Shown piece by piece: positions 1-50,156 of a stretch of DNA of 50,156 nucleotides (position 1 is the first letter of the stretch; each line of letters starts with the position of its first letter). This DNA comes from Clostridia bacterium (lineage in GTDB: Bacteria > Bacillota > Clostridia > Oscillospirales > RGIG8002), in NCBI GenBank assembly GCA_017438525.1, contig JAFRVI010000057.1, positions 1 to 50,156 on the forward strand, read 5' to 3'. Both the position numbers and the translations under genes were made by a program. Below the pieces are notes generated by a model. It was not told where the DNA came from. It worked only from the letters and a program-made list of their open reading frames with translations, and ran no database searches.

Positions 1-73
1 GCGATATCGCGTCAGCCGGCGTTGTGGCTTTCTCAATCGTCACGGCGCAAGGCGCCGATGACGTCACGTTTCA

Positions 74-1243
74 TCAGAACGTGTAGGTGAAGGATCCGGC
101 GACGATGTAATAGCCGGTCTCGCTGTCGAAGCTGGAGAGCGCGCCGAGAGTCGTATCCGTCTTATAGAGGCGGAGCTCGACCTTGACGGTCGTTCCGGCG
201 AGAGCGTTGGTCCCGGAAACATCCTTGGCGCCGCAATCGAACGTCTTGACGAGATTGCAGAGCTCATCATAGGTGATCGAAACGCCCATACCGTCCTTCA
301 GCAGACGGATCTCGGTGTCAGCCGCTGTCGCGGGGAGCACCTGACCGTACCAACCGGCACCGAAAGTGTCATACTGGCCCGCAACAAGCAGGGCATTCGC
401 GGGGATGGCGTTGTCGGCACTAATGACGAAGTCGGCGTGATAACCGGCATAGTCGGGGTCGGCGGTGGCTTCGGTGGCAGCAAACTCATACGCCTTGTCG
501 AGCTCGATGTCGTCAGCGATGATACCGCCGTTGTCGCTCACGTCGATCGTGCCGGGATTGATCGCGGTCACGGTCGCAACGGGAACTTCATCATACTCAG
601 CGAGAGCGTCATACTGATTGTCGAAGCTGTCGGCCTCGTAGGTGTACTGCGTGGCGAGGATCTGCAGCGCGAAACTGGAGCCGATGGAAAGGCCCTGATA
701 CTCGTTGCCGGCGGTCTCCTGCATGTGCAGGGCGATGGTCGCAAAGTCGGACTCTCCGGCGAGCAGGTTGTCGTTGATATTGTACTGAGCGCCGCCGCCG
801 ATGACTTCGGCGAGAGTGCCGAGGCGGGTCAGACCGCCGAGGGTTCTGTCAGCAACAGCGACTTCGCTCGCAGCGTAGTAGACGTCGATGACGTCGGCGA
901 GGATCGAAACGTCGCCGTTGGCAACAAGTCTCATGGTGTACTTGAGCGCGAGGTTGCCGGTGTTCATAACCTTGGCATTCGCGACTTCAGTGTAGCCGGG
1001 CTCCCAAAGGTCGTAATCGAACGCGGCTTTGGTGGCGTCTTCCTTGACGGAGACGTAATCAGTATCGCCCTTGGTCTTGATCAAGAGATCGATGCTGAGG
1101 TTGCCGGCGATGATCCTGTTATTGCCGGCAGTAACGCTATCGGTGAACCATGCAAAAGTGGTTCCGACAAGCATCGTGAAGCAAAGCATCAGAACCATGA
1201 AGCTGCTCAACAACGCTTTTTTTGTCTTCTTGGATTTAGTCAT
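74..1243 (-). CDS. SipW-dependent signal peptide protein (TasA/camelysin-like), surface protein 1
   Basis: 389 residues. The N-terminus has a Lys-rich start (MTKSKKTKKALL), a hydrophobic core and the motif TTFAWFTDSVT, typical of precursors cut by SipW-type signal peptidases; cleavage is expected after the Ala of TFA. A TasA-like beta domain follows (about residues 32-215), with a 'LWEPGY...NTGNLALKY' stretch and 'SFDNQYDALAEY' shared with the plus-strand proteins at 5954 and 7901. Residues about 265-389 form a separate C-terminal domain, also found in the next gene upstream (1399-2574), with motifs AGQYDTFGAGWYG and FDCG. The start is set by AGGAGG 6 bases before the ATG. It is the last gene of a minus-strand operon headed by two signal peptidases. 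The likely role is an exported fibre or matrix component; the exact function is unknown. Confidence 0.85.
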   Translation of the reverse strand: MTKSKKTKKALLSSFMVLMLCFTMLVGTTFAWFTDSVTAGNNRIIAGNLSIDLLIKTKGDTDYVSVKEDATKAAFDYDLWEPGYTEVANAKVMNTGNLALKYTMRLVANGDVSILADVIDVYYAASEVAVADRTLGGLTRLGTLAEVIGGGAQYNINDNLLAGESDFATIALHMQETAGNEYQGLSIGSSFALQILATQYTYEADSFDNQYDALAEYDEVPVATVTAINPGTIDVSDNGGIIADDIELDKAYEFAATEATADPDYAGYHADFVISADNAIPANALLVAGQYDTFGAGWYGQVLPATAADTEIRLLKDGMGVSITYDELCNLVKTFDCGAKDVSGTNALAGTTVKVELRLYKTDTTLGALSSFDSETGYYIVAGSFTYTF

Positions 1244-1398
1244 TGTTTTCCTCCTGTAAAAAGTTTATTCGTCAAAAGGGTCCGACGGGTCATGACCCCC
1301 GTCTTGCCGTTTGATGCTTTGGTTTGCGCGAGCGCAACGAGCACGCGCCGTGCGCCCGCGCGTTTAAGTGGTTGTTTCGCGCCCTAAATGGCCCTTCA

Positions 1399-2574
1399 TC
1401 AGTCAAAAGTGTAAGTCGTGGTTCTGATCACGTGCGGGTTGTTGCTTTCGTCATACATGACGAGCTCGAGAGTTGCAACGAGATCAGTGACGGTATCGTC
1501 GAGTCTGGATATTCCGCAGTTGAAGACGCCGACTGTAGTGACAACATCTTCGTAAGAAATCACGAAGGGCTGGTTTCCGAACGCGGGCGCGATCCAGTCG
1601 TACATTATCGCAAGCTTTTCGCCCGCGGTGAGATCCTTGCCGATAATATCTCCAATCCAGTAGGGACCAAAGCTATCCATCTGCCCGGCGATGAAGATGT
1701 CGGTGGCCGCAACGTCCTTGTTGAAGGAGAGCAGGAAGTCTACGCGCCAATCTTTATACTCCTTCTCAGCTACCTCCGCGGCAGTCTCGTTCGCGGAGAA
1801 AGAAGCAGCCATATCGAGCTCGTTACAATGCACAGGCGGATTTGTTACAAAGCTGTCAATGCCATTTGTCGCGGGATTCGTGGGATCCGCGGAATCCACG
1901 GGCCAGCCTGTCGCCTCTATCTGCGCGGAAGTCAGGCTCGTGAGCGTGGCATCGGGAGTCGTAGCCGCCTGCTGGGATGCGCCGATGATGACCTTGAACT
2001 GAACAGCGGCGTTTTCCACGGTAGCGGTAGACTTGAGTTCGATCGCAAGCGCTACGACGATTTCCTCGCCGGCCGCCAGGACCTTGTTCTCAACGATCTT
2101 GCCGGCGTTCGCGGCGTCCATCTGCGTGGGAGTGCCCATAGCGACAAGCGACGTGACGGCAGCATCTACGCCCTCAGTCTTCTTGTAAATATTGAGCTCG
2201 GACTTAAGGGCAGCGGAGTTTTCAACGTCCGAAATCGCTCCGATGGTAACGTCGAGCGAAACGGGGAACGCGTTGTTGTTCTTTACGTGGATATAGCGCA
2301 CGCCGTATTCACCCGGAATCCAGGTCACGTCATAAAGCTTCGACGAAGAAGTGAAACTCGTCCAATTATCGGCCCAGTTCTCTTTCCACTCCATAGCGAC
2401 ACTGACAGAGCCGGTCCTGATGAAGTTTGTATCGGATTCCACCTGCGCGGTGAACCACGCGAAGGTCATGCCGACGAGCATTACCAGACTCAGCACCATA
2501 ACTCCGATGCTGACGTAAAGAGCGTGTTTCACGGATCTGTCGCCTTTGGCGCGCTTATTGGTTGTTGTTTTCAT
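1399..2574 (-). CDS. SipW-dependent signal peptide protein, surface protein 2
   Basis: 391 residues from the ATG preceded by AAAGGAGG. A TTG 24 bases further upstream keeps the frame open but overlaps the ribosome binding site, so it was not used. The signal segment ends in MTFAWFTAQVES, with a longer n-region than its paralogues. A TasA-like domain follows ('WIPGEYGVRYIHVKNNNAF'), then the C-terminal domain shared with the 74-1243 protein (about residues 273-391; AGQMDSFGPYWIG, FNCGISR, final YTF). The middle (about residues 185-265) is more divergent. Its place in the signal-peptidase operon suggests it is cleaved by one or both of those enzymes. It belongs to the family by architecture; its role is inferred as structural or adhesive. 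Confidence 0.85.
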   Translation of the reverse strand: MKTTTNKRAKGDRSVKHALYVSIGVMVLSLVMLVGMTFAWFTAQVESDTNFIRTGSVSVAMEWKENWADNWTSFTSSSKLYDVTWIPGEYGVRYIHVKNNNAFPVSLDVTIGAISDVENSAALKSELNIYKKTEGVDAAVTSLVAMGTPTQMDAANAGKIVENKVLAAGEEIVVALAIELKSTATVENAAVQFKVIIGASQQAATTPDATLTSLTSAQIEATGWPVDSADPTNPATNGIDSFVTNPPVHCNELDMAASFSANETAAEVAEKEYKDWRVDFLLSFNKDVAATDIFIAGQMDSFGPYWIGDIIGKDLTAGEKLAIMYDWIAPAFGNQPFVISYEDVVTTVGVFNCGISRLDDTVTDLVATLELVMYDESNNPHVIRTTTYTFD

Positions 2575-2632
2575 AGGTTGTTTTCCTCCTTTCTGCAAAA
2601 GTAGGGTTTATAAACGTTGTGTTGAAAGGGGG

Positions 2633-3265
2633 TTAGGCCGAAACCTGAGCAAGGTCGATAGTAAGGCCGAAGTTAGCTGCGAGATCCGTTGTTGGGGCCC
2701 CCGAAAGATCAGCGACCTTGAAGCCGATACCAACGTAGCGGGATTTGCCGGCGGGTACAGCTATAGAAGCAATGTTAGGAGTAGAAGCAGCTACAACAAG
2801 GTTTAACGTATTGTCGGTCGCGGCTATGAGTTGCGCGTCGGCGAAAGTAACCTCCGTGGCACCGGTAGTGTCGGCTGAAGTTGCGGTTTTGTATACCTTC
2901 AGATACTCGGCAAGAGTATTAGTTTCTCCAGAAGTATACGCAATACTAATATTCACAGTTACATCATAGCTATTGTTGTTGATGAGCTTGATGTACCTAA
3001 CGACCTGGGAGCCAGACGTAAGGCCCGTTGTATCTGCATCTGTAGACTTGAAAATCGAATCTGCTTCTGTGAGTTCGGCATAACCGCTGTCAGCCGCGCT
3101 AGACCACTGAACCGCCACATCATACTTGCTCACGGTGATTACGTTGTTCGCGGAAGTCACAGTCTTCGAGAACAGCGCGTAGGTCACGCCGGTAAGCATC
3201 GCAACGCAGACAAGCATAGCGACAAGGCTTACCAAAATTGTTTTCTTGGTCTTGTTTTTCGTCAT
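2633..3265 (-). CDS. Small SipW-dependent signal peptide protein (TasA/CalY-like), surface protein 3
   Basis: 210 residues, the smallest of the five paralogues. The signal segment (MTKNKTKKTILVSLVAMLV...) ends in VTYALFSKTVTSANN; Leu replaces the usual Trp after the cleavage site. The rest is one TasA/camelysin-like beta domain ('VVRYIKLINNNSYDVTVNIS'; 'VPAGKSRYVGIGFKV') without the C-terminal domain of its two downstream neighbours. The ATG is preceded by AAGGAGGAAAACCAAA. It lies 59 bp downstream of the second signal peptidase, in the position tasA has relative to sipW in Bacillus. Its minimal form makes it the best candidate for the main fibre subunit, which is inference. Confidence 0.85.
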   Translation of the reverse strand: MTKNKTKKTILVSLVAMLVCVAMLTGVTYALFSKTVTSANNVITVSKYDVAVQWSSAADSGYAELTEADSIFKSTDADTTGLTSGSQVVRYIKLINNNSYDVTVNISIAYTSGETNTLAEYLKVYKTATSADTTGATEVTFADAQLIAATDNTLNLVVAASTPNIASIAVPAGKSRYVGIGFKVADLSGAPTTDLAANFGLTIDLAQVSA

Positions 3266-3324
3266 TTTGGTTTTCCTCCTTATATTTAATTATTATGACG
3301 ATCTATTCTATACAGCAAAAGCTG

Positions 3325-4155
3325 TTAAGAACCCTCTTCACGGAGCTCCTCAGCCCCGGCTTCGGCGCCGCCGTCGACGGCGGGCTCCTCTTCGGCGGAC
3401 GCGGCGGGTGAAGCGCCGACGTCGACGCCCTGCTCCCCGAGCTTCGCCTGAAGCTTGCGGAGCTCCTCGAGCATCCGCATCGTTTCGGTACGCTCATCCT
3501 CGAGCTGCTGACGCTCCGTTTCCATTTCTTCCTTCTGCTCGCGTCTGTATCTGCGGAACATGCGGATAACGTTGAATCCGTGATACATTATCAGCAGGAT
3601 GAACGGCACGAAGATACATATCATATAGCCCGGCGGCGTCTTGATAAACGCGAAGAAGTCGCCGATGCCCGGTATGCGCCCAACGTATTTGCCGATTATG
3701 TATTGATACGAAACCGTCGAGCGGTCGTCCGAATTCGTCGTCGTACCATAGGTAACAAAAGCGGGACGGCCTTCCGCGTCGGTCGTGCGGCGGCGGATCT
3801 TGTGCGTGATCGTTTCGCCGTAGCTGGAACCGTCGCGAGAGATGAATGTAATTATATCGCCGGGCTTGAGCGTCTCCGGGTCTGTTTCTTTCGATATCAC
3901 GACATCGCCCGCCTTGAAATCGGTCGCCGCCATCGAATCCGTCTGGACAACGAAGAACTTAAAACCGAATATGCCACGGTCGTTCTGATCGAAAACGGTC
4001 ACCGAGAAGATTGTGAATACTACCATGCCTACGGCAAGCGCGACAATCAGAATAAGCAGTACTCTTCTGACAATCGCCGGCCATTTCTTTTTCGGGCACT
4101 CCTCGCTCTCGCGAAGATGCGCGCCGGAATCGTTTTTTTTTACGGTTTCGCTCAT
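3325..4155 (-). CDS. sipW: SipW-type (ER-type) signal peptidase I, second copy
   Basis: 276 residues. Membrane segments lie at about 30-52 and 177-193. The catalytic Ser is in TDSMAATDF (Ser74), and the second catalytic residue is His in ETITHKI (His118) rather than the Lys of ordinary bacterial type I peptidases. This is the Ser-His arrangement known for SipW and eukaryotic ER peptidases; acidic residues in TTTNSDD follow. After the second membrane segment comes a charged, heptad-like tail (about 200-242, Arg/Glu-rich) and an acidic Ala/Glu end, an extension beyond the usual family length. The start overlaps the stop of the upstream copy by 4 bp (ATGA) and has a GGAG site, so translation is probably coupled. 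It is probably the processing enzyme for the five SipW-type substrates in this locus. Confidence 0.92.
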   Translation of the reverse strand: MSETVKKNDSGAHLRESEECPKKKWPAIVRRVLLILIVALAVGMVVFTIFSVTVFDQNDRGIFGFKFFVVQTDSMAATDFKAGDVVISKETDPETLKPGDIITFISRDGSSYGETITHKIRRRTTDAEGRPAFVTYGTTTNSDDRSTVSYQYIIGKYVGRIPGIGDFFAFIKTPPGYMICIFVPFILLIMYHGFNVIRMFRRYRREQKEEMETERQQLEDERTETMRMLEELRKLQAKLGEQGVDVGASPAASAEEEPAVDGGAEAGAEELREEGS

Positions 4156-4922
4156 TTGTCGGCTCCGTCCGCTTCCGTTTCGCCTTCAGCCTCGGGGGAT
4201 TCCGTTTCCGGTGCTTTTGCGGAAGTTTCTACATTATCTATATTTATACCGCTCGCGCGGAGCTGCTCCTGAAGCTCCTCGAGCTTGCGCATCATCTCGG
4301 CGGAACGCTTCTTCTCTTCTTCAACCTCGCTGCGCTCCTTCTCGAGGCTCTCGAGCTGTTCGCGCTTGTAGCGGCGGAATAGGATTATCAGCTTTACTCC
4401 GTTATAGAGGATGAGCAACGTCAGCGGCACGAATATGCAGGTGATGAAGCCCGGCGTAGTTTTGAGGAACAGGAAGAACGAGCCTATGCACGCGATGCGG
4501 CCTTTATACTGTCCTATCACGTATGGGTAAGTCACAACGGTCTCGTCGTCGGTGTCGGTCGTCGTGCCGTAGGTCACGAAGCCGGGGTTGCCTTCCGCGT
4601 CCGTGGTCAAGCGGCGGATCTTGTGGGTTATCGTTTCGCCGTAGCTCTCGCCGTTCTGCGAGATGAAGGCGATGATATCGCCTTCCTTCAGCTGCGCAAG
4701 GCCTTCGGAATCAAGCTTTTTGATTATCGCAACGTCGCCCGCTTTGAAGTCGGTTGCCGCCATCGAATTCGTCTTTACCGCGAATAAACGGTAGCCGAAA
4801 ATGCCGCGGTCATTCTGATTGAAGGTCGTTACCGATATCAGCGTGAACACGATCATCGCTACCGAGAACACAACAAGCAGCCATATGAAGACTTTTTTCG
4901 TGATGTTGAGAGCTTTCTTCAT
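4152..4922 (-). CDS. sipW: SipW-type (ER-type) signal peptidase I, first copy
   Basis: 256 residues and first gene of the minus-strand operon. Membrane segments lie at about 12-33 and 157-181. The catalytic Ser is in TNSMAATDF (Ser53), the His in ETITHKI (His100), and an acidic loop TTTDTDD sits at about 121-127. The core is closely similar to the next gene, so the pair is a tandem duplication. A coiled-coil-like Glu/Lys/Arg tail (about 183-222) and an acidic end follow the second membrane segment. The start ATG has AAGGGG 7 bases upstream. No clear promoter was found between the start and the palindrome at 5049. Two peptidases may serve different substrates or pair through their tails; this is inference. 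Confidence 0.92.
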   Translation of the reverse strand: MKKALNITKKVFIWLLVVFSVAMIVFTLISVTTFNQNDRGIFGYRLFAVKTNSMAATDFKAGDVAIIKKLDSEGLAQLKEGDIIAFISQNGESYGETITHKIRRLTTDAEGNPGFVTYGTTTDTDDETVVTYPYVIGQYKGRIACIGSFFLFLKTTPGFITCIFVPLTLLILYNGVKLIILFRRYKREQLESLEKERSEVEEEKKRSAEMMRKLEELQEQLRASGINIDNVETSAKAPETESPEAEGETEADGADK

Positions 4923-5048
4923 AAAATTACCCCTTCAACGAAGCAAATGCGCTTGATTTCAAACTTAATCTAACACCAAAAGCCCGTGAATTTATTTGAG
5001 AAGTGCACGCTTAAACTCACGCGACGTAGACGTATTTATTAATTTTGG

Positions 5049-5081
5049 TTAAACAACATAATCAGTATTATGTTGTTTAAT
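5049..5081. repeat. Palindromic site, left copy (core CAGT)
   Basis: Perfect 14-bp arms TTAAACAACATAAT / ATTATGTTGTTTAA surround a 4-base asymmetric core CAGT. The 33 bases 5049-5081 recur exactly, reverse-complemented, at 5567-5599. There is no T-run on either strand, so it is not a normal intrinsic terminator. It could be a recombinase site (arms plus asymmetric core), a regulator's operator, or the end of a small mobile element. Confidence 0.85.
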
Positions 5082-5361
5082 TTGCAGGATGGCGCGAAAC
5101 AATCTACATAATAAAATAGTAGCGCGTTTCGATAGCAAGGCCATACCGAAACGGCGTAAACGCAATTCGCGGTAAATGTAAAAGACCGCCTGTACACGCC
5201 CGCGGCGGATCCCTTTTCGCGCGACCGGAGTCTGCGTGACGCTCCCGCGCCGGACCGCGGTCCGCGGCGCCGCTTTCGCCGAAAACACCGTCCGCGAACG
5301 GCTTTTTGCCTCGAAAAGCAAAAAAAGTCAGCTGAATTATTAATTTTTTTCCAAAAAACTC

Positions 5362-5390
5362 TTGCATTTTTCATTCGGAGCGTTTATAAT
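5362..5390 (+). promoter_or_regulatory. Near-consensus housekeeping promoter inside the palindrome-flanked segment
   Basis: TTGCAT at 5362-5367, a 17-base spacer and TATAAT at 5385-5390. Transcription would start near 5397 and run right, through the second palindrome and repeat A, into the gene at 5954 (leader of about 560 bases). Inversion of the segment would point it at the signal-peptidase operon. Confidence 0.75.
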
Positions 5391-5448
5391 AGCGTTTGAT
5401 TGAATAGTCTATTATCGCCTTATGATAAGAAATTGTTGTCAGGCGGCG

Positions 5449-5480
5449 CGCGAAAACCGCGAAAGCGAGAGGTTTTCGCG
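5449..5480 (+). other. Hairpin in the predicted leader
   Basis: CGCGAAAACC (5449-5458) pairs perfectly with GGTTTTCGCG (5471-5480) over a 12-base loop. It lies about 50 bases downstream of the predicted transcription start and has no T-run. The motif AGGCGGCGCGC occurs just before it (5441) and again at 5552. It matches no RNA family I recognise. Confidence 0.5.
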
Positions 5481-5566
5481 ACGACTGTTTGGTTTCACGG
5501 CAGAAGGCCTGCCGGGCGCCGTTCCGCGATCCGCGCGGACGAAGCTCTCTGAGGCGGCGCGCCGAA

Positions 5567-5600
5567 ATTAAACAACATAATACTGATTATGTTGTTTAAT
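5567..5600. repeat. Palindromic site, right copy (core ACTG)
   Basis: Perfect 15-bp arms ATTAAACAACATAAT / ATTATGTTGTTTAAT surround the core ACTG. The sequence is the exact reverse complement of the left copy over 33 bases, so the two sites lie head to head with centres 519 bp apart. The asymmetric core gives each site a direction. Confidence 0.85.
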
Positions 5601-5630
5601 GTTCGCGGCGGAGCGCGAGGGGATAATAAG

Positions 5631-5879
5631 CCTTCCCCTTGAGGAGAAGGTGGCGCGAAGCGCCGGATGAGGTGTAGCCGCCGTAGGCGGCGTCAAGGCG
5701 GATGAGGCGCAGCACATACGCGCACGGTTATTATTGAATAACACCTCATCAGTCTCGAAGGGCGTTGCCCTTCTCGACAGCTGTCTCGCCTGCGGGCTCG
5801 GTCAGGTCGCGGCTCTGACAGCCCACCGGGCTGTCATTCACTACCGCGCCCTCCGCTTCGCTACCCTCGAGGGGAAGCC
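5631..5879. repeat. MITE-like inverted repeat element, copy A
   Basis: The ends CTTCCCCTTGAGG and CCTCGAGGGGAAG are inverted repeats with one mismatch. Inner parts are shared with copy B ('GGGCGTTGCCCTTCTCGAC') and copy C (the stretch starting CTCGCCTGCGGGCTCGGTCA and the 'CTGTCATTCACT' block). No coding capacity was seen. This kind of palindromic dispersed repeat is common in Oscillospirales-like genomes. Confidence 0.7.
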
Positions 5880-5888
5880 GAATAGGTG

Positions 5889-5916
5889 TATAAAAGAGTG
5901 TCATGGCTCTTTTATA
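5889..5916 (+). other. Hairpin just upstream of the ribosome binding site of the 5954 gene
   Basis: TATAAAAGAG (5889-5898) and CTCTTTTATA (5907-5916) form a 10-bp stem over an 8-base loop. An AT-rich tract follows, and the AGGAGG of the next gene is about 25 bases away. It may be a weak terminator/attenuator or an mRNA-stability stem; the sequence alone does not decide. Confidence 0.4.
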
Positions 5917-5953
5917 TATTTTGCAAAATAAAGAATCTTAGGAGGAAAACATC

Positions 5954-7495
5954 ATGACAAAGAAAAAGTCAACGAAGCGCGCTCTGATAAGCTCCCTGCT
6001 TATCCTTGCTATGTGCTTCACCATGCTGGCCGGTACCACTTTCGCGTGGTTTACCGACAGCGTAACCAGCAGCAACAACCGCATTCTTGCCGGTAAGCTG
6101 AAGGTCGATCTGGTTATGAACAGCGGCAATGGCTATGTTTCCATCGCTGACGGACAGGGCGATATCTTCAAGGAAGCGGCTACTGCCAACAACAGCACCG
6201 TTACCCTTTGGGAGCCCGGCAAAACTCAGATCGTCTACCTCGGCGTTGAGAACAAGGGCAACCTCGCTCTCAAGTACAACATCATTCTCAGCATAGCCGA
6301 TCGCGGTCTTGCGGGAGCCCTTCAGTATGTTCTTGCTGATGGCGTTGAGTATAATAATGTTCAGGCCACTAAGTGGGATGACATTAAGGCCGATGCTGCT
6401 CCCGTTGTTGCGGGTACAATCACTGCCGCCCCCAATGGCAAACTCGATGTTGGCGAAACTGATTACTTCGCTCTCGCCGTCCATATGGACGAACTCGCGG
6501 GCAACGAGTATCAGGAAAAGGACGTCATTATTGATGTTGCCGTGGTTGCGACTCAGGCGACTGTTGAAGAAGACAGTTTTGGCAATCAGTATGATGCTCT
6601 TGCCGAATTCCCTGTCATCAAGGCGGCTGACACTTCTGCATTGAGAACCGCTATTGCTGATGCAGAAAACGGAGATATCATTACGGTTACCGGCGATATC
6701 GATGATTACATCGTTATTAATACTGATAAGGAAATCACCATTGACCTCGGTGGTAACACGATAACCGGTGATTCCGACGGTGCCTTCTTTGTTTATGACG
6801 GTACTGTTACTCTGAAGAACGGCACAATCGACGCCGATTATTTCGGAATCCTTGTCGCGGGTGCAACAACCGATAAGAACCCCCATGTAATTATCGGCGA
6901 AGGCGTTACTGTTAAAGGCGACTACCCCATTTTTGTGAGAAAGTCCTATGGCACGAACACCGAAGCTGAAGGAAACGCTACAGTTGATATTTACGGCAAG
7001 GTTGAAGGTATACTCTTTGTCGATGGCAATATGAAGACCGGCGACACCGTCATTAATATCTATGGCGAAATCGAAAATGATGACGTTGCGGTTGCTCTGA
7101 ATGGTAAAGCTACTGTTAACGTTAAAGAAGGCGCCAAGATTACCGGCACCACCGGTATCGAAGTCCGCGCTGGTAAGCTGACAGTTGAAGGCGGTACCAT
7201 CACTGGTACTGCGCAGCCCTCCAGCAACCATTACAATGGTAGCGGAACGTCTACCGCAGGCGCTGGCGTTGGTGTTTCTTATTACGGAAACGCGACTATC
7301 GATGTGAGTATCACTAATGGTAACATCAGCGGTTATACTCCTCTGTACATTGTCAACCCGAATGGCACTGACTACACTGGTAAGGTTAAGGTCAGCGTAA
7401 CCGGTGGTACGTTCAACATCATAAATGGCGGCGCACAGAAGTTCTATGTTGCTCCTGAGTGCACCGGCATTGATTACAGCAACATTTATGCGTAA
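5954..7495 (+). CDS. SipW-dependent signal peptide protein with beta-helix C-terminus, surface protein 4
   Basis: 513 residues. The signal segment (MTKKKSTKRALISSLL...) ends in TTFAWFTDSVTSSNN, almost the same as the minus-strand paralogue at 74-1243. The TasA-like domain (about 31-215) includes 'LWEPGKTQIVYLGVENKG' and 'SFGNQYDALAEF'. From about residue 225 the chain becomes repetitive, with short strands of the type 'ITIDLGGNTITG', 'VTLKNGTIDADYFGI' and 'LTVEGGTITGT', as in right-handed parallel beta-helix (pectate-lyase-like) adhesins. No catalytic residues of a lyase were identified. The start ATG has AGGAGG 8 bases upstream. It is likely a cell-surface adhesin or fibre-associated protein processed by the divergently encoded peptidases. 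Confidence 0.87.
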   Translation: MTKKKSTKRALISSLLILAMCFTMLAGTTFAWFTDSVTSSNNRILAGKLKVDLVMNSGNGYVSIADGQGDIFKEAATANNSTVTLWEPGKTQIVYLGVENKGNLALKYNIILSIADRGLAGALQYVLADGVEYNNVQATKWDDIKADAAPVVAGTITAAPNGKLDVGETDYFALAVHMDELAGNEYQEKDVIIDVAVVATQATVEEDSFGNQYDALAEFPVIKAADTSALRTAIADAENGDIITVTGDIDDYIVINTDKEITIDLGGNTITGDSDGAFFVYDGTVTLKNGTIDADYFGILVAGATTDKNPHVIIGEGVTVKGDYPIFVRKSYGTNTEAEGNATVDIYGKVEGILFVDGNMKTGDTVINIYGEIENDDVAVALNGKATVNVKEGAKITGTTGIEVRAGKLTVEGGTITGTAQPSSNHYNGSGTSTAGAGVGVSYYGNATIDVSITNGNISGYTPLYIVNPNGTDYTGKVKVSVTGGTFNIINGGAQKFYVAPECTGIDYSNIYA

Positions 7496-7536
7496 TCACC
7501 CCCGCGTGACAACACGCACAGCTAACTAAGCTTATT

Positions 7537-7600
7537 GCCGCCCGTTTGCGAACGGGCGGCGGTAGAAGGACACGACGCAGGTTGCGTCCTTCTACCGCCG
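7537..7600. other. Two overlapping, mutually exclusive hairpins after the 5954 gene
   Basis: Stem 1: GCCGCCCGTT (7537-7546) with AACGGGCGGC (7551-7560), loop TGCG. Stem 2: CGGCGGTAGAAGGAC (7557-7571) with GTCCTTCTACCGCCG (7586-7600). The two share 7557-7560, so both cannot form fully at once. No T-run follows either. They lie within a 405-bp gap (7496-7900) that otherwise holds repeat B and the ribosome binding site of the next gene. Confidence 0.55.
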
Positions 7601-7806
7601 GAAAGGCGACCACAGAGCGTTGAACACCTCCATCAGACGAGGGAGGTGGCATCCGAGGCGAAGCCGAGGATGACGGAGGGAGTGAAAGGCCTCTCCTTCA
7701 ACACTCCGTTCGCGAAAGAGGCAGGGTTTTCCCTCCCTCAGTCTCGAATGGCGTTGCCCTTCTCGACAGCTCCCTCGTCTGAGGGAGCTCCACCGCCGGA
7801 AAGGCG
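7594..7806. repeat. 15-bp direct repeats flanking repeat B
   Basis: ACCGCCGGAAAGGCG occurs at 7594-7608 and again at 7792-7806, bracketing repeat copy B. It could be a duplicated target, a part of a larger composite repeat, or a recombination scar. Confidence 0.6.
7625..7793. repeat. MITE-like inverted repeat element, copy B
   Basis: The ends (CAGACGAGGGAG and CTCCCTCGTCTG) are inverted repeats. The inner block 'CAGTCTCGAATGGCGTTGCC' matches copy A closely. It is non-coding; an open frame that runs through it into the next gene is an accident of the repeat. Confidence 0.65.
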
Positions 7807-7900
7807 GAAAGGTTACATATTTATAAATCATAAGAGGCGCATATCGCCGCTTTTGATCCGAAATGTTAATTACCCCCCAAAACACAAAGGAGGAGACACA

Positions 7901-9877
7901 ATGAAAAAACAGAAATCAGCCAAGCGTGCGTTTCTGAGCAGCTTCCTGTCGTTCGTGCTGTGCTTCACGATGTTCGCCGGCACCACCTACGCGTGGTATA
8001 ACGACAGCGTCACCAGCGGCAGAAACAAGATCGTCTCCGGCAGCTTGGAAATGGTGATTGAGAAGTACACCGGCGAAAATGACGGCGGTTTCTCCAATGA
8101 GGACAATTGGGTAACCGTGACCGATCAGACCAAGATTTTCAACGAGACTGCCGGCGCGCTTACCTTCGAGCCCGGCGCGGTACAGGTCGCGTACGTCCGC
8201 GTTAAGAACGAGGGCGATCTCGCGTTCAAGTACAGTCTCGCCGCGAAGGTTTATGAAGAGAAGGAAGGAACCAATCAGGTCGGAGTTACCTATAAGCTCT
8301 CCAATTACCTGAAGTTCGGTCAGGCGCAGAACGTTACCGCTCCTTTCGCCACCCGCGAAGACGCGATTAGCGCTATCGGCACCGCCGGTAAGATCTCTGA
8401 TACCGAGCTGGTTCCCACCGCGAATCTGCAGAAGAAAACTACCTCCGGCGTTATCGCGCTCGTTATTTATCTGCCGAGCAATACCGGCAATGAAGCAAAC
8501 CCGCTGCCGAACGCGAAGCCCGAGATCAGCTTCGGCCTGAACGCCCTTGCGACTCAGTTCACCGTCGAGAGCGACAGCTTCAGCAACACTTACGACGCCC
8601 TCTCCGAGTTCCCCGGACAGGCGATTTCCAACGCGACTGTTCCCGCGACCGGTGAAACGGTCATCACTGCTGGCGAAAACACCGCCACGGTTCCCGCCGG
8701 TTCCGAAAATGCCGCTCCCGGCGACGTCCTGACGCTTACCGTCACGCCCACGAGCACCGACGCCTCCGTGGTTATCAATAACAGCAACAACGCGATAACC
8801 TACGACGTTTCCCTCGTGAATCAGAACGGGCAGAAGGTCTCGAGCTCGACCGGCATCACTGTCGAAATGAAAATCGGTCAGGTCGATATTCAGGGATTCT
8901 ATCACAACTCGACCGCGCTTACCGAGGTCGATGATATCGCCGATCTTGCGCTGAATAAGTATTACTACGATCCCGTTGAAGGAGTCATCACCTTCATCAC
9001 CGATTCCTTCAGTCCCTTCACCGCCGAGATTAAGTATTCCGGCGGCTTCGGCGACGAGGATTATCCTTATCTCATCTCGAGCGCGAAGGACTTCCGCGCC
9101 ATTGCGAACGATTATGAGTATGACGCCGATTGGGAGCAGAGCCTGAATGAGTATTGCTACAAGCTTACAAGCGACATCACGATTGAAAACTGGTGCATGA
9201 ACGTCATCTACGTAATGAAGGGCGAATTTGCTCACGACTCTTATTCGGGCGTTTACTTCGGCGTTTTCGACGGCGGCAATCATACCATCCGTTTCAACTG
9301 GAACGATGATTCAGCGATGCCTGAGACTTCAGCCATCGCGCTGTTCGGCGAAGTCTGCAACGGCACGATTAAGAATCTGAAGGTCGACTGCAATATCGTG
9401 ACCGGCCTCGATACCGGCGTTCTGTCGTCATATACCTACTACGGCGCACAGTTCGATAACGTCACCGTTTCCGGTACGATTCGCTCTAAGTCCGGCAATA
9501 TCGGCGGAATTACAGTTGCTGCATGGGAAACGAAATCAAACTACCACTCGCTGTTCAAAGACTGCACCGTGAGCGCGGATATTTACTGGGAGCCGTGCAA
9601 TAAAGGAGCCGGATACCTGTATGTCGCTCCGTTCATCGGGCAGCTGGTCGGCGGCACTTATCTCTCCTTTGATAACTGCGTCAGCAGCGGTACGCTGAAT
9701 ATTCCGTATAACAGCACCGTCAGCGATATTTACACCGGTACTCTTTACGCCAGGAATCCGGGTTACGCCGACGTTCCGGAAGCCAACCTGATAAATATGG
9801 AAGGCAAGGTCGGCGACGCCGCCTTCGCGGCCATCAGCAATATTTACGAGGGATACACTATTCACATGGACAGATAA
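7901..9877 (+). CDS. SipW-dependent signal peptide protein with long modular C-terminus, surface protein 5
   Basis: 658 residues from the ATG preceded by AAAGGAGG. The open frame continues upstream into repeat B, but that part has no signal-peptide logic and was excluded. The signal segment ends in TTYAWYNDSVTSGRNKI. The TasA-like domain (about 32-235) has 'TFEPGAVQVAYVRVKNEG' and 'SFSNTYDALSEF'. A beta-sandwich-like part (about 240-385) ending in 'FITDSFSPFTAEI' follows. The last part (about 390-658) starts 'DYPYLISSAKDFRAIAND' and contains 'FDGGNHTI' and 'ALFGEVCNGTIKNL', resembling GLUG/beta-helix surface repeats. It is likely a large surface adhesin; the ligand is unknown. A strong terminator follows. 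Confidence 0.87.
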   Translation: MKKQKSAKRAFLSSFLSFVLCFTMFAGTTYAWYNDSVTSGRNKIVSGSLEMVIEKYTGENDGGFSNEDNWVTVTDQTKIFNETAGALTFEPGAVQVAYVRVKNEGDLAFKYSLAAKVYEEKEGTNQVGVTYKLSNYLKFGQAQNVTAPFATREDAISAIGTAGKISDTELVPTANLQKKTTSGVIALVIYLPSNTGNEANPLPNAKPEISFGLNALATQFTVESDSFSNTYDALSEFPGQAISNATVPATGETVITAGENTATVPAGSENAAPGDVLTLTVTPTSTDASVVINNSNNAITYDVSLVNQNGQKVSSSTGITVEMKIGQVDIQGFYHNSTALTEVDDIADLALNKYYYDPVEGVITFITDSFSPFTAEIKYSGGFGDEDYPYLISSAKDFRAIANDYEYDADWEQSLNEYCYKLTSDITIENWCMNVIYVMKGEFAHDSYSGVYFGVFDGGNHTIRFNWNDDSAMPETSAIALFGEVCNGTIKNLKVDCNIVTGLDTGVLSSYTYYGAQFDNVTVSGTIRSKSGNIGGITVAAWETKSNYHSLFKDCTVSADIYWEPCNKGAGYLYVAPFIGQLVGGTYLSFDNCVSSGTLNIPYNSTVSDIYTGTLYARNPGYADVPEANLINMEGKVGDAAFAAISNIYEGYTIHMDR

Positions 9878-9915
9878 GGCGAATAGAAGCTATCGCCCGT
9901 AAAGCTAAATCATCG

Positions 9916-9947
9916 AAAGAGCGCACGCCAAACGCGTGCGCTCTTTT
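9916..9947 (+). terminator. Intrinsic terminator after surface protein 5
   Basis: Stem AAAGAGCGCACGC / GCGTGCGCTCTTT with a 5-base loop, ending in TTTT, 38 bp after the stop codon. Confidence 0.85.
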
Positions 9948-10016
9948 ACCGTGCTTTTTCAGAAATCGGTTTTTTATAATTCAAAGCCGCGCGCGAGGGG
10001 CGCACGGCGGGGTTAC

Positions 10017-10246
10017 GCCTCCCCTGTGCAAGGGGAGGTGGATCGCCGAGGTGAAAGCGAGGCGAGACGGAGGGGTTGTGCAATCACAGGTTCGCTTTGA
10101 GGAAACCAACAACCCCTCAGTCATTTTGCTCCGCAAAAATGACAGCTTTCTCGCCTGCGGGCTCGGTCAGAAACGCGGCTCTGACAGTCCACTGGACTGT
10201 CATTCACTGCCGCGTTTCTCGCTCCGCTACCTTGCACAGGGGAGCC
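10017..10246. repeat. MITE-like inverted repeat element, copy C
   Basis: The ends GCCTCCCCTGTGCAAGG and CCTTGCACAGGGGAGCC are inverted repeats with one mismatch. The interior shares the CTCGCCTGCGGGCTCGGTCA block and the GACTGTCATTCACTGCCGCG block with copy A. It abuts the stop codon of the next minus-strand gene and fills the gap 9948-10247, in which no gene was seen. Confidence 0.7.
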
Positions 10247-10247
10247 T

Positions 10248-10820
10248 TCAGAGGTCCAGTATCGTGCCGGTGGTGATGAGCGTGATGGCGCGGCCGAGCT
10301 TTCGCGCGTAGCGCAGGGTGTAATACGTGCCGCCGGAGTCGGCGCCGTTGTAGACGCCGATGACGTAAGCCGAGTTTTCCACCATGAAGCGGTCGCGGTC
10401 GTGGTTGCACCACGGGGTGTATTTCTCCGAAACGGTCACCACCGCGTCGCACTGCTCCAGCAGCGCTTCGTAACGCTGCTTCGCCTCGCCCGACGCCTTC
10501 GACATCTGCGCCGGACTCGGACGCGCCGCGATCAGCCGCAGCGGAGTTCCCTCTCCGCGCAGGCGGGCGCATATCTCCCCCGCCCACGTGTCGATCCCCT
10601 GCGCCATGCCGGTGATGAAGACGTCCACGCCGAGCGCGGCGTGCCGCAGGATCTCTTCGCGCAGGCGCGCCTTGACGCGCACAGCCTCCGCGCTGTCCTC
10701 CACGAAGCCGAGCGCCGCCGGGCGGTGCCCCGTGAAGCAGCAGGTGCGCTCCGGCAGGAGCGTCAGCCCTTCGGGCATCGCGTACGGCTTTTTTGCGCTT
10801 GAAATATGAATATCGTTCAT
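10248..10820 (-). CDS. SLOG/YpsA-like protein (DUF1273 family)
   Basis: 190 residues. It has the family's opening motif CCFTGHRP near residue 27, followed by 'VDVFITGMAQGIDTWAGEI', 'DAVVTVSEKYT' and 'NGADSGGTYYTLRYA', a Rossmann-like SLOG fold thought to bind nucleotide-type ligands. YpsA of Bacillus influences cell division; whether that applies here is unknown. It starts 1 bp after the helicase stop with only a weak GAGAAG site, so it is probably translated by coupling. It is the last gene of a minus-strand run (murA, MBL, pcrA, this gene), and repeat C starts right after its stop. Confidence 0.85.
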   Translation of the reverse strand: MNDIHISSAKKPYAMPEGLTLLPERTCCFTGHRPAALGFVEDSAEAVRVKARLREEILRHAALGVDVFITGMAQGIDTWAGEICARLRGEGTPLRLIAARPSPAQMSKASGEAKQRYEALLEQCDAVVTVSEKYTPWCNHDRDRFMVENSAYVIGVYNGADSGGTYYTLRYARKLGRAITLITTGTILDL

Positions 10821-10821
10821 A

Positions 10822-13215
10822 TTATATCTTCTCTATCGGGGCGAAGTTCGCCATTATCTTCTTTTTGCCGACCGTGAAATTGACCTCGAGCAGCGTGTCG
10901 TTGCCCATCGGGATCGCGGAGACGACCGTGCCTTCGCCGAAGGCCGCGTGCTTCACGCGGTCGCCGACGGAGAAGGTCTTCCCCGCCTTCGGCGCGGAGG
11001 CGGAAGCCGAGGGACGCGGCGGGCGTCCCGCGGGCGGGCGCTTGGGCGCGTAGGTCGAGCGCGCGACGCCGAAGAAGTCGCCGAAGTCGGCTTTCACCGT
11101 GCGTTTCGGGAGGGTATCGGTCTTCTCGACGTATTCGCGCGGCAGCTCCTCGAGGAAGCGGGACGGCCTCTTGAAGCGCGTCGCGCCGTAGAGCAGGCGC
11201 TGCTCGGCGCGGGTCAGGTAGAGCTTCTCCCGCGCGCGTGTGACGCCGACGTACATAAGGCGGCGCTCCTCCTCGATCTCGCCGTCGTCGTATGAGCGCA
11301 TCGACGGGAAGAGCTCCTCCTCGAGGCCGGTTATGAAGACGACGTTGAACTCCAGCCCCTTGGCGTTGTGCAGCGTCATGAGCACGACGGCGTCGGCGTT
11401 TTTGTCGTAGTCGTCGATGTCGGTGACGAGGGACATATCCTCGAGGAAGCCGGTAAGCGTCGCTTCTTCGCCGGCGGCGGTCTTGTCGTTTTTGTAGCGG
11501 ATGAGCATCGAGCCGAGCTCGAGGACGTTATCCGCGCGGTCGAGTCCGTCGCGGTCGCGCTCCGCCGCGAGCATCGCCATATAGCCGCTCTTCTCCGCGA
11601 CGGTCTTGACGATATCCTCGAAGGGCGCGTTCAGCGCCGCGTCGGTAAGCTCGTCCAGCAGCGCGCAGAACTCCGCGAGCTTCGCCTTCGACCGCTCGAG
11701 GTCGGGGTAGTTCTCCGCTTCGCGTATTACGTTTATGATGGGCTCGCCCAGCCCCGCGGCGATGCGTTCGGCGGCTTCCACCGTCGTGTCGCCGATGCCG
11801 CGCTTGGGCAGGTTGATTATGCGCTTAAGGCGCAGGTCGTCGCTCGGGTTGGCTATTACGCAGAGGTAGGAAATCACGTCTTTTATCTCGCGGCGCTCGA
11901 AGAAGCGCGTGCCGCCGATGACGCGGTTGGGGATCTTGAAGTAGTTTAAGCTCTGCTCGATCTGCGCCGCCTGCGCGTTCGTGCGGTAGAGCACCGCGCA
12001 GTCGGAAAGCTTGCCGCCCTCGCGCTGATGCTTCAGGATGCACGCCGCGACGTAGTCGCCTTCGCCGCGCTCGTCCGCGCAGGTGCAGAGCGTGATCTTT
12101 TCGCCGAGCGGCTTCTCGGTCCAGAGGTTTTTGCCCTTGCGCTCGAGGTTGTTCGCGATGACGGCGTTCGCCGCCGCGAGGATGTTGCCCGTCGAGCGGT
12201 AGTTCTGCTCGAGGCGTATGGTGACGGCTTCGGGGTAGTATTTCTCGAAGTCGAGTATGTTGCGGATCGTCGCTCCGCGGAATTTGTAGATGCTCTGGTC
12301 GTCGTCGCCGACGACGCAGACGCTGCGCGTTTCCTTCGTCAGCAGATAGACGAGCAGGAACTGCGCGGCGTTGGTGTCCTGATACTCGTCGACGAGGACG
12401 AAGCGGAACTTTTCGCGCCAGTACGCCAGGCGGTCCGGGAACTCGCGGAAGAGCTTCACGGTAAGGTTGATGATGTCGTCGAAGTCGACGGCGTTGGCTT
12501 TTTTCAGCGTTTCGGCGTAGCGGGCGTAGATCTTCGCGACGCTCTCGAGGAAGACGTCGCCGGTCGCGTCCTTCGCGTATTCGTCGGCGCCGATGAAGGC
12601 GGACTTCGCCGCGGAGATGCGCGCCGCGACCGCGGCGGGCTTGTAGTAGTCGCCGTCGAGCCCGAGGGACTTCACGGCTTCTTTTATCACGCGCTTGGTG
12701 TCGTCCGCGTCGTAGATGGTGAAGGCGCTCGAGTAGCCGAGCGCTTCGATCTCGCGGCGCAGGATGCGCACGCATGCCGAGTGGAAGGTGGACGCCCAGA
12801 CGTCCTGCGCGGCGTCGGCGCCGCAGGAGAGCGCGATGCGCTCCTTCAGCTCGTTCGCCGCCTTGTTGGTGAAGGTTATCGCCAGCACCTGCCACGGCTT
12901 CGGCGCGTCGACGGAGAGCATCCGGCGCAGGCGCTCGGAAAGCGGCGCTTTCAGCTTCAGCGCGGCTTCCAGCTCCGCGACGTCGTCCGCGGTCGGGTCG
13001 AAGCAGACTTCGTCGCTGTTATAGGCGTCGCCGAAGCGCAGCAGGCAGGCGATCTTTTCGACTATGACGGTCGTTTTGCCGCTGCCGGCTCCCGCGAGGA
13101 TGAGAAGCGGGCTGCCCGAAGCGAGCACCGCTTTGCGCTGCATGGCGTTGAGGCGTTCGTATTCGGATTCGATGTACTCCCTGCGCAGCCGCAGGAAATC
13201 GGTCTTTACGCTCAT
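10822..13215 (-). CDS. pcrA: UvrD/PcrA-type superfamily 1 ATP-dependent DNA helicase
   Basis: 797 residues, close to the usual 720-780. Motifs in order are: Q motif LNAMQRKAV; Walker A AGAGSGKTT; motif Ia ITFTNKAANELKERI; Walker B LVDEYQDTN; motif III GDDDQSIYKFRGA; motif IV EQNYRS; motif VI YVGVTRAREKLYLT. The C-terminus has the PcrA-type 'GDRVKHAAFGEGTVVS' segment, linked in the family to RNA polymerase binding. Between Walker A and Ia lies an extra segment of about 40 residues ('FDPTADDVAELEAALKLKAP') not found in Bacillus PcrA. It unwinds DNA in repair and removes obstacles in replication. AAGGAAG precedes the ATG. Confidence 0.95.
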   Translation of the reverse strand: MSVKTDFLRLRREYIESEYERLNAMQRKAVLASGSPLLILAGAGSGKTTVIVEKIACLLRFGDAYNSDEVCFDPTADDVAELEAALKLKAPLSERLRRMLSVDAPKPWQVLAITFTNKAANELKERIALSCGADAAQDVWASTFHSACVRILRREIEALGYSSAFTIYDADDTKRVIKEAVKSLGLDGDYYKPAAVAARISAAKSAFIGADEYAKDATGDVFLESVAKIYARYAETLKKANAVDFDDIINLTVKLFREFPDRLAYWREKFRFVLVDEYQDTNAAQFLLVYLLTKETRSVCVVGDDDQSIYKFRGATIRNILDFEKYYPEAVTIRLEQNYRSTGNILAAANAVIANNLERKGKNLWTEKPLGEKITLCTCADERGEGDYVAACILKHQREGGKLSDCAVLYRTNAQAAQIEQSLNYFKIPNRVIGGTRFFERREIKDVISYLCVIANPSDDLRLKRIINLPKRGIGDTTVEAAERIAAGLGEPIINVIREAENYPDLERSKAKLAEFCALLDELTDAALNAPFEDIVKTVAEKSGYMAMLAAERDRDGLDRADNVLELGSMLIRYKNDKTAAGEEATLTGFLEDMSLVTDIDDYDKNADAVVLMTLHNAKGLEFNVVFITGLEEELFPSMRSYDDGEIEEERRLMYVGVTRAREKLYLTRAEQRLLYGATRFKRPSRFLEELPREYVEKTDTLPKRTVKADFGDFFGVARSTYAPKRPPAGRPPRPSASASAPKAGKTFSVGDRVKHAAFGEGTVVSAIPMGNDTLLEVNFTVGKKKIMANFAPIEKI

Positions 13216-13226
13216 TGTTTCTTCCT

Positions 13227-14021
13227 TTATATTTCGTACACGCGCGAGGGCCCGTACTGCCCCGCCGCTTCGAGCGTGCAGTCTTCGCCTACGCGTACGC
13301 CGCCCGCGGCGAGGATGCCGCCGACGGTGGTGACCGCGAGCTCGGGCGTGTTGTTCTCTTCGCTCAGGTGCGCGAGGACGAAGTGCTCAGCGCCGCTCGC
13401 CGCGAAGGCGCGGCAGGAGCAGGCGCACTCGGTGTTTGACAGGTGGCCGCGGCTGCTGAGGATGCGGTCTTTCAGATACGCCGGGTACGGGCCGTTGATG
13501 AGCATTTCCTCGTCGTGGTTGGATTCTATGTAGACAAGGCGGCAGCCGGCGATCGCCTCAGAAGCCTCCTTCGTCATCCTGCCGGTGTCGGTGCAGACCG
13601 CGAGGCGCGTTTTGCCGTCGGAAACAACGTAGCCGACGCTTTCGGCGGCATCGTGGGACGTGCGGAAGGAGCACAGCGAGAGCGCGCCCATATCCGCCTC
13701 CCTGCCCGTCGGCAGCTCGTAGAAGGCGCAGCCGTCCGAAGCGGCGCGCAAGTTCAGCGCGTTTATCGTGTTCATATTCGCGAAGACCGGCGCCTTGACG
13801 GCGCGGATGACGTAAGGCAGGCATTTGACATGATCGGAGTGCTCGTGCGTGATGAAGACGCCCTTCACCGCGGCGGGCGCAATGCCGAAGCCGTGCAGCA
13901 CTTCGGCTACGCGGCGGGACGGAACTCCCGCGTCTATGAGGACGGCGGTTCCGCCGCTTTCGACGCATATGCAATTGCCTTTGCTTCCGGATGCGATGCT
14001 GAAAAACCGCAAGGCGCTCAC
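13227..14021 (-). CDS. MBL-fold metallohydrolase, YycJ/WalJ family
   Basis: 264 residues from a GTG start (MSALRFFSIASGSKGN), chosen because it matches the N-terminus of Bacillus YycJ; AAAGGAG lies just before it. The metal-binding motif THEHSDH is at about residues 61-67, and 'FRTSHDAAESVGYV' and 'RGHLSNTEC' supply further His/Asp ligands. The family is a predicted nuclease/phosphodiesterase; the Bacillus member is linked to the WalRK locus, but no walRK genes are seen here. It lies 11 bp upstream of pcrA in the same direction, so a repair-related role is possible. Confidence 0.88.
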   Translation of the reverse strand: MSALRFFSIASGSKGNCICVESGGTAVLIDAGVPSRRVAEVLHGFGIAPAAVKGVFITHEHSDHVKCLPYVIRAVKAPVFANMNTINALNLRAASDGCAFYELPTGREADMGALSLCSFRTSHDAAESVGYVVSDGKTRLAVCTDTGRMTKEASEAIAGCRLVYIESNHDEEMLINGPYPAYLKDRILSSRGHLSNTECACSCRAFAASGAEHFVLAHLSEENNTPELAVTTVGGILAAGGVRVGEDCTLEAAGQYGPSRVYEI

Positions 14022-14035
14022 TTCTCCTTTTATCG

Positions 14036-14071
14036 AAAACGGGGCGGGCGCCGCGCCCACCCCGCTTTTTT
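14036..14071. terminator. Bidirectional terminator-like hairpin after murA
   Basis: A GC-rich stem (CGGGGCGGGCG with CGCCCACCCCG, one mismatch on plus, a wobble on minus) is flanked by AAAA on one side and TTTTTT on the other. It lies between the murA stop and the metallohydrolase start, so it would end or weaken murA transcription on the minus strand. Confidence 0.55.
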
Positions 14072-14084
14072 ATTCTATTCCGTT

Positions 14085-15368
14085 TTATCCGGCGACGTTT
14101 TCCGTGTCGGTATAGTCCTTTTTCAAGCTTATGTCGGCGCCGAGCGCGCGGAGCTTCTCGATGATATTCTCATAGCCGCGCTCGATGTGGTGGATGTGGG
14201 TTATCTCGGTCTCGCCCTCCGCCATGAGTCCGGCGATTATCATCGCAGCGCCGGCGCGCAGGTCGGTCGCGCGGACCGGAGCCGCCTTCAGCTTCTCCAC
14301 GCCCTCGATGACCGCGATCTTGCCGTCCACCTGGATGTTCGCGCCGAAGCGCTTGAGCTCGTCGACGTATTTGAAGCGGTTCTCCCACACGCTCTCGTTG
14401 ATGATGCTCGTGCCGTTGGCGATGGAAAGCACCGCCGCGATCTGCGGGTGCATATCCGTCGGAAAGCCGGGGTGCGGCATCGTCTTGATGTTGACCTTGT
14501 TCAGCGGGCCGGTCCTGCCGACGTAGACCGCTTCGTCGTATTCGCGGATCTCCGCGCCCATTTCCTCCAGCTTCGCGCTGATGGATTCAAGGTGCTTCGG
14601 GATGATGTTGTTGATCAGCACTTCGCCGCCCGCGCCCGCGACCGCCGCCATGTAGGTGCCGGCTTCGATCTGATCGGGGATCAGCGCGTAGCTGCAGCCG
14701 TGGAGCTGCTGGACGCCGCGGATCTTGATAGTGTCCGTACCGGCGCCGCGCACGTCGGCTCCCATCGTATTCAGAAAGTTCGCGAGGTCGACGATGTGCG
14801 GCTCCTTCGCAGCGTTCTCGATGACGGTCAGTCCCCTCGCCTTCACGGCGGCGAGCATGATGTTCACCGTCGCGCCGACGGAGACGACGTCGAGGTATAC
14901 GGACGAGCCGAGGAGCCGGTCCGACTTCAGATTGATTATTCCGCCGGTTGTGTCGACCGTCGCGCCAAGGGCCTCGAAGCCCTTGATGTGCTGGTCGATC
15001 GGGCGCACGCCGATATCGCAGCCGCCCGGCATCGGAACGGACGCTTCGCCGAAGCGCCCGGCAAGAGCGCCGAGAAAGTAGTAGCTGGCGCGCATCTTCC
15101 GCGCGAGCTCGTAAGGCGGAGCGACGTTGCGCAGTCCGCGCGTGTCTATGTCGAAGCTGTTGGCGGTGCGCATAGTCACCGTCGCGCCCATGCTGGTGAG
15201 CGTTTCGAGCTCCGTGAAGACGTCGGATATGTTCGGTATGTTATCTATGTGGCACACGCCGTCGGAAAGGATCGCCGCCGGAATGACCGCTATGGCGGCG
15301 TTTTTCGCGCCGCTGATATTGACTTCACCTTTCAGGCGCCTGCCGCCTCTTACGATGATGCTGTCCAA
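14085..15368 (-). CDS. murA: UDP-N-acetylglucosamine 1-carboxyvinyltransferase (MurA), copy 1
   Basis: 427 residues from a TTG start (MDSIIVRGGRRLKGEV), chosen because it matches MurA N-termini and has GGAGGG 9 bases upstream. Upstream in-frame ATGs would add an unlikely extension across a TATACT-type -10 (15423-15428) and a terminator. It transfers enolpyruvate to UDP-GlcNAc, the first committed step of peptidoglycan synthesis. Conserved residues include Lys22-Asn23 and the catalytic Cys117 in MPGGCDIGVRPID. A second MurA lies in the dcw cluster (32476-33780). Two MurA enzymes are common in low-GC Gram-positives. Confidence 0.95.
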   Translation of the reverse strand: MDSIIVRGGRRLKGEVNISGAKNAAIAVIPAAILSDGVCHIDNIPNISDVFTELETLTSMGATVTMRTANSFDIDTRGLRNVAPPYELARKMRASYYFLGALAGRFGEASVPMPGGCDIGVRPIDQHIKGFEALGATVDTTGGIINLKSDRLLGSSVYLDVVSVGATVNIMLAAVKARGLTVIENAAKEPHIVDLANFLNTMGADVRGAGTDTIKIRGVQQLHGCSYALIPDQIEAGTYMAAVAGAGGEVLINNIIPKHLESISAKLEEMGAEIREYDEAVYVGRTGPLNKVNIKTMPHPGFPTDMHPQIAAVLSIANGTSIINESVWENRFKYVDELKRFGANIQVDGKIAVIEGVEKLKAAPVRATDLRAGAAMIIAGLMAEGETEITHIHHIERGYENIIEKLRALGADISLKKDYTDTENVAG

Positions 15369-15476
15369 GTGAAATATCCCTCCGTGTCCGGAATCGGTAT
15401 TTTCGCAAATTACACTTGTTATAGTATAACACACAGTTAGTAAAAATAAAAGAGGAAATTTGATTTTTTTGTCAAA

Positions 15477-15507
15477 TTTGCGGCCGATACGGTGTATCGG
15501 CCGCAAA
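15477..15507 (-). terminator. Terminator of the alpha-2-macroglobulin gene
   Basis: Perfect 14-bp stem TTTGCGGCCGATAC / GTATCGGCCGCAAA with a 3-base loop, 20 bp beyond the stop codon. The T-tract on the minus strand is short (TTTG), so efficiency is uncertain. Confidence 0.65.
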
Positions 15508-15526
15508 TCGGCTTTGTTATGCGGTT

Positions 15527-18500
15527 TTATTCGACCGTAACCGTCGAGCGTCCGCTGAAGCCCCAGGCGTTCCCGGAGTCGCAGGCGTAGGCGCTGTTGA
15601 CGGCGAAGGTTCCGGGCGTTACGGCGCGGACGTAGAAGACCGCGCGGGCGCTGCCGCCTTGGGACCAGGCGCAGATCGTGACGCGCTGGCCGTCCTGATC
15701 GCAGAGCCAGGCGTGGTTGCTCGCGCTGTAATCGTACTCGGAGAAGCGGAAGCCGGACGGGATGTAGTCCATGACGTTGACGCTCTGCTTGTTCTTCACG
15801 CCGGAAACGTCGATCGTCACGCGCACCTTGTCGCCGACGGAAATCTTTCCGCCGCGCACCGATTCGACGCGCTTGGAGACGGTGTAGGTCGCGCCGGAAA
15901 CGTCGAGCTCGTCGGCGCCGCCGGTGTAGTAAGCGGTCACGTCGACACTGCCTTCGGTCACCGCGAAGTTCGCGGCGGCGAGCTCATCCGTCGTGATCCT
16001 GAGCGTCTTCGTCGCCGTTCCGTTGAGCGTTACGGAGCCGCCGGCGTATTCAAAGGACGCGCTGCCGTATGCGCCGCGGAGCATATTGGCGGCGTATATA
16101 ACCTGCTGCAGTCCGTAGAAGTCGGTCGGCTTCTCTATGTCGCAGATATGCTTCATAAGGCGCTTGGCGATGTTTCTGTCGGTGCGGGAAACGATCGTCA
16201 GCGCCATCGCGGTGAGGCGGTCATTTATATCGCCGTCGTCGCCCGCCTTGATGAAGGCGCTGCCGCTTACGCTCTCGGAAACGAGCGGGCGGAAGGTCGC
16301 GTTGAACTCCGCTTCCGCGCCGGAGTCATCGCCCAGCGCAGCGAGCGCGCAGGCGTAAAGCATACGCGAGTAGAGGTCGGACACATCGGATTCCGCGAGC
16401 TTGGCGCGGACTTCAAGCAGTACCGGATCGCCGAGCGCGGCGAGGACGAGGTACTTCTCCGTTTCGTCAAGCGACTGCGCGTAGCTTCTGACGCGCGCGG
16501 CGTTGAAGGCGTCCGGATCGGCCCAGACCGCGAACGCGGTCACGAAGGGATCCGTTTCGGCGTAGGGATATATCGCCATACCGCCGTTCGTCTCCTGCAG
16601 TTCGCCCTGCTCCGCTTCGGAAACGGCGTAGAACGCCTTCTCCTCCTCCGGCGCGAAGGACGCGAGCATCCTGCCCGCGACCGCAGCCGCGAGGCGCTGG
16701 TCGGCTCTGCCGCCGACGGAGTAATAAAGCTTGTAAAGCGCAGAGGCGATATACTTTGCGTTACCATTGCTGAAAACGAGCGTCACGGGCGAGCGCAGCG
16801 CGTTGACGTCGACTCCGCCCGCGAGGTCGAACTCCTTGAAGAGCGGGAGCTCGTCGGCGTTCGATATGACTCTGAAGGTCTCGGCGATCGCGTCGCTTTC
16901 GGATCCGTTCTTTCCGCTGACGGTGACGGTGTAAACGCCCTCGGGCTGCTGCCCGAAGTTGAAGTAGGTGAAGGCGTTGCCCTTTGCGGACTGCGTGAGC
17001 GTCTGCTCGGAGCCGTCCGGCTTCGCGAGCTTCGCGGTGAACTCGGTCTCGCCGACGGAAACTCCCTTGCCGTACGCGTGGACGCCGAAGGAGACGTCGT
17101 CGCCCGTCTGGTAGGTCTTCGCCACGACCGCGTCGGTCACGAAGCTCAGCGACGCGCTGACGTTCTTTTTGCCGTTGCCGCCGTAGAGATCGTCCGAGAT
17201 CGCGTTGACGGTTATGCGCCAGTCGGTGACGTTATCGGGGAGCGTTATCGTTATTTCGGCATTGCCGTTTTTGTCCGTGCGCGCGGTCTCGAACGCCGCG
17301 GTATCGACGAAGTTTTGTCTGACGCCGCCTTCGTCTCCCCCTCCGCCGCCTTCGGCACCGCCGTCGTCGTCGCCGTTGAATGAATGCTGCGTGAAAGAAA
17401 CGAAGGTATCCCTGACGCCGCTGCCGAGCCACCTGTCATAAACGGAGCCGAGCAGGTCGGCGTTCTGCGGAGCGACGGCGAACTGCGCCTCATCAACGAC
17501 GCTGACGTTCACTGTTCCGGCGTGGCCGGCGCCCTTCTCGTCCTTGACGGAAACGGTTATCTTCATCTCGTCGCCGGGTCTGTATTCTTTCTTATCCGTT
17601 GTTATGTCTACGTTCAGTTTCTTCTCCGCATAGTCGTAAGGCACGACAGCGTCGTTGAGCTTGTAGATGCGCCTGCCGTCGAAGAACGCGCCGACAAGGT
17701 AGACGTCGGGGGCGTACTCCTCCTTGAAGGTGAACTCGAACGGGAAGGAGGCGCAAACGCGCTCCTCGCTGAATCCCTCGTTGACGATACCGAGCATGAG
17801 CGTGCCGCCTTCCGGACGAACGCCGTCCTTGCCGAGCAGGTCGAGCGTGAAGGTCTCGCCTATCCTTCGTGCTTTCATCCGTTTGACAGAGTCATACCAG
17901 CCGATGCCGTCGTATTCTCTGTCGCTTTCGGACAGACCGAATCGTTTGACGTTACTCTCGCTGCCGACGTAATAGTAATACCTTTCGTCGACGGCGGTCG
18001 CGCTTTTTATGAACCTGCCGCTGTCGTCGGTGCAGGAGGCCTCAACCATATAGTAGCCGTATTCGAGCGGCTCGAGAGAGACGTCCGTCTCGACTACGCC
18101 GCCCGCGGCGGTGAAGACCGAATCGAAGACGGTTTCCTCATGTCTGTTATAGTTGTACCTCTTCGCCGTGACCGTCTTCTTCGCGATGTAATCGTAATAT
18201 GTGTATTCCGTCGGCGGATCGTAATAGTTTTTCTTGATTGTGATCCGGACGTCGGTATCGTAGGGCGCGCCGCGGAGCGGTTCGTAATCGATATAGTAGT
18301 TATCGAGCACATCGGCGGTCAGGTTATCCTTGAAGCGATTGACCTTCGCGGCGACGTGTGCAACGCCGTCCCCGCCCTTCGCCTCGACGGTTATCATTGC
18401 TGAAGAGCGTAGGTATCTGTAGCTCAGTCCGAACTCGTTGACCTTGTCGAGCGTGACGTTATCCTTGACGGTGATGTATTTGTAACTCGGGCTCCAGTAG

Positions 18501-20449
18501 CTGTAGTTATCACCCGCGGTCACCGGGAAATCGACCGTTATCCTGCCCTTAGAATCCGTGGTGTAGGTGTTGCCGTCGATGATGAACTCCTCGTCCGCGG
18601 CGGGGATGCCGCCGTAGTACTCCGCGGTCATTCCGAAGTGTACCGTCTCGCCTACCTTGTAGTAATCCTTCAGCTTGTCGAAGGTGACGTTGAAGGCGGG
18701 CTTGGTGTAATCCTCGACCTGTATATAATCGACGAAGACGGCTTCGTCGCCGACGATCGCGGCTATGCCGTAGTAATCGTGTTTGAAGGATTTGAGCGGC
18801 AGCTTCGCGGTGAACACGCCGTTCTCGTTCACCTCCGCCTCGACGGAGATAACGCGGTTTTCGGCGGGTATATCGCTGCGGCTGCTGTCCGATACGTAGT
18901 CGTAGGTGTATTCGACCTCGCCGAGCGCGACGGTGATCTTCGCGGGCAGCGCGGAGGAGTACCTACCGCGCAGAACGCCGAATACGTTTATCGTATCGGT
19001 CGGCAGGTAGGATTCCCTGTCGGTGTAGATGTAAGAATAGTATCTGTCAGACGCCGGAAGCTCCTCCGCCGGAACGAGCAGCACCGAGCCGATGAAGGGC
19101 TGACGGCTGCCGTTCTCGATCTTCACGACAGCGGCGCGGGCGTCACCGGTCAGCGGAATGGAAACGCTGCCGTTACCGGAAGTCTTCACCGCGCTCTCGC
19201 CGTCGACCGTCACGGTCGCGCCGGAGGCGGAAGTCGCGGTCTTCGCGTCGTTCACCCAGACGAGGAGGCGCTTGTTTTCGCTGCGCATATAAACGACTGT
19301 GTCGTTGACCTGGATAAGCTTCTGGATGACGTAGTCTTTGCCGCCGATCTTCGCAGAGGCGGTCACGACGTAATAGCCCTCCGGCAGTTCTTCCGGCAGG
19401 ACAAGGAAACATTTTGAATAACTGCCGGATCCTTCGGGTATAAGATTGAGCGTCGCCTGAGCGTGCTGATTCATACCCGCGGTGTCGACAATATCGTAGC
19501 CCCGGTTCTCATAGTAGTAGCTGCGGCTGTAGAGGTTCTTGACCTCAATGGCGCGGATGAGTTCCGCGTAGGCGTCCGCGGACGCCACCTTGTGCACCGT
19601 GACGTCGAAGGGTATTTCGCTGTATTTGGTGATGCGGCCCCTGTCCGAATAGGTATCCGCGCTCAGCTCGATGACGGGCACGTCGGTCGTCAGGAAGGTC
19701 TCCTCAATGCTTCCGGCGCGTTCGATCAGGTAGTTGGTATCGTAGTCCCTGTCAATGTTGAAGGTCGCGGTCGCGTCTTCCTCTAATTCATCGCCGGATG
19801 CGGTTCTGAACCCGGCCTTGACGGTGACGACGTAGGTCGTCATTTCCTCCCAGCGCTTCTCGGGGATGATGACGACGCGGTTGCCGACCTTCTCCATCCT
19901 GTACGGCGTGGTCGACGGCTCGACGGTGATGAAGCTCTCCCAGTCGGTGAAGTCGTCGCGTGTGAAGGTTATCTCAATGCCGGTGTTCGGCTCGGCGACG
20001 CCGCCGTTCTTCGGGAAGAAGGAGCGCACGCCGAACTCCGAGCGCGTCTGGAAGGCGTAGGAGCGATCGTTGCCCTTGCCGTCGTCTATCATAAACGTGA
20101 GGATCGAATCCGGCTCGAGCGGCTCGTCGAAGGTGAGCAGGTAGTTGCCCTGCTCCGTCTTCTCCAGCTCGTAAGGCGTTTCAACACCCGCGGAAAGCTG
20201 CGTGCGCAGGTCGTCGGCGTCCGCAAAGCGCTCACCGGCGATCAGGAACTGCGACTCGGTGAAAACGCCGTTGACGTCCGCTGCCGTCGGAGTTATCTCC
20301 GCGCTTATCGCCACGGGGTCCGAAACCGCGGGCTTGAGCGCGAAAAGCAGCACCGCGCCGACCGTTATCGCGACGAGCGCGGCGGCGACGGATACGCTTA
20401 TCGCCTTGTGCGTTGATATCCATTTGCCAATCGAAGAAAAGATTTTCAT
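15527..20449 (-). CDS. Large membrane-anchored alpha-2-macroglobulin-like protein without thioester
   Basis: 1640 residues. An N-terminal membrane anchor (about 16-37, VSVAAALVAITVGAVLLFAL) is followed by Ig-like/MG domains ('FFPKNGGVAEPNTGIEITF' near 140), an MG2-like part ('YIYTDRESYLPTDTINVFGV'), the A2M core ('LPDNVTDWRITVNAISDDLYGG') and an alpha-helical domain. Where thioester forms have GCxEQ, this protein has GGRADQ (1246-1251), so no Cys-Gln thioester can form. A Gly/Asp/Glu-rich stretch 'DDDGGAEGGGGGDEGG' lies near 1030. Bacterial members are thought to trap proteases or modulate the envelope; a mechanism without the thioester would have to be steric. GGAGGGGAG precedes the ATG. It is divergent from argH, with a putative operator in the gap. 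Confidence 0.85.
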   Translation of the reverse strand: MKIFSSIGKWISTHKAISVSVAAALVAITVGAVLLFALKPAVSDPVAISAEITPTAADVNGVFTESQFLIAGERFADADDLRTQLSAGVETPYELEKTEQGNYLLTFDEPLEPDSILTFMIDDGKGNDRSYAFQTRSEFGVRSFFPKNGGVAEPNTGIEITFTRDDFTDWESFITVEPSTTPYRMEKVGNRVVIIPEKRWEEMTTYVVTVKAGFRTASGDELEEDATATFNIDRDYDTNYLIERAGSIEETFLTTDVPVIELSADTYSDRGRITKYSEIPFDVTVHKVASADAYAELIRAIEVKNLYSRSYYYENRGYDIVDTAGMNQHAQATLNLIPEGSGSYSKCFLVLPEELPEGYYVVTASAKIGGKDYVIQKLIQVNDTVVYMRSENKRLLVWVNDAKTATSASGATVTVDGESAVKTSGNGSVSIPLTGDARAAVVKIENGSRQPFIGSVLLVPAEELPASDRYYSYIYTDRESYLPTDTINVFGVLRGRYSSALPAKITVALGEVEYTYDYVSDSSRSDIPAENRVISVEAEVNENGVFTAKLPLKSFKHDYYGIAAIVGDEAVFVDYIQVEDYTKPAFNVTFDKLKDYYKVGETVHFGMTAEYYGGIPAADEEFIIDGNTYTTDSKGRITVDFPVTAGDNYSYWSPSYKYITVKDNVTLDKVNEFGLSYRYLRSSAMITVEAKGGDGVAHVAAKVNRFKDNLTADVLDNYYIDYEPLRGAPYDTDVRITIKKNYYDPPTEYTYYDYIAKKTVTAKRYNYNRHEETVFDSVFTAAGGVVETDVSLEPLEYGYYMVEASCTDDSGRFIKSATAVDERYYYYVGSESNVKRFGLSESDREYDGIGWYDSVKRMKARRIGETFTLDLLGKDGVRPEGGTLMLGIVNEGFSEERVCASFPFEFTFKEEYAPDVYLVGAFFDGRRIYKLNDAVVPYDYAEKKLNVDITTDKKEYRPGDEMKITVSVKDEKGAGHAGTVNVSVVDEAQFAVAPQNADLLGSVYDRWLGSGVRDTFVSFTQHSFNGDDDGGAEGGGGGDEGGVRQNFVDTAAFETARTDKNGNAEITITLPDNVTDWRITVNAISDDLYGGNGKKNVSASLSFVTDAVVAKTYQTGDDVSFGVHAYGKGVSVGETEFTAKLAKPDGSEQTLTQSAKGNAFTYFNFGQQPEGVYTVTVSGKNGSESDAIAETFRVISNADELPLFKEFDLAGGVDVNALRSPVTLVFSNGNAKYIASALYKLYYSVGGRADQRLAAAVAGRMLASFAPEEEKAFYAVSEAEQGELQETNGGMAIYPYAETDPFVTAFAVWADPDAFNAARVRSYAQSLDETEKYLVLAALGDPVLLEVRAKLAESDVSDLYSRMLYACALAALGDDSGAEAEFNATFRPLVSESVSGSAFIKAGDDGDINDRLTAMALTIVSRTDRNIAKRLMKHICDIEKPTDFYGLQQVIYAANMLRGAYGSASFEYAGGSVTLNGTATKTLRITTDELAAANFAVTEGSVDVTAYYTGGADELDVSGATYTVSKRVESVRGGKISVGDKVRVTIDVSGVKNKQSVNVMDYIPSGFRFSEYDYSASNHAWLCDQDGQRVTICAWSQGGSARAVFYVRAVTPGTFAVNSAYACDSGNAWGFSGRSTVTVE

Positions 20450-20474
20450 ATCTCTCCCCTCCTTTTACGATTGC

Positions 20475-20480
20475 ATTATA
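20475..20480 (-). promoter_or_regulatory. -10 element of the alpha-2-macroglobulin gene
   Basis: Minus-strand TATAAT, 26 bp before the start codon. No good -35 lies at 17 bases; that position abuts the TTACA repeats, which suggests the promoter depends on or is controlled by a regulator. Confidence 0.45.
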
Positions 20481-20503
20481 TCACGCTGTAAGCAAAAAAG
20501 CGA

Positions 20504-20538
20504 TTACAAAAAGTTACAGTTTTGTAACTTTTTTGTAA
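20504..20538. promoter_or_regulatory. Symmetric TTACA/TGTAA repeat cluster, putative operator
   Basis: TTACA occurs at 20504 and 20514 and TGTAA at 20523 and 20534. The inner pair forms a perfect inverted repeat AAAGTTACA / TGTAACTTT (20510-20531, 4-base centre). It lies between the divergent promoters of argH and the alpha-2-macroglobulin gene. The regulator is unknown. Confidence 0.5.
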
Positions 20539-20566
20539 CTTTTGTGTATATTTTTTCATATTCCTC

Positions 20567-20595
20567 TTGACAACGGGGAAATAATGAGATAAAAT
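20567..20595 (+). promoter_or_regulatory. argH promoter
   Basis: TTGACA (20567-20572), a 17-base spacer and TAAAAT (20590-20595). The start codon is 34 bp downstream. Confidence 0.8.
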
Positions 20596-20628
20596 ATAAA
20601 AAATCGCGTATAATTATGAGGTTTTGGT

Positions 20629-22002
20629 ATGGAAAAACTTTGGACGGGAAGGTTCAAAAAAACGCTCGACGAGGCGGCGAACGCCTTCAACGCGTCGATA
20701 TCGGTCGACAGCCGGATGTACCGCGAGGACGTGACCGGCTCGATCGCGCACGCGAAGATGCTCGCGGCATGCGGCATAATATCGGAAGCGGACGGCGCCG
20801 CGATTGTCGCGGGGCTTGAAGGCATACTCGCGGATATGGAAAGCGGCGCGCTCGCGCCCTCGCCGGAGGCGGAGGACATACACTCCTTCGTGGAGGCGGA
20901 GCTGACCAAGCGCATCGGCGACGCGGGAAAGCGCCTGCACACCGCGCGCAGCAGGAACGACCAGGTCGCGCTCGACCTGCGGCTCTATCTGCGCGGGCGC
21001 ATAGACGAGCTTTCCGAAGCGGCGAAGGAGCTTATCTCCGCGCTGCTCGACGTCGCGGAGGCGAACGCCGACGCCGTTATGCCCGGCTACACGCACCTCC
21101 AGCGCGGGCAGCCGATCGTCTTCGGCCACCAGCTCTGCGCCTACGCGCAGATGCTGCTGCGCGACCTCGGGCGGCTCGCCGACTGCCGCAGGCGCATGAA
21201 CGTTTCCCCGCTCGGCTCCTGCGCGCTCGCGGGCACGACCTACCCGATCGACCGCGCGATGACGGCGGAACTGCTCTGCTTCGACGCGCCCTGCGCGAAC
21301 AGCATTGACGGCGTTTCCGACCGCGACTTCGCGGTCGAGCTCGCCGCGGACTGCGCGATAATCGCGGCGCACCTCTCGCGGCTCGCGGAGGAGACGATCC
21401 TCTGGTGCTCCCGCGAGTTCGGCTTCGTCGAGCTGGACGACGCCTACTCCACCGGCTCCTCGATAATGCCGCAGAAAAAGAACCCCGACGTCGCCGAGCT
21501 CGTGCGCGGCAAGACGGGGCGCGTCTACGGCGATCTGACGACGCTGCTGACGCTGCTCAAGGGGCTTCCCCTCGCATACAACAAGGATATGCAGGAGGAC
21601 AAGGAGGCGATCTTCGACAGCGTGGACACCGTCTGCGACTGCCTGCGGCTCTACGCGCCGATGCTGCGCACGATGAAGGTGGACCGCGCCGCGATGCGCA
21701 AAGCTTCGGCGGAGGGCTTCATCAACGCCACCGACTGCGCCGACTATCTGACGAAGAAGGGCGTCCCCTTCCGCGAAGCGTATAAGCTCACCGGCGGGCT
21801 CGTCGCGTATTGCATCGACGGGGGCAAAACGCTGGAAACGCTGACGCTTGAGGAATATAAGGGCTTCTCCCCCGTCTTCGAGCAGGACGTCTTCGACGCG
21901 ATCGACCTCGACGTCTGCGTCGCGAAGCGCACCAGCTTCGGCGGCACCGCCCCCGACAGCGTAAAGGCGCAGATAAAGGCGATGAGGGAAGAAATAGGGT
22001 AA
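20629..22002 (+). CDS. argH: Argininosuccinate lyase
   Basis: 457 residues, the normal length. It splits argininosuccinate into arginine and fumarate, the last step of arginine synthesis. Family motifs include the N-terminal LWTGRF, HTARSRNDQVALD near residue 104, 'GYTHLQRGQP' near 150 and the signature GSSIMPQKKNPD (about 276-287), whose second Ser is catalytic. It has its own promoter and terminator and no argG next to it, so it is a single-gene unit here. A short GAGG site precedes the ATG. Confidence 0.97.
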   Translation: MEKLWTGRFKKTLDEAANAFNASISVDSRMYREDVTGSIAHAKMLAACGIISEADGAAIVAGLEGILADMESGALAPSPEAEDIHSFVEAELTKRIGDAGKRLHTARSRNDQVALDLRLYLRGRIDELSEAAKELISALLDVAEANADAVMPGYTHLQRGQPIVFGHQLCAYAQMLLRDLGRLADCRRRMNVSPLGSCALAGTTYPIDRAMTAELLCFDAPCANSIDGVSDRDFAVELAADCAIIAAHLSRLAEETILWCSREFGFVELDDAYSTGSSIMPQKKNPDVAELVRGKTGRVYGDLTTLLTLLKGLPLAYNKDMQEDKEAIFDSVDTVCDCLRLYAPMLRTMKVDRAAMRKASAEGFINATDCADYLTKKGVPFREAYKLTGGLVAYCIDGGKTLETLTLEEYKGFSPVFEQDVFDAIDLDVCVAKRTSFGGTAPDSVKAQIKAMREEIG

Positions 22003-22041
22003 CCCTCAATATTTATTCAACAGTAAATGAATCGTACGACA

Positions 22042-22077
22042 AAGCCGGAGGCAATCGCCTCCGGCTTACGTTTTTTT
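22042..22077. terminator. Terminator between convergent argH and foldase gene
   Basis: Stem AAGCCGGAGGC / GCCTCCGGCTT with loop AATC, followed by ACGTTTTTTT on the plus strand. On the minus strand the stem is followed by TTTG, so it may serve both directions. Confidence 0.85.
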
Positions 22078-22097
22078 GCGGGCGATCAAGCTCGCCC

Positions 22098-23177
22098 CTA
22101 CTTCACCACGGCGGAGTCGACGGCGGTCTGGATGACGGTGTCGACGAGGCCCCATATCGTGATGTTGCTTCTGCCGTACTTCTGCAGGCACTCCTCGTTG
22201 CTCGCGCAGTTATACTGCTTCGCGTAGTATGCCACGTAGTCGTTGAACTCCTCCTCGCTCAGCTCTATCCCCTCGCGGCGCGCGAGCGCGACGCAGACCA
22301 TCTGCGTTTTCACCTCGCCCTGCGCGTATTCCTCCGTCTGCTGCAGGAAGGTCTCGTAGCTCATGCTCATATACTGCTGCACGAAGCCCTCGAGCGTTAA
22401 GCCGTAGGCGTCCGCGTACTTCTGATAGTTATCGGTTATCTCCTTTTTGAAGGAGTCGATCTCCTTCTGCGGATACTTCAGCACCTTCGCGCCGCCGAGC
22501 AGCTTTTCGCGGACGGCGGTCCACTTTTTGTTCGTCTCGTTATCCGTTCTCACGTCCGCGAGGAACGCCTCGGCGCTGTCGTAGTCGCCGAAGTTCGCGG
22601 CGACGTACTCGTCGGTTATCTCCGGGTAGGTGTACGCCTGGATGGAGTTGACCTTCACGTTGAAGACGACCGGCACGCCCGCGAGGTCGGGATCGTTCGG
22701 GTACGGGTCGGGGAAGTTGAGGTCGAGCGAGACCGTCTGCCCTATCTCCACGCCGATGAGCCCGTCCTCGAAGCCGGGGATGAACTGCCCCGCGCCGATC
22801 TCGAGCCCGTCGTAGCCCTGCGCGGTGCCGCCTTCGAACGGGACGCCGTCGCGCAGGCCCTCGAAGTCGATGTTCACGAAGTCGCCCTTCTGCACGGGGC
22901 GGTCGGTCACGGGCGCTTTTTCAAGCGCGTTGTTGTTGAGCAGGAACTCGTGTACCGTTTCGATGACCTCTTCGTCCGTGACGGCGATCTCGGCGGCGGA
23001 AATTTCGATGCCCTTGAATTCGCCCGGCTCGACGTATTCGTTCAGGTCGTAGTCGTAAAAGTCGTATTTGCCGAGCGGTTCGCCCGAGCCGCCGGAGGCG
23101 GTTTCGCCTTCGCCGCGGCAGGCGGAAAAGCCGCAGAGCGCGAGCGCGGCGAGCAATATCGCAAGCGTTTTTTTCAT
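22098..23177 (-). CDS. Lipoprotein with FKBP/trigger-factor-like peptidyl-prolyl isomerase domains
   Basis: 359 residues. A lipoprotein signal peptide ends in LALCGFSAC with Cys20 as the lipid-modified residue. After a short linker come trigger-factor-like parts: an FKBP domain (about 90-175, 'VQKGDFVNIDFEGLRDG', 'GAGQFIPGFEDGLIGVEIGQ') and a helical C-terminal region (about 190-345) similar to trigger factor's chaperone arms. The ribosome-binding domain is missing. It probably folds proteins outside the membrane, as PrsA does, but with an FKBP fold. It is the last gene of a run with an ABC exporter pair, 13 bp after the permease. Confidence 0.85.
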   Translation of the reverse strand: MKKTLAILLAALALCGFSACRGEGETASGGSGEPLGKYDFYDYDLNEYVEPGEFKGIEISAAEIAVTDEEVIETVHEFLLNNNALEKAPVTDRPVQKGDFVNIDFEGLRDGVPFEGGTAQGYDGLEIGAGQFIPGFEDGLIGVEIGQTVSLDLNFPDPYPNDPDLAGVPVVFNVKVNSIQAYTYPEITDEYVAANFGDYDSAEAFLADVRTDNETNKKWTAVREKLLGGAKVLKYPQKEIDSFKKEITDNYQKYADAYGLTLEGFVQQYMSMSYETFLQQTEEYAQGEVKTQMVCVALARREGIELSEEEFNDYVAYYAKQYNCASNEECLQKYGRSNITIWGLVDTVIQTAVDSAVVK

Positions 23178-23190
23178 AATAATATCTCCT

Positions 23191-24774
23191 TTACAGCGCG
23201 TTATAGAGCTTCTCGCCCTTCGCCTTCAGCAGCAGCATCGCGGCGCAGGCCGCGAGCGCGGAAATCCCCGCCGAAGCGAGCATAAAGGCGTTTGCGCCGA
23301 GCTCGAATTTGAAGATGATAAGATAGAACAGCACTCCGAAAAGCGCGCTGAATATGAAACCGAGCCCTATCGTGAGACCGACCGACGCGCTCTGCTTGAC
23401 GACGGCGTTTTCGTTCGTCCATTCGAGCTTCGGGTGGCGCAGGTTGATAAGCAGTCCCGCGGCGGATATGAAGAGCGTATAGCACGCGGCGGCAATAAAG
23501 ACGACCGCCCAATCGAGCGGCGAAATCACGCCGACAGCCGCGACGACCGCGGACGCCGCGAGCACCGGCGCTCCGCAGACGAGCAGGTTGAGCGCGATCT
23601 TCGCGGCGAAGACGTCGCGGGGACGCAGCGGCATCGCCTTCAGCTGCGGGAGACGGCGCCCTTCGATCGAGATCGAGGACGCGGTCGTGCTGCTCATAGA
23701 TATGCAGAAGAAGACCGCCATCATCACGACGGGCGCCGCTTCAAGAGGTCCGTACAACGCGGCGCCTTGAAGCTTTACCGCCGCGTAGACCGCGCCGATA
23801 ATCAGCATCAGCGGCGCGAACGCGGTGTTCATAAAATACGCGAAGGACGAGAAATAGCCGGCCGCCTCCTTGCGGAACAGCGCGGCGAAAACCGACTTCG
23901 CCCGCGCGCTGTGCGCGGCGCCGCCCTTCGCGGAGGCGGATGCGTTCACTTTGCTCACGCTGCGGTTGAAGCGCAGCGACGCGATGAAGGCGACGAGCGC
24001 GATAAACGCCGCGGATACCGCCGCGAAAAGCAGCAGCGGACCCCATTTCAGCGCCGCGCCGTCAAGGCACCAGCGCAGAGGCGGGAAAAACCTTCCCGCG
24101 GCGCGAACCGCCCCGTCGGGGTCCAGCAGCAGGCGCGTCATAATGCCGTCCGACTCCGACATGAACCAGAGATAGACGCCGACGAAGAGCGCGACGCCTA
24201 TGACGTTGCGGATCATCCTGCTCTTTCCGCCGAAGGAGAAGCGGCTGAACGCCGCCGAGATCAGCAGTCCGAGCCCGACGGGTATCATCGGGACGAATAT
24301 GAACATAACGAGTGCCGCGACGATGAAGAGCAGCGGCGGCGCGGCGAAATACGCGTAAACGGCGAACGCCGGAACGAGCACTATCGCCGAATAAAGATAA
24401 TTCTCCGCAAGGAAGGCGCAAAGCTTGCCCGCGTAGATCTGAAAGCCGGTGAACGGCATCGACATCAGCACCTCGAGGTTCGTGGCGCGGAACATACGCG
24501 CCGAGCCGGTCGACGCCGCGGTTATCAGCGTCAGCAGCGCGTCGGCGCAGATGAATACGAGCAGCACGGAGATGTAACCGGCGTTCATCCCCTGCGCCGC
24601 CTTCGCGATCGTGAAGGCGTAAAACGCGGAGGCGCCGAGCATCAGAAGCACAACGAGGACGCCGAACAGCATGTTAGCCGCGCTCCCCTTGTTTTTGCTC
24701 CTGCGTTCGACGAGACGGCGCGGATTCAGACTTTCCGACGCCTCGGCGCGAAACAAAGTCCAGATGTTTCTCAT
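23191..24774 (-). CDS. ABC transporter permease (ABC-2-like exporter)
   Basis: 527 residues with about a dozen hydrophobic segments, e.g. 'LFGVLVVLLMLGASAFYAF' near 37 and 'IVLVPAFAVYAYF' near 135. The cytoplasmic N-terminus 'LFRAEASESLNPRRLVERR' resembles large two-part exporter permeases of Firmicutes. It overlaps the ATPase gene by 4 bp (ATGA), so the two form one transporter. The substrate is unknown; the foldase lipoprotein downstream suggests export of a protein or peptide, or membrane maintenance. Confidence 0.8.
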   Translation of the reverse strand: MRNIWTLFRAEASESLNPRRLVERRSKNKGSAANMLFGVLVVLLMLGASAFYAFTIAKAAQGMNAGYISVLLVFICADALLTLITAASTGSARMFRATNLEVLMSMPFTGFQIYAGKLCAFLAENYLYSAIVLVPAFAVYAYFAAPPLLFIVAALVMFIFVPMIPVGLGLLISAAFSRFSFGGKSRMIRNVIGVALFVGVYLWFMSESDGIMTRLLLDPDGAVRAAGRFFPPLRWCLDGAALKWGPLLLFAAVSAAFIALVAFIASLRFNRSVSKVNASASAKGGAAHSARAKSVFAALFRKEAAGYFSSFAYFMNTAFAPLMLIIGAVYAAVKLQGAALYGPLEAAPVVMMAVFFCISMSSTTASSISIEGRRLPQLKAMPLRPRDVFAAKIALNLLVCGAPVLAASAVVAAVGVISPLDWAVVFIAAACYTLFISAAGLLINLRHPKLEWTNENAVVKQSASVGLTIGLGFIFSALFGVLFYLIIFKFELGANAFMLASAGISALAACAAMLLLKAKGEKLYNAL

Positions 24775-25478
24775 TCCGTCAGCTCCAAAAATACTTCCTC
24801 AAGGGAGTTGTCGCCCTTGATATCGGCGGTCGCGCCGCAGGCGATGAGCGCGCCGTTTTTGATTATCGCCATCTTGTTGCATATCTTCTCCGCGACGTCG
24901 AGCACGTGGGTGGAGAAAAACACCGCGCCGCCGTCGGCGACGAGCTGTGCTATCAGTTCCTTAACCGTGAACGCCGATTTAGGATCGAGGCCCACAAAGG
25001 GTTCGTCCATTATCAGCAGCTTCGGCGAGTGGATCAGCGCGGAGATTATCACGAGCTTCTGCTTCATTCCGTGCGAATAGGACGAAATGACGCTGCCGAG
25101 ATCGTCGTAAAGCTCGAGCATACGCGCGTATTTCTCCGTCCGCTCGGCGCGGTCGGCGGCGGAAACGCCGTATACGTCCGCGACGAAATCGAGGTACTTT
25201 ATGCCCTTCATGTTGTTATAAAGCTCGGGGTTGTCGGGGATGTAGGCGAACTTGCGCTTGCACTCGACGGGGCGCTCCTTCAGCGAAACGCCGTCTATAT
25301 ATATCTCGCCTTCGTCGAAGTCGTGGACGCCGGCGACCGCCTTGAGCGTGGTCGTTTTGCCCGCGCCGTTGTGGCCGATGAAGCCGAAAACGTCGCCCTT
25401 TTCGATATGCAGCGACAGATCCCTCACGGCGTAGACGCCCTTTTCGTAGGATTTGGAAAAGTGTTCGATCCTTAACAT
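24771..25478 (-). CDS. ABC transporter ATP-binding protein
   Basis: 235 residues from the ATG with AAGGAG upstream (MLRIEHFSKSYEKGV); an earlier in-frame ATG has no such site and adds a non-family extension. Motifs are: Walker A GHNGAGKTT; signature SYSHGMKQKL; Walker B LLIMDEPFVGLDP; and H-loop STHVLD. It powers the permease encoded next. The 'SYSHGMKQKL' form of the signature is typical of ABC-2 exporters. Confidence 0.93.
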   Translation of the reverse strand: MLRIEHFSKSYEKGVYAVRDLSLHIEKGDVFGFIGHNGAGKTTTLKAVAGVHDFDEGEIYIDGVSLKERPVECKRKFAYIPDNPELYNNMKGIKYLDFVADVYGVSAADRAERTEKYARMLELYDDLGSVISSYSHGMKQKLVIISALIHSPKLLIMDEPFVGLDPKSAFTVKELIAQLVADGGAVFFSTHVLDVAEKICNKMAIIKNGALIACGATADIKGDNSLEEVFLELTE

Positions 25479-25516
25479 AGTCTTCTCCTTATACGTGTTT
25501 TCCCTCTTTATGAGAA

Positions 25517-25538
25517 GGAGTGATCCGAGGATCACTCC
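25517..25538 (-). terminator. Hairpin between yebC and the ABC genes
   Basis: Inverted repeat GGAGTGATCC / GGATCACTCC, 26 bp after the yebC stop. Only a weak T-tract (TTCTCAT) follows on the minus strand, so read-through is likely. Confidence 0.4.
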
Positions 25539-25563
25539 GTTATTTCTCGCTTTTTTGTAAAAA

Positions 25564-26298
25564 TTACTCCATTATCTCGTCTTCGTTCTCGAGGTTGTGG
25601 TAGACGTTGATGACGTCATCGTCGTCATCCAGCATCTCGAGCAGGCGGCGCATAAGCTTCTGCTCCTCCTCGCCGTTGACGGTGACGTAGTTGGACGGCA
25701 CCATCTCGCTCTCGGCGGAAAGCACGTTGTATCCCGCGGCTTCAAGCCCTTCGCGGACGGCGGTGACGTCGTTCGGCGCGGTGGAGATGACGTAGGCCTC
25801 GTCCTCTTCGGTGAAGTCCTCGGCGCCGAGCTCAAGCGCGTCGTCGAGCGTCTGCTCGCCCTTCGCCTTGTCGGTGACGATAACGCCCTTGGAGGTGAAC
25901 ATCCAGCCGACGCAGCCGGTCTGTCCCATATTGCCTCCGTTTTTGTCGAAGCAGTGGCGGACCTCGGACGCGGTGCGGTTTTTGTTATCGGTCAGCGTTT
26001 CGACTATGATCGCGACGCCGCAGGGGCCGTAGCCCTCGTAGGTCAGCTTCTCATAGTCGTTCTTGTCGTCGCCGCCGGCCGCCTTCTTGATCATGCGGTC
26101 GATGTTGTCGTTCGGGACGTTGTTCGACTTCGCCTTCGCGATCAGGTCGCGCAGCTTGGAGTTGGAGGTCGGATCGCCGCCGCCTTCCTTGACCGCGACG
26201 GATATCTCTCTGCCGATCTGGGTGAATATCTTGGCGCGGGCGGCGTCGCCCTTCGCCTTCTTGTGCATTATGTTCTTCCACTTGGAATGTCCGGACAT
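25564..26298 (-). CDS. yebC: YebC/PmpR family protein
   Basis: 244 residues, the standard length. It has the family N-terminus MSGHSKWKNIMHKKAKGDAA, 'GPCGVAIIVETLTDNKNRT' and a Cys-containing 'GGNMGQTGCVGWMF'. Members were described as DNA-binding regulators, and recent work links the family (TACO1) to translation of proline-rich stretches. GGGAG precedes the ATG. It has its own promoter (26337-26365) and may be followed by read-through into the ABC genes. Confidence 0.96.
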   Translation of the reverse strand: MSGHSKWKNIMHKKAKGDAARAKIFTQIGREISVAVKEGGGDPTSNSKLRDLIAKAKSNNVPNDNIDRMIKKAAGGDDKNDYEKLTYEGYGPCGVAIIVETLTDNKNRTASEVRHCFDKNGGNMGQTGCVGWMFTSKGVIVTDKAKGEQTLDDALELGAEDFTEEDEAYVISTAPNDVTAVREGLEAAGYNVLSAESEMVPSNYVTVNGEEEQKLMRRLLEMLDDDDDVINVYHNLENEDEIME

Positions 26299-26322
26299 AC
26301 AAATCTCCCTTTCCGCAATAAA

Positions 26323-26359
26323 AATGCTTCCGTATGATTATACACCATACAGAAGCATT
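26323..26359 (-). terminator. yitT terminator overlapping the yebC promoter
   Basis: Stem AATGCTTC.GTATG / CATAC.GAAGCATT (one mismatch) over a 9-base loop, followed by TTTATTG on the minus strand. The plus strand also has a T-run further out (TTTTTTT). Confidence 0.6.
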
Positions 26360-26365
26360 ATGCAA
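26337..26365 (-). promoter_or_regulatory. yebC promoter
   Basis: On the minus strand TTGCAT (26360-26365), a 17-base spacer and TATAAT (26337-26342). It has the same -35, -10 and spacing as the promoter at 5362. Confidence 0.75.
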
Positions 26366-26391
26366 TATTTTTTTGGCAGATTCTCTCTAAA

Positions 26392-27315
26392 TCAAAGGGG
26401 CTCCTTGTTGACGTCGTCGAAGCCCTGGCCGAGCACCTCTGTCGCGTGAAGGATTATGACGAACGCGTTTTCGTCGCATTCCTTGACGATCCTGCGGCAT
26501 TCCTGCACCTGCTGACGACGTATCGCGCACATGATGACGTTCATAGCGTTATTGGTGTAGCCGCCGGAACCGCGCAGCACGGTGACGCCTCTGTGCAGGC
26601 CGTCCATCAGCGCGGACTTGATCCCGTCGGTATTGTTGCTGACTATCAAAGCCACGCGCGCAACGGAGTTGCCGTCGAGCACCGTGTCGATGACCGCGCT
26701 GGTCAGATAAACGACGATAAGCGAGAATATCGCGGAGTTTTCCGCGGCGGTAACGCCGTTGAGGCGGAAGACAACGTAGCCGGCAACGATTATTACGAGG
26801 TCGACTATGAACATCATCCTGCCGAAAGAAACACCCGGGAACTTCAGGCGCATCAGCTTCGCCGCGATCTCGGAGCCGCCCGTCGTCGCGCCGCGCAGGA
26901 AGATTATCGCGAGGCCGATGCCGCTGGTGACTCCGGCGCAAAGCGCCGCGATAAGCCCGATCGCCGGCTCGTTATTCGTCGGGAAGTATTTGAGATTCGG
27001 GAAGACCTTCGCGATCAGCTCGGTGAATACCGAAACAAGCGTCATCGCGATGAACGTCTTTGACACGAACTTGAAGCCGAAGCAGGCGAAAGCGGCGATG
27101 AAAAGCGGCACGTTCAGCACAAAGTACATTATACCCGCGTCCCAGCCAACCGTATTCTGCAATATTGAAGCGATGCCGGAAACGCCGCCCGGAACGATCC
27201 TGTGCGGCAGGATAAATACGTTCATAGAGAGAGAGTAGATGATAGCTCCGACTATGAAATACGCAATATCGACTATTCCGGTCTTTCTATTGAGTATCTT
27301 ATCGAGTTTGTTCAT
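26392..27315 (-). CDS. YitT family membrane protein (DUF161-DUF2179)
   Basis: 307 residues. Five to six membrane segments fill about 15-200 ('IAYFIVGAIIYSLSMNVFILP', 'AALCAGVTSGIGLAIIFLRGATTGGSEI'). The C-terminal soluble domain, about 215-300, has 'RGVTVLRGSGGYT' and 'VIMCAIRRQQVQECRRIV', the DUF2179 pattern. The function is unknown in the family; a transport role is often proposed. GGGAGG precedes the ATG. Confidence 0.92.
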   Translation of the reverse strand: MNKLDKILNRKTGIVDIAYFIVGAIIYSLSMNVFILPHRIVPGGVSGIASILQNTVGWDAGIMYFVLNVPLFIAAFACFGFKFVSKTFIAMTLVSVFTELIAKVFPNLKYFPTNNEPAIGLIAALCAGVTSGIGLAIIFLRGATTGGSEIAAKLMRLKFPGVSFGRMMFIVDLVIIVAGYVVFRLNGVTAAENSAIFSLIVVYLTSAVIDTVLDGNSVARVALIVSNNTDGIKSALMDGLHRGVTVLRGSGGYTNNAMNVIMCAIRRQQVQECRRIVKECDENAFVIILHATEVLGQGFDDVNKEPL

Positions 27316-27346
27316 TACAACCTCCCTTTTCGGAATGAAATAATAA

Positions 27347-29018
<1,672 letters not shown>

Positions 29019-30296
29019 TCAGATAACGCGGACTCCGCCCTGTTTCCTCACCGAAAGCACCTTGCAGCTTCCGGCGCCGAAGACCTTTTCCATTCCTTCT
29101 TTGTACCTTTCGAGCAGATCGAGCGGCACGAAGGCCTGCATCGTACCGGCGAAGCCGCCGCCGTGCACGCGGCAGCCGCCTCTGTCTCCGAGCAGCTCGC
29201 CCGCGAGCGCGAGCGCGAGGGCTATGCCCTGCTCGCGCGGACGGCTGCCGCAGAAAACGTTTTGGTTAAGCATATAAGACGATCTGCCGGACTCGTTCAG
29301 CAGGCGCAGGAACGAATCGAAGTCGCCGCTTTCGAGCGCGGCGCGCTGGGCGTCGACGCGGCGGTTCTCGTTGAAGAAGTGCAGCGCGCGGAGCACAGCT
29401 CTGTCGCCGGTTTTTTCGCGCAGTTCGGGAATCGCGGCAAGAAACTCCGCCTCGTTCACGTCGCGCAGGACGGCCTTGCCGAAGTATCCGGCGACCGACT
29501 TCATCTCCGCGGGGATGGCGGCGTATTCGTCCGTCAGGTTGGCGTGGCTCCCGCCTGTGTCGACGACGCAGAGCGCGTGTCCGCAATTGGCAAAATCGAA
29601 ATCAATCTTGCTCACCTTCGGCTCGGCGGGGTCGCCGAAGTCTATGCCGATGAAGCCGCCGACGGAGCAGGCGGTCTGATCCATAAGTCCGCAGGGCTTG
29701 CCGAAGTAGACGTTCTCCGCGTACTGCGACGCGACGGCGATATAGACGGGATCGAGCGAGCCGCCGTTGAAGAGGCAGCTTATTATCGTGCCGATAAGCA
29801 CCTCGAACGCCGCGGAGCTGGATAGTCCGGAGCCGCGTATGACGTCGGAGGTCGTGTATGCGTCGAAACCGCCGATCGCGTATCCGTCCGAACTCAAGCG
29901 CGCGAGCATTCCCGCGATGAGCGAACGCGAGCAGGAAACGCCCTTCTTGAACTCGGCGAGCTTTGCTATATCAATAACGTCGGTGCTGTCGAAGCCATTT
30001 GACTTGACGGTAACTTTGTTTCCGCCGTTTTTCGCGACTACGGCGATGACGTCGAGGTCGACCGCGGCGGCGATGACTTTGCCGTGATTGTGGTCAGTGT
30101 GGTTGCCGCTTATCTCGCTTCTGCCGGGTGCGGAAAAGACGTTCACTTCGCGCTCGCCGTAAAGCTTTCCGAACTCCCCGAGCGCCTCGGCGTAGCGCGC
30201 TCGCTGGTAATTGAGCGCCGCCGTGCCGTAAAAGCCGGAGAGCAGCGCGTCGTATTCTCCCGCGAGGACCGCGAGGCGTAATCTTTCGTTGGTCAT
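29019..30296 (-). CDS. galK: Galactokinase-family GHMP kinase
   Basis: 425 residues from the ATG after an AGGGTG site; a GTG three codons upstream is possible. GHMP motifs in order: GRSEISGNHTDHNHG (58-72), the galactokinase signature with Asn for Glu in the GEHTD box; ATP loop GSGLSSSAAFE (155-165); 'GLMDQTACSVGG'; and C-terminal RVHGGGFAGTMQAF. Galactokinase phosphorylates galactose at C1 in the Leloir pathway. Clostridial members with GNHTDH are usually annotated galK, but the changed sugar-site residue leaves substrate open. No galT or galE is nearby; it lies between ftsZ and obg. Confidence 0.85.
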   Translation of the reverse strand: MTNERLRLAVLAGEYDALLSGFYGTAALNYQRARYAEALGEFGKLYGEREVNVFSAPGRSEISGNHTDHNHGKVIAAAVDLDVIAVVAKNGGNKVTVKSNGFDSTDVIDIAKLAEFKKGVSCSRSLIAGMLARLSSDGYAIGGFDAYTTSDVIRGSGLSSSAAFEVLIGTIISCLFNGGSLDPVYIAVASQYAENVYFGKPCGLMDQTACSVGGFIGIDFGDPAEPKVSKIDFDFANCGHALCVVDTGGSHANLTDEYAAIPAEMKSVAGYFGKAVLRDVNEAEFLAAIPELREKTGDRAVLRALHFFNENRRVDAQRAALESGDFDSFLRLLNESGRSSYMLNQNVFCGSRPREQGIALALALAGELLGDRGGCRVHGGGFAGTMQAFVPLDLLERYKEGMEKVFGAGSCKVLSVRKQGGVRVI

Positions 30297-30325
30297 AGGT
30301 ATCACCCTGTCGTTTTACATAGTTT

Positions 30326-30351
30326 GCGGCTGCCTTAAAACGGGCAGCCGC
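30326..30351. terminator. Hairpin between ftsZ and galK
   Basis: Stem GCGGCTGCC / GGCAGCCGC with an 8-base loop, 24 bp after the ftsZ stop. No T-run on either strand, so it may act as an mRNA processing or stability element rather than a terminator. Confidence 0.35.
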
Positions 30352-30374
30352 CGATGTTATTCACTTCGCTCCGA

Positions 30375-31577
30375 TCATTCCTCGGGACGATTGCGCTTGT
30401 TGACGATGTCCATGACCGCCTGGAAGTCGGTGAAGGAAATGTCGTCGTTGTCCTCCTCCTTCGGCTTCGCGGCGCGAGGCGCAGGAACTGGAGCCGGAGC
30501 GGGTGCCGGAACAGCGGACTGACTCGCGCTCTTGTTGCCCATCGAGAAAACGAATGGAGAGGTCAGATCCTCAAACGGATCGACGTAAGACGAAGAGGAA
30601 GAGGATCCCGATGGCACTCCGCCGCTGAATCCGGTGGCGATGACCGTCACGCGCATCTCGTCTTCCATATTCTCGTCGACGGTGTAACCCCAGATGATGT
30701 TCGCGGAGGGGTGAGCCGCTTCCTTGATCATATTCGCGGCGGTCTCGACGTCGTCGAGGGAGATGTCGGGCGAGGCGGCGAAGTTGAGGATGACGCCTCT
30801 CGCTCCGTTGATGGACGTTTCAAGCAGCGGAGAGGAAATGGCGGCCTTCGCGGCCTCAACGGCCTTCTCCGGACCGTTGGCGTGTCCCACGCCCATATGC
30901 GCGAGACCCGCGTCCTTCATGACCGCGCAGACGTCCGCGAAGTCGAGGTTTATCAGCGCGTCGGGCAGCTTGATGAGGTCCGAAACGCTCTGTATGCCCT
31001 GGCGGAGAATGTCGTCCGCCATATCGAACGCGTTGAGAAGGGTTATCTTCTGCTCGCTGACGAGCTTGAGTCTGTCGTTGGGAACGACGACGAGGGAGTC
31101 GACGTGCTCCATGAGCGCGCTGATGCCGGTCTCCGCCTGGCTCATCTTGTACGCGCCTTCAAAGCCGAAGGGCTTGGTCACGATCGCGACGGTGAGAATG
31201 CCCATTTCCTTCGCGACCTCCGCGATGACCGGAGAAGCGCCCGTGCCGGTGCCGCCGCCCATTCCGGCGGTGATGAACACCATCTGCGCACCGCGCAGGG
31301 CGTTCGCGATCTCCTCGCGGCTCTCCTCGGCGGAACGCTGGCCCTTTTCGGCGTCGGCGCCCGCGCCTCTGCCCATGGTCGTCTTCGCGCCTATCTGTAT
31401 CTTGGTGGGCGCCTTGGACATAAGCAGCGCCTGCGCGTCCGTATTCACTGCCACGTATTCAACGCTCTCCACGCCCGACTTGATCATTCGGTTGACCGCG
31501 TTGCCGCCGCCTCCGCCTACGCCCACGCATTTTATGCATACTATCTGTTCGTCGTCGTTGATAAGTTCCATCGCCAT
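30375..31577 (-). CDS. ftsZ: Cell division protein FtsZ
   Basis: 400 residues. The tubulin signature GGGTGTG is at 107-113, with 'VGVGGGGGNAVNRM' near 18 and the T7 loop 'NLDFADV' near 210. After the conserved core (to about 320) comes a Ser-, then Pro/Ala-rich linker (SAVPAPAPAPVPAPR) and a tail ending 'FQAVMDIVNKRNRPEE'. The usual DIPxFLR-type tail peptide is not evident. GGGAGG precedes the ATG. ftsA is absent between divIB and ftsZ. Confidence 0.98.
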   Translation of the reverse strand: MAMELINDDEQIVCIKCVGVGGGGGNAVNRMIKSGVESVEYVAVNTDAQALLMSKAPTKIQIGAKTTMGRGAGADAEKGQRSAEESREEIANALRGAQMVFITAGMGGGTGTGASPVIAEVAKEMGILTVAIVTKPFGFEGAYKMSQAETGISALMEHVDSLVVVPNDRLKLVSEQKITLLNAFDMADDILRQGIQSVSDLIKLPDALINLDFADVCAVMKDAGLAHMGVGHANGPEKAVEAAKAAISSPLLETSINGARGVILNFAASPDISLDDVETAANMIKEAAHPSANIIWGYTVDENMEDEMRVTVIATGFSGGVPSGSSSSSSYVDPFEDLTSPFVFSMGNKSASQSAVPAPAPAPVPAPRAAKPKEEDNDDISFTDFQAVMDIVNKRNRPEE

Positions 31578-31607
31578 TACCGAGAACCTCCCGTTTATTA
31601 TAGTTTA

Positions 31608-32525
31608 TTATTCGCTGCCTTCGCTCTCGCCTTCGGACGAGCCGTCGCCTTCCGACGAGGCGTCGCCTTCCGACGAGGCGTCGCCTTCCGACGAGCCCTC
31701 GCCTTCGGAGCCGCTTCCCTCGCTCGAGGAGGGCGAGCCCCTGCCGGCGTAGAGCTTGTCCCCCGACGTGACGTCGATGGTCCACTCGCCCACCGAGGGA
31801 AGCGAACCGTTGATCCACGTCTTGACCATCCGCACCTTATAATCGAGGTCGGAATCGCCGCCGAGTTTGGCCGTGACCCTGCCCTCGAGCTTCATATTTA
31901 CGCTTATCGGACTGGTGAAGACAATATTATTGATATTTATTATATCATTTTCTTTCAATATCGTCAATAAGTCAAGCAATATTTTTTCTGAAATCTCGGA
32001 ATCTGCCTTCGCAGTCTCCCCTTCATCCGTAATATCGAGTGTTATACCGCTTAAAACAGGTGTCGTTTCCGGCTCGACGGAGGTTATCTCCATAACGCGA
32101 AGTTCCTTTGAAAGCAGCGCCCAGCGATGTTCGCCGACGAGACAGCAGCATGACGGCTCCGCCTCGACGACCTTTATCGTCACGGTCGACGGCAGTTCGC
32201 GAACGACCTGCACCTCGGAAACGTAAGGCAGCGCCTTGAGTATCTTCTCTTTTATTGCCGACTTGCTCATACGCAGCAGGTTGTCGCCCGTTTCGACTCC
32301 CGACGCCTTCACCACCTGCGCCTCAGTGTAACGGCTGTTACCGCTGACCTTTATCTGCGAAGCGTTGAAGAATACCGTCAGCGACAGGATAAGACAAACG
32401 ACGCAGACCAAAAGCAGCAGTATGAGATATACCGCCGTCTTGCGTCTGCGCCTGTATTTCTTTTTGCGTCTGGCGTTATACTCCCGAAGCTTCTCGGAAG
32501 CCGCCGCCTGCGTGCGCTGTTTCAT
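31608..32525 (-). CDS. divIB: Cell division protein FtsQ/DivIB
   Basis: 305 residues. A basic cytoplasmic N-terminus ('RRKKKYRRRRK'), one membrane segment (about 31-52) and a POTRA domain ('IKVSGNSRYTEAQVVKASG'), then the FtsQ-type beta domain ('KVRMVKTWINGSLPSVGEWTIDV'). The C-terminal 40 or so residues are a Ser/Glu/Gly/Asp repeat (SSEGDA units) from an 18-bp tandem array. It links the divisome across the membrane. Its start overlaps the end of murA by 50 bp, with AGGAA before the ATG. Confidence 0.92.
   Translation of the reverse strand: MKQRTQAAASEKLREYNARRKKKYRRRRKTAVYLILLLLVCVVCLILSLTVFFNASQIKVSGNSRYTEAQVVKASGVETGDNLLRMSKSAIKEKILKALPYVSEVQVVRELPSTVTIKVVEAEPSCCCLVGEHRWALLSKELRVMEITSVEPETTPVLSGITLDITDEGETAKADSEISEKILLDLLTILKENDIININNIVFTSPISVNMKLEGRVTAKLGGDSDLDYKVRMVKTWINGSLPSVGEWTIDVTSGDKLYAGRGSPSSSEGSGSEGEGSSEGDASSEGDASSEGDGSSEGESEGSE
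31625..31714. repeat. 18-bp tandem repeat in the 3' end of divIB
   Basis: The unit CGTCGCCTTCCGACGAGG is present three times nearly exactly (31643, 31661, 31679), with one degenerate unit on each side. It is in frame and encodes acidic SSEGDA-type units. Copy number may vary by slippage. Confidence 0.8.
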
Positions 32526-33780
32526 TTTTCACGTTCCTGTATATTTTTGCGCCTGCGGCGGCGAACGCCGTTTCGACGCTTTCATACCCTCTGTCTATAT
32601 GTCTTATTGCCGAGATTTCGCTTCTTCCCCGCGCTCCGAACGCGGCTGTGAGCAGCGCGGCACCTCCGCGCAGGTCGGTGCATTCGGCTTTCGCGCCGGT
32701 CAAAAACGGCCTGCCGCGTATAACTGCCAGCGAGCCCTCGGCTTTTACGTCCGCGCCGAACTTCGCGAGCTCGCGCAGATAGCGGAAGCGGCCGTCGAAG
32801 ACGGTCTCGTTGATCACGCTCACACCGTCCGCGAAGGCGAGCGCCGCCGCGAGAAGCGGCTGTGCGTCCGTCGGGAAGCACGGATACGGCGCGGCGCGTA
32901 TGAAACGCACGGCCTTCAGACGTTCCGGCGCCGTCACGGTAAGACCGCTGCCGGACTCGCGAAAACGGCATCCCGTTTCCGAAAAGGCGGATATCACCGC
33001 CGTCATATGCTTCGGCTCCGCGCCGTAAAGCGTAAGCTCCGATCCGGTCGCGGCGGCCGCGGCAATATACGTCGCGGCGGCTATCCGGTCAGGGATGCAG
33101 ACATGTTCACAGTCGCCGAGCGCTTCAACTCCGTCGATTATCACAACGTCGCCGCCGGCTCCGCTTATCCTGCCGCCCTTTGCGTTTATGAAATCGGCGA
33201 GCTCGGTTATCTCCGGCTCCCTCGCCGCTCCGACGAGCACCGTTCTGCCCTTTGCCGTCGAAGCCGCTATTATGACGTTCTCGGTCGCGCCGACGCTGGG
33301 ATAAGAAAGCACGATCTCGGCGCCCTTAAGCCGCCCCGCGCATTCGCAGAACATAAGTCCGCGGCGCTCGGTAACGTCGGCTCCGAGCAGGCGCATCGCC
33401 TCGAGGTGCAGGTCTATCGGACGCCGCCCCAGCATGCAGCCGCCGGGAGCGGAAACGACCGCCCTGCCGCAGCGTGCGAGCACCGCGCCGAGAAATATCA
33501 CCGACGACCGCATACGGCTCATAAGCTCCGGAGGTATGTCGCACCGCGGCGTCCGCGACGCGTCAACCGCCACCGTATCTCCGTCGCGTTCGACTTCGCA
33601 GCCGAGCAGCCGCAGTATTTCAACGGAGCTGTCGGTATCGGTCAGGCGCGGACAGTTGCGTATCACGCTCCTACCGCCGAGTACGGACGCGGCAAGCGCC
33701 GGAAGCGCGCCGTTTTTCGCGCCCTGCACCCTTATTCCTCCGTGAAGCTTATTTCCTCCGTCAATAATAAGGGTTTCCAT
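32476..33780 (-). CDS. murA: UDP-N-acetylglucosamine 1-carboxyvinyltransferase (MurA), copy 2
   Basis: 434 residues from the ATG after CGGAGG; an earlier in-frame ATG has no such site. It keeps Lys22-Asn23 and the catalytic Cys115 in APGGCMLGRRPID, with 'FPTDAQPLLAAALAFADG' typical of MurA. It is more divergent from the family than copy 1. It sits between murG and divIB, where many Firmicutes have murB. The 3' end overlaps divIB by 50 bp. It may be the main or a condition-specific enzyme; not decidable here. Confidence 0.92.
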   Translation of the reverse strand: METLIIDGGNKLHGGIRVQGAKNGALPALAASVLGGRSVIRNCPRLTDTDSSVEILRLLGCEVERDGDTVAVDASRTPRCDIPPELMSRMRSSVIFLGAVLARCGRAVVSAPGGCMLGRRPIDLHLEAMRLLGADVTERRGLMFCECAGRLKGAEIVLSYPSVGATENVIIAASTAKGRTVLVGAAREPEITELADFINAKGGRISGAGGDVVIIDGVEALGDCEHVCIPDRIAAATYIAAAAATGSELTLYGAEPKHMTAVISAFSETGCRFRESGSGLTVTAPERLKAVRFIRAAPYPCFPTDAQPLLAAALAFADGVSVINETVFDGRFRYLRELAKFGADVKAEGSLAVIRGRPFLTGAKAECTDLRGGAALLTAAFGARGRSEISAIRHIDRGYESVETAFAAAGAKIYRNVKNETAHAGGGFREASGV

Positions 33781-33846
33781 CCGCGACCTCCGAAAAAGCA
33801 TTTACGTGCCATTCTATGCCTTTTCGGAAGCGGGAGTGAAGCGCGC

Positions 33847-34959
33847 TTATCTGCCGGCTCTCTCCAGTTCGGCGGTTATGCAGTCGAAAACCCGCTCGCC
33901 GTAGTCGTAAACGGCGGCTTTTTTCAGGTTTTCGGTCATTTCGTTTCTTTTCGCGTTATCGAAGATAATGGTTTCAAGCCCGTCCTCGAGCGCCTTGCAG
34001 TTGTAGTCCTTATCGTCGACAAGGATCGCCGCGCCGGCGTCCGCGAGGTGCTTGGCGTTGTGGAACTGGTGGTTATCCGTGACGTTGGGCGAAGGAATGA
34101 TTATCGCGGGCTTGCCGGCCGCGCTCATCTCCGCGAGGGAGCTCGCGCCGCAGCGGCACACGACCGCGTCGCAGGCGGTCATATACTTCGGCATATCCTT
34201 TATGTACTCGAAGACGCGGATGCTCCCGCCCGTCTCGACGCCCGCGTCGGCGAGCGCCTTCATGAATTCTTCGTAATAGAACTTACCGATGCCGTGGACG
34301 ATCTGTATCTTCTCTTCCTTGTGGTGTCTGATGATGTAGGCGAGCATCGCGTCGTTGATCGTGCGCGCGCCGAGACTGCCGCCCGAGCAGAGCAGCAGCG
34401 GACGGTCGTCGAAGCCGAACTCGCGGCGGCACTCCGCCTTGTCGAGCTTCAGCAGGTCCTCGTAGATCGGTACGCCCGTGACTACGCTGCGCGTTCCCTC
34501 CGGCAGCTGCGCGGCGGCCTCCGGGAAAGTCAGCATGACCGCGGAGGCGTACTTCGCGGCGAGCTTCGTCGTCATGCCGGCGACGGCGTTCTGCTCGTGG
34601 ATGAGGCAGGGTATGCCGAGCTTGTGCGCGGCGAGCAGCGTCGGGCCGCTGACGTAGCCGCCCATGCCGACGACGATATCCGGCTTGAACTCCCTGTATA
34701 TCTTCTTGCACCTGCGGCGCGAGGTGAATATGCGGCGGAGCGTGCCGAGATTATAGGGCGAAAGACTGCGTCTGAAGCCCCTGATGTCAATGAATTCTAT
34801 TTTGAAGCCCGCTTCGGGCACAAGTTTCGCTTCGATGTGGTTCTCGGTGCCGATGAAAAGTATTTCCGCGTCTGGCATACGGCGCTTTATGTATTTCGCG
34901 GCCGCGATCGCGGGGTTTATGTGGCCGGAGGTGCCTCCGCCGGCGAATACTATCCTCAT
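33847..34959 (-). CDS. murG: UDP-GlcNAc transferase to lipid I (MurG)
   Basis: 370 residues. It adds GlcNAc to lipid I at the inner face of the membrane to give lipid II. Motifs: FAGGGTSGHINPA at the N-terminus, 'GMGGYVSGPTLLAAHKL', 'IHEQNAVAG', 'CSGGSLGARTIND' and the donor-site 'CRCGASSLAEM'. Two ATGs lie 6 bp apart; the second (34959) has better spacing to AAGGA, so the start could also be 34965. It follows ftsW by 25 bp. Confidence 0.96.
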   Translation of the reverse strand: MRIVFAGGGTSGHINPAIAAAKYIKRRMPDAEILFIGTENHIEAKLVPEAGFKIEFIDIRGFRRSLSPYNLGTLRRIFTSRRRCKKIYREFKPDIVVGMGGYVSGPTLLAAHKLGIPCLIHEQNAVAGMTTKLAAKYASAVMLTFPEAAAQLPEGTRSVVTGVPIYEDLLKLDKAECRREFGFDDRPLLLCSGGSLGARTINDAMLAYIIRHHKEEKIQIVHGIGKFYYEEFMKALADAGVETGGSIRVFEYIKDMPKYMTACDAVVCRCGASSLAEMSAAGKPAIIIPSPNVTDNHQFHNAKHLADAGAAILVDDKDYNCKALEDGLETIIFDNAKRNEMTENLKKAAVYDYGERVFDCITAELERAGR

Positions 34960-34984
34960 TTTCATCTTCCTTCCGGTATTGAAA

Positions 34985-36121
34985 TCAACCTTTTTCGGTG
35001 TTGGAATAGCGGGAAATATTGAGCACGACGCCCATTTCGAGCAGCAGCAGAACGAGCGAGGTGCCGCCGTAGCTGAAGAACGGGAGCGAAATGCCCGTGC
35101 TGGGGATGGCGTTGCTGACGACGGCAATGTTGAGCAGCGTCTGCGCGCCGATCTGTGTCATTACGCCGACGCAGATAAGGCAGCCGAATTTATCCCTCGC
35201 CTTCAGCGCGATGCGGAAGCCGCGCCAGACGAGCAGCGCGAAGAGCAGGATTATCACCACCGCCCCGATGAAGCCGAGCTCCTCGCAGGCGATCGAAAAG
35301 ATATAGTCGTTATGCGCTTCCGGCAGGTATCCGTATTTCTGCTGTGAGTTTCCGAGGCCGAGCCCCATGAGGCCGCCGGAGCCGATCGCGTAAAGCGACT
35401 GGATTATCTGATAGCCCTCTCCCTGCGGATCGGACCACGGATCGAGCCAGGCGTTGACGCGTTTGCCCATATAACTCGTCATACTGACGACCAGAACGAC
35501 GAGCAGCAGTACTACAAGGAAACACAGCAGCAGGTGTTTCCAGTTCGCGCCGCCGACGAAGACCATCACGACGCCGATTATCACCAGCAGCAGCGCGCTG
35601 GAGAGGTGCGGCTCGATAATGACGAGCAGAGCGAAGACGCCGGTTATTCCCAGCGGGATCATTATCCCGCTCGTGAAGGTCGACATCTTGTCGTAGTTTT
35701 TGGCTATGACGTGCGCCAGCACGAGGATCATTCCGATCTTCGCTATCTCGGAGGGCTGAAAGCGCAGACCGAGATAGAGCCAGCGGCGCGCGCCGTTGAC
35801 GGTTACGCCCATCGGGAAAACGAGGATGAGCAGCAGCACCGAAACCGCCGCCGCCACCCACGAAAGCTTGCGGTAGATGCGGTAGTCCAGGCGCGAGGTC
35901 ACAAGCATTGCGCCGACGCCGAGCAGCGCGGCGATAAGCTGCCTTTTGATGTAGTACATACTGTCGCCCTCGTCGGCAAGACCCGCGGCGTAGCTCGCGG
36001 AAAACAGCATTACCAGACCGCTGATCAGCACCAGGACGACGAGCACGAGGAAGGTCAGATCCAGCGGCGGAAGCTTTTCTTTATTCACTTTTTCGGCTTT
36101 CGCGACCGCGGAAGTTCCCAT
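34985..36121 (-). CDS. ftsW: Lipid II polymerase FtsW/SpoVE (SEDS family)
   Basis: 378 residues with about ten membrane segments. SEDS motifs: 'NGARRWLYLGLRFQPSEIAKI', 'LPEAHNDYIFSIACEELG' and 'GISLPFFSYGGTSLV'. It is the septal glycan polymerase acting with the class B PBP encoded upstream. In a sporulating relative it could equally be SpoVE; the sequence does not decide. It directly follows mraY (17 bp); murD, usual at this place, is missing. Confidence 0.94.
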   Translation of the reverse strand: MGTSAVAKAEKVNKEKLPPLDLTFLVLVVLVLISGLVMLFSASYAAGLADEGDSMYYIKRQLIAALLGVGAMLVTSRLDYRIYRKLSWVAAAVSVLLLILVFPMGVTVNGARRWLYLGLRFQPSEIAKIGMILVLAHVIAKNYDKMSTFTSGIMIPLGITGVFALLVIIEPHLSSALLLVIIGVVMVFVGGANWKHLLLCFLVVLLLVVLVVSMTSYMGKRVNAWLDPWSDPQGEGYQIIQSLYAIGSGGLMGLGLGNSQQKYGYLPEAHNDYIFSIACEELGFIGAVVIILLFALLVWRGFRIALKARDKFGCLICVGVMTQIGAQTLLNIAVVSNAIPSTGISLPFFSYGGTSLVLLLLEMGVVLNISRYSNTEKG

Positions 36122-36138
36122 ACCTGCCCGTTTACCCC

Positions 36139-37128
36139 TTACAGTTTAACAAAGTACACCCACAGGAACGCGCCTGCGCAGAAAAGCAGCGTTATGCCCA
36201 TGGCAGTGAATACGATCCTGATTTCAGACCAGCCCTTTTTCTCAAAATGGTGATGTATCGGCGCCATCAGGAAGACTCTGCGCTTCGTGCGCTTATAGTG
36301 CAGTACCTGGATGACGTCGGAAAGTATCTCTATCACATAGATTATGCCGACGATGAGGAATATCAGCGGCATCTTCAGCGCAAAGCAAAGCGTGCCGACA
36401 AGTCCGCCGAGGAAAAGCGAGCCGGTATCGCCCATAAACACCTTTGCCGGATAGAAGTTCCAGACGAGGAAGCCCATCATGCCCGCGGCGAGCGCGGCGG
36501 CGATGATCGAATAGCCCTCCAGCTTGAACGCCGAGGCGGTCAGCAGGAAGAACACCCCGACGATCCACGTCACGCCGGAGGCGAGTCCGTCGAGGCCGTC
36601 CGTTATGTTGACGGCGTTTACTATGCCTACCATCGCGATAACGGTCAGCGGATATATCGCCCAGCCGATGTCAATACTGAGCTTCGTGAACGGTATGTCT
36701 ATCTGCGAGGAAAGCAGACCGCTGAGCGCCATCGAAACGGTGAAGGCAATAGCCGCCGCAAACTGCAGGAACAGCTTCTGCCTGACGGTTACGCCGAGAT
36801 TCTGTTTCTTCGACACCTTTATGAAATCGTCGATAAAGCCCACCAGTCCGAAAAGCAGGGCGGTGAGTCCGCAATAGATTATGCCGTATTTTTCGCCGCT
36901 GTCAGCGGCCTTGCTGAGCGCGAAGGGGACAGCGGCTCCGATGCCGAGGATGAACATAATGCCGCCCATCGTGGGAGTACCCTGCTTCTTCTCATGCCAG
37001 GTCGGGCCGTCCTCCCTTATCGACTGCCCAAAGCGCAGCCGGCGGAGCAGCGGTATAAGCACGAGTCCGCTCAGCGCCGTAACGGCGAAGCTCAGACACG
37101 CTGCGATAACGATATAATAATCACTCAT
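36139..37128 (-). CDS. mraY: Phospho-MurNAc-pentapeptide translocase (MraY)
   Basis: 329 residues with about ten membrane segments. It makes lipid I from UDP-MurNAc-pentapeptide and undecaprenyl phosphate. Catalytic motifs: FIDDFIKV near 100 (metal-binding Asp pair), 'NITDGLDGLASG', 'PAKVFMGDTGSL' and the HHH loop 'APIHHHFEKKGWSE'. AGAGGAA precedes the ATG, 22 bp after the murF stop. Confidence 0.97.
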   Translation of the reverse strand: MSDYYIVIAACLSFAVTALSGLVLIPLLRRLRFGQSIREDGPTWHEKKQGTPTMGGIMFILGIGAAVPFALSKAADSGEKYGIIYCGLTALLFGLVGFIDDFIKVSKKQNLGVTVRQKLFLQFAAAIAFTVSMALSGLLSSQIDIPFTKLSIDIGWAIYPLTVIAMVGIVNAVNITDGLDGLASGVTWIVGVFFLLTASAFKLEGYSIIAAALAAGMMGFLVWNFYPAKVFMGDTGSLFLGGLVGTLCFALKMPLIFLIVGIIYVIEILSDVIQVLHYKRTKRRVFLMAPIHHHFEKKGWSEIRIVFTAMGITLLFCAGAFLWVYFVKL

Positions 37129-37149
37129 CGCGATTCCTCTCTCTTCCGT

Positions 37150-38511
37150 TTATTTCTGCCCTGCGGCAAAAACTTCCTCTATTACTTCTTCAAGACGCTG
37201 CGCGCGGGACGCCTTGAAAAGCACGGCGTCGCCCTCGTGAAGCGTTTCCTTCAGCCCCTGCGTCAGCGCGGGCTTGTCGGGGAATATCACGACGCTGCCG
37301 CGCCTGCCGGCAACGGAGTTGAAGCCGCGCTCGTAATCCGCGGCGAACTTGCCGTAGATCATAAGCAGATCCGCGACGGACGCCGCTTCCCTGCCGACGC
37401 GTTCGTGCGCGGCGGGCGAGTAGTCGCCCAGCTCGACCATATCGGAAAGCACCGCTATACGCCTGCCCTCCCCCGTCTTTGACAGCAGCGAAAGCGCCGC
37501 CGACATGGAGTCCGGAGCCGCGTTGTAGCAGTCCTCGATGACGGTCACGCCGTCCTTTTCGTAGACGGTCTGGCGCATTGCGGCGGGGCGGAAGCTGCCG
37601 ATGCCGCGTATCGCGGAGAGCGGCTCCGCGCCCGCGACAGTCGCCGCGGTGAATGCGCCGAGCGCGTTGTAGACGTTGTGTCTGCCGCTGACCGGCACGA
37701 TCATATCGTATTCGCCGGAAGCGGTCTTTATCCTGACTTCGCTGTGATTATCGCCCTCGCGGAGTATCTCCGCGCTGACGTCGGCGTCGCCGAGCAGCGA
37801 GTAGCGGATTATCCTTATGCCTTCGGGCTCCGTCACGGTGGAAAGCATATCGTCGTCGCCGTTGAGCACGAGCGTTCCGCCCGGCTTCATACCTTCGACG
37901 ATCTCCATCTTCGCGTTCAGTATCTCCTGTCTGCTGCCGAGAAGACCGATATGCGAAATGCCGATGTTGGTGATTATCGCGGCGTCCGGCTTCGCGGCGC
38001 GCGTCAGGCGGCTGATCTCGCCGCGTGCGTTCATGCCCATCTCGATGACCGCCGCTTCGACGCTCTCGTCGAGGCGGAGCAGGTTGAGCGGCATTCCGAT
38101 GTGGTTATTCAGGTTGCCGTCCGTCTTTATCGCGTTTCTGCTCTCGGCAAGCGCGCAGTAGGTCATATCCTTTGTGGAGGTCTTGCCTACGCTGCCCGTC
38201 AGCCCGATGAGGAACGGATGGAACATATCCCTGTAAGCGCCCGCGAAGCGCAGAAGCGCGTTAGTGGTGTCGTCCACGCGCACGACCGGAACGGCGCACT
38301 CACAGTCGTCGTGCGCCATAACGGCGGAAGCGCCGCGTTCGCACGCCTCCTTTATGAAGGCGTGGCCGTCGAGCCGCTGCCCCTTTATCGCGATATAGAG
38401 CGAGCCGGGGATGACCTTGCGCGAGTCTATCGCGACGGAAACGACTTCTCCGTTCCCCGTTGCGAAGCCACCGGCGAGCTTTGCGACCTGTTCAACCGTG
38501 AGCTTTATCAT
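37150..38511 (-). CDS. murF: UDP-MurNAc-tripeptide D-Ala-D-Ala ligase (MurF)
   Basis: 453 residues. It adds D-Ala-D-Ala to the nucleotide-linked tripeptide in the cytoplasm. It has the short N-terminal domain with 'DSRKVIPGSLYIAIKGQRLDG', the ATP loop GLTGSVGKTSTKDM near 108 and 'VIEDCYNAAPDSM' typical of MurF. GGGAGGAG precedes the ATG. It lies 22 bp after the murE stop. Confidence 0.97.
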   Translation of the reverse strand: MIKLTVEQVAKLAGGFATGNGEVVSVAIDSRKVIPGSLYIAIKGQRLDGHAFIKEACERGASAVMAHDDCECAVPVVRVDDTTNALLRFAGAYRDMFHPFLIGLTGSVGKTSTKDMTYCALAESRNAIKTDGNLNNHIGMPLNLLRLDESVEAAVIEMGMNARGEISRLTRAAKPDAAIITNIGISHIGLLGSRQEILNAKMEIVEGMKPGGTLVLNGDDDMLSTVTEPEGIRIIRYSLLGDADVSAEILREGDNHSEVRIKTASGEYDMIVPVSGRHNVYNALGAFTAATVAGAEPLSAIRGIGSFRPAAMRQTVYEKDGVTVIEDCYNAAPDSMSAALSLLSKTGEGRRIAVLSDMVELGDYSPAAHERVGREAASVADLLMIYGKFAADYERGFNSVAGRRGSVVIFPDKPALTQGLKETLHEGDAVLFKASRAQRLEEVIEEVFAAGQK

Positions 38512-38532
38512 AAAGACTCCTCCCCTCGCGAG

Positions 38533-39972
38533 TTAATTTTTCGAGAGTATATCGGCGACGATCTCGCGTTCGTCGTAGTGTATCTTTTCCGTACCGAGTA
38601 TCTGGTAGGTCTCGTGCCCCTTGCCCGCGAGGATAACGACGTCGCCGGCCTTCGCTTCGGCGAGCGCTGCGGCAATGGCTTCCGTGCGGTCTGTGATGAC
38701 CGTGTAGGGCGTTCCGGCGTCCTTCACGCCCTCGAGGATATCCGCGATTATCGCCTCCGGATCCTCAGTGCGCGGGTTGTCGGAGGTGACGAAAAGATAA
38801 TCCGCGAGCGCGGCGGCGGTCTCGCCCATCAGCGGCCGCTTCGTCTTGTCGCGGTCGCCTCCGCATCCGAAGAGGCATATTACTCTTCCTTCGGCGAAGT
38901 CGCGCACGGCGCGGAGGATATTTTCGACTCCGTCGGGCGTATGCGCGTAGTCGATTATTACGGTGTAATCGGTATCCGTCGGGACGACCTCTAATCTGCC
39001 CTTGACGCCGCGGGAAACCGCAAGCGCCTCCTTAACGGTAGCGAGCGGGATGCCGAGCGCGTAGGCGGCGGAGGCGGCGGCAAGCGTGTTATACACGTTG
39101 AACATACCGGGCATACGGGTGATGATGCGCGCGATATCACCGCGCGTAACGAGCTCGTAAGCGGCGCCGGTGCTCTTAAGTTCCACGTTCTTCGCCGTCA
39201 GGTCGGCGTCGTCCGATCGGGCGGAATAGGTCAGCGTTTCGCCCCTCGCCGCTTCAAGCATCTGCGCGCCCGCGGGATCGTCGGCATTTACGACTGCGAT
39301 ACGGGAAACGGCGAACAGCTTCGCTTTCGCGGCGGCGTACGCTTCCATAGTTATATGATAATCGAGGTGATCCTGCGTGAGATTGGTGAAAACTCCCACC
39401 TCAAACACGCAGCCCTCGACTCTGCTCTGATCGAGCGCGTGGGAGGATATCTCGCTTACGACGTATTCGGCGCCTGAATCCGCCATCTGACGGAGTAACG
39501 AGAAGAACTCCTTCGCCTCCGGAGTAGTGTAGTTCGCGGATACTTCCCTGCCGCCTATTACGTTGGAGATCGTACCTATAAGACCGACGCTGTGACCGGC
39601 GTATTCGAGGATGTTCTTTATCAGTACCGACGTGGTGGTCTTGCCGTTCGTGCCGGTGACGCCGACGAGCTTCAGCCGCTTCTGCGGCTTGCCGTAGAAG
39701 TTGGAGCAGGCGACGGCGTACGCCTTGCGGCAGCTTTCGACGAAGACGTTGACGCTTCCGTCGCCGGTATCACGTTCGCCGATGACGGCGACGGCTCCCG
39801 CCTTCCTCGCGTCGGCGGCGAAGACGTGGGCGTCCACCCGCGTTCCGCTGACGCATACGAAGACGCTGCCTGCCGTGACCTTGCGCGAATCTGCGGTTAT
39901 ATCGGTTATCTCGGCGTCGAGGTCGATCTCCGTTCTGTATTCAATTCCTTCAAGAAGTTCTCTGACAGTCAT
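38533..39972 (-). CDS. murE: UDP-MurNAc-dipeptide:meso-diaminopimelate ligase (MurE)
   Basis: 479 residues from the second of two ATGs 6 bp apart (39972), which has better spacing to GGGAG; 39978 is the alternative. ATP loop VTGTNGKTTTSVL; 'TTPEAKEFFSLLRQM'; and the amino-acid specificity motif DNPR ('TSDNPRTEDPEA'), which in this family indicates meso-diaminopimelate rather than lysine. The cell wall is therefore predicted to be DAP type. Confidence 0.96.
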   Translation of the reverse strand: MTVRELLEGIEYRTEIDLDAEITDITADSRKVTAGSVFVCVSGTRVDAHVFAADARKAGAVAVIGERDTGDGSVNVFVESCRKAYAVACSNFYGKPQKRLKLVGVTGTNGKTTTSVLIKNILEYAGHSVGLIGTISNVIGGREVSANYTTPEAKEFFSLLRQMADSGAEYVVSEISSHALDQSRVEGCVFEVGVFTNLTQDHLDYHITMEAYAAAKAKLFAVSRIAVVNADDPAGAQMLEAARGETLTYSARSDDADLTAKNVELKSTGAAYELVTRGDIARIITRMPGMFNVYNTLAAASAAYALGIPLATVKEALAVSRGVKGRLEVVPTDTDYTVIIDYAHTPDGVENILRAVRDFAEGRVICLFGCGGDRDKTKRPLMGETAAALADYLFVTSDNPRTEDPEAIIADILEGVKDAGTPYTVITDRTEAIAAALAEAKAGDVVILAGKGHETYQILGTEKIHYDEREIVADILSKN

Positions 39973-40008
39973 TTTCATGTCTCCCGATGTAATAAGTGGT
40001 TGGAGAAG

Positions 40009-42222
40009 CTACTGCACCTGATCGTAGTGCAGGAAGGTCACGCTGACGACCGTTCCCATCGGCACCTCCGTGCCGGGCAAAACGCTCTGGGTGTTCACCG
40101 TCGTGCCGCTCTTTGAAACGTCCGTGCCCTTTATCCGTATGTTGAGTCCGGCGTTGGTCAGCGCGCCGTTCGCCTCGCGCGAGGTCATGCCGGTGAGGTC
40201 CGGTACCTTGACCGTTTCGAGCTGCGCGCCCTCGGTGACGAGCACGACCTGCCCCTTCGCGGGGATGGTGTCGCCCTGGCGCGGCATCTGCTCGATAACG
40301 CGCTCGCCGTCGCCCAGCACCTTGCAGCTGAAGCCGGCGTCCGCGACCGTCCTTTTCGCCTCCGAAACGGTGAAGCCGATGGTGTCGGGGACGGTCTTGT
40401 CGAGCTTCGCGAGCTCCTTTTCCGTATACGACGGCTCGATGCCGAGGTAAGGCAGCGAATCCTCGAGTATCTTCGCGACTACCGGCGCGGCGCAGGCGGA
40501 ACCGCCTCTGTTCGCCGTGTTCGGCTCGTCTATCATCACGAGGATCGCGATCTGCGGATCGTCCGACGGCGCGATGGCGGCGAAGGACGCGATGCGCAGG
40601 TCGTCTCTGCCCGTTTCGTTCTGCTTCTGTATCTTCTGGCTGGTGCCGGTCTTGCCGCCGACGCGGTAGCCCGCGACGTAGGCGTTCTTGCCGGTGCCGT
40701 TGGTGACGACGGATTCGAGCATCTTGCAGACGGTCTTTGACGTTTCGTTAGAGATGACCTGCCGCTTGATTATCGTCTGCGCCGCCTCTATCGTCTTGCC
40801 GTCGGAGTCGACTACCTTGCCGAGAATATGCGGCTGAACGAGGTAGCCGCCGTTGGCGACGGCGCACATCGCGGTTATCACCTGCAGCGGCGAAACGGTG
40901 AAGGTCTGGCCGAAGGAAGCGACCGCAAGCTCGACAGCGCCCATTGTCTTCGGATCGAAGAAGACGCCGGCGCTTTCGCCGGAGATGTCTATCCCCGTCC
41001 TGCCGAGGAAGCCGAACGCCTTGGCGTATTCGCAGAACTTCGTCACGCCGAGCAAGCTGCTGAGCTTGATGAAGCCGGGGTTGCAGGAGTTCTCGAGTAT
41101 CTGCGTGAGCGTTTCGGAACCGTGTCCGGCGGTGTACCAGCAGCCGATATGGCGGTCGGCGACGGTCACGCCGCCTCCGCAGTAAAACGTGGAGTTGAGG
41201 TTGACCACGCCCTCCTCGAGCCCCATCGACATGGTGAACATCTTGAAGACGGAGCCGGGGTCGTAGGTCGACGTGACCGCTTTGTTGTTCCACATCGCTG
41301 TCAGCGTCCTGCGTCGCAGGTCGTCGTATTCGTCGCCCGTGAGCTTGCCGAGCTCCTCGAGCACGGCTTCGTCGGTGATTTCATATGGCTGATTCGGGTC
41401 GTAATCGGGGTAAACCGCCATGCCGAGCACCGCGCCCGTCTTGACGTCCATCACTATCGCGCAGCCGCCCTCGGCGGCCTTCGCGCGCTCGACGCCCCAT
41501 TTCAGATGCTTCTCGCAGAAGTTCTGAACACCCTGGTTCACCGTAAGATAAAGGTCGTAGCCGTTTATCGGCTCGATGCGGGTCTCGTACTTGCTCGTCA
41601 TCTCGCCGGTGAGCGTGTTGCGCGAGGACATCACCCTGCCGTCCGTTCCGCGCAGGTAGCCGTCGTAGTACGCTTCGACTCCCTCTAGCCCCTGATTATC
41701 CGCACCGGTAAAGCCGATAAGGTGCGACGCGAAATTGCCGTAGGGGTAATACCTCTTGGTATTCTCTTCGAACGTGACGCAGGTTATGCGCTTCTCCGAA
41801 ACGAATTCGCGCACCCGCTCGGTCACGTCCTTCTCGACACGGCGTTTCACGCGTTCGTACTTGTTGTTCTTTTTAGTCTGCGCGTAGACGGTGTCATAGT
41901 CAAGCTCGAGTATTTCGGCGAGTCCGGACGCCAGCTCGGCGCGCTTGTCGTCGCTCTTGATGTCCGACGGGTTGATAACGATGTCCCAGACGGTCGCGCT
42001 CTGCGCGAGGACGACTCCGTTGCAGTCGAGGATGTTTCCGCGCTTGGCGTGGATGGCGCTGTCCGTCGTCTGCTGCTCCAGCGCCTTCTTGCTGTAGAAA
42101 TCGTGATCGATAAGCTGCGCCTTCGCGAGAACTCCCGTTAAAGCGACGGAACCGAGCACAGCGATAATAAGCGCCACGGCGGTGGCGCGAACTCCCATTC
42201 GCTTGCTCGGTTTCTTAGCCAT
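40009..42222 (-). CDS. Class B penicillin-binding protein (FtsI/SpoVD type) with two PASTA domains
   Basis: 737 residues. One membrane segment (about 14-36), the PBP dimerisation domain ('RGNILDCNGVVLAQSA'), and the transpeptidase with SVFK (Ser324), SCN (378-380) and KTG (523-525). Two C-terminal PASTA domains (about 612-670 and 674-737) follow. It cross-links peptidoglycan at the septum with FtsW. Only one class B PBP gene is present here, while Bacillus has pbpB and spoVD in tandem. AGAGG precedes the ATG. Confidence 0.95.
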   Translation of the reverse strand: MAKKPSKRMGVRATAVALIIAVLGSVALTGVLAKAQLIDHDFYSKKALEQQTTDSAIHAKRGNILDCNGVVLAQSATVWDIVINPSDIKSDDKRAELASGLAEILELDYDTVYAQTKKNNKYERVKRRVEKDVTERVREFVSEKRITCVTFEENTKRYYPYGNFASHLIGFTGADNQGLEGVEAYYDGYLRGTDGRVMSSRNTLTGEMTSKYETRIEPINGYDLYLTVNQGVQNFCEKHLKWGVERAKAAEGGCAIVMDVKTGAVLGMAVYPDYDPNQPYEITDEAVLEELGKLTGDEYDDLRRRTLTAMWNNKAVTSTYDPGSVFKMFTMSMGLEEGVVNLNSTFYCGGGVTVADRHIGCWYTAGHGSETLTQILENSCNPGFIKLSSLLGVTKFCEYAKAFGFLGRTGIDISGESAGVFFDPKTMGAVELAVASFGQTFTVSPLQVITAMCAVANGGYLVQPHILGKVVDSDGKTIEAAQTIIKRQVISNETSKTVCKMLESVVTNGTGKNAYVAGYRVGGKTGTSQKIQKQNETGRDDLRIASFAAIAPSDDPQIAILVMIDEPNTANRGGSACAAPVVAKILEDSLPYLGIEPSYTEKELAKLDKTVPDTIGFTVSEAKRTVADAGFSCKVLGDGERVIEQMPRQGDTIPAKGQVVLVTEGAQLETVKVPDLTGMTSREANGALTNAGLNIRIKGTDVSKSGTTVNTQSVLPGTEVPMGTVVSVTFLHYDQVQ

Positions 42223-42423
42223 AATATACCTCTGACGCCGCCCGAAGCGGCTGAAATACTGTCCTCAAATCATAATACTTATCGCCGTTTGCGACTATTA
42301 CTCCGGCGCGAAAAAATGCCCCGTTATATCGAAAAATGCGGCTCGGAACGGCTCTATGCCCCTCACAACCCGCAAATCCGAATCAAGCTGTTTGCCGCGA
42401 GCGCCCCGGGGGCGCGCCACGGC

Positions 42424-42828
42424 TCAGTCGGCGGAGACCTTGTCGCCCTCCGCGACGGTGAAATATTTATACTGATACTTTTCCGCCTTGACCATGCCGT
42501 AGCTTTCGGCAAGCTCGCTGACCTTCTTCATCGAGAAGGTCTGGTCGATCTCTACCTGCAGCAGCGTGTTCTGCGAGGTCAGCTCGCGGTTGCGTTTTTC
42601 GGCGGCCTTTATCGCCGAGGAAAGCTCGTTCGAGCGCATATACGAGAAGAGCAGGCCGACGACGAACGCCGCAACGACGGCGAATACGGCGAGATTAGCC
42701 CAGACGGATTTCGCCATGGCTTTTTTCGAATTATTCTTTTTTTCAACGAGCTTCAGCTGTACGGCGTGCTCGGTCGGCTTACGCTCCTCGAAACGGGAGA
42801 AGTCGTAGGCGAGGTTTTCTCTTACCAT
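42424..42828 (-). CDS. ftsL: FtsL-like cell division protein
   Basis: 134 residues. A charged cytoplasmic part, one membrane segment (about 43-63, NLAVFAVVAAFVVGLLFSYM) and a coiled-coil-like extracellular stretch ('IKAAEKRNRELTSQNTLLQVEIDQ'). Assigned by topology and position between rsmH and the PBP, as sequence conservation in FtsL is low. A 201-bp gap, unusual in this cluster, separates it from the PBP; no gene or strong promoter was seen there. AAAGGA precedes the ATG. Confidence 0.85.
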   Translation of the reverse strand: MVRENLAYDFSRFEERKPTEHAVQLKLVEKKNNSKKAMAKSVWANLAVFAVVAAFVVGLLFSYMRSNELSSAIKAAEKRNRELTSQNTLLQVEIDQTFSMKKVSELAESYGMVKAEKYQYKYFTVAEGDKVSAD

Positions 42829-42830
42829 GG

Positions 42831-43763
42831 CTATATCCTTTCCGCAGCGCGAAGTTTCGCGCTGTGCGATCTTTTGTTTTCTTCAAGCTCCCTTTCGGAC
42901 GGGAGTATCGGTTTTTTCGTAAGCACCTTGACCTTCGGCACCGTGCCGCATACGCATACCGGCAGGTCGGGCGGACAGGTGCAGGTCCGCGCCAGCTCCG
43001 CGAAGGACTGCTTTACTATGCGGTCCTCGAGCGAGTGGAAGGAGATCACCGCAGTCCTGCCCGCGACGTTCAGCATATCGCAGAAGGTCTCCATCAGCCG
43101 CTTCAGCTCGCCGAGCTCGTCGTTGACTTCGATGCGTAGCGCCTGGAAGGTGCGCTTCGCGGGGTTTCCGCCCGTTCTTCTCGCGGCGGCGGGGATCGCG
43201 CTCTTGATTATATCGGTCAGCCGTCCGGCTGTTTCGATGCGTTCTCTTTTGCGCTCCTCGCAGATGAAACGCGCGATGCGGGAGGCGAACTTCTCTTCCC
43301 CGTATTCGCTTATTATCCGCGCGAGCGCCCTTTCGTCGGCTCCGTTGACCAGGTCGGCCGCCGTTACGCCGCCGCTCGCGTCCATACGCATATCCAGCGG
43401 CGAGTCAGAGGCGTAAGAGAAGCCGCGGGCGATATTGTCGATCTGGAAGGAGGAGATTCCCAGATCGGCGATAACGCCGTCAGCCCGGACACCCATTTCC
43501 GAAATGACTTCCGCGGCCTCTCCAAAGCTCCTTCTGACGAACACGGTCCTGTCGGCGTAGTCCTTCAAGCGCGCTTTCGCGGCTTCAAGGGCGTCGGCGT
43601 CCCGGTCGAAGCATATCAGTCTGCCGCCTTTCCCGAGGCGTTCGGCGATCGCGAGGGAGTGCCCTCCGCCTCCGGTCGTCAGGTCGACATACACGCCGTC
43701 GGGTCTGACGTTCAGCAGCTCTATGGTTTCATTCAGGAGTACCGAATAGTGCTTGAACTCCAT
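42831..43763 (-). CDS. rsmH: 16S rRNA (cytosine1402-N4)-methyltransferase RsmH
   Basis: 310 residues. S-adenosylmethionine motif 'DLTTGGGGHSLAIAERLG', 'CFDRDADALEAA', 'VIADLGISSFQID' and 'ISFHSLEDRIVK', all typical of RsmH/MraW. It modifies C1402 in the ribosomal P site. It starts 3 bp after mraZ with no strong binding site, so translation is probably coupled. Confidence 0.97.
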   Translation of the reverse strand: MEFKHYSVLLNETIELLNVRPDGVYVDLTTGGGGHSLAIAERLGKGGRLICFDRDADALEAAKARLKDYADRTVFVRRSFGEAAEVISEMGVRADGVIADLGISSFQIDNIARGFSYASDSPLDMRMDASGGVTAADLVNGADERALARIISEYGEEKFASRIARFICEERKRERIETAGRLTDIIKSAIPAAARRTGGNPAKRTFQALRIEVNDELGELKRLMETFCDMLNVAGRTAVISFHSLEDRIVKQSFAELARTCTCPPDLPVCVCGTVPKVKVLTKKPILPSERELEENKRSHSAKLRAAERI

Positions 43764-43766
43764 CTG

Positions 43767-44180
43767 TTATATCTCGATGCTGCCGAGCAGCTCCTCGATA
43801 TCCTCGTCGTCCCTGCGTTCCTCGTCGAGCCACTTGTCGCGGTTCCATATCTCGATATGGTCGCTCATGCCGGCGACGACGACGTCGGTCTCAAGTCCCG
43901 CGAACTCGCGAAGGTCGGCCGGCAGGATTATGCGCCCCTGCTTGTCCACCTCGACCTCGAACGCCGAGCCGAGGAAGAACCTCTTGACGCGGCTCTTGCT
44001 GACGGGGAGCTTCTCGACGCTTTCGCGCCACGCGTCCCACCTGTCGAGCGGGTAGCCGGATACGCAGTTGCCGTAGCCCTTCGAGACCACGAAGGTCGCG
44101 CCCATCTCGTCACGGTACTTCGCGGGGACCGAGACTCTGCCCTTCTGATCGAGCGTGTGGTTGTAGTGTCCTATAAGCAT
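43767..44180 (-). CDS. mraZ: Transcriptional regulator MraZ
   Basis: 137 residues from the ATG after AAAGGAGG (MLIGHYNHTLDQKGRVSVPA); an in-frame upstream ATG lies inside the repeat operator. It has two AbrB/MraZ-type halves with 'DQKGRVSVPAKYRDEM' and 'DKQGRIILPADLREFA'. It binds repeated sites in its own promoter and controls the dcw cluster in other bacteria. First gene of the minus-strand cluster. Confidence 0.96.
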   Translation of the reverse strand: MLIGHYNHTLDQKGRVSVPAKYRDEMGATFVVSKGYGNCVSGYPLDRWDAWRESVEKLPVSKSRVKRFFLGSAFEVEVDKQGRIILPADLREFAGLETDVVVAGMSDHIEIWNRDKWLDEERRDDEDIEELLGSIEI

Positions 44181-44207
44181 AAGTCCGGCCTCCTTTCGTC
44201 CGCGATT

Positions 44208-44247
44208 TATGGGATTTGTTACCACTGTATGGGATTTCATACCACTA
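44208..44247. promoter_or_regulatory. Tandem 20-bp repeats, putative MraZ operator
   Basis: Two abutting copies beginning TATGGGATTT and ending TACCACT[GA], with three differences. TATGGGATTTGTTACCACTG lies at 44208-44227, and the second copy ends at 44247. They sit between the -10 and the mraZ start, where MraZ sites (repeated G-rich boxes) are known in other species. Confidence 0.65.
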
Positions 44248-44255
44248 TACTCACA

Positions 44256-44283
44256 ATTATACCTATAATTTCAAAAAAATCAA
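44256..44283 (-). promoter_or_regulatory. dcw cluster promoter
   Basis: On the minus strand TTGATT (44278-44283), a 16-base spacer and TATAAT (44256-44261). The repeats at 44208-44247 would lie in the first transcribed bases. Confidence 0.65.
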
Positions 44284-44512
44284 CCCCTAATTTGATATTT
44301 TTTCAAAAAATTTTTCGTATTCGGGCGGACGTCGGAAACGCGGCGTTTTTCGCGGTTTCCCCGCGGTTTTCCGCAGAAGCCGCCCTCTTTGGACAATCGA
44401 CGCCCTCCCGCATTTTCCGCCGCGGCGAAACGTCGTTTTTTTCAATCGCCGGAGCATCGGCGCCTCTCAATAATCTACCAATAATTTTTTTGTCGAACGG
44501 GCGTATTTTCTC
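44284..44512. other. Gap between the divergent dcw and hydrogenase promoters
   Basis: Non-coding. It contains AT-rich tracts and GC-rich blocks with repeated CGCGG/CCGCGG words, but no gene, RNA or clear operator was recognised. Confidence 0.6.
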
Positions 44513-44541
44513 TTGCAATTGAGTGTCTGTTTTGGTATAAT
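44513..44541 (+). promoter_or_regulatory. Hydrogenase operon promoter
   Basis: TTGCAA (44513-44518), a 17-base spacer and TATAAT (44536-44541), 53 bp before the first start codon. Confidence 0.8.
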
Positions 44542-44594
44542 ACCTTTGTTTGAGAAAAATTCTCCCCGACAATCACAAGGAGGTCATTCAGACA

Positions 44595-45098
44595 ATGGCA
44601 AACACCATCACCAAAATCCCCTTCAAGGGAACGAAAGAACAGCAGGAAGAGCTCTTCAAGGCAATCGACAGGTACAGCGGCCAGAGCGGCGCCCTGATCC
44701 CCGTCCTGCAGGAAGCGCAGAAGATCTACGGTTATCTGCCCTATGAGGTCCAGAAGATGATCGCCGAGAAGCTGAACGTCTCCATGGAGAAGGTCTACGA
44801 GGTCGTCACCTTCTACGCGCAGTTCTCCCTGCAGCCGCTGGGCGAATACAACATCTCCGTATGTCTCGGCACGGCGTGCTACGTCAAGGGCTCCGGCGAC
44901 ATCTTCGAAAAGCTCAAGGAGAAGCTCGGAGTCGACAACGGCGAATGCACTCCCGACGGCAAGTTCCGTCTGGACGCCTGCCGCTGCGTCGGCGCCTGCG
45001 GCCTCGCCCCCGTTATGACGGTCAACGACGACGTCTACGGACGCCTCACCGTCGATCAGCTTGACGGCATACTCGCCAAGTACGGCTTCGGCAAGTAA
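44595..45098 (+). CDS. hydC: NuoE/HydC-type [2Fe-2S] subunit of an NAD-linked hydrogenase
   Basis: 167 residues from the ATG after AAGGAGG; an ATG 45 bp upstream is not preceded by a site. It has the helical N-terminus ('QKIYGYLPYEVQKMIAEKLN'), 'VVTFYAQFSL', and a thioredoxin-like [2Fe-2S] domain with Cys pairs in CLGTAC and CVGAC. The family passes electrons between flavin and Fe-S subunits; in clostridial HydABC it is part of an electron-bifurcating enzyme. First gene of the operon. Confidence 0.92.
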   Translation: MANTITKIPFKGTKEQQEELFKAIDRYSGQSGALIPVLQEAQKIYGYLPYEVQKMIAEKLNVSMEKVYEVVTFYAQFSLQPLGEYNISVCLGTACYVKGSGDIFEKLKEKLGVDNGECTPDGKFRLDACRCVGACGLAPVMTVNDDVYGRLTVDQLDGILAKYGFGK

Positions 45099-45123
45099 CG
45101 CCTGCACCGAAAGGAAGCGCCAG

Positions 45124-45477
45124 ATGAAAACCTCTACCATTAAGGAGCTGCTCGACGCGGAAGTCATCTGCGGCGAGGAGTGGCTCGACAGAGACGTCTT
45201 TTCCGCCTGCGGAAGCGATATGATGAGCGACGTGCTCGCCTACGTCAAGGACCAGGCGGTCCTGCTGACGGGGCTCGTCAACTCGCAGGTCGTGCGCACC
45301 GCGGAGATGATGGACATGAACTGCATCGTCTTCGTGCGCTCAAAGCGCCCCACCGAAGAGATGGTGGCGCTGGCGAAGGAGGACAAGATCGTCCTGCTCG
45401 CGACCAAAATGCGTATGTACGAGGCCTGCGGCCACCTTTACGAGAACGGGCTGGTCGGCAACAGGGTGAAGCAATGA
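45124..45477 (+). CDS. DRTGG-domain protein, copy 1
   Basis: 117 residues; start after GAAAGGAAG. One alpha/beta DRTGG-type domain, similar to the part found next to HprK kinases and phosphotransacetylases ('VICGEEWLDRDVFSACGSDMMSDVLAYVKDQAVLLTGL' region; 'DMNCIVFVRSKRPTEEM'). The function of the domain is unknown, and a ligand-binding or regulatory role is assumed. Such genes recur beside clostridial hydrogenase genes. Its stop overlaps the next start (ATGA). Confidence 0.8.
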   Translation: MKTSTIKELLDAEVICGEEWLDRDVFSACGSDMMSDVLAYVKDQAVLLTGLVNSQVVRTAEMMDMNCIVFVRSKRPTEEMVALAKEDKIVLLATKMRMYEACGHLYENGLVGNRVKQ

Positions 45478-45899
45478 GCAACGCCATAACCTTCCATTAC
45501 GACGTCGACGGCACCGACTTCACCTCGGCCGGTCAGGCATCGGTGCAGATCAAGAAGAACCTGCGTCAGCTCGGGATCGATCCCGAGATAATCAGGCGCG
45601 TCTCCATCGCAATGTACGAAGGCGAGATCAACATGGTAATCCACGCCCACGGCGGAGCCGCGGACGTGACCGTTTCGCCGGAAGCCGTCGAGATAGTGCT
45701 TTCCGACAACGGCCCCGGCATCGCGGATATAGACCTCGCGATGCAGGAGGGATACTCCACCGCTTCGGACAGCATTCGTTCGCTCGGCTTCGGCGCCGGC
45801 ATGGGGCTGCCAAACATGAAACGCTACACCGACTCGATGGAGATCGACACCGAGCTCGGCAAGGGAACAACGATCACCATGAGAGTCAACATAGGTTGA
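45474..45899 (+). CDS. HATPase-fold ATP-binding protein (anti-sigma-factor-like)
   Basis: 141 residues. GHKL ATP-binding fold like RsbW/SpoIIAB: N box 'YEGEINMVIHAHGG', G1 box SDNGPGIAD, G2 'GFGAGMGLPNMKRYTDS'. There is no dimerisation or sensor domain. Overlap with the DRTGG gene (4 bp) implies coupled synthesis. It may be a kinase or switch protein responding to the hydrogenase sensor encoded next; partners are not known. Confidence 0.88.
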   Translation: MSNAITFHYDVDGTDFTSAGQASVQIKKNLRQLGIDPEIIRRVSIAMYEGEINMVIHAHGGAADVTVSPEAVEIVLSDNGPGIADIDLAMQEGYSTASDSIRSLGFGAGMGLPNMKRYTDSMEIDTELGKGTTITMRVNIG

Positions 45900-45933
45900 T
45901 TCAATAATTACTTCAGGAAAGGAGCAGTGCGGT

Positions 45934-47271
45934 ATGAACGAATACGAACATTCGGTATGCCTCGAGGTCGAGAAGTGCAACGGATGCACGACCTGCCTCA
46001 AGCACTGCCCTACCGAAGCGATACGCATCAAGGACGGCCACGCCGTCATCAACCAGGAACGCTGCATCGACTGCGGCGAATGCATACGCGTCTGCCCCAA
46101 CAAGGCGAAGAAAGCCGTCTGCTCCAAGCTGGACGCGATGGACGGCTTCAAGTGGAAGATCGCGCTGCCCGCGCCGACGCTCTACGGGCAGTTCGACAAC
46201 CTCGACGACGTCGACTACGTCCTCGACGGACTGCTGAAGATCGGCTTCGACGACGTCTTCGAGGTCGCCGCCGCCGCGGAGCTCGTCTCCGCCTACACGC
46301 GGCAGTACCTGCAGACGGAGGGCGTCAAGAAGCCCGCCATCAGCTCCGCCTGCCCCGTCGTGCTGCGCCTTATCGGGCTGCGCTTCCCCTCGCTGAAGGA
46401 CAGCATCATCCACCTGCTCCCGCCGATGGAGGTCGCCGCGCGTCTCGCAAGGGAACGCGCCAAGAAGAGCCACCCCGAGCTGAAGGACGAGGAGATCGGC
46501 GTCTGCTTCATCTCCCCCTGTCCGGCGAAGGCGAGCTACGTCAAAAACGGCTTCGCGGACTACAAGAGCGCCGTCGACGCGGTCGTCTCCATCAGCGACA
46601 TATACTTCCTGCTCATCAACGAGATGAAGCACTCTAAAAACACCGACCAGCTTTCCGAATCCGGCATGATCGGTATCGGCTGGGCGTCCACCGGCGGCGA
46701 AGCGACCGCCCTTTTCAACGACAACTACCTCGCGGCGGACGGGATCGACAACGTCATCCGCATCCTCGACCAGATCGAGAACGGCAACATCCCCCCGCTC
46801 GAGTTCATAGAGCTGAACGCCTGCACCGGCGGCTGCGTCGGCGGCGTTCTGACGATGCAGAACCCCTTCATCGCGAAGGCGCGTCTGCAGACGCTGCGCC
46901 GCTACCTGCCCGTTTCGCGCAACTTCATCGGCAAGAACGGCGAGAAGTACATCCCCGACGGCTACCTCTTCAACGACCTGCCGAAGTACCGCCCGATCTC
47001 CCGCCTGAGCAACGACATGGCCAAGTCCCTGCGTATGATGGCGGATATCCAGAAGCTCCGCGAGGAGCTGCCGGGCATCGACTGCGGCGCCTGCGGAGCG
47101 CCCACCTGCCGCGCCTTCGCGGAGGACGTCGTCAAAGGCAAGACGACGAAGGAAAGCTGCGTCAACCTGCGCGTCGCGCAGCTCGAGAATATGCTCTGCG
47201 GCGGGAACTGCGCCGAATGCGCCGAAGCCGACAAGCCCTCCCTGCCCGACGATTTCCACTCGTTCGACTGA
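45934..47271 (+). CDS. HydS-like putative sensory [FeFe]-hydrogenase without PAS domain
   Basis: 445 residues. Two N-terminal [4Fe-4S] motifs (CNGCTTCLKHCP and CIDCGECIRVCP), then an H-cluster domain with modified signatures: SSACP (canonical TSCCP, proton-relay Cys replaced by Ala), SPCPAK, and NACTGGCVGG. All four H-cluster Cys seem kept. A C-terminal Fe-S domain (DCGACGAPTC) follows near residue 385-395 and the protein ends about 55 residues later, without the PAS domain of classical HydS. The loss of the relay Cys points to H2 sensing rather than fast catalysis. GGAG precedes the ATG. Confidence 0.88.
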   Translation: MNEYEHSVCLEVEKCNGCTTCLKHCPTEAIRIKDGHAVINQERCIDCGECIRVCPNKAKKAVCSKLDAMDGFKWKIALPAPTLYGQFDNLDDVDYVLDGLLKIGFDDVFEVAAAAELVSAYTRQYLQTEGVKKPAISSACPVVLRLIGLRFPSLKDSIIHLLPPMEVAARLARERAKKSHPELKDEEIGVCFISPCPAKASYVKNGFADYKSAVDAVVSISDIYFLLINEMKHSKNTDQLSESGMIGIGWASTGGEATALFNDNYLAADGIDNVIRILDQIENGNIPPLEFIELNACTGGCVGGVLTMQNPFIAKARLQTLRRYLPVSRNFIGKNGEKYIPDGYLFNDLPKYRPISRLSNDMAKSLRMMADIQKLREELPGIDCGACGAPTCRAFAEDVVKGKTTKESCVNLRVAQLENMLCGGNCAECAEADKPSLPDDFHSFD

Positions 47272-47288
47272 TCCGAAAGGACTGCGAT

Positions 47289-47615
47289 ATGACTGTTAAA
47301 GAGTTTTCCGAAAAAAGCGGCTTCGCCCCGATAACGCTGCCCGACGGCGACAGAGAGATCACCGGCGCCTATATCGGCGACCTTCTGAGCTGGGTGATGG
47401 GCAGAGCGACCACCGGCGACGCGTGGATAACGATAATGTCCAACATCAACATCGTCGCCGTCGCCTCCCTCGCGGACGCCGCCTGCGTGATACTCGCCGA
47501 AGGCGTGGAGCTCGACGAAAAGGTCTCCGCCACCGCCGAGGCGAAGGGAGTCAACGTGCTTTCAGCCCCCTGTGGCGCATACGCCGCGGCCTGCAAGCTG
47601 AACGAACTGATATGA
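47289..47615 (+). CDS. DRTGG-domain protein, copy 2
   Basis: 108 residues, distantly similar to the 45124 protein ('GAYIGDLLSWVMGRATTGDAWITIMSNINIVAVASL' region; 'CVILAEGVELDEKV'). The motif itself is degenerate. AAAGGA precedes the ATG. Its stop overlaps the PHP gene start (ATGA). It forms a second DRTGG unit on the other side of the sensor hydrogenase. Confidence 0.78.
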   Translation: MTVKEFSEKSGFAPITLPDGDREITGAYIGDLLSWVMGRATTGDAWITIMSNINIVAVASLADAACVILAEGVELDEKVSATAEAKGVNVLSAPCGAYAAACKLNELI

Positions 47616-48346
47616 ACCGCTATTATTACGACCTGCATATGCACTCCTGCCTCTCGCCCTGCGCCGATAACGAATGCACGCCGGGCAACCTGATCGGGAT
47701 GGGTGTGCTGAACGGGCTGAACATAATGGCGCTGACCGACCACAACACAAGCCGCAACTGCCCCGCCTTCTTCGCGGCGGCGAAGCGGTACGGCATAGTG
47801 CCGATCGCCGGCATGGAGCTGACGACCGCCGAGGACATCCACGCCGTCTTCCTCTTCCGCGAGCTCGAGGCCGCGCTGGAGTTCGACAAACTGGTGGCCT
47901 CGCGCAAGCCGCGCATCCCCAACCGCACGGACATATTCGGCGATCAGTTCATCGTGAACGAAAACGACGAGACGGTCGGCACGGAGGAGTTCTTCCTCTC
48001 CAACGCGACCGATATAACGATAGAAGAAACGCTTCCCCTCGCCCGCGAATACGGCGCGCTCTGCTACCCGGCGCATATCGACCGCGAGGCGAACGGCATA
48101 CTCGCCGTGCTGGGGACGCTGCCGCCGGAGCCCGACTTCGCCTGCGTGGAGATAAACCGCCCGGAGAAGGTCGAAGAGCTCACGCGGCTCCATCACCTCG
48201 AAAGCAAGCATATCATCGTAAGCTCCGACGCCCACTACCTCTGGGACGTCAAGGAGAAACGCGAATATTTTGAGCTCGACGATCAGCCGTACAGCGGCGC
48301 GCTCGTCCGACAGCGCCTCTTCGAGCTTCTGGAGCGTCACAAATGA
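47612..48346 (+). CDS. PHP-domain phosphoesterase
   Basis: 244 residues. Metal-binding PHP motifs: DLHMHSCLSPCADNECTP at the N-terminus, LTDHNTS, 'IAGMELTT', 'CYPAHIDRE' and 'VSSDAHYLWD'. Members are phosphatases or nucleases; the substrate is unknown here. Linked by 4-bp overlaps to both the DRTGG gene before it and the HATPase gene after it, so it probably works with them, for example removing a phosphate in a signalling relay (inference). Confidence 0.87.
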   Translation: MNRYYYDLHMHSCLSPCADNECTPGNLIGMGVLNGLNIMALTDHNTSRNCPAFFAAAKRYGIVPIAGMELTTAEDIHAVFLFRELEAALEFDKLVASRKPRIPNRTDIFGDQFIVNENDETVGTEEFFLSNATDITIEETLPLAREYGALCYPAHIDREANGILAVLGTLPPEPDFACVEINRPEKVEELTRLHHLESKHIIVSSDAHYLWDVKEKREYFELDDQPYSGALVRQRLFELLERHK

Positions 48347-48906
48347 AGGAGCTTTCACTCAACGTACTCGATATAGCGGAGAACTCCGTCAAGGCCGGCG
48401 CGTCGCTGACCGAGATCGAGATCGACGAAACCGACGACGTCCTCGTGCTGACGATAACCGACGACGGCTGCGGAATGAAGCCGGAGACGGTCGCCGTCGT
48501 GACCGACCCCTTCTGCACGAGCCGCACGACCCGCAAGGTCGGTATGGGGCTTCCCCTGCTGAAGCTGGCGGCGGAGCAGACGGGCGGAGAGCTTTCGGTC
48601 GAGTCCCGCTGCGAGGAGGACTTCCCCGACGATCACGGCACGGTCGTCAGGGCGAGCTTCTTCAAAAACCACATCGATTTCACTCCGACGGGAGACCTCG
48701 TTTCCAGCGTCACGACGCTGATACAGGGGCATCCCGACACGGATTTCCTCTTTCGCCACTCCCTGCCCGGCGGTGGAGCCGTCGAGCTCGACACGCGGGA
48801 GCTGCGCGAAGTTCTCGGGGAGGATATCCCCCTCAACAGCTACGAGGTCATAAAATGGATCGAAGGCAGTCTGCGCGAGCAGTACGCCGGAGAACCGACG
48901 GCATAA
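48343..48906 (+). CDS. HATPase-fold ATP-binding protein, second copy
   Basis: 187 residues. GHKL fold: N box 'NVLDIAENSVKAGAS', G1 TDDGCGMKPE, G2 'RKVGMGLPLLKLAAEQTGG'. It resembles the catalytic part of histidine kinases without a phospho-acceptor His domain. It has an extra C-terminal part of about 75 residues ('LFRHSLPGGGAVELDTRELREVLG') missing in the 45474 protein. It overlaps the PHP gene by 4 bp. Confidence 0.85.
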   Translation: MKELSLNVLDIAENSVKAGASLTEIEIDETDDVLVLTITDDGCGMKPETVAVVTDPFCTSRTTRKVGMGLPLLKLAAEQTGGELSVESRCEEDFPDDHGTVVRASFFKNHIDFTPTGDLVSSVTTLIQGHPDTDFLFRHSLPGGGAVELDTRELREVLGEDIPLNSYEVIKWIEGSLREQYAGEPTA

Positions 48907-48929
48907 ATCATTCAGAAAGGAAAAAAGCT

Positions 48930-49301
48930 ATGAAGTCATTGGAAGAACTCAAAGCGATCAGAGACAAGATGAAGGACAAGGTCGTACTGCGCGACGGAGT
49001 CGCGGATATCCGCGTCGTAGTCGGCATGGCCACCTGCGGCATCGCCGCCGGAGCGCGCCCCGTGCTCAACGCCTTCGTCGAGGAGGTCAACAAGGAGGGC
49101 CTCAGCGACAAGGTATCCGTCATCCAGACCGGCTGCATCGGCATCTGCCAGTTCGAGCCCGTCGTCGAAGTCTTCGAGGGCGACAAGGAGAAGATCACCT
49201 ACGTCAAGATGACCGCCGAAAAGGCGAAGCGCGTCGTCGAAGAGCACCTCAAGGGCGGCAAACCCGTCACCGAATACACGATAGCGGCGCACCAGCTCTG
49301 A
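48930..49301 (+). CDS. HndB-like [2Fe-2S] ferredoxin-domain protein
   Basis: 123 residues. Thioredoxin-like ferredoxin fold with Cys36 (VVGMATCGIAAGA) and Cys69/Cys73 (TGCIGICQFEP). Only three Cys are present, whereas the related N-domain of the next protein has four. Similar proteins occur as HndB in NADP-reducing hydrogenases. AAAGGA precedes the ATG. It probably transfers electrons or scaffolds the HydB/HydA complex. Confidence 0.85.
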   Translation: MKSLEELKAIRDKMKDKVVLRDGVADIRVVVGMATCGIAAGARPVLNAFVEEVNKEGLSDKVSVIQTGCIGICQFEPVVEVFEGDKEKITYVKMTAEKAKRVVEEHLKGGKPVTEYTIAAHQL

Positions 49302-49365
49302 CGCGCCGGCTCCGGCGGATGCCGGAATAATCAAACCCGTATTTTAAGAAAGGATGATATACACT

Positions 49366-50156
49366 ATGATTCGTGCACAGGTATTGGTCTGCGGCGGAAC
49401 GGGCTGTACGTCCTCCGGAAGCAAAGCGGTTCGCGAAGCGTTTGAGGAAAGCATAAAGAAGAACGGCCTTTCCGACGAGATCAAGCTCGTACAGACCGGC
49501 TGCTTCGGACTCTGCTCCCTCGGCCCGGTCGTCATCGTCTATCCGGACGGCACCTTCTACAGCCGCGTTGCGGCGGAAGACGTCGAGGAGATCGTGACCG
49601 AGCATCTGCTCAAGGGCAGACCCGTCGAAAGACTCGTCTACAACGACACCGGCAAGGCCGAGGAGATCATGAAGGACGTCGCCCTCAGCGACACCGCCTT
49701 CTACAAATCGCAGGAGCGCGTCGTGCTGAGAAACTGCGGAGTCATCGACCCCGAAAACATCGACGAATACATCGCCATGGACGGCTACGCCGCCCTCGGC
49801 AAGGTCCTCACCGAGATGACCCCCGACGACGTCATCAAGTGCGTCAGCGATTCCGGACTCCGCGGCAGAGGCGGCGGCGGCTTCCCGACCGGCAGAAAGT
49901 GGTCGCTCTGCGCGCCCGTTCAGGCGCCGCAGAAGTACGTCGTCTGCAACGCCGACGAAGGCGACCCGGGCGCGTTCATGGACCGCTCCGTCCTCGAAGG
50001 CGACCCCCACTGCGTTATCGAAGGCATGGCGATCTGCGGCTACGCGATCGGAGCCGACAAGGGCTTCATCTACGTCCGCGCCGAGTACCCCATCGCCGTC
50101 CAGCGCCTGCAGATAGCCATTGACCAGGCCCGTGAATACGGCCTGCTCGGCAAGAA
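49366..50156 (+). CDS. hydB: NuoF/HydB-type flavoprotein subunit of NAD-linked hydrogenase (3' end beyond window)
   Basis: The first 263 residues are present; the frame is open to the edge. An N-terminal thioredoxin-like [2Fe-2S] domain (CGGTGCTSSG, then TGCFGLCSLGP) is followed by the NADH/FMN-binding NuoF fold: 'GLRGRGGGGFPTGRKW' and 'VVCNADEGDPGAFMDR'. In clostridia this subunit oxidises or reduces NAD(H) and bifurcates electrons with ferredoxin. The Fe-S C-terminus and hydA are expected to the right. AAAGGA precedes the ATG. Confidence 0.93.
   Translation, partial: MIRAQVLVCGGTGCTSSGSKAVREAFEESIKKNGLSDEIKLVQTGCFGLCSLGPVVIVYPDGTFYSRVAAEDVEEIVTEHLLKGRPVERLVYNDTGKAEEIMKDVALSDTAFYKSQERVVLRNCGVIDPENIDEYIAMDGYAALGKVLTEMTPDDVIKCVSDSGLRGRGGGGFPTGRKWSLCAPVQAPQKYVVCNADEGDPGAFMDRSVLEGDPHCVIEGMAICGYAIGADKGFIYVRAEYPIAVQRLQIAIDQAREYGLLGK

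Follow-up and report, generated by a model that had tools for sequence, protein, structure and literature searches.

The segment at 5049-5599 of a 50,156-nt stretch of DNA from a Clostridia bacterium (the window, meaning that stretch at its full length) raises the question of whether two palindromes in opposite orientation, placed around a promoter between divergent surface-protein genes, allow that promoter to be turned round, so that one or the other set of genes is read. Tyrosine recombinases are well known to drive invertible promoters, and the initial annotation had proposed such a switch here, with a looping regulator and a small mobile element as alternatives. We conclude with high confidence that 5049-5599 is an inverton, in which a recombinase encoded elsewhere in the genome (family B) would invert about 520 bp, leading to a phase-variable choice of two surface-protein sets.

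Two inverse sites around a promoter

Both palindromes lie where they had been reported, with perfect 14-nt arms and the cores CAGT (left) and ACTG (right), and the distance of 519 bp between the two repeats is as claimed. Identity between the copies in inverse orientation proved exact, as the initial annotation had it, and extends over 35 nt (5049-5083 and 5565-5599) rather than the 33 that had been given. An 11-6-11 arrangement, which is the Xer geometry, is a better reading of the site anatomy than 14-4-14: each site consists of two inverted half-sites, of consensus TTATGTTGTA, around a 6-nt centre. The elements of the switch are as follows.

5049-5083, + strand: left recombination site, an exact 35-nt inverse repeat of 5565-5599 showing the family consensus; half-sites AAACAACATAA (5051-5061) and TTATGTTGTTT (5068-5078), centre TCAGTA (5062-5067)
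5565-5599, - strand: right recombination site, in inverse orientation; its centre reads TACTGA on the + strand (5581-5586)
5065-5584, no strand: segment predicted from the matched centres to invert, with crossover inside the 6-nt centres
5362-5390, + strand: promoter TTGCAT-17-TATAAT, now facing the right arm, with the same layout in sister switches

Inverted repeats enclose a promoter-bearing segment, and the crossover region is identical and in inverse orientation at its two ends, as is expected of an inverton. The palindrome pair represents the sole copies in the 1.85-Mb genome when up to three mismatches are allowed (a reversed-pattern control gave 0); within the window the arm has seven matches at up to three mismatches, far above the 0.9 expected by chance. 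Two features count against inversion: the contig crosses both sites in one orientation, and the 519-bp segment is longer than that of most relatives (about 150-420 bp).

The promoter that had been described was confirmed, facing right; an automatic scan misses it because the -35 hexamer matches only three of six bases. Neither the segment between the sites nor the sequence upstream of 4922 yielded a leftward promoter of similar quality, in agreement with the initial annotation. If the segment were inverted, the promoter is computed to lie at 5286-5258 and to face the left operon, whose first ATG would be 336 bp away. The genes on either side are listed here.

4152-4922, - strand: first left-arm gene, a SipW-like signal peptidase (E 4.8e-17 with the NCBIfam SipW model, under its cut-off)
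3325-4155, - strand: second SipW-like signal peptidase, left arm (same model, E 8.2e-22, under its cut-off)
2633-3265, - strand: secreted-type protein of 210 aa, left arm (N-terminus judged by eye; without a family match)
1399-2598, - strand: SipW-dependent-type surface protein, left arm (TIGR04088, 19.1 bits against a cut-off of 19, genome search)
74-1243, - strand: SipW-dependent-type surface protein, left arm (TIGR04088)
5954-7495, + strand: SipW-dependent-type surface protein, right arm, first gene after the promoter (TIGR04088; borderline match to the camelysin model PF12389)
7535-9877, + strand: second right-arm surface protein (reading frame; TIGR04088 at 7970-8047), its true start probably being the internal ATG of MKKQKSAKRAF

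Since the left operon adds two SipW-like signal peptidases, both arms of the window concern one surface system. At 5610-5880, between the right site and the first gene of the right arm, the sequence is repeat-like, and similar sequence occurs upstream of the probable orthologue in sister genome G003 (L054).

Sister loci in the genus

With the search pattern loosened to AACATAA-N6-TTATGTT, the site family was found in all four available species of the window's genus. Ten loci besides the window were recovered, seven of them in genome G001, two in G002 and a single one in G003. Eight of the ten have both sites assembled, and at all eight the centres are inverse (seven exactly, one with a single mismatch).

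G001 C22: centres TGCATA/TATGCA, exact reverse complements
G001 C56: centres TTGGCA/TGCCAA, exact reverse complements
G001 C103: centres TGAGCA/TGCTCA, exact reverse complements
G001 C20: centres TAAATG/CATTTA, exact reverse complements
G001 C125: centres TCCCTA/TAGGGA, exact reverse complements
G001 C89: centres CGTCAA/TTGACG, exact reverse complements
G002 C71: centres TTGCTA/TAGCAA, exact reverse complements
G001 C151: centres differ at one position; arms of the second site degraded
G002 C75: single site, 125 bp from a contig end
G003 C4: single site, 18 bp from a contig end

The seven loci of G001 have seven different centres. The centre at G003 C4 is that of the window, in the same orientation relative to the gene, and this is probably the orthologous locus. 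All 11 loci of the genus, the window included, lie upstream of genes for secreted proteins of the SipW-dependent type; TIGR04088 (NCBIfam) matches the surface proteins at ten of them, and the protein at G002 C75 was assigned by its N-terminus. Each genus switch with both sites assembled has one promoter, with 17-bp spacing. It points towards the surface gene at C22, C56, C103, C20 and C151 and in the window, where that gene belongs to the right arm, and by eye also at C125 and C89; at G002 C71 it points away.

A switch that once worked but has become locked in one orientation might present a similar picture, and both the single pair left in the genome and the assembly of the contig in one orientation are consistent with this. 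Arms and centres are nevertheless identical over 35 nt in the window, the degraded partners being those at some sister loci, and the recombinase gene described below is intact; we regard a locked state as unlikely. The comparison of sequences indicates that the window segment can very probably flip, selecting which neighbouring surface-gene set is read.

Two sister loci have additional features. At G002 C75, a c-di-GMP-I riboswitch (L053:286-362; Rfam RF01051, 61 bits) lies between the site-adjoining promoter and the gene for an 1852-aa SipW-like surface protein, which may be under the control of both the switch and c-di-GMP. At G001 C89, an SLH-type reading frame (L051:6919-7756) begins right at the right recombination site; it seems to be without most of a signal peptide, and there is an in-frame stop inside the site.

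The candidate recombinase and the matching of centres

Further sites were sought in 394 genomes of the order and in a wider contig collection, for which counts are those among the matches listed. Among these matches, sites were found in Lachnospiraceae, Oscillospiraceae and other Clostridia. The family half-site consensus is that given above; the middle bases of the 6-nt centre are free and its bounds are usually T and A.

Of the two tyrosine recombinase families tested (A and B), neither is encoded in the window, in line with the earlier remark that no recombinase gene is present there. The genome of the window (G000) has one intact family-B gene, at C14:921-1763, and one intact copy is present in each of the three sister species. 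Family B is a stand-alone Xer-like protein in which the catalytic R, K, HxxR, H and Y of tyrosine recombinases are conserved. It aligns with XerA, XerC and XerD at scores (116, 101 and 96) below the curated cut-offs of 220, 335 and 330, and falls outside all three equivalogs; its sequence suggests that it works like a Xer recombinase though it is not classed as one.

When 86 non-redundant matched pairs were counted among the matches listed (a few three-site loci enter more than once), 68 proved to have a family-B gene no more than 1 kb away (median distance 33 bp), and in all 68 of these neighbouring cases its 3′ end faces the sites. Across the 394 genomes, family B is present in 42 of the 52 that bear sites and in 69 of the 342 that do not (Fisher p=2e-17, or 1e-15 when the genus is left out), p-values that overstate independence since the genomes are related. 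Two results count against the proposed role of family B. Ten of the 52 site-bearing genomes gave no family-B match at the cut-off used, some of their sites being unpaired, and no sites were found next to family B in the window's genus. Family B would therefore act in trans in this genus, and its role at the window is argued from homology and co-occurrence.

Inversion by another enzyme, whether a serine recombinase or family A, the main XerC/D-like recombinase, seems decidedly improbable. The half-site motif TTATGTT resembles the XerD half of dif, being the inner part of that half in E. coli; family A is present in all four genus genomes, and the window's genome has two serine-recombinase matches, both on other contigs. 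However, it is family B, not A, that adjoins the sites in 68 loci and co-occurs with them among the matches listed, and a search for a canonical Bacillota dif in the window's genus found none with which the sites could be compared.

The matching of centres was assessed with one adjacent pair of sites, 100-700 bp apart, per locus. Centres are exactly inverse in 75 of 84 loci and directly matching in none, among the matches listed, as compared with 1.3 exactly inverse pairs on average, and 7 at most, when partners were permuted 10,000 times. Arm conservation is partly built into the search pattern, whereas the centre match is not. This test rejects both looping operators and the ends of a mobile element. 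Control of the divergent arms by one looping regulator bound to two operators would account for perfect palindromes that flank a promoter between divergent genes, but it needs no inverse matching of a variable centre of the kind found here, and elsewhere a tyrosine recombinase gene adjoins the sites; we consider it very improbable. The ends of a small MITE-like element have just as little claim: terminal inverted repeats about 520 bp apart with a non-coding segment inside would fit, but a single element would have the same ends in all its copies, while here the centres vary by locus and match only within a pair, the sites are always upstream of target genes, the genome is without another copy, and a target-site duplication was not seen by eye.

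Inversion by a tyrosine recombinase, as the initial annotation had inferred, is thus supported by inverse, matched, asymmetric centres, by related loci elsewhere and by a candidate for the cognate recombinase. The comparison of sister genomes and the search for other arm copies and a recombinase, which had been suggested as checks, yielded the ten genus loci and family B on contig C14; the copies come as inverse pairs, and the many single regulator sites that would have spoken for another function were not seen. Outside Clostridia, exact single matches (Arthrobacter, Domibacillus, Roseiflexus and others, among the matches listed) have no matched partner in the DNA examined, and we ascribe them to chance or other biology.

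Over all genera, and among the matches listed, 33 switches have the inner promoter facing the recombinase (target off) and 14 have it facing the other way; the direction is unclear in 21. Of 144 exact sites among the matches listed, 14 are no more than 150 bp from a contig end, against 2.4 expected; since typical assembly words are longer than the sites, mixed orientations are a natural cause of this excess, though it may have others. The two promoter directions and the excess at contig ends lend indirect support to the existence of both orientations. Where closely homologous switches were compared, most had their inner segments oriented alike and a few showed short, ambiguous reversals, which counts against flipping; this comparison was left out of the evidence for flipping.

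Proposed mechanism and relation to known switches

Family B (C14:921-1763) would bind the four inverted half-sites, and the two sites would be brought together, with synapsis in inverse alignment. Strand exchange within the identical 6-nt centres TCAGTA/TACTGA would then invert about 520 bp. As assembled, the promoter would drive the right arm (5954-9877); once inverted, it would drive the left operon, with its two sipW-like genes and the genes for three secreted proteins. To judge from their pattern, centres that differ from locus to locus would block recombination of one locus with another; a small number of loci might also come to differ in this way without selection. We lean towards a broader reading, in which one Xer-like recombinase runs promoter switches of SipW surface-protein genes genome-wide, with common arms and locus-specific 6-nt centres leading to independent flips while the chromosome between them stays unrearranged, and in which the window would select between two divergent programmes, one of them encoding SipW-type peptidases.

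The geometry and the inner half-site TTATGTT liken these sites to Xer/dif, as does the alignment of family B with XerA, XerC and XerD. Unlike dif, the half-sites of the window's family are alike and the sites form inverse pairs around a promoter, and family B scores far under the curated Xer cut-offs. In C. difficile, RecV, a tyrosine recombinase of the XerC/XerD family, acts on several scattered switches, including that of the surface-protein gene cwpV (PMC2784873, PMC5903667). By its published description it resembles the present system in having one Xer-type recombinase, scattered switches and a surface-protein target; most C. difficile switch repeats are, however, reported to be mutually unrelated, and the cwpV segment is without a promoter, unlike the window (PMC2784873, PMC5903667). 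Mpi of Bacteroides fragilis is cited as one master recombinase that flips many scattered surface-gene promoters (cited in PMC5903667). Mpi is a serine recombinase from another phylum, unlike family B.

Closer still may be inverton group 139, linked with invertase group 35, in a read-based study of a defined gut community, which gives 32 of 33 invertons as coming from Clostridia, a repeat spacing of 231 and 241 bp in two cited examples, a linked tyrosine-type recombinase nearby and orientation ratios that shift in culture (PMC11892184). Group 139 is probably the same family as the present sites, with which it agrees in class, spacing and recombinase adjacency. The window's genus differs from group 139 as described there in that its recombinase gene lies away from the sites and its switches serve SipW-type proteins (PMC11892184).

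Among the papers searched, none prints the motif as part of an inversion site. To what was known, the present analysis adds a site anatomy whose matched centres are specific to each locus, a switch that chooses between two divergent arms and the likely working in trans of one recombinase on several SipW-type surface genes of a small genus. The sequence rule (TTATGTTGTA arms with matched 6-nt centres) provides for the finding of promoter switches and their recombinase without reads in uncultured gut and rumen Clostridia. The data point to phase variation of SipW/TasA-like surface proteins, and suggest that common arms with locus-specific centres could let one recombinase serve many loci while the chromosome remains unscrambled.

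Variant layouts were seen among the wider loci. Some switches, at L140, L149, L165 and L206, have three sites each: the additional one shares the centre, is in direct orientation and lies 41-46 bp from one end. At L169 (3692-4687) there are two tandem switches with four sites and one common centre, adjoining short proteins that by eye resemble NusG/LoaP-type antiterminators. L214 (614-1013) has similar secreted-protein genes on both flanks, with the same signal peptide (MKRKLLCIAVAIIMILPLAFAAIPMASAA), in a two-arm layout like that of the window. In other genera, at L093 and L216, a recombinase-linked switch lies, by eye, directly upstream of a SipW-like signal peptidase gene, and this layout links the recombinase family with the SipW secretion system.
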